Source of the DNA: a bacterium
Lineage (GTDB): Bacteria > CSSED10-310 > JAJRTK01
Length of the DNA stretch: 38,195 bases
Assembly: GCA_024278345.1 (NCBI GenBank)
Contig: JAJRTK010000094.1
Location: 1 to 38,195, forward strand
Direction of reading: 5' to 3'
The position numbers and the translations under genes were made by a program. The number at the start of each line of letters is the position of its first letter. The stretch's first letter is position 1. The notes beneath the pieces were generated by a model. The model was given only the letters and a program-made list of their open reading frames with translations, made no database searches and was not told the origin of the DNA. Below, in pieces: positions 1 to 38,195 of this stretch.

Positions 1-1
1 G

Positions 2-319
2 GAACCCACATCGCCGCGCATCCCGACCAAGGAGAGTGAGCCTCCCCAAGCCCGGGCCACGGAAACCCCGGAAACCACCACTCCACGGTTCCGGCCTCCA
101 CCTGACCTCGACGGCCAGGCGCAGGCGCCCCAAGAAGCCCCGGAACCGGAAGAAGCTCCGGAACCCACATCACCGCGCATCCCGACCAAGGAGAGTGAGC
201 CTCCCCAAGCCCGGGCCACGGAAACCACGGAAACCACCACTCCGCGGTTCCGGCCTCCACCTGACCTCAACGGCCAGGCGCAGGCGCCCCAAGAAGCCCC
301 GGAACCGGAAGAAGCTCCG
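2..319 (+). repeat. Tandem 159-bp coding repeat, two units
   Basis: Units 2-160 and 161-319 differ at only a few bases (for example TCG/TCA, CCG/ACG, GAC/AAC). The period of 159 bp is exactly 53 codons, so the reading frame is kept. A third unit would start at 320 but diverges after GAACCT. More units may lie to the left of the window. Confidence 0.95.
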
Positions 320-2533
320 GAACCTACGGCGGCCCTTGCCCAACCGCCAGACAGCAAGGCACCGCAGCCTCAGAAACAAGCCCATGGCCAAGAGTTTCCC
401 AATCAAGACTTTCCAGAGATCCTGTTTTCTGGAAGCGAACAGCCTCCTGACACAGAGTCTTTGCGCGCAGCCCAACAGTTGATCGTCTCATCTGGTCAAG
501 ATCATACGCTCTCAAATATCCCCGCCATCCTCAAAGCGGCACTCAGTCCAGGGCCAATCCCCAGGGAAGATGCAGAGCCGGAAAAAGGCAACGTCGATGA
601 CGAGGAGCAGACAGACACCAGGGAGGGAGCCGAATCACCTCTCGCTCTCCCGGACCTCCGCGATGAACGCGACCTCGAAGCCGCTGCGGATTGGTTGCCC
701 CACATGGAGTACCGTCAGGACTTGGATGAGATCGAGGTAGAAGAAGTGACGCGAGCCCACCAAGGTTGGCTCGAGCTCTCTCACTCCATTGCCCGGGACC
801 TAGAGCTTGGCGCGGCCTTCGATGAAGTCTCCACCTTGTTCGACCGGATCAAACGGCCTCTCCCCGGCTCCTCCGAGTCGTCCGGCACCAAGGAGGAAAC
901 CGTTGAAGTGCCCCAGCCGCCGTGGGACCAAGAGATTGTTGAACATGGTGAAGTGACTTGGGAAATCCATCCCCGAGGCGATTTGAAGACCCCCATCGGC
1001 ACGGCAACAGGTTTCGCTGGCATGCGGGCGGAGCCGTCGGAGCCGGCGGTTCCAGAGTCTGAAGATCCGGACCAACATGACTTGCCCTCGCCTCAATCTT
1101 CCGACCCGGAGCTTCAGGCGGTGGTCTTGGATTTCTTGGACGAAATCGATGGCTCCTTGTATAGCGACCTCGATGAACCTGAAAACCCAGATCCAGCCAC
1201 GGGGTTTTCTCCCACCGAAGCACGCAGTGGCGATGACTGGAACAGTACCGCCCAGGGAAGCGATACAGACTCATTCGAGGACTCCGGCGAGCTGTTGGCG
1301 AACCTCTTGCGCGGGGAGAGCCTTTCCGATGCCGACGAGCTTCTGATTGAGATGGTTGAGGGAAGAACTCCGGATGCTTCTGAAGAACTCCTTGCCCAGG
1401 CTCTTCGGGTGGGTGACATTGGCTCAACGGAGGATGAGGGGGAGGGAGAACTGGATCATGCAGGGCTTTTGGGCAGCGGCAATGTTGGTGAATCTCCGCA
1501 TCTGGAAGGAGAATTGTTGACATGGAGACCCAGACAACCCCCAGTGGAACCTGGAGCATCGGTAACCGAAAGCAAGGAGGAGTATCCTGAGCGAAATGAA
1601 GATACAAAGAAGCTCACACTCGGCAATATCCTGCCAGACCGCTGGCTCGCTTCGGCGGTTGAGTCGGACGAGGAAGGATTGGCCGATGGCTCCGAAGTGC
1701 CCCTTTCCACGGACAAAACCATTAGGATGACCGACCCGGCCGCGGAGGAGGTTTCCGAGGAATCCGCCCCATGGCAGACCGGCCCGCCGGCAACGCTCAG
1801 CCACAAAGAAGAGACCGAAACGACCCACGCTGATTCTGTCGATGAGACCCTCGCGGGGGAAATTGATGACACCATCATCGACGAGGGAACAGCTTCGGAA
1901 CCAGAGCCTCGCTCGTGGAGCGAGCTGTGGCCGTTCCCATTATGGCGTGGAATTCTCGACTATGTCTCGCCTTTGGGGCATATCAGTGCCTGGGATCCCG
2001 CAACGGTCTTTCATCCGATGCTGGGAAAACGCCTTCGAGAAGGGCATCGGCTGTACCGAGAAGAGCAGTTCGACGAAGCGGCAATCTTCCTCGACCCCCT
2101 GACGAAAAGCAGGTCCGACACCATCCGCTACTGGGCCCATCTCATTCTTGGAGAAATCTGCCTGCTCCAAAAAAATGAGTTCGAAGCTGCTCGATACCAT
2201 CTGGAACAAGCCGCTGGAATGGCCACGAGTCGACCGGGGCGAGCCCACATGCTTCTGGCAACCACTTTCTATCTCCAAGGTTGGATGGAAGCGGCTCTTT
2301 CCGTTCTTCGGCGGGCCAGAAAGCTCATGGACACAACGATCCCCTTTCTCCGCCTCATTTATGGTCTGAGCCTGCTTGAGTCGGGAGAGTTGGGCCGTGG
2401 AGTCGCTGAGCTCGAGGCGGCAAGAAAACGTGTGGAGCTGCCTGTGGAGCTCGCGGAAAGACTTCGGCACGCTCGAGAGCTACTGCGAGCTGGAATACGC
2501 CCAAGCCGCGAGAATACCCCCACGAGCAGGTAG
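2..2533 (+). CDS. Large acidic repeat protein with C-terminal TPR domain (5' partial)
   Basis: The reading frame is open from the left edge to the stop at 2531-2533, so the gene begins outside the window; the TTG at 461 is only the first internal start-like codon. The visible 843 residues begin with two nearly identical 53-residue Pro/Glu/Ala-rich repeats (2-160 and 161-319), followed by a long Asp/Glu/Ser-rich region of low complexity. Within that, three 16-residue units of the form ELLxxxLRGxSxxDA lie at 1289-1432. The last ~170 residues are helical and TPR-like (motifs such as YREEQFDEAAIFLDPL and KNEFEAARYHLEQAA). No signal peptide or membrane segment is visible in this part. The shape, a disordered acidic region followed by TPRs, suggests a scaffold or binding protein. 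The function is unknown. It converges on coaE with only 75 bp between them. Confidence 0.85.
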   Translation, partial: EPTSPRIPTKESEPPQARATETPETTTPRFRPPPDLDGQAQAPQEAPEPEEAPEPTSPRIPTKESEPPQARATETTETTTPRFRPPPDLNGQAQAPQEAPEPEEAPEPTAALAQPPDSKAPQPQKQAHGQEFPNQDFPEILFSGSEQPPDTESLRAAQQLIVSSGQDHTLSNIPAILKAALSPGPIPREDAEPEKGNVDDEEQTDTREGAESPLALPDLRDERDLEAAADWLPHMEYRQDLDEIEVEEVTRAHQGWLELSHSIARDLELGAAFDEVSTLFDRIKRPLPGSSESSGTKEETVEVPQPPWDQEIVEHGEVTWEIHPRGDLKTPIGTATGFAGMRAEPSEPAVPESEDPDQHDLPSPQSSDPELQAVVLDFLDEIDGSLYSDLDEPENPDPATGFSPTEARSGDDWNSTAQGSDTDSFEDSGELLANLLRGESLSDADELLIEMVEGRTPDASEELLAQALRVGDIGSTEDEGEGELDHAGLLGSGNVGESPHLEGELLTWRPRQPPVEPGASVTESKEEYPERNEDTKKLTLGNILPDRWLASAVESDEEGLADGSEVPLSTDKTIRMTDPAAEEVSEESAPWQTGPPATLSHKEETETTHADSVDETLAGEIDDTIIDEGTASEPEPRSWSELWPFPLWRGILDYVSPLGHISAWDPATVFHPMLGKRLREGHRLYREEQFDEAAIFLDPLTKSRSDTIRYWAHLILGEICLLQKNEFEAARYHLEQAAGMATSRPGRAHMLLATTFYLQGWMEAALSVLRRARKLMDTTIPFLRLIYGLSLLESGELGRGVAELEAARKRVELPVELAERLRHARELLRAGIRPSRENTPTSR
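1289..1432 (+). repeat. 48-bp (16-residue) degenerate coding repeat, three units
   Basis: Codons for ELL recur at 1289, 1337 and 1385, exactly 48 bp apart. Each unit encodes a short amphipathic helix followed by a Gly/Ser/Asp turn (ELLANLLRGESLSDA, ELLIEMVEGRTPDAS, ELLAQALRVGDIGST). The units are well diverged at DNA level, so the duplication is old or under selection. Confidence 0.7.
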
Positions 2534-2608
2534 AGCGCCCCTGAAGGCACTGAGTAGGGCTTCGCTTTTGCGGGGAGCGCGGTGGGAGCAGTGATCTTGC
2601 CCCTGGTT

Positions 2609-3262
2609 TTACGGTGCCTCGGCGAAAAGTCCGCGGCAGAGTTCATCAACTTGGCGGTGAGTCTCCTCCTTTGAACCGGAATTATCGATAACGTAGTGGG
2701 CTTTCACGGTTTTTTCGCCAAGATCCATCTGGCTATCGATTCGCGCCAAGGCCTCCTGCCTCGATAGGTTGTTCCTTGCCATCAAGCGTTCGATCTGAGT
2801 CGGCGGGTCAGCGTACACAACGGCAACGACATCCACCAGGCTTTCATGGCCCAACTCGAAGAGAAGCGGATGATCCAGGAGGATTGGATGACCTTCCTCA
2901 TGGAGATCACGCAGCCTTGCCTTGACGAGGCGTTCGATTCTGGGATGGGTGATTCGATTGAGGACCTGGAGGCTTTGACGGTGAGAGAAAACAATTTTCC
3001 CGAGCTCGGGGCGATTCAAGGTCCCATCGGGGTTCAGGACGTGGGCTCCAAAGTGATCCACGATTTTCTGGAAGGCTGGCTGGCCCGGTTCCACAACCTC
3101 CCTGGCGAGTAGATCGGCATCGACAAGGCAAAACCCCTTTTCTACCAGCATTTTCGAGACCGTGGATTTCCCTGTGGCGATGCCGCCTGTCAAACCCAGA
3201 CAGAGAGGGGCTTTTGGCGAATCGGATGGGCTATCTTCCATCAAGGATTTGCTTTCTTGCAC
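2609..3262 (-). CDS. coaE: Dephospho-CoA kinase
   Basis: This enzyme phosphorylates the 3'-hydroxyl of dephospho-CoA with ATP, the last step of coenzyme A synthesis in the cytoplasm. The 217-residue protein has the family P-loop GLTGGIATGKST near residues 23-34, then the typical VDADLLAREVVEPGQPA and the later LLDHPLLFELG segment that surrounds the acceptor site. Length is normal. The GTG start at 3262 is preceded by GAGG with a 5-nt spacer; an ATG at 3241 has no comparable ribosome site. It is the last gene of a minus-strand run (der, lipoprotein, punA, DUF3006, coaE), although gaps of 57 and 327 bp leave room for separate promoters. Confidence 0.96.
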   Translation of the reverse strand: MQESKSLMEDSPSDSPKAPLCLGLTGGIATGKSTVSKMLVEKGFCLVDADLLAREVVEPGQPAFQKIVDHFGAHVLNPDGTLNRPELGKIVFSHRQSLQVLNRITHPRIERLVKARLRDLHEEGHPILLDHPLLFELGHESLVDVVAVVYADPPTQIERLMARNNLSRQEALARIDSQMDLGEKTVKAHYVIDNSGSKEETHRQVDELCRGLFAEAP

Positions 3263-3319
3263 TCAAACCTCAAGAGACAAGTGCCACAAGCACGGAGGCA
3301 CAGCCCCCGGGTTCGAGCC

Positions 3320-3541
3320 TCATGAAGAATTACCTGATTCGCTGAGCTGCTGCTGCAGATCTTGGACTTTCCTCCTCTGCTCCTCTTCGGCCTCCGCGTT
3401 CAGTGAAAAACTGACGTCGAGAACGCTTCCTTCCGCCACATCTTCCGGGAGATGGTACTGTTTGACGAGAAGTTGGTTGCCGTCGCTCATCACGACTACG
3501 GCCACGTCCCCTTCTATTCGGTCTACGACCCCACGTAGCAT
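3320..3541 (-). CDS. DUF3006 domain protein
   Basis: A 73-residue protein beginning MLRGVVDRIEGDVAVVVM, which matches the short DUF3006 family (a VDRIEG-DVAVV-LxDG pattern followed by LPEDVAEGSVLDV). The C-terminal third is a charged, probably helical Glu/Gln-rich tail. The ATG at 3541 has GGAAGGAGAG ending 5 nt upstream, far better than the in-frame ATG at 3568, so the shorter form is preferred. The molecular role of the family is not established. It lies 57 bp upstream of coaE in the same direction. Confidence 0.8.
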   Translation of the reverse strand: MLRGVVDRIEGDVAVVVMSDGNQLLVKQYHLPEDVAEGSVLDVSFSLNAEAEEEQRRKVQDLQQQLSESGNSS

Positions 3542-3868
3542 AGAGACTCTCCTTCCCGGAACTCCCATGGCAGTCTACTGCCATGCCCAGCAGTGTTTCC
3601 GCCTAGCACCACGGGCCAGCGAAGAGATGCAGATTTAGGGTCTGCTTCCATGCCTTCGCCGACTGTTCTTCCCTGTCCCTGGTAAAAACACCACCCAGGC
3701 TTCCTTGCAGTAAGCCGCGGCGATCATTCCGGTCCATGGGTCACATCCTGTTCTGAGGAACCTTCAGTTTTTTTGTAGACAGCACCATGCCTTGCAGTGA
3801 CGGGTAGAAATTCTCCCGTGTTGTTTCCTATGCGGGCCAGTGGATATTCAGCATTCACAGTCAGGGCC
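3542..3868. other. Intergenic region upstream of the DUF3006 gene
   Basis: These 327 bp lie between the start of the DUF3006 gene and the stop of punA. No convincing protein is present. It holds a perfect 8-bp inverted repeat at 3566-3585 (described separately), and the promoter for DUF3006 and coaE may be here. I see no terminator-like stem followed by a T run. Confidence 0.5.
3566..3585. promoter_or_regulatory. Perfect inverted repeat in the DUF3006 leader
   Basis: CATGGCAG-TCTA-CTGCCATG: 8-bp arms with a 4-nt loop, 24 bp upstream of the DUF3006 start codon. It could be an operator or an mRNA hairpin. There is no T run, so it is not a classical terminator. Confidence 0.4.
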
Positions 3869-4705
3869 TCACGGAGAAAGAAGGCGTGCCAATTCTGGGA
3901 TCATTTCCCTAAGCAAGCCGGCAAATGAGGCTTCAGCCCTCCGGCCAAGCTCCATGACCTCATCATGGCTCAGAGGCCCCGAAGAAAGTCCAGCGGCTTT
4001 GTTGGTCACGCAAGAAATTGCCAAGACCTCCCGCTGCATCTGCCGCAGCGCTAATACTTCGGGAACCGTGGACATTCCGACGAGATCCACGCCAAGCTTC
4101 CCCAGCATTCTGATCTCCGCGGGAGTTTCATAGGAAGGCCCAGAGAGAGAGGCGTAGACGCCTTCGGCCAGTGGAACGCCACATCTTTCAGCCGCAGCCA
4201 ACGCCACATCTCTAAATCTCCGGCTGTAGGCCTCTGACATGTCCGGGAAGCGTGGGCCGAATTCCGGGTGGTGAGATCCCCGAAGAGGATTCTGCCCCAT
4301 GAGGTTTATGTGATCCCGAATCAGCACAAGGTCTCCGGGTTCCAGGCCTGTGGCAAGGGCCCCGGCCGCATTGGTGAGAAGAAACCCGCGAACCCCGGTC
4401 ATGGCAAGCAAACGAACCGGAAAAACGACCTGCTCCAGCTCAAGCCCCTCGTAGTAATGAACTCGACCGGCCTGAACGACGACATCGACCCCTTCAAGCT
4501 TCCCGAAAACAAGACACCCCGCATGCCCTTGAACAGTGCTCCGCGGAAAACCGGGGATCACAGTCGATTCCAGGGTCTGTGCCTCCTCCAGCTGATTGAC
4601 CAAGGAACCGAGTCCCGATCCCAGTACTAGACCGATCCGAGGAGGATTCTCAATATTGCCTTGGAGCCACTTGCACGCCTCGCGCAATTCACTGGCAGTT
4701 CTCAC
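3869..4705 (-). CDS. punA: Purine nucleoside phosphorylase (inosine/guanosine type)
   Basis: It splits purine nucleosides with phosphate to the free base and ribose-1-phosphate, for purine salvage in the cytoplasm. The protein carries the trimeric PNP signatures: VLGSGLGSLV (phosphate loop), GHAGCLVFGKL, QAGRVHYYEG, TNAAGALATGLEPGDLVLI, DHINLMGQNPL and SGPSYETPAEIRML, followed by MSTVPEVLALRQM. The GTG at 4705 is chosen because GAGGAG sits 7 nt upstream and gives a normal 278 residues; an ATG at 4744 would add 13 residues with a poor ribosome site. It follows the lipoprotein gene by 54 bp and is probably co-transcribed with der. Confidence 0.95.
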   Translation of the reverse strand: MRTASELREACKWLQGNIENPPRIGLVLGSGLGSLVNQLEEAQTLESTVIPGFPRSTVQGHAGCLVFGKLEGVDVVVQAGRVHYYEGLELEQVVFPVRLLAMTGVRGFLLTNAAGALATGLEPGDLVLIRDHINLMGQNPLRGSHHPEFGPRFPDMSEAYSRRFRDVALAAAERCGVPLAEGVYASLSGPSYETPAEIRMLGKLGVDLVGMSTVPEVLALRQMQREVLAISCVTNKAAGLSSGPLSHDEVMELGRRAEASFAGLLREMIPELARLLSP

Positions 4706-4759
4706 AATAATTCTCCTCGCGGCCAGTCCCGGCCATCCTGCCACGCCTTGGCCAAAAGC

Positions 4760-5518
4760 TCACTGCCGGGGCAAGAAAAGCTCAATGGACGTTGGGACAT
4801 AATCGATGTTGAGCAGGAGATCGGCCGTGGTATTTCGGTGGCCAACCCCGACAATTCTGAACTGGAGAAGATACTGGTTGAACTCCTCCACCGCGGGGAG
4901 ACCTAGAGCGGCAATTCCATCGTCTCCCGTGGAAAACGATCCTACAAAAAGAAAAAACAAATCGTCTTTTTCCGGAAAGTCGGAAAGGCACCCGGATGAT
5001 TTCCCGACGCAAGAACTCTGGTAATAGTCAATGACTGCGTTTTTCACAGGCCCGAGATCATCCAGGACTCGAATCTCGAGTGTCTCCGAAATGCGTCTGG
5101 GGACAATAGAGAGGCGGAAGTCGAGCGTCAGATCGCCGCCCTGGACAACATCGGCAAGTTTCACGAGATCTCCGGTGTATCCCTCTTTGACGACGGTCAC
5201 TTGATTCAGGCCCTCACGAATACCCTCAAACCGGTAGATACCGTTGATGTCGGTGAGCATGAACTGCTCTTCCCCATCGCCTTCCAGGCTTGTGATCGTG
5301 ACCACCGCGCCTTCTATGGCGATTTCTCTTTGGGACTCGAACACAAGCCCCTCCACAACGCCACGTCCGGTGGTGCAGCCGTAGAGAAAGCAGGCTGAGA
5401 CAGACAGCGCCGACAGCCAAGCCCAAGACGGGGTGCTCCGGCGATTGTTTTCTTCGGTTCGCGAATGGTTCCATCCCATAGTGCTATTGATCCTAGTGGA
5501 AGCAGCATTTGCATGCAA
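4760..5518 (-). CDS. Lipoprotein with carboxypeptidase-regulatory-like beta domain
   Basis: The N-terminus has a hydrophobic segment ending in the lipobox LYGC (Cys48 from this start), predicting a lipid-anchored envelope protein. Next comes a beta-sandwich repeat: GVVEGLVFESQREIAIEGA, VVTITSL, then TDINGIYRFEGI, the pattern of carboxypeptidase-regulatory-like (CarboxypepD_reg) domains. The second half is less typical. A later ATG at 5479 would give a shorter signal peptide and is a real alternative. The gene is 12 bp after der and 54 bp before punA, so it looks like a passenger in a housekeeping operon. The function is unknown. Confidence 0.8.
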   Translation of the reverse strand: MHANAASTRINSTMGWNHSRTEENNRRSTPSWAWLSALSVSACFLYGCTTGRGVVEGLVFESQREIAIEGAVVTITSLEGDGEEQFMLTDINGIYRFEGIREGLNQVTVVKEGYTGDLVKLADVVQGGDLTLDFRLSIVPRRISETLEIRVLDDLGPVKNAVIDYYQSSCVGKSSGCLSDFPEKDDLFFLFVGSFSTGDDGIAALGLPAVEEFNQYLLQFRIVGVGHRNTTADLLLNIDYVPTSIELFLPRQ

Positions 5519-5530
5519 GAAGTCTCCAGC

Positions 5531-6892
5531 CTATGGGCGGATCCCACGTTTGTGTGGCAGAGATTTGCGTTTCCGGCGGCTGCGAGCGCGAAACTGAAGG
5601 CGAAGAGGAACTCCCTCAAAATCAAAAGCATCCCGGAGGCGGTTTTCCAGGTATCTTCGATAAGTCAGGTCAATGGCTTGCGGATGATTCAGGAAGAGTA
5701 CAAAAGTCGGTGGCCGTACACGAATCTGGGTGGCGTAAAACAGTTTCACCACTTTGCTGTGGTGGGAAGGGGGAGTGTGACGCTTGAACGCTCGTGCCAG
5801 GCAATCGTTTAGAGGAGCGGTGTCGATGCGCTGGCTCGCCCTCTCATAGAGCATTGCTACAGCCGGAAGCAGCTTGTTTACACCCATTCCGGTTGCCGCC
5901 GAGATGATGTTGATGGCCGTATATCGATGAAATCTGGCTCGGAATCGAATCTCCTCCCGCAGTGCGACCTTGCTTATGCCTGCCGTCTTCGCAAGATCCC
6001 ATTTGTTCGCAACCCAGATGCAGGCTCGTCTGCGCTCATGAATCAACCCGGCAATCTTGAGATCATGCTCCAAGATCCCGGCATTGGCGTCAACCATCAT
6101 AAAAACCGCGTGGGCTCTCTCAATGGCTTTGAGCGCCTTGAGGACACAGAGTTTCTCCACGGGATCTCCAACGCGTCCGCGCCGCCGTATCCCGGCGGTG
6201 TCAATCATTAGAAGGTCTCTGCCATCATAACTCAAAGGCGTGTCGATGGCATCTCGTGTCGTACCAGGCAAATCGGATACGATGAGACGCTCGGCCCGGA
6301 GAATTCGATTGACGAGAGAAGATTTTCCTACGTTTGGCCGTCCCACAACCGCAATCCGGATCCGAGAAGGTGTCTCTTCTTGAATCTGGTTCGTGGCTGG
6401 AAGCAAGGAGATCACTTGATCCAGGAGATCCCCTACGCCAAGGCCATGCTCCGCACTGACAGGCAGAAGGCTGGAAACGCCCAGCCGCCAGAATTCTCCC
6501 AGGTTATTCTCCTGTTTAGCGGAGTCAGTTTTATTCACGGCGACGACCAGAGGTTGCCGGGCCCGTTGGAGGATTCGATAAAGCTCAATGTCCCCGGGCA
6601 ACAAGCCAGCCCGATTGTCTAGAAGTAACACCGTGACATCAGACTCATCCATGGCAATCCGTGCCTGGCATTGCATCGCTTTGGAGATGACTCCGCTGTC
6701 ATCGGGATTGAATCCCCCCGTATCCACGAGGACGAAGCGACACTCCTCCCATTCGGTGGAAGCGATATTCCTGTCGCGGGTGACGCCAGGACGTGAAGCC
6801 ACAAGCGCCTTGCGGGATCCGACAATTCGGTTGAAAAGGGTCGATTTCCCCACGTTGGGACGGCCCACGATGGCCACAACCGGAACCGACAT
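5531..6892 (-). CDS. der: Ribosome-assembly GTPase Der (EngA)
   Basis: Der has two GTPase domains in tandem and acts in late assembly of the 50S ribosomal subunit. Domain 1 starts at once (VAIVGRPNVGKSTLFNRI, VDTGGF, NKTD); domain 2 repeats the motifs (IAVVGRPNVGKSSLVNRI, GTTRDAIDTP, IDTAGI, NKWD). A C-terminal KH-like domain and a basic tail (RARSRRKRKSLPHKRG) follow, as expected. The ATG at 6892 is chosen because AGGAG lies 6 nt upstream and the protein then begins MSVPVVAIVG; upstream in-frame starts would add 19 unrelated residues. It heads a minus-strand run with the lipoprotein and punA genes. Confidence 0.97.
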   Translation of the reverse strand: MSVPVVAIVGRPNVGKSTLFNRIVGSRKALVASRPGVTRDRNIASTEWEECRFVLVDTGGFNPDDSGVISKAMQCQARIAMDESDVTVLLLDNRAGLLPGDIELYRILQRARQPLVVAVNKTDSAKQENNLGEFWRLGVSSLLPVSAEHGLGVGDLLDQVISLLPATNQIQEETPSRIRIAVVGRPNVGKSSLVNRILRAERLIVSDLPGTTRDAIDTPLSYDGRDLLMIDTAGIRRRGRVGDPVEKLCVLKALKAIERAHAVFMMVDANAGILEHDLKIAGLIHERRRACIWVANKWDLAKTAGISKVALREEIRFRARFHRYTAINIISAATGMGVNKLLPAVAMLYERASQRIDTAPLNDCLARAFKRHTPPSHHSKVVKLFYATQIRVRPPTFVLFLNHPQAIDLTYRRYLENRLRDAFDFEGVPLRLQFRARSRRKRKSLPHKRGIRP

Positions 6893-6969
6893 TCCTCTCT
6901 CCTGAAAATTGGGCATCCGTTGGGGCAATCCCAGCGGCCCGCCGCACAAGAAATTGAACAGGATTTTGA

Positions 6970-7144
6970 CCCGGAAATTTCATCAAATCCCTGCTGCGTC
7001 AACGCAATCATCGCAGCCAACAGCGCCCTCCCCGGTCAGGCATCCTCAACGTCGTTCTACTACGCCTCCGGTGCCTGCCTGTCGTCGGACTCGCCGGCTG
7101 CGCTCCTGCGTCGCCTCGCGACTGGATTTGATGAGAAATCCGGG
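6970..7144 (+). repeat. Inverted-repeat intergenic element, copy 1 (MITE-like)
   Basis: The ends are 21-bp inverted repeats matching at 18 positions: CCCGGAAATTTCATCAAATCC at 6970-6990, and its near complement at 7124-7144. The left end and interior align with copy 2 at 30718-30956 (CCCGGAA-T-TC-TCA...CT-CTGCG). The two also share an identical 17-mer, CTACTACGCCTCCGGTG, at 7057-7073 and 30820-30836. No transposase is present. The element lies between divergent promoters. Confidence 0.75.
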
Positions 7145-7250
7145 TTTGACAGGATTCGCAACCTACCCCAATCATGAACCAAACACAATACAATAAAAAT
7201 CGTTCAGTGCTCGCATCTGGGGGCGAGAGCGGACCCAGGGCGATAAAGAG

Positions 7251-7288
7251 GCGAGTGGCGGCGGTCGGAGGGCCGGCGACGGGAGCGG
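7251..7288 (+). repeat. 38-bp GC-rich palindromic element, copy 1
   Basis: It begins GCGAGTGGCGGCGG and ends GAGCGG. It matches the copy at 22365-22402 at 32 of 38 positions, and aligns without gaps to the copy at 16528-16565 over the same length with lower identity. It ends 10 bp before the TTGACT of the histidine kinase promoter. Confidence 0.6.
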
Positions 7289-7298
7289 CTGCAACATA

Positions 7299-7327
7299 TT
7301 GACTCTTGTGGCTATTTTCCCTATAAG
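7299..7327 (+). promoter_or_regulatory. Sigma-70-type promoter for the histidine kinase transcript
   Basis: TTGACT at 7299-7304, a 17-bp spacer and TATAAG at 7322-7327. This is the closest match to the consensus in the intergenic regions I read. Transcription would start near 7334, leaving about 275 nt of leader before the first gene. Confidence 0.65.
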
Positions 7328-7576
7328 ACGGAAGCGATCTTCCCTCGCTCCCTGGGGAACTGCAAGCGCGAATTCATGGGAATCTATGTTGATTTCGACA
7401 TCAATTTTCGTTTGTTTATGAGATGCTCAACAGATTTGCCACATCTCTTGAAAAATCTGCCCATTTTTATCGATGTTTGTTTTCCCCTCCCCGATGCTGA
7501 GCGTTGTAACTAGGATTCTTCGGGGAAAACCTGTGGGTTCCTAGAGCAGACCTGCTGGATGAGGTCGCATTCAGCT

Positions 7577-7607
7577 CCCGGGGCACGGCCACTTCTTGGC
7601 CCCGGGG
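7577..7607 (+). promoter_or_regulatory. GC-rich hairpin at the histidine kinase start codon
   Basis: CCCGGGG-CAC-GGCCA, a CTTCT loop, then TGGCC-CCGGGG. The inner five pairs (GGCCA/TGGCC) are perfect. The outer part pairs with a bulge and a small internal loop. It ends 2 nt before the ATG at 7609 and covers the only purine-rich ribosome site (GGGGA), so it could limit translation from that codon. Confidence 0.45.
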
Positions 7608-7608
7608 A

Positions 7609-9720
7609 ATGCCGATCTCTTCGGAACTGGAAAGCCGTTACGCGATGTTGGAGTACGTCAAGGCAGCCTTTGGGATTCTAGCTTTTGGAAGTGCCCTGAG
7701 TCTCACGGGGCTTTGGATCTTGACGCTCCGCCACAAGGTTGGATTGACCCAGGCTGGGTTGCAGTTGGCAGGCTCCATCGCTCTTCTGGCTGGCCTCAGC
7801 GTGGAGCTCATGGGTGTCAACGGTGAAGTTTGGTGTCGGGCATTTGCCTGGGCGATGTTCCTTTCGGCAGTGGTGACGCAGCCTGCTGAAACCATCACTC
7901 GCCAGCGCGAGCCCCGTTATCAACGCTCAGCGCGCCAGTTTTCCGGGGGGGTGTTCATCGGTCCTTCGGTGGTTTCGGCGTGGTTTCCGCTTGTTTTCGC
8001 CGCTGGCGTGCTCTTGGCTAGCTTGTTCCGAAAAACCGCTCGAACCAGAATCCAGCTCAGCGCCTTTGCCCTTGCCACCACCTCAGAGTTTGTTCGAGTG
8101 CTGGGGATCTATTTCGGTGCCGTCGATGAGCTTGTGCCCGACGTGACAACAACGGTGGCTCGAGCCGCGCTGGTGGGAACCTGCGGACTGCTGACCATGA
8201 AAGCGATTCGTCAGCATTCCTTCCGAATGAGAAACCAATTGGAGTTGATCACTTTCTCACTAGTCGCTTGTGCCGCCACGCTCTCGGTACTCCTTGTAAC
8301 GCCTTTTGTAGCAGCGGAAAAACTTACCTTTCCCTTCATGGCGTTCTGCCTTCCCCTCATTCCGATTTGTGTCCTTCTCGGCGCTCTGGCCGCACAATCC
8401 GCTCGTCGGATGACGGGCCGCTTGGAGGAGCTTTCGGCCCAAACCAAGCCGATGCTTCAGGGCAATTTGAACGATTTTTCTGGCGTGCGGTCTGACGATG
8501 AAATCGGCAACATCTCGACGTCAATCCTTGTGATGGTGAGGGCAGTTCAGAAGAACCGCGAAGACTTGGAAAACCAGCTTGCTCGGCACCAGGAGTTCGA
8601 CAAGCTAAGGCAACAGTTTATGTCCAATGTTTCTCACGAGTTACGAACCCCGCTCACTCTGATCCTCGGGAATGCGGATATTCTTCTGGAAGAGATTCTT
8701 GGTGAGTTGAACGAACAACAGCGGGAGTTCCTCACCACGATCCGGGATCAGGGTCAGCTTCTCCACCAGTTGGTCACGGATGTGCTGGCATTCTCGGATC
8801 TAAAAGCGGGAAAGAGCCGTCTTCACATCGAGGCCATCGAGGTTCGGCAACTTATTGTCAGTGTGCTGGAGAGGTTTTCTGGGCTCATGCGACACAAACA
8901 GCTCAAGGTCCAGGGAAAGGTTCCCGACACAACGTTTCCGGCGGATCCAGATAAATTTAGGGAGATCCTGGTTCACCTCCTTTCCAACGCCGTCAAGTTT
9001 TCGAAGAAGGGAGGTTCGATTACAGTGAAGGTAATTCCGCCTTCGGCAAGTGGTTCAGGGCTTCAAGTGGAGGTCAAGGACTCCGGTATCGGGATTGCCA
9101 AGAAAGAGCTGACTCGTATCTTCGACACCTTCTATCAGGTAGATGGCAGCTCGACCCGCGAGCATGGCGGCACTGGCATTGGATTGACGATTGTCAAGCA
9201 CTACATTGACCTGCACGGTGGAAGCCTGAACATCCAGAGCGAAGTTGGCACGGGAACAACCGTCCGCTTCGAGCTGCCTCATCGACCAGATTTCGTCCCG
9301 AAGAAGCAACCTCAAGAGACAAAGAGCAAGGACTCTGCTCCGTCGATTCGTGTCCTCCTGGCCAGCCAGAATGGAGATCTTGTCCGAATTCTCAAAACTT
9401 ATTTGGTGCAAGGGGGGTTCGATGTCATCACGGTGCCGGAAGGGAGCCGAGTCGCGGGGGAAGCCCGCCGGCTTCAACCCCGCCTCATCCTCCTTGACCC
9501 CGACACCAACCAAGGCGAAGCATGGGAAACACTTTCTGGATTACTTGGGAAGAGCGGGGAAAAGCTCCCGACAGTGATTCTCTCGTCAAAGGTTCCCCGA
9601 TCAGTGGCGATGTCCAAAGGGGCTGTTGACTTCATCGAGCTGCCAGTGGACTATAAGACTTTTATTCGGAGAATCAGAGCCGCAACGGGTTGTGGGGCTA
9701 ACCAAACCAAAAACAGTTAG
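7609..9720 (+). CDS. Membrane sensor histidine kinase with degenerate C-terminal receiver
   Basis: Residues ~15-265 form roughly seven to eight hydrophobic segments, a multi-pass sensor region. A HAMP-like linker follows (SDDEIGNISTSILVMV, ~295-310), then HisKA with the phosphorylated His343 in SNVSHELRTPL. The HATPase domain has the N box (HLLSNAVKFS, Asn460), DSGIGI (491-496) and GGTGIGL (520-526), so the kinase core looks intact. Residues ~580-690 have a receiver fold and keep the Asp630 equivalent (LILLDPD), but the N-terminal acidic pair is replaced by ASQNGD and the conserved KP lysine reads LP (DFIELPVD). This suggests a pseudo-receiver. Start choice is uncertain: the ATG at 7609 overlaps a hairpin, and an in-frame ATG at 7645 is possible. 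It is followed by lepB after 42 bp. No separate response regulator adjoins. Confidence 0.9.
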   Translation: MPISSELESRYAMLEYVKAAFGILAFGSALSLTGLWILTLRHKVGLTQAGLQLAGSIALLAGLSVELMGVNGEVWCRAFAWAMFLSAVVTQPAETITRQREPRYQRSARQFSGGVFIGPSVVSAWFPLVFAAGVLLASLFRKTARTRIQLSAFALATTSEFVRVLGIYFGAVDELVPDVTTTVARAALVGTCGLLTMKAIRQHSFRMRNQLELITFSLVACAATLSVLLVTPFVAAEKLTFPFMAFCLPLIPICVLLGALAAQSARRMTGRLEELSAQTKPMLQGNLNDFSGVRSDDEIGNISTSILVMVRAVQKNREDLENQLARHQEFDKLRQQFMSNVSHELRTPLTLILGNADILLEEILGELNEQQREFLTTIRDQGQLLHQLVTDVLAFSDLKAGKSRLHIEAIEVRQLIVSVLERFSGLMRHKQLKVQGKVPDTTFPADPDKFREILVHLLSNAVKFSKKGGSITVKVIPPSASGSGLQVEVKDSGIGIAKKELTRIFDTFYQVDGSSTREHGGTGIGLTIVKHYIDLHGGSLNIQSEVGTGTTVRFELPHRPDFVPKKQPQETKSKDSAPSIRVLLASQNGDLVRILKTYLVQGGFDVITVPEGSRVAGEARRLQPRLILLDPDTNQGEAWETLSGLLGKSGEKLPTVILSSKVPRSVAMSKGAVDFIELPVDYKTFIRRIRAATGCGANQTKNS

Positions 9721-9762
9721 CGGCGGTCGCTCACTGTTCTATCGACCAAACATGGAGCTACG

Positions 9763-10416
9763 ATGGATCCACCTCCCCCATGGAAGAGTGCGTTTCGGGA
9801 GAACCTCGAATCGCTGCTTTTTCCCTTGATCCTGGTGCTGATAGCGCGCACTTTCGTGTTCCAGGCATTCAAAATCCCGTCAGAGTCGATGAGAGAGACT
9901 CTGTTGGTAGGCGATCACATCCTTGTGAATAAGTCGATCTACCTCGATCCGATCCCCTTTCTTGGGATTAGCCTCTTCCCGACGCGCCGTCCCCAGCGGA
10001 AAGATATTATGGTCTTCAAATACCCTGTAGACCCGACGAAGGACTTTATTAAGCGAGTCATCGGTTTGGGAGGGGAGACGATCCAGGTCCGCTGGCCAAG
10101 TGTCTTCATTGACGGGCAGCACCTTGTGGAGCCGTATGCCGTGTACACTCCCGATGAGAAAAACTCCAATGAGGTCACGACTCCGATTCCGCCGGCAACC
10201 TATTTTATGATGGGGGACAATCGAGATCACAGCTTGGATAGCCGGTTCTGGCACCCGTTGAGCCAGCGCCTGATCAAAGGCAAGGCGTTCGTTATCTACT
10301 TTTCCTGGGATTACGGGAAACCCTCTGGTGGTTTAGCGGAGGGACGGTCAAAGCGCGGCTATTTGGATGCATTCGCGGCCATCCGCTGGAGTCGGTTGTT
10401 TAGTCTGCTCCACTGA
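9763..10416 (+). CDS. lepB: Signal peptidase I
   Basis: It cleaves signal peptides from exported proteins at the outer face of the cytoplasmic membrane. One membrane anchor spans residues ~18-36. The catalytic Ser42 sits in IPSESM and the general-base Lys97 in KRVIG, followed by GLGGETIQV. Box E is MGDNRDHSLDSRFW. The 217-residue length is normal. The ATG at 9763 has GGAG 5 nt upstream. It lies 42 bp after the histidine kinase and 102 bp before the GT-C-like gene, all on the same strand. No sign of degeneration. Confidence 0.96.
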   Translation: MDPPPPWKSAFRENLESLLFPLILVLIARTFVFQAFKIPSESMRETLLVGDHILVNKSIYLDPIPFLGISLFPTRRPQRKDIMVFKYPVDPTKDFIKRVIGLGGETIQVRWPSVFIDGQHLVEPYAVYTPDEKNSNEVTTPIPPATYFMMGDNRDHSLDSRFWHPLSQRLIKGKAFVIYFSWDYGKPSGGLAEGRSKRGYLDAFAAIRWSRLFSLLH

Positions 10417-10518
10417 GCGCGCCGAATGGGTCTCCACCGTTCAGCGCCGATGGACAGGTGATTTGCGCTTGGACGTTTGACACACCACTCCTTCTCAACG
10501 AGTGGAGCACTCGCAACC

Positions 10519-13077
10519 ATGCAGCGGAAGCAAGGTCAATCCCATCGCTTTCCCGGCGTCCTCAGTGCGTTCGTCTCCGTCGTTCTCGGGCTCAGCGGAC
10601 TGATCGCCTTTCGCATTCAAAGTGCCGGAATCTTCGTTTTCCTTGAAACAGGCCCCGCCGCCGGTGCGCACTGGTCCCTTTCCAGGAGCTTCTCCTGGGG
10701 CCGTGAGCTGGGCCGAATTGGCGGTTGGATGGTGTTGGTTCTGGTCCTGGGTCTTCTCTACCTTGGGCGAAAGAAAAAGATTGCACTGGCTCGTTCTCTC
10801 TTGCCCCTCTCCGTTGCGCTGCTCTGTTTGCTTCCAGCTTTGGCGGTTTTTTTGGGGCTTCCAGTCTTTTTCTTGCCGCCGGCAGCCCTCGGGAAACTGC
10901 TGGTGGCATTCGGTCTGTTTGGGGTTCTCTGGTCTGTTTGGGCCATACGAAGCGAGTCCCAAGGCGGGGGTAGAGCGTTGCAAACGACGAAGGATGCGCC
11001 CCCCCCTGCAAGGTCGGCAGTAGACAGGAGGGGAACCCTCCGTGGTGGATCGGGAACAAGGGAAGGAATCGCCATCTTCTTGGTGCTTCTGGGAATTCTC
11101 TTGGCTTTGGCCAGCCAGATGCCCCGTAGCGCATGGCTCCGACAACCGGCTCTCACCGGGGATGAGCCTGAATATATGCTCACGGTGGTGAGTCTTCTTG
11201 ACGATGGTGACATCGAGCTTAGAAATAATTCAACATCGAATGCCGCGAAGGAATTCGGCGCCTCCGGATATCAGTTTCGCTTCCCGCATCCGGTTCACAA
11301 CCTTGGGTTGCCGCTTCTCATCGCTCCGGCTTATGCCGCAGGAAGACTCCTCTTTCCCGCATCACCTCAGTTTGGTGTCTTTGGTCTGCTCATCGTGATA
11401 TCGGCTCTCCTTGGCTCGGAGCTCTACCTGCTGACCCGTCGCCGCGGACTGCTACTTTCGCTCATGGCCGCCACGACTCCACTGCTGCCATCCCTGCTTC
11501 CCATGACGGTGCAGATCTACCCTGAGCTGCCTGCGGCGTGGATGGCAGTGCTTTGCTACCGGCGATTGGGGAATCGGCATTACGGGCAATTCTTGTCTCT
11601 TGGAGGGATAGCGGCTTTGCCCTGGCTCCACGTGAAATATGCTGCTCTCGTCGTCGGTTTGCTCTTGGCAGTAGGCGTGTTGCGTGGTTTCAAAAAGACT
11701 TTTCCCGGTTGGATTGTGTTTCTCATAGGGTTGGTGGGTCTTTCTGCCATCAGCGCCATCCACTATGATAGTTTGCTGCCGACGGCCTCCTACGGGAAGA
11801 CGACGACAGTCCTGTCCCTTGGACTGTTTCGTGGGGTTCTCGGTTTGTTGACGGATCGGGGTTTCGGTGTTTTCTGGCGAACCCCGTTACTCCTTCTCAC
11901 GATCCCCGGCTGGTATCTTCTTTTCCACCGCTCCAAACCGGAATCTCTCGCCCTGGCGTTGGTTGTTGGAAGCCACTTCATTGTCGTTGCCTCCTACCCA
12001 ATGTGGTGGGGAGGCTGGAGCCCTCCGGGCCGGTTTCTAGTACCCATCCTACCGTTCGCGGTTCTGGCGGCAATTGAGGCAGGCCGATGGAAAGGAAGCC
12101 GCGGTGCTTTTCTTCTAGGGCTCCTTTGGATCGGAAGCATCGGCATCAGTCTGGCGCTGCTCACGCCAGCCCCTACGTGGCTCGGCGGTTCTCGAACCTT
12201 AGTCTACCAAGATCCTATGGAGCCGCCGGCTTTAGGGGTGCTCCTTGGTGGCATCTGGGATTGGGGGCAGGCCCTGCCAAATCTCATTCACCCGGCACCT
12301 GGAGATTGGGTACTGGCGCTCTGCCTTTTGGGCGGATCTGCTCTCTTTGGCAGCTATCTGCTGAAGAATGGGGCAAGGTCACTGAACGAACCCCAAGCGG
12401 TCACACTCTTTATTCTTGCTTGTACAGTTGGATCGACCCTCTCCGTGGAGACCTTGGCGGAACTGACGAGACCCTATCGCTCTACTTTCCATGGCTACGC
12501 GGCCAACCAGGAACGGCGAACCTACTTGAAAGCCCTGGCCCAAAAGGATTTTTGGCGCCATTTCCCAGCGCCGCCACCGCAACCCTCGTTGGTCACCTTG
12601 ATCTACGAAGCGGAAGCATTGCAAGGAAACCACTTGTTTTTCACGGATGAACCCAGATCCGATGCCTCTGGCGGCTTCCACCGGATCGTGGCAGAATTCG
12701 ACCCAACGATTGCCCCGATTCCAATCTCGTTCCGTTATCCCCTGGAGCTCGAATCTTGGCCGGCTGGAAACTATCGGGCTCACTTTCGCCTGGCGGCCCT
12801 TTCGGCCTCGCCTACAAGCTCATCGGCTGTTACAAGGCCGAAAACAGTCTTGGCCGTTGCGGTGAAGGCTTCATGGAGTCTCTGTTTTCAGCGCGCGCAA
12901 GTCTTGAGCCGGAAGGAGGTTCTCCGCTCCGATCTCAAAGCAACCTATTCTGACATTACCCTCCGCTTTCAGCTCCGGTGCTCGACTCCGAAGCTGGAGT
13001 GGATCGTGGAAGCCTACGGTCTTCCGTTCCGATTCGATTATGTCTCTGTGGAGGCGGAAGAGGTCTTTCCAGACTAG
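10519..13077 (+). CDS. Multi-pass membrane protein, GT-C glycosyltransferase-like
   Basis: An 852-residue protein with many hydrophobic segments in its first ~620 residues and a soluble C-terminal region of ~230 residues. The motif LTGDEPEYML (residues ~212-221), just after a membrane segment and followed by SLLDDGDIELRNN, resembles the first-loop acidic motif of GT-C enzymes of the ArnT/PMT type, which move sugars from polyprenyl-phosphate donors onto envelope acceptors. The soluble tail is probably a beta-rich periplasmic domain; I do not recognise it. The ATG at 10519 is preferred over the upstream TTG at 10477. Substrate and acceptor are unknown. Confidence 0.75.
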   Translation: MQRKQGQSHRFPGVLSAFVSVVLGLSGLIAFRIQSAGIFVFLETGPAAGAHWSLSRSFSWGRELGRIGGWMVLVLVLGLLYLGRKKKIALARSLLPLSVALLCLLPALAVFLGLPVFFLPPAALGKLLVAFGLFGVLWSVWAIRSESQGGGRALQTTKDAPPPARSAVDRRGTLRGGSGTREGIAIFLVLLGILLALASQMPRSAWLRQPALTGDEPEYMLTVVSLLDDGDIELRNNSTSNAAKEFGASGYQFRFPHPVHNLGLPLLIAPAYAAGRLLFPASPQFGVFGLLIVISALLGSELYLLTRRRGLLLSLMAATTPLLPSLLPMTVQIYPELPAAWMAVLCYRRLGNRHYGQFLSLGGIAALPWLHVKYAALVVGLLLAVGVLRGFKKTFPGWIVFLIGLVGLSAISAIHYDSLLPTASYGKTTTVLSLGLFRGVLGLLTDRGFGVFWRTPLLLLTIPGWYLLFHRSKPESLALALVVGSHFIVVASYPMWWGGWSPPGRFLVPILPFAVLAAIEAGRWKGSRGAFLLGLLWIGSIGISLALLTPAPTWLGGSRTLVYQDPMEPPALGVLLGGIWDWGQALPNLIHPAPGDWVLALCLLGGSALFGSYLLKNGARSLNEPQAVTLFILACTVGSTLSVETLAELTRPYRSTFHGYAANQERRTYLKALAQKDFWRHFPAPPPQPSLVTLIYEAEALQGNHLFFTDEPRSDASGGFHRIVAEFDPTIAPIPISFRYPLELESWPAGNYRAHFRLAALSASPTSSSAVTRPKTVLAVAVKASWSLCFQRAQVLSRKEVLRSDLKATYSDITLRFQLRCSTPKLEWIVEAYGLPFRFDYVSVEAEEVFPD

Positions 13078-13455
13078 GAGGCCAGGCCAGGTCCTTGGCG
13101 CAATCATCGCATGAGACAGCAATCTCCCTTTCGAATGACGAGGCGTGGCTTAACCCGTATTATGAGAGAGGTCGAGGAGCGGCCTCGGCGGCATACGAAA
13201 ATGCAGTCACCAGGGCTTCAGCCCGGAGTTGATGTTGAGGGCAAAACTACTTAGGCCGACTTTTCACAGAATTGTTGGGAACCCTTGCTGGAAACCAGGC
13301 AGAGTCTTGACAGCAAAAGCATCCTCTCCATCTTGGGTAATTCCACCCCATGGAGCTGCCGCCAGAAGTGGCCAGTTGTCCAGTGGTGACGGGGAGTGCC
13401 GGCTTACGAATTCCGTACGGGCTATTGGTAGTCTCGCGGAGAAACAACAGGGCAA
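13078..13455. other. Convergent intergenic region
   Basis: This 378-bp gap lies between the GT-C-like gene and the convergent DUF5683-like gene. It contains a possible 47-codon ORF (13111-13254, separate entry) and a small inverted repeat GGGCT-TC-AGCCC near 13213. I see no stem followed by a T run on either strand and no tRNA. Confidence 0.5.
13111..13254 (+). CDS. Possible small basic protein (doubtful)
   Basis: An ATG-initiated frame of 47 codons, 33 bp after the previous gene, encodes an Arg-rich peptide (MTRRGLTRIMREVEERPRRH in its middle). There is no clear Shine-Dalgarno sequence and I recognise no family. It may be chance. Confidence 0.2.
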   Translation: MRQQSPFRMTRRGLTRIMREVEERPRRHTKMQSPGLQPGVDVEGKTT

Positions 13456-13950
13456 TTACCCTTTGCGTCGCTGGCGCGTTGTCCGAACAACGTCAAAGAG
13501 ATTGAGGCTCCACACCAAGAGCCCTCCGGCAATGCTGATATTCCTACGGCGATCAGCTCTCAGTGTGTCAGACCGGAAACGCGAAGCATCCTCCGCATTG
13601 GCCGCGCCGCGATATCGACCGTAGGCCCTATTACCCTCGATGGCGAAAGCAATGGTCCCTGCTACGGCAAGCGCCTCCAAGAACATGAAGGCGAGGCCTG
13701 GGGCGGGTCGCCCTTGTGCAAACTGTCCCCAACCCGGAAGAAGAAAGGACTTGACCTCGGGAGAGAGGGGGGTAGGGGTTGAGGAAAAAGCCCTTTCTAT
13801 AACTGGTCCTACTCGCATGAGCTCGTAGGGCACAGAATCTTCCGGACCGGGAGCAAGGGGCTGAGCCAAGACGGAACCTGCGCAAACACAAAGGAATGCC
13901 GTCTCAAGCAACATGCGCCACCCTTTTGCTCCGCAGCCAACATTGCGCAT
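13456..13950 (-). CDS. DUF5683-like envelope protein
   Basis: A 164-residue protein with a signal peptide (hydrophobic MLLETAFLCVCAGSVLAQP, residues 13-31). The later SFLLPGWGQFAQGRPAPGLAF, followed by a hydrophobic stretch, is the PGWGQ-x-GR pattern of DUF5683-type proteins; a second hydrophobic stretch lies near the end (SIAGGLLVWSLNLFDVV). It is probably a small envelope or membrane protein. GAAGGA lies 8 nt before the ATG. It is 59 bp downstream of the sigma factor gene in the same direction and may be co-transcribed. The function is unknown. Confidence 0.7.
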   Translation of the reverse strand: MRNVGCGAKGWRMLLETAFLCVCAGSVLAQPLAPGPEDSVPYELMRVGPVIERAFSSTPTPLSPEVKSFLLPGWGQFAQGRPAPGLAFMFLEALAVAGTIAFAIEGNRAYGRYRGAANAEDASRFRSDTLRADRRRNISIAGGLLVWSLNLFDVVRTTRQRRKG

Positions 13951-14009
13951 CTTTTGAGTCCTTCTCTTCTGCTGGGGAGCTTGCTCTCGACAGATGAGGA
14001 CCAGGCCCC

Positions 14010-15491
14010 TCAGGCTTTGTAAAACTCCCGAAGGATCATTTTGTTTTGGGGGTTCTTGAGTTTGGACAGGGCGACTTTTTCAATTTGACGGATCCGTTCC
14101 CTGGTCAACTGAAGCGCACGCCCAACCTCTTCCAGTGTATGGCGGCAATGGCCGGCAAGGCCAAACCGTTTTCGGATCACTTCTCTTTCCACTTCGCTCA
14201 GCCGGGCAAGCACCTGGCCCACTTTCTCCTGAAGCTCATTGGATTCGGCCTCGTCGGCAGGTGATAGCGCATTGACATCCTCGATGACATGAGCGAGCTG
14301 CCCCTCCCCTTCTTGGCCAATGGGCGTTTCCAGAGAAACTGGTTCGTGGAGCACTCTGAAGAGGATCTCCACCTTGTTGAGGGAGACTCCCAGGTGTTCC
14401 GCCAGCTCCAATTCGGTGGCTTCCCGCCCGTGAAGCTGCACCAAATGCCGGCTTGCCTTGAGCATCCGGTGGGCGATATCAATCATGTGGAGAGGGATCC
14501 GGATTGTACGGCTTTGCTCAGCAATGGCCCGAGTCACTGTTTGCCGAATCCACCAGGAAGCATAGGTCGAAAAACGGTATCCCCTTTGATACTCGAATTT
14601 ATCGACTGCTTTCATCAGCCCCTGGTTTCCTTCCTGGACCAGGTCAGACAGAGAAAGGCCTCGGTTGACGTATTTCTTGGCAATTCCGATAACCAACCGC
14701 AGGTTGGCTTCGATCAAGGCATTTTTGGCCCGCCGGATCTTCCCCATGGCCTGCTTGAGATCCCCATGGACGTCGCGGTAAAGAGTGCTCGCAAGCGAAA
14801 CCCAACTTTCATTGCCAGAAATATCAACATCAAGATCCCGCCAGGAAGCTGCTCCGGCGGTTGCCGAGCTTTGCATCTCCAGGGGGATCGCTTCCATCGT
14901 GGCCTGATCTTCTTCGTCAAGAAGCTCAGCCAAGAGGATCATCCGATCCGCAAGGAAGTCGATATCGCTTTTCTTCAAGGGCAATTGAGGCAGTAACTGG
15001 AAGCAGCGAGTCAACGGGCGACCGAGCCGGTCATTCAGCTCACCACCGGTCCCATGGTGCCTTGCCTCCTTCAGGAAAAGGTCCCACTGTTGCCCGAGCT
15101 CCGCCAGAAGAGGCCCTTCTGTAACGTCGCGAGGCCGACGGCGTTTTGGGTAAGATCCACGCCCTGAGTTCATACATCGGTGAAAAAGGCGCAGAACCTC
15201 GCGGACGGTTAGGGGAAGTTGGAACAGTCTCTCGCGGACCAGGTCGTAGCCTTCTTCTATCTCGCGAGCAAGACGGGTTTCCTCGCCGGCAGAAAGGAGA
15301 CCTAGAGTTCCCACGTCCCTGAGATAATGGGCAAAGGCCTCCTCCGACGACTGACGGCGCCGCCCTCTATCGAACTTGCTGGCGGCTGTTTTCAAAGATC
15401 TTGCTCTAGGGGCGGCTGTTCTTCCTTCCGGCGAATTTGATGTTATCTTCGGACTCGAACAGATCGTGGATTGGACTTTCGCTACCATCAT
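14010..15491 (-). CDS. rpoD: RNA polymerase sigma factor, RpoD/SigA family
   Basis: A 493-residue group 1/2 sigma-70 factor. Region 1.2 is at ~49-100 ([18 protein letters not shown]). A ~150-residue non-conserved insert follows. Regions 2.1-2.4 are at ~255-345 ([60 protein letters not shown]), region 3 at ~350-410, and region 4.2 has the helix-turn-helix at ~451-478 ([20 protein letters not shown]). The -10 and -35 binding helices look fully conserved, in line with the TTGACx/TATAAx-like promoters seen here. There is no acidic region 1.1; the N-terminal ~45 residues are basic and Ser/Thr-rich. It is probably the principal sigma factor, but a close paralogue cannot be excluded. GGGAGA precedes the ATG. 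Confidence 0.93.
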
Positions 15492-15637
15492 CGATTCTCT
15501 CCCAATGTGCTAGTGAGGCACATACCCCCAAGAGCAATCTTGGTGCCAACCGTACCGCAAAGGCTGGTCACCCCCTCTAGCCCTTTGCAATAAAGCATTT
15601 TCAAGGCAGAGGTCCGTTTCTGTGGAATGGTTTGTAC

Positions 15638-15667
15638 TGGCGAGTTTTCGCCAATTCCGGCGAAAAC
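15638..15667. promoter_or_regulatory. Overlapping inverted repeats in the sigma gene leader
   Basis: A perfect 9-bp inverted repeat, GTTTTCGCC-AATTCC-GGCGAAAAC (15644-15667), shares its left arm with TGGCGA-GTTT-TCGCCA (15638-15653). The shared arm can pair either way, so this may be an operator or a pair of alternative RNA hairpins. Confidence 0.5.
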
Positions 15668-15687
15668 GTGCCGAGGTTTCGTATTCA

Positions 15688-15715
15688 GTAATACAGGCAT
15701 GTATTAAGAATTCAA
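15688..15715 (-). promoter_or_regulatory. Candidate promoter for the sigma factor gene
   Basis: On the minus strand: TTGAAT (15715-15710), a 16-bp spacer and TATTAC (15693-15688). The match to the sigma-70 consensus is moderate. Transcription would start near 15681, just upstream of the inverted repeats at 15667. Confidence 0.35.
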
Positions 15716-15798
15716 GTCCCGTCTCCAGTGCGCTGGGTTGCGGGAGGGGAAATCGTGGCGTGGAAAAAGCACCGATGGTGAGAAAAGCGATCAATCAC

Positions 15799-16440
15799 TC
15801 AAGGACTTGAGGAGGTGCAAGCCGCTTCACAGCGATTGCTCAACTCCATAAGGAGGTGGCCAAGGATCTTGGTATAGTGAGCAATCTTGCCGGGGCGAGG
15901 GATTCTGAGAGGAGTTCCATAAGCGAGGACCATTTTGCTAAAAGGGCAAGGGATCTGGAACCGATCCCAAGAATTGAGTTGCCATTTGCGAGCGTAGGCA
16001 ACGGCTACGGGGACAATGGGGAGTCCACTCCACCGCGCCAAGGCGAGGCAGCCTGGAGCGATGCTCCGCCTGGGTCCTCGAGGGCCGTCAGGAGCGATGG
16101 CCACGGGTAATCCCTGCTCTAGTCGATAACGGAGCTCTTCCAAGGCTTCGGCTCCGCCTCTGGAGCTTGATCCTCCCACCCAGGAGATCCCCCACTTCGC
16201 CAACACCCGCGAGAGCAGGCGGCCATCGCGGCTCAGGCTTACAAGGACATTGAGATCCCAGCGGTCACGGTGTGCTAGGAGGAGACCGAGCTGGTGGGCA
16301 TGCCAAAAGCAATAGATTACGGCCGGTTCGGTAGTCACCAACTGTTGATGCTCCTGGTAGCCGATTCGTCGTTGGCGCAGAGTCCGGCCCAGACAAGTGA
16401 GAATGCCATCCAACAGGATAGAAAAAAAAGTCTCTTTCAT
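15799..16440 (-). CDS. DUF374-family lysophospholipid-type acyltransferase
   Basis: A 213-residue membrane-associated protein. It has the DUF374 pattern related to 1-acylglycerol-phosphate acyltransferases: YCFWHAHQLGLLLAHRD, then VLVSLSRDGRLLSRVLAKWG, VGGSSSRGGAEALEELRYRL and APDGPRGPRR. The family transfers acyl groups in lipid or lipid A metabolism at the inner membrane; the substrate here is not known. The ATG at 16440 gives a hydrophobic N-terminus (FFSILLDGILTCLG) and has AGGGA 8-9 nt upstream. The frame stays open to 16575, but those 45 extra residues are basic and lie over a palindromic repeat, so they are not counted. The sigma gene follows 307 bp downstream. Confidence 0.85.
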   Translation of the reverse strand: MKETFFSILLDGILTCLGRTLRQRRIGYQEHQQLVTTEPAVIYCFWHAHQLGLLLAHRDRWDLNVLVSLSRDGRLLSRVLAKWGISWVGGSSSRGGAEALEELRYRLEQGLPVAIAPDGPRGPRRSIAPGCLALARWSGLPIVPVAVAYARKWQLNSWDRFQIPCPFSKMVLAYGTPLRIPRPGKIAHYTKILGHLLMELSNRCEAACTSSSP

Positions 16441-16527
16441 GGGGAATGTCCCTGGGGAGCTTCCACGATCTGGAAAATTGGCTGGTGCTCCGGGCTTGGG
16501 GCGTTGACGACAAGAGGGGTGAAAAGT

Positions 16528-16565
16528 GCGAGGAGCGGTCGCCGGACGGCGGCCGATGAGAGCGG
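16528..16565 (+). repeat. 38-bp GC-rich palindromic element, copy 2
   Basis: It begins GCGAGGAGCGG and ends GAGCGG. It aligns without gaps to the copy at 22365, matching at about 26 of 38 positions. The centre, CGCCG-GA-CGGCG, is a perfect small stem. It is the most diverged of the three plus-strand copies. Confidence 0.45.
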
Positions 16566-16645
16566 AACGCAACACGAAGAGAAAAAAGGGGGCGAAAACT
16601 ACTCCCTCAACGGGGGCACGACCGAAAAATCGCCTTCGGGTATCA

Positions 16646-16675
16646 TTGACCGAAGTCGAGTATTCAAACTAGTAT
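16646..16675 (+). promoter_or_regulatory. Candidate promoter for the Ser/Thr kinase gene
   Basis: TTGACC at 16646-16651, an 18-bp spacer and TAGTAT at 16670-16675. It lies about 140 bp before the kinase start codon. Confidence 0.45.
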
Positions 16676-16813
16676 AAGGCGGGTTCGCAACGCTAGCCTT
16701 GGCATGGTGTAACTCCCCAGGCTGCATGCCGTCGAAGGGCTTATTCCCGCAAAGCGACGGAAATAGCGACATTTCCAGTCCACGAACATCAAGATCGCCA
16801 ACAGGCATGGGCA

Positions 16814-19066
16814 ATGCTGAACTTCCTCAATTCGAAGAGGCGGCGTTATCTCAAGGAAGCAAAGCGGCTTCGACGCCATGGAAACCAGGTTCGGAGTGGC
16901 GAGTATTATGAGATGGCGGAGGAGTTTGACGAGGCACTCCGCATGTACATAGCCGGACGTCACTTCGTGAAAGCAGGCCAACTGAGTGAGCGAATGGGCA
17001 AGCTGAAGGAGGCGGCCAGCTACTACGAGCATGCAGGTCGCTACACCCAAGCGGCAACTCTATTTGAGGGGCTCGGCGAACCTCAGCGGGCTGCCCAAGC
17101 ACTCCAGCGTGGAGGCCAGCACTTTCGAGCTGGGTTGCTCTTGGAGCGATGTGGTGCCCATGGAGAAGCGGCGCGGTGCTTCGAGCAAGCAGGCAATCTT
17201 TTCAAGGCCGCGAAGTGTTATGTGGCGGCTCGGGCCACCCGACCGGCAGCGAAGCTCTTCAAGTCGATTCTGCGGCAATTGGCCGACAAAGAGCTTGAGC
17301 TCGACGCTTCAGCAACCCGGGAGTTTTTCTTGGAGGCGGCGAATTGCTTTGAACGAGCCAAGGACTTTCCCGCCGCGGCTGAGACTTACAGAAGCGCCGG
17401 TCATTACGTCCGCGCGGCCGAGGCTTATCTCCGGCTGCAGATGCCGAAGGAGGCCGCGGAGATGTTCTTTCAGGCGGAGGAATACACCAAAGGTCTGACC
17501 TTGGTGGAGAATTACGGTCTTACGGATTTCAATCTTTCAGAGTTCGCGATCGCGATGATCCATGGGGGAAAATATCTGGAGGGCGCAAGGATATTCGAGA
17601 GGGCTGGCATGGCAGTCGCTGCTGCTGACGCCTATCAACGTGGTGGAGAGTTTGAAAAGGCCGCGACTCTTTATCTCGAAGGTGGAGATCCCGCAAGTGC
17701 CGCGCGAGTTTACCGGAGAGCAGGGATGCATGCCGCCGCGGCCTGTGCGTTTGTCGAAGCCAACCTTGTGGAGAATGCCGCTCAATCCTATGTCGAAGCT
17801 GGGGACAAGGAAAACGCAGCCAAACTCCTTGCCCAACTTGGGCGCCACTACGAAGCTGGAAACTTGTTGTTGGATCTGGGCCAGAAGGAGCAAGCCTTGA
17901 GTCAGCTCCAAAAAGTCCTGCCGAGCAGCGAACACTATCTGGACGCATCGGACAAGGTGGGCCAGCTCTTTCTGGACAAGGATCTTCCACTGGTTGCTCT
18001 GGACAAATATCGTGCAGTCCTGAACGGTCGTACTCTCTCGACGCAAACTCGATCACTCTACTTTCATTTTGCCGTAGCGATGGAACAGAGCGGTCACGAA
18101 GCCAGCGCGCTGCCCATTTATCAGAAGATCGCCTCGGATGACTTCAGTTTTCGCGATGTAGCCGACCGCGTACAAAGGCTACAATCCATGTCCATGGGGA
18201 CCATCACGAACCGTGGTTTTCGGGGAGATAGCCGCCCCAGGATGATGACTGCGCGCGGAGTGCAGATCGATGAACTCTTCGTCGGACGGTACGAGATCCT
18301 GGAGCGACTAGGCGGCGGAGGAATGGGAGACGTTTACAAAGCACGAGATGTGGAGCTCGACGAGATTATTGCCCTGAAGCTACTTCGCGACCCAGATCCT
18401 ACAACGATTCAGCGGCTCAAGCGCGAGATAAAAATCACTCGCAAGCTTGCCCACTCGAACATTGTCCGTCTTTTTCATTTCGCGGAGCATGAAGGAATTC
18501 ACTACCTGTCCATGGAATACGTTGAAGGCAAAACACTGAAGAACCTCGTCCTGGAGCGGGGAGCGTTTTCGAGTATCGAAGCGGTCCACATCGTCGCCCA
18601 GATCGCTCGAGCACTGGAGGCTGCCCATCACATCGGCGTCATTCATCGAGACGTCAAGCCTCACAACATTCTGCTCACGGGCCATGATCTGGTAAAAGTT
18701 CTCGACTTCGGAATCGCCTGCGTGCTCAATGAAAGCAGTTCACTGACCCGCGAAGGTGAAGTTATCGGCACGCCGGAGTACATGTCCCCGGAACAGATCT
18801 GTTCTAAACCTGTGGATGCACGGTCGGATCTCTATTCTTTAGGAATCGTCGCCTTCGAGCTTGTCACGGGGATGGTCCCATTTCACGCTGATACTCCAGT
18901 TACGACAGCGCTTCAACATCTCAAGCTTCGACCACCAAAACCAAGTTCCGTGTACCCGCTCGTTCCGGAAGAAATCGACGAAATGATCCTCAAGCTCTTG
19001 AACAAGAGACCAGAGGAACGCTATCCCAGTGCTCGAGAACTGCTCGTTGACTTGATGCGCTTGTAG
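16814..19066 (+). CDS. Ser/Thr protein kinase with long N-terminal TPR-like region
   Basis: Residues ~1-455 are a helical solenoid of TPR-like repeats, alternating motifs such as AASYYEHAGRYTQAATLFE and AADAYQRGGEFEKAATLYLE. Residues ~492-750 are a complete Hanks-type kinase: glycine loop RLGGGGMGDV, ATP-binding Lys522, catalytic loop HRDVKPHNIL (Asp613), DFG (631-633) and GTPEYMSPEQ. No membrane segment is visible, so it is probably cytosolic. Many bacterial Hanks kinases put the catalytic domain first; here it is last. All catalytic residues are present, so it should be active. The next gene on the same strand is another TPR protein, 169 bp downstream. A PP2C phosphatase that could oppose it is encoded ~9 kb away. 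Confidence 0.93.
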   Translation: MLNFLNSKRRRYLKEAKRLRRHGNQVRSGEYYEMAEEFDEALRMYIAGRHFVKAGQLSERMGKLKEAASYYEHAGRYTQAATLFEGLGEPQRAAQALQRGGQHFRAGLLLERCGAHGEAARCFEQAGNLFKAAKCYVAARATRPAAKLFKSILRQLADKELELDASATREFFLEAANCFERAKDFPAAAETYRSAGHYVRAAEAYLRLQMPKEAAEMFFQAEEYTKGLTLVENYGLTDFNLSEFAIAMIHGGKYLEGARIFERAGMAVAAADAYQRGGEFEKAATLYLEGGDPASAARVYRRAGMHAAAACAFVEANLVENAAQSYVEAGDKENAAKLLAQLGRHYEAGNLLLDLGQKEQALSQLQKVLPSSEHYLDASDKVGQLFLDKDLPLVALDKYRAVLNGRTLSTQTRSLYFHFAVAMEQSGHEASALPIYQKIASDDFSFRDVADRVQRLQSMSMGTITNRGFRGDSRPRMMTARGVQIDELFVGRYEILERLGGGGMGDVYKARDVELDEIIALKLLRDPDPTTIQRLKREIKITRKLAHSNIVRLFHFAEHEGIHYLSMEYVEGKTLKNLVLERGAFSSIEAVHIVAQIARALEAAHHIGVIHRDVKPHNILLTGHDLVKVLDFGIACVLNESSSLTREGEVIGTPEYMSPEQICSKPVDARSDLYSLGIVAFELVTGMVPFHADTPVTTALQHLKLRPPKPSSVYPLVPEEIDEMILKLLNKRPEERYPSARELLVDLMRL

Positions 19067-19235
19067 ATCGTCCGAACCCTGTGGACAACTGCCTTGACTC
19101 GAAGCTTGACAAACGACCCGCGGATTGCTTGGCTCCGGAAAGAGCTTGACTGTTCCGAGTACCCGACGAGTGCCGGGTGGGTATAGAGACGATGAGCCCA
19201 CAAGGAGCGCAGCTCAACTTGAAGTGGCGGAAACG

Positions 19236-22200
19236 ATGACAACTGCTTCGAAGACGACAACCCCACAGGGACGTCCCTTTTGCCCCAGCACTTCCGGCAA
19301 TGCGGGATTCAATTCGATGGGGGATGATGCCCCCCAAGATCCGCTGGACTGGACAGAATCCGACGCCGCCAGCTTCTTGTTTGACAAGAAAGAGGGACCT
19401 CGCTACCTGCGGATGCGGCTCCATGAAGAGCTGGCGAGATTCCGCCGGACGGCACGCCCGGTATCCTTGCTTTTCGTCAAGCTGCGTTCCCCATTGGATG
19501 TAGCCGACGGGCAGGTTGTCTCGTCACTCGTTCGCTGTTGCGATCTCGTGACGCGATGGGCCGAAGATGTATTCGCGGTGGTGCTGACCGAGACCGACGG
19601 GGCCACGGCGGCGGAAGTGGCTGAACGCTTGATCGAACGCCTCCGAAGACGGCACGCCAACCCGGAAAATCTCTTGCGCATGGGGCGCGCCACGGTCACT
19701 GCTGACGACACGCCTGACGGGCTCCTTGACCGGTGTCTCGCCTCACTTCAAGAAGCCTTGGATGCCGATATCCCCGTTCCGGTGCATCAATCTCCGGCGG
19801 CCACAAACGACGACACCATCGGCCACGAAGCTGAGCTTCGCCACCTTGCTCAAGACTTTGAGGAGGCACTCCAGGGGCACCCATGGCTCACGGTACTCCA
19901 GACAGCCCCTTGGCTAGATGCAGAACGTCTGACACTAGCCCACGCTCGCCAGCTTCGGACCCAGTATCGGTGCCGTGTTCTATGCGGGAAGTTAACTTCC
20001 AAGGCACTGCCTGGAACCTATCAAGCAATTGAGGAAGCCCTAACAAAGGAGCTGCTGGCAAGTTCTTATTTGTTTAGGGAACTCCGGGAAGAGCTGACGG
20101 CAGACGAGTTGGGGCTACTGTCCACACTGTTTCCACTCTGCTCTAGATTGCGGCCAAAGCAGCTCCGCGGTACTTTTGACACCCGGGATCACCTCATGGT
20201 TGGCACGGCCTTGAATCATCTGTTGGCTGTGCTTGCTCAACATTCTCCGCTCCTTTTGGTTCTTGAGAATTTCCACCTGGCTTCGGTGGAAGCATGGGAG
20301 TGCCTGGCGTATCTGGCACGCAACCTTGGTGAAGCAAAGATCCAGATTCTTGTGACCGTTGACTCCAAGGTCAAGCTTGATGGTTGGAGCGCCCTGACCT
20401 TCAACGCCCTGGTTCAAGCCAGAAACTGCAGCCACGTCGAGCTCAAGCCCTTTTCTTTGAAACAGACTGAGCGGGTTTTACGACACCGAATAGGATCCAT
20501 TTCCAGCCCCTTCGTGGGCCGCTTCCACGACCTGAGCGGCGGGAGTCCAAGACTGACTTCCATGATGCTTCGGCTCCTCGATCCCTCTTCTTTGCCCGAA
20601 GAGCCCGCACCCGACACCTTTCTTCCCCATGTGGCCCACATTCTGGATGCGATGCTCCGCTCTTGTCGTTCAAAGGAGCAGCGCGTGCTGCTCTGCGGCG
20701 CAATCCTGGGTTCAGGCTGGTGCGAAGCCGAGCTTGCGGCACTTCTCCAATGGCCCGAGTCCAGTGCGCAGTCAGCGATCGTGACCTTGCTTGAGAAACA
20801 AATCCTCATTCGAAGGCAAGAAGACAAGACATTGTCTTTCATCAACGAGTTGACTCGCGAACGCATCTTGCGGAAGGCAAAACAGGAGGATCGGAAGGCA
20901 CTTCACTTGCGGGCTGCTGACCTGTTGCTGGCCGAGCACCAAGAACCCCCGCCTCTCATCGCGTCCAAGCTTTACCGGCATTTTCGCGAAGCGGGTGATG
21001 AGGAGCGAGCCCACCAATACGCAGTGACCGCCGGTAAGTCGGCAGTGGCGGCCCAAGAATTCAGTTCCGCTCAGAAATACCTCGGCGCCGCAGTCAGCCT
21101 CCGAAACGCAAATCCGTCGTTCGTTGCAGATGGTCGAGCGATGGCGGTGGCTCTTCAGCTTGCGGACGCACAGATCGCCACCGGTGATCTGGAGCCGGCG
21201 CAACAAACTCTCCAGCGCACCCTGGAGACTTCCGACGCCATCCACCACCCGCTGCTTTCGCGGAGGCTGGCCAAGCTACTGGCAATTCAAGGGCGCTACT
21301 GCGAAGCTTTGGAACTCATCGCCAGACTCAAGCCGCTGGCGGTAGACCACCCCCTTGAGCAAGCCGCCCTCTTGGCGGATGAAAGCCACATTTTGCGCCT
21401 TTTGGGCCGATACACTTCGTCCTTGGTCGCGGCTTTCAAGAGCCTCCAGCTCCTGGAGGATGGGGCAAGCCATAGCCTGCCGGCCATGTGCAACATGGCT
21501 GCCGTATCGTTGGCTTTGGGCCGTCTCGAACGGGCATTGGCCCAGTTCCAGCGGATTCTTAGCCTTGCGGAGCAGGTGGAAGAGGATACAGTCGTAAGCT
21601 TCACACTGGCTTATCAGGCGATCGCGCAGCGACGACTGAGCCAAACAACTGCCGCAAGGCAACAACTCCAATCACTTCTAGAGGAACAGGATTCGCCCAT
21701 GCTCCCGGAGCTCGAGGCGCTCCTCCTGAGCCATCTTCTCGATCTCGATCTCGAGACGAACAACACCGAGACCTGTCCCTCAATGGCCTCGAGGCTAACC
21801 ATGTTGCTCGACCGGATAAGCCACCGGCAGGCAATCGGCGCAAGACTTGCTCTCAGCCAGTGGGAGCTATCGCAAGAACGCCGGGAACAAGCCTTCCAAC
21901 TTGCTCGAAGCGCGTTGCAGCAGGCAGAAGATGCCGGAGACCGTCTCTCCATGGGCCAGGCACTCTTCAAACTTGGTGAAATGGGGCGCCACCAGCAAGG
22001 AGATGCGGAGCAAAGCCGGAAACTGGTGGTACGGGCGATCCGCATCCTGGGTGAAGCTGCTCCCTACCACCAAACCCAGGCTAGGTTGCTCCTTTGCGAA
22101 ATGCTTTTGGAAGCCGGAGACGCACCTGGAGCGTCGCGGGAACTTTTGCAGGTGCGGCGAAGTTTCGAACAACTCAAGTTGCCGCTCCCCTACGAACGAC

Positions 22201-22292
22201 TCAAGGGGTTTAGGATTCGCCTGACCCGCCTCGTTTCTTCCAAAACCTCTGGCGAGGGTACCCCGGTCGATCCGCCGGTCCCGGAGGCATAA
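19236..22292 (+). CDS. TPR protein with degenerate GGDEF-like and STAND-ATPase-like domains
   Basis: Residues ~56-176 follow the outline of a GGDEF domain (RYLRMRLHEELARFRR, SLLFVKL, RWAEDVFAVVLTET, DGLLDRCLASLQEAL). However, the GGDEF signature is reduced to WAEDVF and the metal-binding Asp in the first strand is absent. Residues ~200-560 resemble the ATPase core of STAND/AAA_16 proteins. The Walker A position reads TVLQTAPWLDAERL with no GxxGxGK, and the Walker B-like strand is LLLVLENFHLAS rather than LLLLDDLHWAD. The remaining ~400 residues are TPR-like helices ending in a Pro/Glu tail. Probably a catalytically dead scaffold or sensor. The ATG at 19236 is preferred; an upstream TTG at 19125 is open in frame. 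It probably shares the kinase transcript. Confidence 0.8.
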   Translation: MTTASKTTTPQGRPFCPSTSGNAGFNSMGDDAPQDPLDWTESDAASFLFDKKEGPRYLRMRLHEELARFRRTARPVSLLFVKLRSPLDVADGQVVSSLVRCCDLVTRWAEDVFAVVLTETDGATAAEVAERLIERLRRRHANPENLLRMGRATVTADDTPDGLLDRCLASLQEALDADIPVPVHQSPAATNDDTIGHEAELRHLAQDFEEALQGHPWLTVLQTAPWLDAERLTLAHARQLRTQYRCRVLCGKLTSKALPGTYQAIEEALTKELLASSYLFRELREELTADELGLLSTLFPLCSRLRPKQLRGTFDTRDHLMVGTALNHLLAVLAQHSPLLLVLENFHLASVEAWECLAYLARNLGEAKIQILVTVDSKVKLDGWSALTFNALVQARNCSHVELKPFSLKQTERVLRHRIGSISSPFVGRFHDLSGGSPRLTSMMLRLLDPSSLPEEPAPDTFLPHVAHILDAMLRSCRSKEQRVLLCGAILGSGWCEAELAALLQWPESSAQSAIVTLLEKQILIRRQEDKTLSFINELTRERILRKAKQEDRKALHLRAADLLLAEHQEPPPLIASKLYRHFREAGDEERAHQYAVTAGKSAVAAQEFSSAQKYLGAAVSLRNANPSFVADGRAMAVALQLADAQIATGDLEPAQQTLQRTLETSDAIHHPLLSRRLAKLLAIQGRYCEALELIARLKPLAVDHPLEQAALLADESHILRLLGRYTSSLVAAFKSLQLLEDGASHSLPAMCNMAAVSLALGRLERALAQFQRILSLAEQVEEDTVVSFTLAYQAIAQRRLSQTTAARQQLQSLLEEQDSPMLPELEALLLSHLLDLDLETNNTETCPSMASRLTMLLDRISHRQAIGARLALSQWELSQERREQAFQLARSALQQAEDAGDRLSMGQALFKLGEMGRHQQGDAEQSRKLVVRAIRILGEAAPYHQTQARLLLCEMLLEAGDAPGASRELLQVRRSFEQLKLPLPYERLKGFRIRLTRLVSSKTSGEGTPVDPPVPEA

Positions 22293-22364
22293 GGTTGTGT
22301 GATCCGAGGGCGGTAAACCCTGCCCGTGGGCGAAGAAAGGCGAGTGGGGGGAACCGCGCGTAAG

Positions 22365-22402
22365 GCGAGTGGCGGCGGACGGATTGCCGTCGCCGCGAGC
22401 GG
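22365..22402 (+). repeat. 38-bp GC-rich palindromic element, copy 3
   Basis: It begins GCGAGTGGCGGCGG and ends GAGCGG, with an imperfect stem around its centre (CGGCGGACGGA / TGCCGTCGCCG). It is the closest relative of the copy at 7251. A shorter piece, GGCGAGTGG, also occurs just upstream at 22339. Confidence 0.6.
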
Positions 22403-22480
22403 AAGTCAACCCAAAGAAAAGAAAGTGATTTGCTCGAGTTGTGCTCTGCCGGAGTCCCACCACCGAAACTTACCCCATGG

Positions 22481-22547
22481 CGGATTTCCTCATCCTTGCC
22501 AGGATCGGCCTCAGCCCGCCTCGTGATGATCCGTGAAGAGATCCCGG
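22481..22547 (+). repeat. Fragment of the inverted-repeat element (right end)
   Basis: The segment with CCTTG near 22494, CGCCTCGTGATGATCCGTGA (22518-22537) and the end AGAGATCCCGG matches the right end of the copy at 30718-30956, where CGCCTCGTGACGATCCGTGA is followed by TGAGAGTTCCGGG. I could not find its left end, so it may be truncated. Confidence 0.5.
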
Positions 22548-22564
22548 TTGACAGCAGGGAGGCT

Positions 22565-23662
22565 CTAGGCAAGAAGCATCGCTCGTTCTACTTGCGTCCG
22601 GTCGTCGGCATAATAGAGAGCATCGCTCCAACGAATCGTGTCCATCCTGGCCAATCTGATGAGCTGTTCATCGATAGTACTGTCGCGTTTTTCATGGGAA
22701 TACTGCCATTTTTCGGCAGATTCAGGCTCCACGATCATCCGCTCCAGCCAGGCCTCTCGTTGGTAAAGATCCGCCACGAGCACCTGCCCGTTGCCATCGA
22801 GCCTGGGAACCAAAAACTGTACGAGCAGAAGCCTAAGTTGGCGGGCGAAACGCTCCCTGAACGCGGTTTTGGAAGAGGCTGCCCGCTCCACGAACCCGTC
22901 GATGGCCGCCGCCAGGTTTGGCGCCGCCGTCGAAACAATCACCCGATGGCCAGCCTCGGCAAGCCGCAAGAGGGACTCAACGGACTCGCCATCTTCGGGA
23001 GCCTCTGTGACCACGACATCGACATCCATCCTCATAGCATCGCACAATCCCTTTGCCTGGGATGGTACATCGCGCCCAACCTCAATTTGATCGATGAGGG
23101 ACCTGGCGGAACCATGAACGTATTCTATAGGGTCTTCCACGCAAAGGATGTGATAGGACTGACGACGGTTCAGAAAATCGACCATCGCCGCTATGGTGCT
23201 ACTTTTCCCGTGCCCGGCGGGCGCAGCGACCAGCACGATCCCAGACCGCAAAAGCTCTAAGCAACCGAGAGCCAGCGGCAGTTTCAGACTAGAGAAGGTC
23301 GGTGACTGAGCCGAAACCGGCCAAAGTAGAATTTCGTAACTACCTCGTTGCCGAAAGATCCGAAACCGAAGCCGTCCGAGAACATCGTTGGCAAGAGATC
23401 CTTCAAGGACGTTCGAGCTTTCCAAACGATCAAATTGCGACGGATTGAGAAGCTTGGCCACGGCAGCTTCGGAGTCTTTTTTGGCGATACGCGCCCCCTG
23501 CATCGGCTTCAAGCCATCCGCCATACGCACCCGGGGGGGAGTTCCCACCTTGAGGTGTAGGCATTCGCCTCCCTGTTTCCGGACTTCGTCCAAGAGTCCC
23601 ACAATCCAGGGAACCACCGGCCCAGAAGAATCCCTTTTCCCCGAAGAATCTCTACCGCTCAC
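22565..23662 (-). CDS. PilT/GspE-family ATPase, divergent (second of a pair)
   Basis: A 365-residue relative of the type IV pilus retraction ATPase PilT. The N-terminal PAS-like part includes GGECLHLKVGTPPRVRMADG. Walker A is APAGHGKSS (Lys153 kept) and the Asp box CVEDPIEYVHG is nearly canonical. The Walker B area is RMDVDVVVTE, keeping Glu220. The usual His-box segment GHLVFGTLHTNSA is altered to GHRVIVSTAAPNLAA, so the HTNSA motif is lost. It may still bind ATP, but retraction-motor activity is uncertain. The GTG start overlaps the stop of the preceding gene by 4 bp (GTGA), so the pair is translationally coupled. No pilin or pilus-assembly genes lie in the window. Confidence 0.88.
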   Translation of the reverse strand: MSGRDSSGKRDSSGPVVPWIVGLLDEVRKQGGECLHLKVGTPPRVRMADGLKPMQGARIAKKDSEAAVAKLLNPSQFDRLESSNVLEGSLANDVLGRLRFRIFRQRGSYEILLWPVSAQSPTFSSLKLPLALGCLELLRSGIVLVAAPAGHGKSSTIAAMVDFLNRRQSYHILCVEDPIEYVHGSARSLIDQIEVGRDVPSQAKGLCDAMRMDVDVVVTEAPEDGESVESLLRLAEAGHRVIVSTAAPNLAAAIDGFVERAASSKTAFRERFARQLRLLLVQFLVPRLDGNGQVLVADLYQREAWLERMIVEPESAEKWQYSHEKRDSTIDEQLIRLARMDTIRWSDALYYADDRTQVERAMLLA

Positions 23663-24729
23663 GCACTTTCCTCCTCTTCAGCGGAGTAGATCTCAAACTG
23701 CCTTTTCTGGAAAGCATGCTCCAGCGCAGTTTTCCTGGAGATTCTGCCGGCGCTCAACATTTCCTCAAGATGGGCGTCGAACGAAAGCATTCCCTCCCTG
23801 GGATCTCCAATTCTGACCAGTTTTCCCAGATCGTAGAACTCTCCGCTAGCAATCGCCGACCGGGTGGCATTGGTTGCTATCAGGATCTCACAATTCGGTT
23901 CCAACCTTGAGAGTCCTCCGGGAATCAAACGCTGGCAAGCGACAGCCTTGAGCTGACGAGCCAAGCTTTCCTGCAACGCCGGCCGCTTGGAGCCGGAAAC
24001 CTGAGCAAGGAGCCTGCCGAGCACGAGTTCTGGTGTCGATCCACCGCCCCCTGCCAGCACCAAGATCCCCAGTTCAGCAGCTTCGAGCGCCACACGAATG
24101 ACGACTTCCCCCGAAATTTGTGAAAGCACGATGACATCTACGTCCGAACGTACTGCCGTCTCCAAGGCACTTTCCCAGGACGCTGCATCGTTGAAAACCT
24201 CGACTTGGCTGATGGAGGCCCTCTCGTCCCGGTAGAGATGCTCGATGGGCTCCTCAATCACCACAACATGGACCGACCTGCTCAAGTTGATCGTCTGAGC
24301 CATGGCGGCAAGTGTCGTGGAACGACCGCTTCCCGACTCTCCGCCAATCAGAATGACGCCCCGTTCGGCTCCGCACAGTGCTTCGTAGGGCGGTGGAAGG
24401 CGTAGGTCCGAAAGCAGGGGTATGCGCGGCGGGATCACCCGCAACACTAAAGCCCACTCTGACTGGACCAAGAAGAGATGGGCGCGAAAGCGACATTCTT
24501 CATCCAACGCGAACGACGTATCCGACACCCTTCGGCGATGACCTTCCTGTAACTCGTCCACGAGGTCGTTGAGCTCTCCGGAGCCGATGGATCGCCGCCC
24601 CACGGACAATAGGCGACCGTCCTTTCGCATAAAAGGTACAAATCCAGCGCGGAGATGGATGTCGGATGCCCCGGCGGACGCAAGGTTGTGCAGAAGCCGC
24701 TTCAATTCTTTCAAAGAGTTACGCGCCAA
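23659..24729 (-). CDS. PilT/GspE-family ATPase with altered Walker motifs (first of a pair)
   Basis: A 356-residue PilT-like protein. The N-terminal domain is recognisable (ASDIHLRAGFVPFMRKDGRL, the PilT SDIHL signature). Walker A reads GGESGSGRSTT, with arginine replacing the nucleotide-binding lysine. The Asp box is VVIEEPIEHLY, and the Walker B region VDVIVLSQISGE lacks the usual GExRD. The His box is replaced by LGILVLAGGGGSTPE. Hydrolysis is therefore doubtful, and it may act as a regulatory partner for the ATPase encoded by the overlapping downstream gene. The TTG at 24729 has GGGAG 7 nt upstream; a TTG at 24747 is the alternative. Confidence 0.85.
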   Translation of the reverse strand: MARNSLKELKRLLHNLASAGASDIHLRAGFVPFMRKDGRLLSVGRRSIGSGELNDLVDELQEGHRRRVSDTSFALDEECRFRAHLFLVQSEWALVLRVIPPRIPLLSDLRLPPPYEALCGAERGVILIGGESGSGRSTTLAAMAQTINLSRSVHVVVIEEPIEHLYRDERASISQVEVFNDAASWESALETAVRSDVDVIVLSQISGEVVIRVALEAAELGILVLAGGGGSTPELVLGRLLAQVSGSKRPALQESLARQLKAVACQRLIPGGLSRLEPNCEILIATNATRSAIASGEFYDLGKLVRIGDPREGMLSFDAHLEEMLSAGRISRKTALEHAFQKRQFEIYSAEEEESA

Positions 24730-25167
24730 CCTGGAACTCCCTCTCAATCCTAGAGCCAGACGGCCCTTCAGTTTGACTTAACCCGAAACTCCCGTCAGGA
24801 ATCTAGCTGGGCATCCAATTCGCCGATGGTTCTCTTCACCCTAGGACATGGCCCTCCGCCAACCTAGCAAAAACAAAAGTCATGATCCACAGACGCCATT
24901 GAACGAGATCGCCTTTGGAACCGCCTCTTGTCGATCTTCAGACGGTTTGGTAGAAACTAGGTGCCAGGGTATCGCATCCTGCGGGATTGACGCAGGGAGA
25001 GTCCATCCCAGGTCATCCTGAAAAGCTCAGGCCCCCCCAAAGAACCTGTTGTGCTCCTTCTTCCTGTTGCGCCACGGCCAGCTTGCGAGAAAGGGATGCG
25101 TGATCCTTCCCGAATTCCGCAACCGCGTAGTGCAACCACCGTGATTCGAGTCTCTTAGGGACGAAAC
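24730..25167. other. Divergent intergenic region upstream of the NtrC-type regulator
   Basis: This 438-bp region separates the PilT-like pair (leftward) from the sigma-54-type regulator (rightward). At 24782 the sequence CCCGAAACTCCCGTCA resembles the left end of the inverted-repeat element, with no matching right end. I see no good -35/-10 pair and no -24/-12 (TGGC-N8-TGC) site. No ORF is supported. Confidence 0.45.
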
Positions 25168-26577
25168 ATGGCCTACAAGATCTTGATTGTGGACGACGAA
25201 CCCTTCACCATCGAACTGATGGTCACGATTTTGGAGGATGACGGCTACGACCTGTACACGGCGGCTGATGGCGCCATCGCATTGGAGCAGATCGAAAAAA
25301 TTGAGCCTCGGCTAGTCATCCTTGACTATATGATGCCTCGAGTTAGCGGCCGAGAAGTTGTGGAGCGGCTCCAGGGTCGATACCCAGAGACCTTTGTCAT
25401 CATGGTGACGGGGCGAGGTTCTGAAGAAGTCGCGGTGGAAACACTCAAGCTGGGTGCTATCGATTATATTGCCAAGCCATTTGGCGCGGAGCAATTCCGG
25501 CAGACGATTCAGGAAGTCCTTCAGCGCACTGAAGCCCTCATAGCCAAGCAGCGCGAACAACAGCGGTTGGTGCATGAGAACCTTATCCTGCAAGCGCAGC
25601 TCGCTAAAGGCCGAGATTTTGAAATCATCGGCGCTTCCAAGAAAATGACTGCGGTTTTCGACACCATTGATCGCGTCGCTCCAGAAGACGTCAACGTGAT
25701 GCTTCGTGGTGAATCCGGTACCGGTAAGGAGCTTGTGGCACGCACAATCCACAACCGAAGCTCGCGCCAGGGCCAGGCCATGCTCACGGTCAACTGCGCG
25801 GCGCTTACCGAAACCCTTATTGAAGCCGAGCTGTTCGGGCACGAGCGAGGCGCCTTCACCGGGGCTATCCAACAACGGCCGGGAAAATTTGAGCTGGCTG
25901 ATGGCGGGACCCTCTTTCTCGATGAGATCGGAGACATGAGCCCGCCCACACAAGCCAAAGTTCTTCGCGTCATTCAGGAACACACTTTTCAACGTGTGGG
26001 AGGAACTCAAACACTTCACTGTGATATCCGCCTTATTACGGCGACCCACCGGAACCTGGAAAAGATGGTCCAGGAGGGCAAATTTCGACAGGATCTTTTC
26101 TATCGGATCCATGTCCATCCCATCTACCTTCCGTCACTTCGAGAGCGGCCAGAAGATATCCCGCTGCTTTTTCAGTATTTTATCGACAAATTCTGTTGCG
26201 ACTTTTCCCGGCCACCCATCCAATGCCCCCCTGAGATTGCTCCCTATCTCATGGCCTACCGCTGGCCGGGAAATGTCCGCGAGCTTCGCAACATTGCCGA
26301 ACGTGCCGTCATGCTCTCCGATGGCAACAGGATCCAACTCTCGATCTTGCCCAAGGCAATACTGCAGGCGGCCGAAGAGGAAAAAACGGGCCAAGAAGAA
26401 AAAAACTTGACCCTCAAGGCAGCGATCAACCGAACAAAACGGCATGTAGTGCTTCAGGCACTTGAACGCCATGGCTGGAACCGCACCAGAACCGCGAAAA
26501 CACTGGATATTTCCGTGCGCCATGTCCAGAATATTATCAAGGAATTCAGCCTTAAACCCAGCCCGCAAGGCAGCTAG
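25168..26577 (+). CDS. NtrC-family sigma-54-dependent response regulator
   Basis: A 469-residue activator with three domains. The receiver (1-120) has an intact acidic pair Asp9/Asp10, phosphoacceptor Asp53 (LVILDYMMP) and Lys103 (YIAKPF). The AAA+ domain (~152-385) has Walker A GESGTGKE (181-188), the sigma-54 contact loop GAFTGA (228-233), Walker B GTLFLDEIGD and the WPGNVRELRN motif. A Fis-type helix-turn-helix lies at the C-terminus (WNRTRTAKTLDISVRHVQNI). It should activate sigma-54 promoters when phosphorylated. No cognate kinase is adjacent; the histidine kinase at 7609 is a distant candidate. It diverges from the PilT-like pair, where type IV pilus regulators of the PilR kind are often found. 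Confidence 0.95.
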   Translation: MAYKILIVDDEPFTIELMVTILEDDGYDLYTAADGAIALEQIEKIEPRLVILDYMMPRVSGREVVERLQGRYPETFVIMVTGRGSEEVAVETLKLGAIDYIAKPFGAEQFRQTIQEVLQRTEALIAKQREQQRLVHENLILQAQLAKGRDFEIIGASKKMTAVFDTIDRVAPEDVNVMLRGESGTGKELVARTIHNRSSRQGQAMLTVNCAALTETLIEAELFGHERGAFTGAIQQRPGKFELADGGTLFLDEIGDMSPPTQAKVLRVIQEHTFQRVGGTQTLHCDIRLITATHRNLEKMVQEGKFRQDLFYRIHVHPIYLPSLRERPEDIPLLFQYFIDKFCCDFSRPPIQCPPEIAPYLMAYRWPGNVRELRNIAERAVMLSDGNRIQLSILPKAILQAAEEEKTGQEEKNLTLKAAINRTKRHVVLQALERHGWNRTRTAKTLDISVRHVQNIIKEFSLKPSPQGS

Positions 26578-26607
26578 CCCACCGGCTTATGACTAGGTAT
26601 CTTTACC

Positions 26608-26937
26608 ATGCCAAACCGAATCTTTGTGTTCTTCACCACCATCGACAATCAGGAACAGGCCGACTCGCTGGCACAACGACTTGTCGCCGAAAAGCTCGTT
26701 GCGTGCGCCACCATCCTGCCTGGCGTCACTTCTCACTACACCTGGAAAGAAAAGCAGGAACGTTCTTCTGAGCTTCTGCTCATCCTCAAAACGACAGAAC
26801 TTCTGATCCCAGCTCTTGAAAAAAGGATTCTGGAGATTCACCCCTACGAAGTACCGGAGTTCGTAGGTTGGCCTTTGGAAGCAGGCGCTCCGGCCTACCT
26901 TCGATGGGTGAGGGCTTCCACGCGCGATGCAGAGTGA
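26608..26937 (+). CDS. cutA: CutA1-family divalent-cation tolerance protein
   Basis: A 109-residue small trimeric protein of the CutA1 family, linked in Escherichia coli to tolerance of copper and other divalent cations; its precise biochemical role is not settled. The typical pattern is present: an FVFFTTI strand, AQRLVAEKLVACATILPGVT, SHYTWKEKQERSSELLLILK and HPYEVPEFVGWPLEAG. Length is normal. It follows the NtrC-type gene by 30 bp and precedes hemW by 37 bp, so all three are probably co-transcribed. Confidence 0.95.
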   Translation: MPNRIFVFFTTIDNQEQADSLAQRLVAEKLVACATILPGVTSHYTWKEKQERSSELLLILKTTELLIPALEKRILEIHPYEVPEFVGWPLEAGAPAYLRWVRASTRDAE

Positions 26938-26974
26938 GCCGGCGTAAAAAAACAAGACTCCCTGGCTCGCCCCC

Positions 26975-28126
26975 ATGAGTGGATCTCTTCAAGCTGGCGT
27001 GCACTCCGCCTATATCCATATCCCCCTCTGCCGTCAGCGGTGCGCCTATTGCGACTTTTTCTCTAGCGTCGAGACCGAGGAGATCAAGACCCTTTTTCTT
27101 CGGCGTCTTCACGAAGAGATCGAGACTTCTGAAGTCGCAGCGGGGACTTTTGAGACGATTTACTTTGGAGGCGGCACACCGAGTCGCCTGGCAGGATCTG
27201 AGCTAGGCATCATCATCGAGGCTCTGGAACATCGCTTTGGAATCGCTCATGATGCCGAAATCTCCATGGAGGCAAACCCGGCGGACATCTCTTCCGACTA
27301 CCTTGGGGATGTCATAGCTGCAGGCATCAATCGGCTTAGCTTGGGTGTGCAGTCTTTCGACGACTCCGCTCTTCGGTTCCTTAGCCGTGAGCATTCTGGA
27401 CCTGAAGCTTTTGAAGCAACTCGTCGAGTCGCGGATGCCGGTTTCCGATCTTTTTCCATCGATCTCATCCATGGGTTGCCCGGGTTCGAGATCGAGCCGA
27501 CTCTCGCCGCCCTTGGGATAGCTCTGGAACTTGGTGTTCCGCACATGTCCATCTACGGGCTGACCTACTGTGATGGGAGTTCCTTCGGCAAGGCGCTAGC
27601 CGGCGGCAGAATGGCCCCAAAGGATCCAGATGCCGAAGCCGATACCTTCGAAGAGGCCATCGCGATTCTCACGAGCGCTGGACTGGAACATTACGAGATA
27701 TCCAGCTTCTGCCGACCTGGCCACCGGTGCCTGCACAACATAAGGACGTGGAAAGAAGAGCCTCTGCTAGCCCTGGGTCCGTCCGCAGCCGGCGCCACCA
27801 AGGGTTACCGCTACCGTAATCCCTCCAACATGCGGGATTACCTGGCCAAAAAATCCCCCCAGATCGAGTCAAGCGAAGCCCGGGAGATGGAGGTCGAAAG
27901 CATCATTGCCGGGTTGAGGCTGCTGGAGGGCCTTGGCCTCGAAAGGTTCCACAAACGCCACAATCGGCGGCTAGGCGAAGCTTTCCCGAGAGCTCTGAAA
28001 ACGGCGCGGGAGTATGGCCTTGTGAAACTCGACGACCACTGCCTCCGACTGAACGGACTGCGAGGGATCTTGCTTGCGGACAAGGCTTTGGCACTCTTCG
28101 TAGACGAGGCCCTGAGCAGAGGATAG
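26975..28126 (+). CDS. hemW: Radical SAM heme chaperone HemW
   Basis: HemW-type proteins are radical SAM proteins related to oxygen-independent coproporphyrinogen oxidase (HemN) that carry heme. The cluster motif is CRQRCAYC (Cys19, Cys23, Cys26), followed by YFGGGTPSRL, SMEANPADI, RLSLGVQSF and FSIDLIHGLPG, all family hallmarks. The HemW motif HNxxYW appears as HNIRTW, with Thr for Tyr, and the usual GxGAHS/G reads GPSAAG, so the C-terminal half is somewhat divergent. The 383-residue length is normal. The ATG at 26975 lacks a strong ribosome site; a GTG at 26999 is possible. Confidence 0.92.
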   Translation: MSGSLQAGVHSAYIHIPLCRQRCAYCDFFSSVETEEIKTLFLRRLHEEIETSEVAAGTFETIYFGGGTPSRLAGSELGIIIEALEHRFGIAHDAEISMEANPADISSDYLGDVIAAGINRLSLGVQSFDDSALRFLSREHSGPEAFEATRRVADAGFRSFSIDLIHGLPGFEIEPTLAALGIALELGVPHMSIYGLTYCDGSSFGKALAGGRMAPKDPDAEADTFEEAIAILTSAGLEHYEISSFCRPGHRCLHNIRTWKEEPLLALGPSAAGATKGYRYRNPSNMRDYLAKKSPQIESSEAREMEVESIIAGLRLLEGLGLERFHKRHNRRLGEAFPRALKTAREYGLVKLDDHCLRLNGLRGILLADKALALFVDEALSRG

Positions 28127-28245
28127 AACTTGGTGGGACCAGCCATCGGTGACCGCTTTGGCGGCTCTCGCTATCGCCCGGCCCTCCGGCCCTGGAACCG
28201 GGCGGAGACTCCTGCTATCGCCTACGGCGATGTTCTCCGCAGCGC
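28127..28245. other. Convergent intergenic palindrome cluster
   Basis: Between the stops of hemW and the PP2C gene lie several inverted repeats. ATCGCC-TAC-GGCGAT (28217-28231) is perfect, and CTCCGGCCC pairs imperfectly with GGGCGGAG around 28186-28208. No T run follows on either strand. The position suggests a role in ending both transcripts. Confidence 0.45.
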
Positions 28246-29172
28246 TCACGCTCCGCTCCCGCTACTCCCTTCAGCCGTGGTCTCATCCGGTATGATTTCG
28301 GTAGTCTCCCCAAGCTCAGCAAACGGGGGCAAACCAACTGAGGCCTGATCCTCTATCGATACGGTCTGGTCAGTTCCAGGCGCGGGCGTGCTGTCAGCGG
28401 CCTCGAAATGGAGCAGAATCACCGTGATGTTGTCATCGCCACCTTGAGCATTTGCACGGAGCACAAGTTCTTCGGTCACGCGGTTCAGGTCGCCTTGCTG
28501 TTCCAGGACACACTCAAGGATATCTTTCTCTTCCAGCATGCCGCTCAAGCCGTCTGAGCAAAGCAAGATGTAATCCCCCGGATAGAGTTCCCGGAGTGTG
28601 ATATCGACTTCCACATCCTCTTTTGTGCCCAAGGCACGGGTGATGATGTTCTTCATTGGATGGTAGCGGGCCTCTTCCTCGGTAATCTGGCCAAGCATGA
28701 CCTGAACATTGACCCAATAATGGTCCATGGTGAGTGACCATAGCTCACCGTCTCGGATGAGATAGGCTCTGGAATCCCCAACGTGGCCCACACAGGCCGC
28801 GCCTTGTTCTTCCAAGACCGCCACGCCAACGACGGTGGTCCCCATTCCCTCCAACCGATGCTGCTTGAGGGCTGCCTGGAAAATACGGCGATTGGCCAAA
28901 CGGATCGAAGTCTTGAGCTTATTTGCCTCGATGGGCAAATTGTCATCGATTTCAAACGGCCATGTCACGTCTTCATGCTTGCTGGTCAACGAGAAAAACT
29001 CATCGATCGTCTCGATCGCCATAGCACTGGCGACCTCCCCGGCAGCATGTCCACCCATGCCATCCGCGACGATAAAAAGCAGGTGCTCCGGCAAGACAGC
29101 GTGACTATCCTCGTTGAGGTTCCGCTTTCTTCCAAGATCCGTTCGAGCACTGTGTAACGTACGCAACCCCAC
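28246..29172 (-). CDS. PP2C-family Ser/Thr protein phosphatase
   Basis: A 308-residue metal-dependent phosphatase. Key motifs are RNLNEDS, VADGMGGHAAGEVAS (metal-binding Asp), GTTVVGVAVL, GHVGDSRAYLI, LCSDGLSGML and GGDDNITVILL, so it should be active. A Thr/Glu/Ser-rich tail of ~45 residues follows the domain. The GTG at 29172 is chosen because a good promoter (29210-29238) lies inside any longer reading frame and GGAA/GGGAG precedes it; an upstream ATG at 29268 would place coding sequence over the promoter. It may reverse the action of the Ser/Thr kinase encoded at 16814-19066. It lies downstream of ugd on the same strand, with its own promoter. Confidence 0.9.
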   Translation of the reverse strand: MGLRTLHSARTDLGRKRNLNEDSHAVLPEHLLFIVADGMGGHAAGEVASAMAIETIDEFFSLTSKHEDVTWPFEIDDNLPIEANKLKTSIRLANRRIFQAALKQHRLEGMGTTVVGVAVLEEQGAACVGHVGDSRAYLIRDGELWSLTMDHYWVNVQVMLGQITEEEARYHPMKNIITRALGTKEDVEVDITLRELYPGDYILLCSDGLSGMLEEKDILECVLEQQGDLNRVTEELVLRANAQGGDDNITVILLHFEAADSTPAPGTDQTVSIEDQASVGLPPFAELGETTEIIPDETTAEGSSGSGA

Positions 29173-29209
29173 GGCTTCCGAGGACTCCCGTTTCAGGTTA
29201 TAATTTCTA

Positions 29210-29238
29210 AGTATCCGCACGAGCCGGCTGCCTGTCAA
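29210..29238 (-). promoter_or_regulatory. Promoter for the PP2C phosphatase gene
   Basis: On the minus strand: TTGACA (29238-29233), a 17-bp spacer and GATACT (29215-29210). The -35 box is perfect consensus. Transcription would start near 29203, giving a leader of about 30 nt. Confidence 0.6.
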
Positions 29239-29287
29239 CCCCAAACACGCACTGCATGGCAGCGCCAAAAAACAAGGCTATCACTCT

Positions 29288-30598
29288 TTACTGGACCGAA
29301 TTGGCAGCTTTTCGCCCCATGCCATGATAGACGAACCCCATCTTCTGGTACCTCTCGGAATAGTAAATATTCCTTGGATCAAACAAGATAGGAACACGCA
29401 TGACGTCCCGGATCCGCCGAAGATTCATATGGCGGAACTCATTCCACTCAGTAGCCACGACCAATGCATCGGCACCTGTCGCTGCCTCATAGACGCTATC
29501 ACAGTATTGGACAGCGGGGTAGAGTTCCCGCGCTCGGGGCATTGCCTGAGGATCATAGGCCCTCACGGTGGCGCCGGAATCCAGCAGGAGCTTCAGCAAC
29601 TCCATCGCCTTGGCTTTACGGATATCATCGGTGTTTGGCTTGAACGCAAGCCCCAGAAGAGCAATGGTCTTGCCCTCAAGCTCCCCCAGAACCGCGGTCA
29701 TCTTCCTGAAAAACCTCGGAACCCTCTCCTGGTTAATCTTCCATGCGGCCTCAAGGAGCACGGGATCGATGCTATATTTCCGCATCGTATGGATGAGGCT
29801 TTCAAGGTCTTTTGGAAAACAGGAACCCCCAAAACCAAGGCCGGCATCCAAGAATTGCGGCCCGATCCGCTGATCGTAGCCCATGCCTTTGGCGACCTGA
29901 AGAACGTCGGCTCCGGCTTGTTCACAGAGGTCGGCAACCAGATTGATAAAGGAGATCCGGGCCGCCAAGAAGCAATTGGACGCATATTTTATGATCTCGG
30001 CCGATTCCACATCGGTAATGAGCATCGGCCTTTCTAGGGGCGCGTACAGTTCCAGCAGAGTCATGGCAACGGATTTAGAGGGAGCGCCAATCACGATGCG
30101 GTCGGGGCGCAGTGTGTCCTGAATAGCCGATCCCTCGCGGAGAAACTCGGGATTGGAGACCACGTCGAATTCGCCAGACCAGACTTTGTGCTCCGAAATG
30201 ATTCGTCGCACAAGATCCCCCGTCCCGACGGGGACTGTCGATTTGTTGACCACAACCTTGTAACCGTTCATGGCCCGAGCGATTCCGGTGGCCACCTCAC
30301 GAACGGCGGAGAGATCACTGCCCCCATCCCCTTTCGACGGAGTGGGTACCGCAATAAACAGGACCTCCCCTCCCTGGACGGCACTTTTGAGTTCGGTGGT
30401 AAAATGAAGGCGGGCATCCGCATGATTCCGTTTGACCATCTCCTCCAAGCCTGGCTCGAAGATCGGCATTTTTCCACGCTCGAGATCCTCGATCTTCAAC
30501 GAATCCTTGTCCACGCAAACGACGTCGTTTCCAAGATCAGCAAAAACGGCTCCAGTGACCAATCCCACATAGCCAGTGCCGATGACTACAACATTCAA
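29288..30598 (-). CDS. ugd: UDP-glucose/GDP-mannose dehydrogenase family protein, probably UDP-glucose 6-dehydrogenase
   Basis: It oxidises UDP-glucose to UDP-glucuronate with two NAD+, supplying a precursor for polysaccharides. The N-terminus is a Rossmann fold beginning NVVVIGTGYVGLVTGAVFAD, followed by AVPTPSKGDG. The catalytic Cys is in GFGGSCFPKDLESL, and FKPNTDDIRKAKAMELLKLL and the C-terminal domain complete the family. The TTG at 30598 is chosen because GGGAG lies 7 nt upstream and the protein then begins directly with the Rossmann strand (436 residues, normal). An ATG at 30703 would add 35 unrelated residues. GDP-mannose dehydrogenase activity cannot be excluded. It fits with the sugar transferase and glycosyltransferases upstream. 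Confidence 0.93.
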   Translation of the reverse strand: MNVVVIGTGYVGLVTGAVFADLGNDVVCVDKDSLKIEDLERGKMPIFEPGLEEMVKRNHADARLHFTTELKSAVQGGEVLFIAVPTPSKGDGGSDLSAVREVATGIARAMNGYKVVVNKSTVPVGTGDLVRRIISEHKVWSGEFDVVSNPEFLREGSAIQDTLRPDRIVIGAPSKSVAMTLLELYAPLERPMLITDVESAEIIKYASNCFLAARISFINLVADLCEQAGADVLQVAKGMGYDQRIGPQFLDAGLGFGGSCFPKDLESLIHTMRKYSIDPVLLEAAWKINQERVPRFFRKMTAVLGELEGKTIALLGLAFKPNTDDIRKAKAMELLKLLLDSGATVRAYDPQAMPRARELYPAVQYCDSVYEAATGADALVVATEWNEFRHMNLRRIRDVMRVPILFDPRNIYYSERYQKMGFVYHGMGRKAANSVQ

Positions 30599-30717
30599 AT
30601 CTCTACTCCCTCTGACCAGGCGGTCTGTTATCCGCTGGTTCGCCAAACATTTGAATTCTCTTGAGTAATCCCAGCCCAACATAGAATCCGCTCGGGGAAT
30701 CAAGCGGCCTTCCTTGA

Positions 30718-30956
30718 CCCGGAACTCTCGTCACATCTCTACTGCGGCAGCCGATCCATCGTTTCCCCCGGCGTCCTCGTCGGCCAGCTCCTCGACGGTG
30801 CGCAGGTGAGTTGCCCCCCCTACTACGCCTCCGGTGGCTGGCCTTCCTGCTCCTTGGTGGAAACGCGCCTCGAACCGCCTCGTGACGATCCGTGATGATC
30901 CTTGGTGGAAACGCGCCTCGAACCGCCTCGTGACGATCCGTGATGAGAGTTCCGGG
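30718..30956 (+). repeat. Inverted-repeat intergenic element, copy 2 (MITE-like)
   Basis: The ends CCCGGAACTCTCGTCA (30718-30733) and TGATGAGAGTTCCGGG (30941-30956) are inverted repeats matching at 15 of 16 positions. The interior shares blocks with copy 1 and copy 3. It also holds a 48-bp perfect tandem duplication near its right end. No ORF of note. Confidence 0.8.
30851..30946 (+). repeat. Perfect 48-bp tandem duplication inside element copy 2
   Basis: Units 30851-30898 and 30899-30946 are identical, each starting TCCTTGGTGGAAACGCGCCT. Identity across both units implies a recent event. Copy 3 of the element has one diverged unit at the corresponding place. Confidence 0.95.
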
Positions 30957-31038
30957 CTGCGGGATGTGGAGGATGCTCCGCTGCTTTTTCTTGAGTTCGC
31001 TTTTGCTCCCGAGGCCGCTTGGTTTTCGATTCGCTGTA

Positions 31039-32487
31039 TCAGTAGGCATTCTTGTGGACGGTGAACAATGTCATGAACAGAATCCAACAATCCCGAGCCA
31101 GCGACCAGTTCTCAATGTAAAAGATATCGTATTTGATTCGCTCCTCGATGGAGGTATTTCCCCGAAGCCCTTTGATTTGGGCCAAGCCAGTCATGCCGGA
31201 TCGGACGCGATGCCGAATCATATAATCGGGTATCTTTCGCCGAAATTCCTCGACAAAACTCGGCCGCTCCGGGCGAGGACCCACGAGGCTCATCTCCCCC
31301 TTGAGAACATTCCAGAGCTGCGGCAACTCATCGAGGGAAAGCCGGCGCAAGATCCGCCCGAGCCTGGTAGTCCGGGAGTCATTTTCGCAAGCGAAGACCG
31401 GGCCCGTATGTCTCTCGGCGTCTTCCACCATTGTCCGGTATTTGATCATCTCGAAAGGCCGACCGTCCAGACCCATGCGCTGTTGGCGAAAAAAGACCGG
31501 GCCCCTGTAATCGAGTTTGATGAGAATCGCGATGGCCAGCATCAACGTGGGGCCAGCGGCAAGAAGCACGAGGGAAGAAAAGACAAGATCCATCAAACGC
31601 TTGAGCATCCCATGGATACCGCTCACGGGGGATTGAGACATGTTGATGATAGGCAGCCCGTCAAACTCCTCCACCCCACCTCGCAGAGTGAAGTATTGGA
31701 TGAGATCGGGAATGACCTTCACCGTCACACACTCGCCCTGCAACGACTGAAGGATGGATAGCATGGTCTTGTGCTGCTCCAACGGCAAGGCGATGAAAAG
31801 CTGATCGATACGGTGATCCTGGCAAATGGCCAACGCGTCCTTGCAGTGCCCGAGAATCGGCACCCCATCTACCTCTTCACCCAAGGGGTGCTCGTCATCA
31901 AGAAAGCCCAGAGCCTGGAAGCCCAGACTCGGATGGGCTCGGACTTTCCGCAAAAAGGTCCGACCCAGCTCACCGGCGCCGACGATAGCGATCTGACGCA
32001 GATTAAAACCGCGGCGACGCGCCGCTTTGAGCATCAACCGCAGGATGGCGCGATACCCCAGCACCAACACCACGTTGAGGCAGAACCAGAAGAGAAGAAC
32101 CGTTCGGGAGATCCAAGCCTTGTCTGTAAAAAAGTAGACGAGGAAGGTGCAAAACAAGAACACCTCGAGCAAGCTCTGAAAGACTGTCAACAGCTCTTCG
32201 CCGAGGTTTTCGCTCCGCTTGGGATGGTACAGGTGGTTCGCCCGGAAAATGAAAACAATGGCCGACGCCAGCAAAGCTATCGTCAACGGGTTGAGATAGC
32301 GATTCAAAGGATGGACTTCCACCTCGAACTGAACGATGCGCGCCAAGAGGTCCGAGCTCGCCAAGTACCGCACAAGGGATTCGTCAGCGAAACGCAAGTA
32401 CCAGGCGATGCCCAACGCCGCCAGTGACAGCAGCACATCGCCCACGGCAAACATGCAAACCATCAACCGATGGTGTTTCTTGAGCAT
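31039..32487 (-). CDS. Undecaprenyl-phosphate sugar-1-phosphate transferase
   Basis: It starts exopolysaccharide or O-antigen repeat synthesis by moving a sugar-1-phosphate from a UDP-sugar to undecaprenyl phosphate in the inner membrane. The N-terminal ~150 residues hold four membrane segments. A CoA-binding-like Rossmann region follows (IAIVGAGELGRTFLRKVRAH). The C-terminal bacterial sugar transferase domain has KRLMDLVFSSLVLL, GPVFFRQQRMGLDG, FEMIKYRTM and LSLDELPQLWNVLKGEMSLV followed by GPRPE. The 482-residue length and order match the WcaJ/WbaP-like polyprenyl glycosylphosphotransferase family. GGGAGG lies 5 nt before the ATG. Glucose or galactose is likely, but the substrate is not proven. 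Confidence 0.93.
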   Translation of the reverse strand: MLKKHHRLMVCMFAVGDVLLSLAALGIAWYLRFADESLVRYLASSDLLARIVQFEVEVHPLNRYLNPLTIALLASAIVFIFRANHLYHPKRSENLGEELLTVFQSLLEVFLFCTFLVYFFTDKAWISRTVLLFWFCLNVVLVLGYRAILRLMLKAARRRGFNLRQIAIVGAGELGRTFLRKVRAHPSLGFQALGFLDDEHPLGEEVDGVPILGHCKDALAICQDHRIDQLFIALPLEQHKTMLSILQSLQGECVTVKVIPDLIQYFTLRGGVEEFDGLPIINMSQSPVSGIHGMLKRLMDLVFSSLVLLAAGPTLMLAIAILIKLDYRGPVFFRQQRMGLDGRPFEMIKYRTMVEDAERHTGPVFACENDSRTTRLGRILRRLSLDELPQLWNVLKGEMSLVGPRPERPSFVEEFRRKIPDYMIRHRVRSGMTGLAQIKGLRGNTSIEERIKYDIFYIENWSLARDCWILFMTLFTVHKNAY

Positions 32488-33093
32488 CCCAACCTCCCAC
32501 TTTCGAGCTAAACCGCCTAGCGGATCTCACCCGGTAAGCCCGCACTTGTACCTGAAATACAACTTTACCGAAACCAAGGCAACTCACACAAAAAATAGGT
32601 TCCACCACCAAAATTTAGCAAAAACTGCACCAAACCCTGTGATCTGGAACTCTCCTCACGGCTCGTGGCGAGGCAGTCGGGCGCGGTTCCGCCAAGGACG
32701 AGAGTCGAAGCGCAGCGGGAACTCCCCCAAGATGAACAGGCAGCCACTGAAAGGCGTGGTCATGCAACCAGCCGAGGAGCCGACCGACTTGGATGCCGTA
32801 TGGAGATAGTAGCTCCGAACGCTGCGGAAGACCCGCAACGAGATTTCCGGGTGTGAGGCTCTGGCCCCTTCAACCCCCTGGCCGCCGCAAGGTAGCAGTC
32901 TATCCATACCGGTGCAAGCTCTTGGGAGCAACTGCCCACGAACCGACCCGAAGCTCCCACGGATTGGGTGGTGCTCCGGCCCTTGGGCGGTGACTCGCTC
33001 AAGGGAGTTGTTGTCATCAGCATCTATTAGTGTAGCCAATGTAGACGGTCCGGTGGATCGAAGAAAAGGAGGAGAACTTCCCTTGGGCGCTTT
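32488..33093. other. Long intergenic region between the first GT4 gene and the sugar transferase
   Basis: This 606-bp region holds the AT-rich leader of the sugar transferase (32488-32640), where TTGCTA-18 bp-TATTTT on the minus strand is a weak promoter candidate. The inverted-repeat element copy 3 (32644-32851) follows. The remaining ~240 bp (32852-33093) I cannot explain. A 127-codon minus-strand frame across it is not convincing. No tRNA or terminator seen. Confidence 0.5.
32644..32851 (-). repeat. Inverted-repeat intergenic element, copy 3 (reverse orientation)
   Basis: On the minus strand it starts CCCGGAAATCTCGTTGCGG and ends CCTTGGCGGAACCGCGCC, later GCCTCGCCACGAGCCGTGAG, then GAGAGTTCCAG. 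These match copy 2 in the same order. The interior ACGCCT...GTGGCTG block is also shared. The terminal repeats are more decayed (about 10 of 15). Confidence 0.7.
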
Positions 33094-34221
33094 TCAGCGG
33101 GAAGGATCGGCCAAGAAGGACGTGAGCTCTTGCTGCATTTTCCGGACGAACTCGAGCCTGGAAAACCTTAGTGTCCATTTGCGAATTTTTTCGCCATCGA
33201 AGGACATACGGGCAGCGCGGGTTACGGCATTGGCCAGGGCGGAAGCGGTAGGTTCTGAAAAGAAGATCCCCGTCTCGGGTTCGCGAACCGTCTCCAACGC
33301 GCCGCCGCGGGCCAGGGCAACCACGGGAAGGCCGCACGCCATGGCTTCTACGGGTACCATCCCGAAATCTTCGCAGCCTGGGAAAACCAGAAGGCGAGCT
33401 TCAGAATAGTATTTGCGCACCGTCTCATCAGACTGCCAGCCCTTGAAATCGACATTGCTGCTTGCCTGCTTCTCCAATCTGCCTCGGGCAGGGCCACTTC
33501 CAATAACGATGAGAGGCATGTCCAGATCGCGAAACGCCTCCAGAGCCAGCTCCACATTCTTGTAAGGCACGAGAGCCGTCACCATGAGGGCGAAATTTCC
33601 CCGACGTCGTGGCCGCCGCTTAAAGTAGTCGGTGTCGATTCCCGGGTGGATAATCGCGGCATCCCGGCCATAAATGGTTCGTATTCGCCGGGCCACGAAC
33701 CGGGAGTTAGCCACGAACCGCCCCACGCGTGAGCCGGCGGCCACGTCGTTTCGTTGGAGCCATGGGCGCCAGAGCTTGGCGGCAGTCCTTGTGAGGAGCG
33801 AGCTTTTTTCTGGGGAGAAATAGGAATCGAACTGATCCCAGACGTATCTCATGGGACTATGACAATAAGAGAGGTGGGGCGCACCGTTTTCTGTTCTTGC
33901 CGCAAGTGCCACGCAGTGGCTGGATGAAATCAGGAGGTCGAACCCCCGAATTTTCATGGCTTTCACGGCAAGCGGCATGAGGGGGAGAAGGTAGCGATAG
34001 TAGTGCTGGACGGAAGGCAGGCGCCCCAGAAAACTGACGTGAATTGGATTTTTCTCGATCTGGGGAGAGACCGAGCCCGGTCGGTGGAACAAGGTGAAGA
34101 TCTCAGCGCGTTGGAACAACCCGCAAAGCTCGGCCAAAACTTTCTCTCCTCCGCGCATTCCCGTCAGCCAATCGTGAACGATGGCAACTCTTAGCTCCTT
34201 GAGTGGCCCGGGCGATTCCAT
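33094..34221 (-). CDS. GT4-family glycosyltransferase
   Basis: A 375-residue GT-B fold enzyme using a nucleotide-sugar donor. The N-terminal domain begins VAIVHDWLTGMRGGEKVLAE, a form common in exopolysaccharide transferases, with LISSSHCVA and YCHSPMRYVWD. The C-terminal domain has FALMVTALVPYKNVELALEA and the EX7E motif of GT4 enzymes (EDFGMVPVEAMACGLPVVAL). GAGG lies 6 nt before the ATG. It follows the other GT4 gene by 65 bp and probably belongs to the rho transcript. Acceptor and sugar are unknown. Confidence 0.93.
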   Translation of the reverse strand: MESPGPLKELRVAIVHDWLTGMRGGEKVLAELCGLFQRAEIFTLFHRPGSVSPQIEKNPIHVSFLGRLPSVQHYYRYLLPLMPLAVKAMKIRGFDLLISSSHCVALAARTENGAPHLSYCHSPMRYVWDQFDSYFSPEKSSLLTRTAAKLWRPWLQRNDVAAGSRVGRFVANSRFVARRIRTIYGRDAAIIHPGIDTDYFKRRPRRRGNFALMVTALVPYKNVELALEAFRDLDMPLIVIGSGPARGRLEKQASSNVDFKGWQSDETVRKYYSEARLLVFPGCEDFGMVPVEAMACGLPVVALARGGALETVREPETGIFFSEPTASALANAVTRAARMSFDGEKIRKWTLRFSRLEFVRKMQQELTSFLADPSR

Positions 34222-34286
34222 TCGTCACCTCGTGTTCGCGTCACCCTGGTGGTTGTTGCCGAAGTTGTCTCGAATGCTGGTGGTAG

Positions 34287-35405
34287 TCAGGCCTGGTTCA
34301 ACGCAGCCTTGTAAACGAGGAAGGTCTCTCGAGCCGCCTCTTTCCAGGAAAAGTGTTTCACTTGGGAAAGCCCGCGTTGAATCAAGCATTCCCGCTGGGG
34401 TCGGTCTTCCAAGAGGCGTATCATCGCATCGGCCATTTCGGCGGGGCTTGTGGGATCAAACCACAGAGCGGCATCCCCGAGGACTTCGGGCAAACTGGAC
34501 GTCTTTGCCGCAGCCACGGGAGTGCCGCAAGCCATCGCTTCAAGGGGAGTGAGGCCAAAGCCTTCGTAGAGCGAGGGATGCACGTAAACCTGGGCAAGGG
34601 AATAGAGATCCGGTAAGCTCTGGTACGGTAGGAAGTCGATTTTCCTTACCCTTGGTTCGGCGGCGATAGCCCTGCGTATGGCCTCGACCTTGGCGTCGCG
34701 CCGCTGGCTTTCTCCGACGATGCAGAGTTCGATTTCTGGATCGTGGCCAGCGACGATCCGAAATGCCTCCAAGAGCCGGAGCACGTTCTTGTGGGGATTG
34801 AGATTGCCCACGTAAAGGCAAAAGCGGCGAGGCAACCCAAGCATCTGCCGGGTTCGTTCCAATCTCAAAGGGTCCAGGATGGGGACAAATCCGTGGCCCA
34901 ACCCGTTGTAGATCACCTGAATTTTTGTTTCCGGCACCCGAAGTCTTTGGACGATATCCCGTTTTGAGTGTTGGCTGACCGTGATGATCCTCCTGCTGGT
35001 TCGAGTGGCAATCCAGAGCATCAACCATGCGTAACAAAGTGCCAGACGAGAGGAGAGGCAGTGGGGAAACCTCAAGTGGATGACATCGTGGATCGTGACG
35101 ACAGTCGGGCAGTGGCGAATTGGAGGTACCACGTAATGAGGAGAATGGAAGAGATCCGCTCTGGTTTTCAGAAGGCGGACGGGGAGCGTCACCAACTCCC
35201 GGACTGAGTATTTCGGATCGGCGACAGGGACGATCTCAAAGTTCTCCGCTGACACTGGTGGCCGGGAAGCGGGAGCACAATAGAGAATGTATTTGTGAGA
35301 ACTTGCGATTTTCCCTAGCTCTCCGAGGATGCCATCCAGGTAGGTGCCGATTCCAAGATCGCCCAGTTTCCTGGCATCGATGGCTATTCTGGCGGAGGCG
35401 CTCAC
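34287..35405 (-). CDS. GT4-family glycosyltransferase
   Basis: A 372-residue GT-B enzyme. It begins IAIDARKLGDLGIGTYLDGI, typical of mannosyl- or rhamnosyltransferase-like GT4 proteins, then HSPHYVVPP, VVTIHDVIHL and VSQHSKRDI. The C-terminal domain carries YVGNLNPHKNVLRLLEAF and the EX7E motif (YEGFGLTPLEAMACGTPVAA). The GTG start lies 3 nt after the rho stop codon, so translation is probably coupled to rho. The reaction is not predictable in detail. With the other GT4, the sugar transferase and ugd it forms a scattered polysaccharide set. Confidence 0.93.
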   Translation of the reverse strand: MSASARIAIDARKLGDLGIGTYLDGILGELGKIASSHKYILYCAPASRPPVSAENFEIVPVADPKYSVRELVTLPVRLLKTRADLFHSPHYVVPPIRHCPTVVTIHDVIHLRFPHCLSSRLALCYAWLMLWIATRTSRRIITVSQHSKRDIVQRLRVPETKIQVIYNGLGHGFVPILDPLRLERTRQMLGLPRRFCLYVGNLNPHKNVLRLLEAFRIVAGHDPEIELCIVGESQRRDAKVEAIRRAIAAEPRVRKIDFLPYQSLPDLYSLAQVYVHPSLYEGFGLTPLEAMACGTPVAAAKTSSLPEVLGDAALWFDPTSPAEMADAMIRLLEDRPQRECLIQRGLSQVKHFSWKEAARETFLVYKAALNQA

Positions 35406-35408
35406 CCG

Positions 35409-36767
35409 TTAAACCCGAAGCCCCATGAGGAAGTCCTCGTTCTGTTTGGTGGGCTTCAGGCGCGTGAGAAAGGTCTCCATTCCTTCGACTGGGCTCAGGG
35501 AGGAGAGGCCTTTCCTTAGGGCCCAGCTACGCTTGAGAAGCTTGGAATCGATCAAGAGTTCTTCCTTCCGAGTCCCTGAGCGGATGAGATCGATGGCGGG
35601 GAAAATTCTCTTGTCGGCCAGACGGCGTTCGAGGTGGAGTTCCATATTCCCTGTTCCTTTGAACTCCTCAAAAATCACGTCGTCCATACGGCTGCCGGTA
35701 TCGATGAGCGCGGTGGCGATGATGGTGAGGCTTCCGCCCTCTTCGATATTTCGTGCCGCCCCGAAAAACCGCTTGGGATGTTGAAGAGTATGGGCATCGA
35801 CACCGCCGGTGAGTACCTTTCCACTGGAAGGCATGACGGTGTTGTAGGCCCGAGCCAGCCGAGTGATGGAGTCCGTGAGGATCGCAACGTCATGTTTCAT
35901 TTCCACCAGCCGCTTGGCCTTGGCCAAAACCATTTCCGTTACCTTGATGTGGCGCTCCGGTGGCTCGTCGAATGTCGAGGACAAAACATCTCCTTTCACG
36001 GTCCGCGCCATGTCCGTCACTTCTTCGGGTCGCTCATCGACGAGGAGGACCATGAGGATCACCTCGGGGTGATTGGTCTCGATAGCGCGGGCCAGCGACT
36101 GGAGAAGCATGGTCTTGCCAGTCCTGGGCGGAGCGACGATCAAGGCCCGCTGTCCCTTTCCGATGGGAGTGAAGATCTCCATCGTCCGTGTACAGAAGTC
36201 CCGAGCATCGTATTCCAGGCAAAACTTCTCTTCGGGGTAGAGCGGGGTAAGGTTCTCGAAAAGCGTCCTCTTTCCCGCTTCTTCAGGAGTTGTGAAGTTC
36301 ACCTGATCGATTCTCAGCATGGCGCGGTAGCGCTCTCCTTGCTTGGCGACTTGCACCAACCCTGCCACGGTGTCTCCAGTCCGAAGGCGATAGCGCTCCA
36401 CTTGATTGGGCGAAACGTAGATGTCAGAAAGGCCCGGGGCGTAGGAGTTCTGGATGGAGCGGAGGAATCCATATCCCTCCGGGATGCGCTCCAAGACTCC
36501 ATCAGCCTCAACAATGAGATCGTCGCGAGGCTCGGCGGCTCGCACCATATCCAAGAGCGCTTCTTGGGAGGCCTGACATTCAGGCTCCAGCTTGAGCTGG
36601 CAGGCCAGCTCGAAGAGTTCGGTTTGCTCGTAGCCTTGGAGACCGATCTGCCCGGAGGGCCTTCCCCTGACTCCCGCCTGGAGGCGTGGGGCTCGACCGC
36701 TCGCCTTGTGGCGGCCTCGATTTTGGCTTCTTTCGCCCTTCCTGGCATCCGAGTTCATTCGATTCAT
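35409..36767 (-). CDS. rho: Transcription termination factor Rho
   Basis: The hexameric RNA helicase that ends transcription at Rho-dependent sites. A basic N-terminal extension (~40 residues) precedes the helix bundle. The RNA-binding cold-shock-like domain has [15 protein letters not shown] and [19 protein letters not shown]. The ATPase core has Walker [37 protein letters not shown] (Q loop), [11 protein letters not shown] (R loop) and [13 protein letters not shown]. Family identity is beyond doubt; 452 residues with the ATG at 36767, or 453 with the TTG at 36770. It lies 4 bp after a secreted-protein gene and 3 bp before a glycosyltransferase gene, so it sits inside an operon rather than alone. 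Confidence 0.98.
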
Positions 36768-36771
36768 CAAT

Positions 36772-37557
36772 TTATCTCTTGGTCCATGGTGCAGTCCGAA
36801 CAGCCTGGCTTCCCGCTAGACGATCCCTCACCGTCAAGAGCAGTTCATAATCACCAGGTGCATAGAAATCGGGAAGATCCAGGTCAAAGCTCAACAAGAG
36901 CGGTAGCCCGGTGGGCTTCGACTTTCCCTTGTCCTCCAGAACGTTATTCCATCGGATGACGCGGCCGCTGGAGGGATCGGCAAGCTGCAAGTCCACTTCG
37001 ATCCAGTAGCTATCCGCGATGGTTTCATATCCGGAAACAGTCGCTTCCAGCCCTACCCGCGCCCGGCGGACATCGACCCTCGTTGAACGTACGACGAACC
37101 GTGGTATGGAAAGCCGCCCGCCCGCCCCAACGACGAAGGGAAGTTGCGTGGCAACCTCCTTTGATCCAATGCCATCTCGGCAGCGGATCTCCACGCGATA
37201 AAGACCTGGCGACAGGTCGGCAGGCACGGTGAACTGGTTGACAAGCTGGATCGAATCCGCCGACCTCGGTATGGAATGGTGAAACCGCAAAAAACTTCGA
37301 AAAACAGCAAGTTCTCGATCCGAGCTGTCTCTAATCAGGAAATCACCGCGAAGATCGGCCTCCCCACTCCGCCCCCGGCCAAACCCGGTGACGACGACTC
37401 GGAGCCAGACCTGCTCCCCCACCTTCCATTCTGACGGACCTTTCCAAGATCGCTCACCGACGGTGAGAGCCGCTTCCTCAAACACCAACTCTTTTGCCAA
37501 GGAGTCCGATCCCGCAAACAGGATCAGCCCAATGGCGGCAAGCCTGGAAAAAACCAT
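36772..37557 (-). CDS. Secreted protein of unknown function
   Basis: A 261-residue protein with a signal peptide ([22 protein letters not shown], cleavage near LAK). The rest is rich in beta-strand patterns: [33 protein letters not shown], and [19 protein letters not shown] near the end. The two GxYxxxxxVRD-like units suggest two immunoglobulin-like or beta-sandwich domains. There is no lipobox Cys. I do not recognise a named family. It is directly upstream of rho (4 bp), so it may share a promoter in the 37558-37700 region. Its role is unknown. Confidence 0.75.
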
Positions 37558-37800
37558 GCGTGATCCCGGCAGAGGAGGGAAGGGGAAGGAAGAGAATCAC
37601 TCGCCAACCCATGGGCTTTTCAGGAACTCTAGCCGGCGAGACCCGGAACTCCGGTTAGCGGGAGATTTCAGCAGATCTAGCACCCCATCATCCACCTGGA
37701 AGCCGAGGGCGATCCTTCGGAAAGTGCCGAACCGGAGCCAATTGCCATGGCGAACTCATCACTAACTACCCATGTAGGCTACCGACACCGGAGCTTCTCG

Positions 37801-38034
37801 TCAAGAGCTGGCAACCAACGGACAAGAAACCTCTTGGTTGAGTTCCTCTCGAACCGTCAGATTCACGAACAAGTCCTTGGCCGCCTCATCATCCACCGGG
37901 AAGATTCTGGAACCGCCATCACCGACTTGAACCGGTTGGCGCCTGAGTTGGAACCGCATTCTACCAGAAAAACGATCCTTGGGCGCGAGGGGTATCCACA
38001 CAAAGGGGGACAATGGGTCGCAGGGCTGAGCCAT
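37801..38034 (-). CDS. Possible small protein (doubtful)
   Basis: A 77-codon frame whose second half has natural-looking composition (VGDGGSRIFPVDDEAAKDLF). GAGGGG directly abuts the ATG, which is too close for a good ribosome site; an internal ATG giving 52 residues (MRFQLRRQPVQVGDGG) is an alternative. I recognise no family and see no conserved motif. It is on the same strand as the secreted protein gene, 243 bp upstream of it. Confidence 0.35.
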   Translation of the reverse strand: MAQPCDPLSPFVWIPLAPKDRFSGRMRFQLRRQPVQVGDGGSRIFPVDDEAAKDLFVNLTVREELNQEVSCPLVASS

Positions 38035-38111
38035 CCCCTCATTTTTTGCTTGTGGGACGCATCCAGGTCAAAGACTCCGACAACTGCTTTTTTCTGCTGG
38101 TTGGCGTCCGG

Positions 38112-38150
38112 TCGGGTCGGCGGCAGTCCGTCCGCCGCCCCTCCCCTCTC
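38112..38150 (-). repeat. GC-rich palindrome related to the 38-bp elements
   Basis: On the minus strand GGCGGCGGACGGACTGCCG matches the core of the 22365 copy at nearly every position. GGCGGC (38119-38124) and GCCGCC (38134-38139) form a perfect stem. The flanks differ from the other copies. Confidence 0.45.
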
Positions 38151-38195
38151 ATCGCCCTTCAACCGGTCAACGAGCCCCCAAACCCTCTTTCCGCC

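Follow-up and report, generated by a model that had tools for sequence, protein, structure and literature searches.

A short dispersed element with IS1380-type ends and a covarying hairpin core in a CSSED10-310 bacterium and other bacterial genomes

The stretch of DNA analysed here, which we refer to as the window, comprises positions 1 to 38,195 of contig JAJRTK010000094.1 (assembly GCA_024278345.1) from a bacterium of the GTDB lineage CSSED10-310. A 175-bp imperfect palindrome (Table 1) separates the minus-strand der (EngA) GTPase gene from a plus-strand histidine-kinase gene; it is short, non-coding and devoid of a transposase gene. The first-pass annotation had placed a dispersed element with 21-bp inverted-repeat ends between these divergent genes. 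Its coordinates proved to be exact, the ends match at 18 of 21 positions, and the 17-mer which it reported as shared with a distant copy (CTACTACGCCTCCGGTG) is present at 7057-7073 and 30820-30836. The element as a whole, and not its ends alone, forms a single hairpin on either strand, with z scores of -6.0 and -7.0 against dinucleotide shuffles on the two strands. Directly outside both ends we located the pentamer TTTGA as a target-site duplication. The hexamer AGGATT (6960-6965 and 7151-7156) adjoins both duplications, overlapping the left one by one base; it may be due to chance or represent the trace of an older event.

Other repeats are present in the window. A 159-bp unit occurs twice, head-to-tail and 97% identical, at 1-318, and a second dispersed, GC-rich repeat (AGGCGAGTGGCGGCGG...) was found at 7249-7288, 16526-16565 and 22363-22402, and in inverted form at 38090-38147. 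Sequence similar to this GC-rich repeat lies near other loci (e.g. L075), and bears no relation to the palindromic element.

Table 1. Coordinates of the element, its parts and its further copies in the window
Feature	Coordinates	Strand	Evidence
Intact element	6970..7144	minus (canonical, better-folding strand)	BLASTN family of ~40 copies; covariance model 185 bits; fold z -6.98 on minus
Left terminal inverted repeat CCCGGAAATTTCATCAAATCC	6970..6990		18/21 match to right repeat
Right terminal inverted repeat, reverse complement CCCGGATTTCTCATCAAATCC	7124..7144		18/21 match to left repeat
Target-site duplication TTTGA, left	6965..6969		exact 5-bp duplication
Target-site duplication TTTGA, right	7145..7149		exact 5-bp duplication
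Apical hairpin GGAGGCGTAGT..ACGTTGAGGA	7043..7069	minus	ranks with the best-conserved segments of the core (alignments A2, A5)
Second copy, C subfamily	30718..30956	minus	covariance model 121.7 bits over 30718-30904
Third copy, degenerate	32643..32851	plus	covariance model 49.2 bits

Copies in the host genome (6.06 Mb in 550 contigs, 87.9% complete) were counted by searches. BLASTN with the element gave 40 matches at E<1e-4, in agreement with the dispersed family proposed at first pass; about 22 of these, with 82-97% identity, belong to the A type, and the others are near 70%. A scan with the terminal 16-mer returned 188 sites, against two for a reversed control, and a covariance model constructed from 30 copies and one copy of an Acidobacteria MAG returned 99 matches (E<=0.01), of which three lie inside the window. 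Several subfamilies (A-D) are apparent by alignment, and most copies are intergenic. In the second window copy the loop is disrupted, and 48 bp of the interior are duplicated in tandem. Certain members are enlarged to 239-402 bp (L064 2079-2477, L068 2303-2704, L053 2268-2651 and L082 2001-2239) by other repeats lodged inside them, some of which are palindromic (e.g. GGTAACCGTTCACC...GGTGAACGGTTACC); the host genome seems to be rich in nested repeat families.

Target duplications were counted in 39 elements (38 from the host genome and one from the Acidobacteria MAG), with the boundaries placed at CCCGG...CCGGG. Identical 5-mers occur on both sides of 20 of the 39, compared to 0.37 expected from cross-pairing of the flanks, and no other duplication length was prominent, 2- to 4-mers and 6-mers being found in one or two elements. 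The target sites in the examined elements resemble YTARA, and YTAG-type targets were observed in other genomes. In addition, an A-type insertion on contig C166 has an empty site on C327, another contig of the same assembly, which matches its flanks without mismatch over 138 nt on the left and 119 nt on the right, and which possesses one CTTAG instead of two. The assembly represents a population and these stretches are situated close to the ends of their contigs, for which reason we interpret the difference as polymorphism among cells, or at a minimum among the assembled haplotypes. An IS1380 end (L117, near 1504) and a member of the present family (L084, near 138) each start right at a gene's TAG stop codon, the target being CTAG, and such insertions would therefore be harmless. 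At L027 (approximately 1502-1679) the element adjoins a lipoprotein/HlyD-like gene, its terminal repeat providing an in-frame ATG (MRYPGLVVLVLLASC), and it may be the source of the start codon of this gene.

Judged by their sequence, the ends, which the first-pass annotation did not recognise, are those of the IS1380 family. The A-type end begins with 13 nt (CCCGGATTTCTCA) that are identical to the ends of Nostoc IS1380 elements. Full-length members of this family carried by Nostoc plasmids are bounded by perfect CCCGGATTTCTCACAA ends, the first 13 bases of which are common to the A type, and the IS1380 of Nostoc sp. C057 (L125 1246-3084) combines perfect CCCGGATTTCTCACAA repeats with a 5-bp duplication, AGGGG. 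The corresponding end in Gloeothece is CCCGCATTTCTCACAA. ISEcp1, another member of the IS1380 family, is flanked by the 5-bp duplication TATGA (PMC2887853).

A transposase with matching ends was looked for and found, as a remnant in the host and in more complete form elsewhere. The sole PF13701 (IS1380-type) transposase of the host genome is a 3' remnant (C239:223-522), whose downstream end, CCCGAATATCTCATGA (...TCATGAGATATTCGGG), agrees with the element end at 14 of 16 positions and is followed by the target-type sequence CTAAA; the sequence inside this end is unrelated to the element. Two further insertion sequence ends without a transposase gene lie on host contigs C468 and C275. Neither an intact IS1380 transposase nor a complete IS1380 element was found in the host assembly, which is ordinary for an 88%-complete genome in 550 contigs. 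Genome G279 encodes a complete transposase (a 476-amino acid reading frame), and the right end, the only end of this IS1380 that was located (CCCGCATTTCTCACCA), matches the G279 MITEs at 16 of 16 positions. The left end of the IS1380 in G212 (CCCGGATAATTCATAA) matches the unusual local MITE end at 15 of 16, CCCGGATAATTCAT being common to both, and in G363 the MITE ends match at 16 of 16 and lie beside a fragmented IS1380. In these three genomes the element ends thus follow the local IS1380 end variant by variant. A PF13701 protein was detected in 10 of the 21 other carrier genomes (see below) at E<=0.001, seven of them above the family cut-off. No IS1380 partner was found in the Acidobacteria MAG, and none of the viral contigs searched encodes a relative of the host remnant. 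As an alternative partner a PF01609 (IS4-type) transposase was considered and rejected, the search having returned one fragment only.

The distribution of the element was surveyed with the covariance model in 386 genomes, taken as one outward draw from the host, at a threshold of E<=1e-5. It is carried by 22 of them (about 1 in 18), namely the host and 21 of the 385 others, which represent about 19 families, all outside the host phylum. Most matches are 170-182 nt in length, and some of those across genomes are weak (37-45 bits). Acidobacteria MAG WY3.bin21 is an additional carrier. None of the seven genomes searched from the host phylum contains the element, which points to horizontal spread. 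Viral contigs searched with the apex, and plasmids searched with two external copies, gave no match.

The terminal repeats are not the same in all carriers. Three copies in G264 are bounded by GAGCCAATTGCAAAAT and flanked by exact 4-bp duplications (ATTC, GATA and TCTT), while one copy in G051 is bounded by GGGCAGTCACAAAAAC with the duplication TTTA. In at least these two genomes, then, the same core lies between unrelated terminal repeats, which suggests that other transposases, or divergent IS1380 ends, move those copies. Two copies in G095 are seemingly bounded by CAGACTRTGT repeats, with no convincing duplication. At L131 of G363 the element lies within a 1,058-residue reading frame, which remains open across it, and covers about residues 500-559; with its 4-bp duplication it measures 180 nt, adding 60 codons. 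The Pfam AprA MT2-like methyltransferase domain matches this frame in pieces, best at residues 549-682. L132 may be a second in-frame case, with no Pfam domain match in support.

The core, of approximately 176 nt, forms one long hairpin in which the helices covary and the purine-rich internal loops and the apex are conserved, a property of the interior that was overlooked in the first-pass annotation. Within the host genome, 135 covariation cells were counted compared to 56.5 in shuffled data. When 34 elements representing 20 genomes were aligned, compensatory changes on both sides were evident in 46 of the 49 consensus pairs; the cells with such changes number 410, against 130.9 after shuffling and at most 179 with the partner slid. 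The covarying helices span the full length, including the ends, which are part of the same stem, and the total length varies little (166-182 nt in the 20 genomes). Motifs conserved at the apex or in unpaired positions are TTCGTnnCGA, AGG, CGGAGGCGTA...TACGTCGAGGA and GCAGnAGA, and the apical hairpin motif of the window element recurs in an Acidobacteria MAG. Since compensating changes conserve the hairpin interior across genomes, more than the ends appears to be needed for spread. A peptide-coding core was considered and rejected: the reading frame that crosses the apex is uninterrupted in certain copies (e.g. L083) but is broken in subfamilies A and D. Rfam gave no match in the window at the gathering score, and none over the element in five loci by E-value threshold. 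A search of the open-access literature found no description of the element, and among the papers listed for sequence-motif queries all were unrelated.

Type II MITEs of bacteria are defined as elements of less than 500 bp with terminal repeats, target duplications, no gene, similarity to an insertion sequence in the ends only, and a stable stem-loop (PMC10969869). With ends matching IS1380, 4-5 bp duplications and an interior absent from the IS1380 elements examined, the present element belongs in this class, and from the end matches we infer that an IS1380 transposase moves it in trans. Taken together, it is very probably a type II MITE for which transposases of the IS1380 family (PF13701) provide cut-and-paste mobility in trans, with a conserved hairpin core that appears to be needed for its success. 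In the mechanism we propose, the IS1380 transposase would recognise the CCCG(G/C)ATnTCTCA... ends of the ~176-bp element and insert it at sites resembling YTAR, with duplication of 5 bp in the host genome and of about 4 bp elsewhere. The interior is a conserved core folding as one long hairpin rather than a leftover IS1380 gene, and this hairpin would be required for the success of the element, either as single-stranded DNA in replication or transposition or as RNA on read-through. A bolder version, which we put forward tentatively as a possibility, is that the core is an ancient, independently evolving non-coding module of ~176 nt, distributed among bacterial phyla, which swaps terminal repeats to parasitise whatever transposases are available, its folded form (RNA or single-stranded DNA) being required for propagation.

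Perhaps the hairpin acts as single-stranded DNA, through lagging-strand extrusion or as a cruciform, and aids the transposase in pairing the ends or couples movement to replication. We consider this possible, if somewhat doubtful. Covariation which includes the ends within one stem is consistent with it, as is the near-constant total length, which synaptic geometry would predict; however, IS1380 elements do not have the core themselves and need no such hairpin, and a modest bias towards G.U pairs is not predicted for DNA. That bias bears on the idea of the core as a regulatory or stabilising RNA, in which a read-through transcript folds on the canonical strand and is processed or bound by a host protein, so that selection acts via host RNA metabolism and mobility merely distributes the copies. 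Here, of 31 copies, 29 have a more stable fold on the canonical strand than on its complement, by a mean of 13.7 kcal/mol, the consensus energies are -46.7 (canonical) and -27.7 (complement), and strand-neutral pairing includes more G.U than A.C (38:17 and 118:43; 20:8 for pairs found without G.U). This strand bias is modest and favours RNA over a single-stranded DNA form, though not decisively. Base composition, however, accounts for part of the strand difference (z -9.75 vs -8.23), one conserved apical pair and shared ancestry lie behind much of the G.U excess, and orientation relative to neighbouring genes shows no clear bias with simple ORF calls. Such an RNA function strikes us as rather unlikely.

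Imperfect palindromes are corrected by template switching, and two-sided changes could arise in this manner without any function, one arm being converted to match the other, so that the covariation would be a by-product of mutation. This is improbable, since template switching ought also to erase the unpaired internal loops, and about 20 families retain the CGA, AGG, GGAGGCGTA/TACGTCGAGGA and GCAGNAGA motifs. An integron attC-like site, or an element of REP/BIME type mobilised by a Y1 (RAYT) transposase, would equally be dispersed, mostly intergenic and palindromic, but can safely be set aside in view of the exact 5-bp duplications, the empty site, the YTAG-type targets elsewhere and the IS1380-type ends, all features of DDE transposition, and single-strand Y1 transposition in particular is ruled out by the duplications, which a RAYT system does not generate. 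Of the two readings left side by side at first pass, MITE or REP-like, the former is upheld by the terminal inverted repeats, 5-bp duplications, empty site and numerous copies, and the latter falls on the target duplications and DDE-type ends.

MITEs are usually seen as decayed, genome-specific leftovers of transposons, and to our knowledge each type II MITE family was described from one species or group of relatives. If the reading of the element as an IS1380-mobilised type II MITE with a structured core is true, a non-coding core kept in about 20 families behind different terminal repeats would constitute a separate, long-lived lineage of parasites, and some step of transposition or some interaction with the host would require the folded interior. 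The element represents a new family for genome annotation and for RNA databases.

Among known systems, the closest likeness in kind is to the type II MITEs (PMC10969869), with which the element shares a size below 500 bp, terminal repeats, target duplications, the lack of a gene, end-confined similarity to an insertion sequence and a stable stem-loop; it differs from them in having one structured core of near-constant length with covarying helices, present in about 20 families between different terminal repeats. With the IS1380 family it has in common the end sequence and a 4-5 bp target duplication, but it carries no transposase gene and its hairpin was not found in the IS1380 elements examined. 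The Chunjie MITE of Geobacter uraniireducens, of 178-235 bp and with 38 copies and conserved ends (PMC10969869), resembles it in size, copy number and mostly intergenic placement and could, in a comparison made by description only, be a member of the same family. Like the palindromic elements of Rickettsia it is palindromic, about 150-180 bp long and capable of in-frame insertion into a gene (here at L131); unlike them, it has one or two in-frame cases only, most of its copies are intergenic, and it is flanked by clear target duplications.

Follow-up and report, generated by a model that had tools for sequence, protein, structure and literature searches.

A lineage-specific MITE family in a CSSED10-310 bacterium and its probable link to an IS1380-type transposase

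What is the 239-bp segment lying between a sugar transferase gene and ugd in this bacterium, and by which route could it have come there? The segment (positions 30718-30956) occupies the gap between the UDP-glucose dehydrogenase gene (ugd, 29288-30703 at most, minus strand) and a sugar transferase gene (Bac_transf, 31039-32487, minus strand). The 38,195-nucleotide stretch of DNA analysed here, called the window, corresponds to contig C11 in an assembly of 6.06 Mb and 550 contigs that is 87.9% complete. A preliminary description had named the segment copy 2 of an element, bounded by near-perfect 16-bp terminal inverted repeats, and had considered it the best-preserved copy, able to define the family. 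The position of the neighbouring genes bears out its placement, and the boundaries were recovered exactly, the left repeat CCCGGAACTCTCGTCA (30718-30733) and the right repeat TGATGAGAGTTCCGGG (30941-30956) being complementary at 15 of 16 positions. Copy 2 belongs to a real, recently mobile family of MITEs that most likely depends on IS1380; the family is new, its kind is ordinary and well known, and the support for it is good. An orphan intergenic repeat of a sparsely sampled phylum is thereby tied to a named transposase family through its ends, its target duplications and its empty sites.

Copy 2 and its family

Copy 2 belongs to the AACTC-type (B) subfamily and lies on the minus strand relative to the alignment described below. 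It is not the best-preserved copy. It carries a 48-bp tandem duplication (30848-30895 and 30896-30943, the second unit being 98% identical), so that the ancestral unit measured about 191 bp. The pentamers that flank it, CTTGA and CTGCG, match at two of five positions, and no target duplication is present. Copy 2 would be an insertion, either old or rearranged, between the sugar transferase and ugd, the right arm of which was tandemly duplicated and the target duplication of which may have been mutated or recombined away. As a copy to define the family, copy 1 is a better choice. It is an intact, canonical 175-bp element of subfamily C (6970-7144, minus strand) with the target-site duplication TTTGA on its left (6965-6969) and on its right (7145-7149). 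Besides these two, a profile search detects in the window a diverged 209-bp copy (32643-32851, plus strand) with the exact pentamer TGTGA on both flanks, and a truncated copy having a single end (22464-22547, minus strand, E 1.4e-6). The same search of the reversed window gives no match.

Two other repeats occur in the window. A 159-bp head-to-tail duplication (97%) occupies positions 1-318 at the start of the contig and overlaps a predicted open frame. A second dispersed repeat, AGGCGAGTGGCGGCGG...GAGCGG, is found at 7249-7288, 16526-16565, 22363-22420 and 38090-38147, with one pair inverted (79%).

The genome search proposed in the preliminary description reveals many copies. With the 239-bp segment as query, blastn gives 50 matches in the genome to which the window belongs. 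With up to one mismatch allowed, 155 places in the 6.06 Mb match the terminal pattern CCCGGA(N2)TCTCATCA, versus 2 for the reversed pattern, showing that the terminal repeats are beyond chance. In seven other genomes of the phylum, all from other families, the pattern has 0-5 matches each and the element is absent. Its body was not found in 40 other genomes searched, nor was the paired-end terminal pattern found in viral contigs. Relatives of the locus were also sought through the sugar transferase; only distant proteins, mostly from Paenibacillus and Lachnospiraceae, were recovered, and none of them represented the locus.

A census was made of the loci around about 100 listed matches among the 155, with ends paired 60-460 bp apart. 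It gave 42 rows and, once an alternative pairing (L038, 357-594) was dropped, 41 elements. Their lengths range from 145 to 402 bp and are mostly about 150-240 bp. According to a simple codon-based gene call, by which about 81% of the window is coding, 38 of the 41 lie outside predicted genes. The neighbouring genes are co-directional in 13 cases, divergent in 6 and convergent in 2; 3 elements are inside predicted genes and 17 are at a locus edge.

Target duplications and empty sites

An exact 5-bp target duplication flanks 17 of the 41 census elements. Four of five positions match in 9 others, and three or fewer in 15. Read as 4 or 6 bp, the flanks match exactly in one element each. When left and right flanks are paired at random, exact matches average 0.78, with a maximum of 4 in 1000 shuffles. 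Both L015 and L017 reach a contig end six bases beyond the element, with identical letters there, and are perhaps not independent; counted once, they leave 16 exact duplications in 40. The 17 duplicated pentamers are 73% AT, compared with 45% in nearby flanks.

Two copies have an empty site in the same assembly, and the family as a whole bears clear signs of recent movement. The preliminary description had implied mobility, and would have taken the sequence at syntenic positions in all relatives, with no empty sites, as an argument against it. The first copy, on contig C166 (L030:1308-1482), is flanked by the duplication CTTAG. Its joined flanks correspond to contig C327, 100% identical over 239 bp, where a single CTTAG is present and the element is absent. 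C327 starts within its overlap with C166, so that the pair resembles a single locus of the sampled population with and without the element. A recent insertion or a precise excision would both fit this allelic-looking pair. The whole joined junction is present elsewhere in the assembly for this one case in 40, two elements at contig ends being outside the query. The second empty site is paralogous, with a partial match of 63 bp: the copy on C278, with the duplication TAGAA, interrupts a short repeat that is uninterrupted on C521 and has one TAGAA there. This short repeat, CAGGTTCTACCGGATTTAGTGGTAGAG... (L251:1731-1793, L252:432-494), served as a MITE target.

These observations bear on the idea of a REP, BIME or REPIN-type palindrome spread by a RAYT (Y1) transposase. 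The family is indeed intergenic, palindromic and present in high copy number, and some copies contain a nested hairpin of about GTAGGGGCGGGTT..AACCCGCCC that resembles the GTAG-type REPs, a class described in PMC3733652. However, the size of the elements (about 150-240 bp), their defined ends and the 5-bp duplications do not fit this idea, and the search for Y1_Tnp in the genome gave one match below the cut-off and no convincing RAYT. We therefore regard a REP origin as very improbable.

Ends shared with IS1380 elements

PF13701, the profile of the IS1380 family, has a single match in the genome, a C-terminal fragment on contig C239, near the contig end. The sequence TCATGAGATATTCGGG, identical to the MITE end at 14 of 16 positions, ends 192 bp past the stop codon of this fragment. 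In the intact IS1380 elements described below, the end of the element is 177-274 bp after the gene. No MITE body stands beside the fragment, and this 87.9% complete assembly yielded no intact IS1380 element. Since only a C-terminal fragment is present, the active partner is either absent, lost or not part of the assembly. A further inverted repeat, GGCCTCGGTCATGGTACCGGCC..., interrupts the fragment (L141:1-230) and is found flanking the L006 copy of the MITE too.

Intact IS1380 elements found elsewhere by means of the C239 fragment were delimited from the inverted repeats and duplications that each of them carries. Among 17 loci examined, 8 were accepted as having ends that start with CC and a duplication (L242, L243, L244, L245, L246, L247, L224 and L231), and 9 gave none. 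The ends read CCCGGATTTCTCACAA in Nostoc, CCCGGATATTTCATAA in another genome, CCCGCATTTCTCACAG in Pseudomonas putida and Stutzerimonas, and CCCGAATAATTCACCA in a further genome. Compared with whichever MITE end type fits best, these ends agree at 12-14 of 16 positions. An IS1380 element of the same phylum (L215) was also considered; its ends match at only 9-11 of 16 positions and no matching duplication is present there.

Thus, the MITEs and the IS1380 elements of Nostoc, P. putida, Stutzerimonas plasmids and other sources have matching ends and short target duplications. In contrast, the IS1380 elements are about 1.6-1.9 kb long and carry a transposase gene. Where their ends can be defined, their duplications are mostly of 4 bp, with some of 5 bp, versus 5 bp in the MITEs; 5-bp duplications are printed for IS1247 (PMC3281130) and ISEcp1 (PMC2887853). 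The bodies are also dissimilar. Profile comparison of the MITE body with six IS1380 sequences gave no significant match, hence the MITE did not arise from one of those six by simple deletion, and only the ends are shared.

Very probably, then, copy 2 is a member of a lineage-specific MITE family that has no transposase gene and is mobilised in trans by an IS1380-type transposase. Ends in common with IS1380 elements, 5-bp duplications, two empty sites and a large number of copies are observed, as is an IS1380 relic that bears this end in the family's own genome. The contact between transposase and ends, as well as the IS copy that would have supplied the enzyme, are deduced from these features. 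An IS1380-family DDE transposase would bind the CCCGGA(N2)TCTCATCA ends in trans, excise the MITE and insert it at AT-rich 5-bp targets, mostly intergenic; repair after insertion would then yield the 5-bp duplication.

Could another DDE family making 5-bp duplications, Tn3-like or IS1634-like, have moved the element instead? Such duplications are made by further families, Tn3 for example (PMC2887853). However, a search with PF01609 (DDE_Tnp_1) returned one end fragment and no matching end, and the IS1380 ends agree almost letter for letter with those of the MITE. We consider mobilisation by such a family unlikely to a high degree.

Bacterial MITEs such as MITEAba12, Nezha and the TIMEs are, like the new family, short, non-coding, bounded by terminal inverted repeats, flanked by target duplications and present in high copy number. 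MITEAba12 and Nezha depend on other transposase families or have other ends. The TIMEs are described as Tn3-derived. In ERIC, Correia and similar palindromic repeats between genes, a long imperfect hairpin likewise spans the entire element, but their ends differ. In Anabaena sp. 90, 147 MITEs and an IS1380 element were found, and the study reports no evident resemblance between the ends of the MITEs and those of the ISs in that genome (PMC3542288). A literature search covering titles and the beginnings of abstracts, with most subscription papers and ISfinder outside its scope, gave no IS1380-associated MITE, and the present family may be the first one described.

The hairpin and its subfamilies

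The whole element folds as one hairpin, and single copies pair over most or all of their length. Folding both strands, as the preliminary description had suggested, gives structures more stable than those of shuffled sequences (z -2.86 on the plus strand and -4.46 on the minus strand). The copies were compared in an alignment, A1, of 28 sequences, 13 of the 41 census elements being left out as short, long or nested. A common structure of 68 pairs, derived from the same A1 sequences on which it is scored, has 87.7% of its cells paired and 24 pairs changed on both sides. The covariation score is 0.241, compared with 0.144 for shuffled alignments and at most 0.070 for slid ones. The count of two-sided pairs taken alone is close to that of shuffles (24 versus 20.8, reached in 46 of 500).

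The signal appears between subfamilies. Two-sided changes keeping pairing between them amount to 156 cells, versus 81.2 in shuffles, with only four or five subfamilies and hence few independent events behind this argument. Of the body, 89% is common to the consensuses of A and B, and 61-68% to every other pair, with a conserved centre. Positions that differ on both sides are still paired in 10 of 14 cases for A-C, 9 of 12 for A-D and 12 of 15 for B2-C; retention is weakest for B1-B2 (1 of 3) and C-D (8 of 14). Within subfamilies, from which L153 and L155 were excluded for these counts, single changes keep pairing at about the level of chance in A (7/18, 0.36 expected) and C (23/54, 0.38 expected). 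They do so somewhat more often than expected (0.36-0.39 over the subfamilies) in B1 (8/14) and B2 (9/18). In the active lineages, stems seem to have been rewritten on both arms with pairing kept and with the centre GGAGGCGTAG...CTACGTYGAGGA almost unchanged, and inserted copies seem to decay with little protection of pairing.

A structured RNA or RNA regulatory element that functions in the host and was duplicated could also form a hairpin on both strands and retain pairing between subfamilies through two-sided changes. However, pairing is not clearly protected within subfamilies, placement is not tied to gene ends among the 41 elements, an empty site exists, and Rfam has no match in the window at gathering score. 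G-U classes are in mild excess over A-C classes (33 versus 20), a difference judged not significant by eye, so that no strand is singled out, which also counts against a host RNA. In our opinion, a host RNA has little chance of being the right explanation. Rather, because pairing is kept between subfamilies and the resident copies look nearly neutral, the data suggest that the lineages which propagate are subject to a constraint or to a copying mechanism. Tentatively, and as a possibility that we hold to be less than even, the hairpin body and not only the ends might be needed for propagation, the IS1380 system or an arm-to-arm correction at replication maintaining a full-length palindrome in its passengers. 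Given this opposition between stem pairing at the level of lineages and near-neutral decay of copies, the role of MITE hairpins can be put to the test.

A short protein-coding repeat was also considered. Among the subfamily C copies, 8 of 10 have one reverse frame open, and substitutions in C fall unevenly on the three codon positions (182/91/231). However, 8-base gaps in C shift the frame, no periodicity is seen in A (65/63/63) or B (294/291/266), and no frame is open in every copy of any subfamily. A coding repeat is thus extremely improbable, and the family, tested for this feature of MITEs, has neither a transposase gene nor a conserved reading frame.

Finally, some copies of the MITE host other palindromes. 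In L003, L013, L014, L027 and L028, a nested hairpin near GTAGGGGCGGGTTT.CAACCCGCCC, resembling a GTAG-type REP, stands in place of the MITE centre. Two MITE copies, L060 and L029:1501-1902, enclose a palindrome of about 60 bp near GTAACCGTTCAC...GTGAACGGTTAC.
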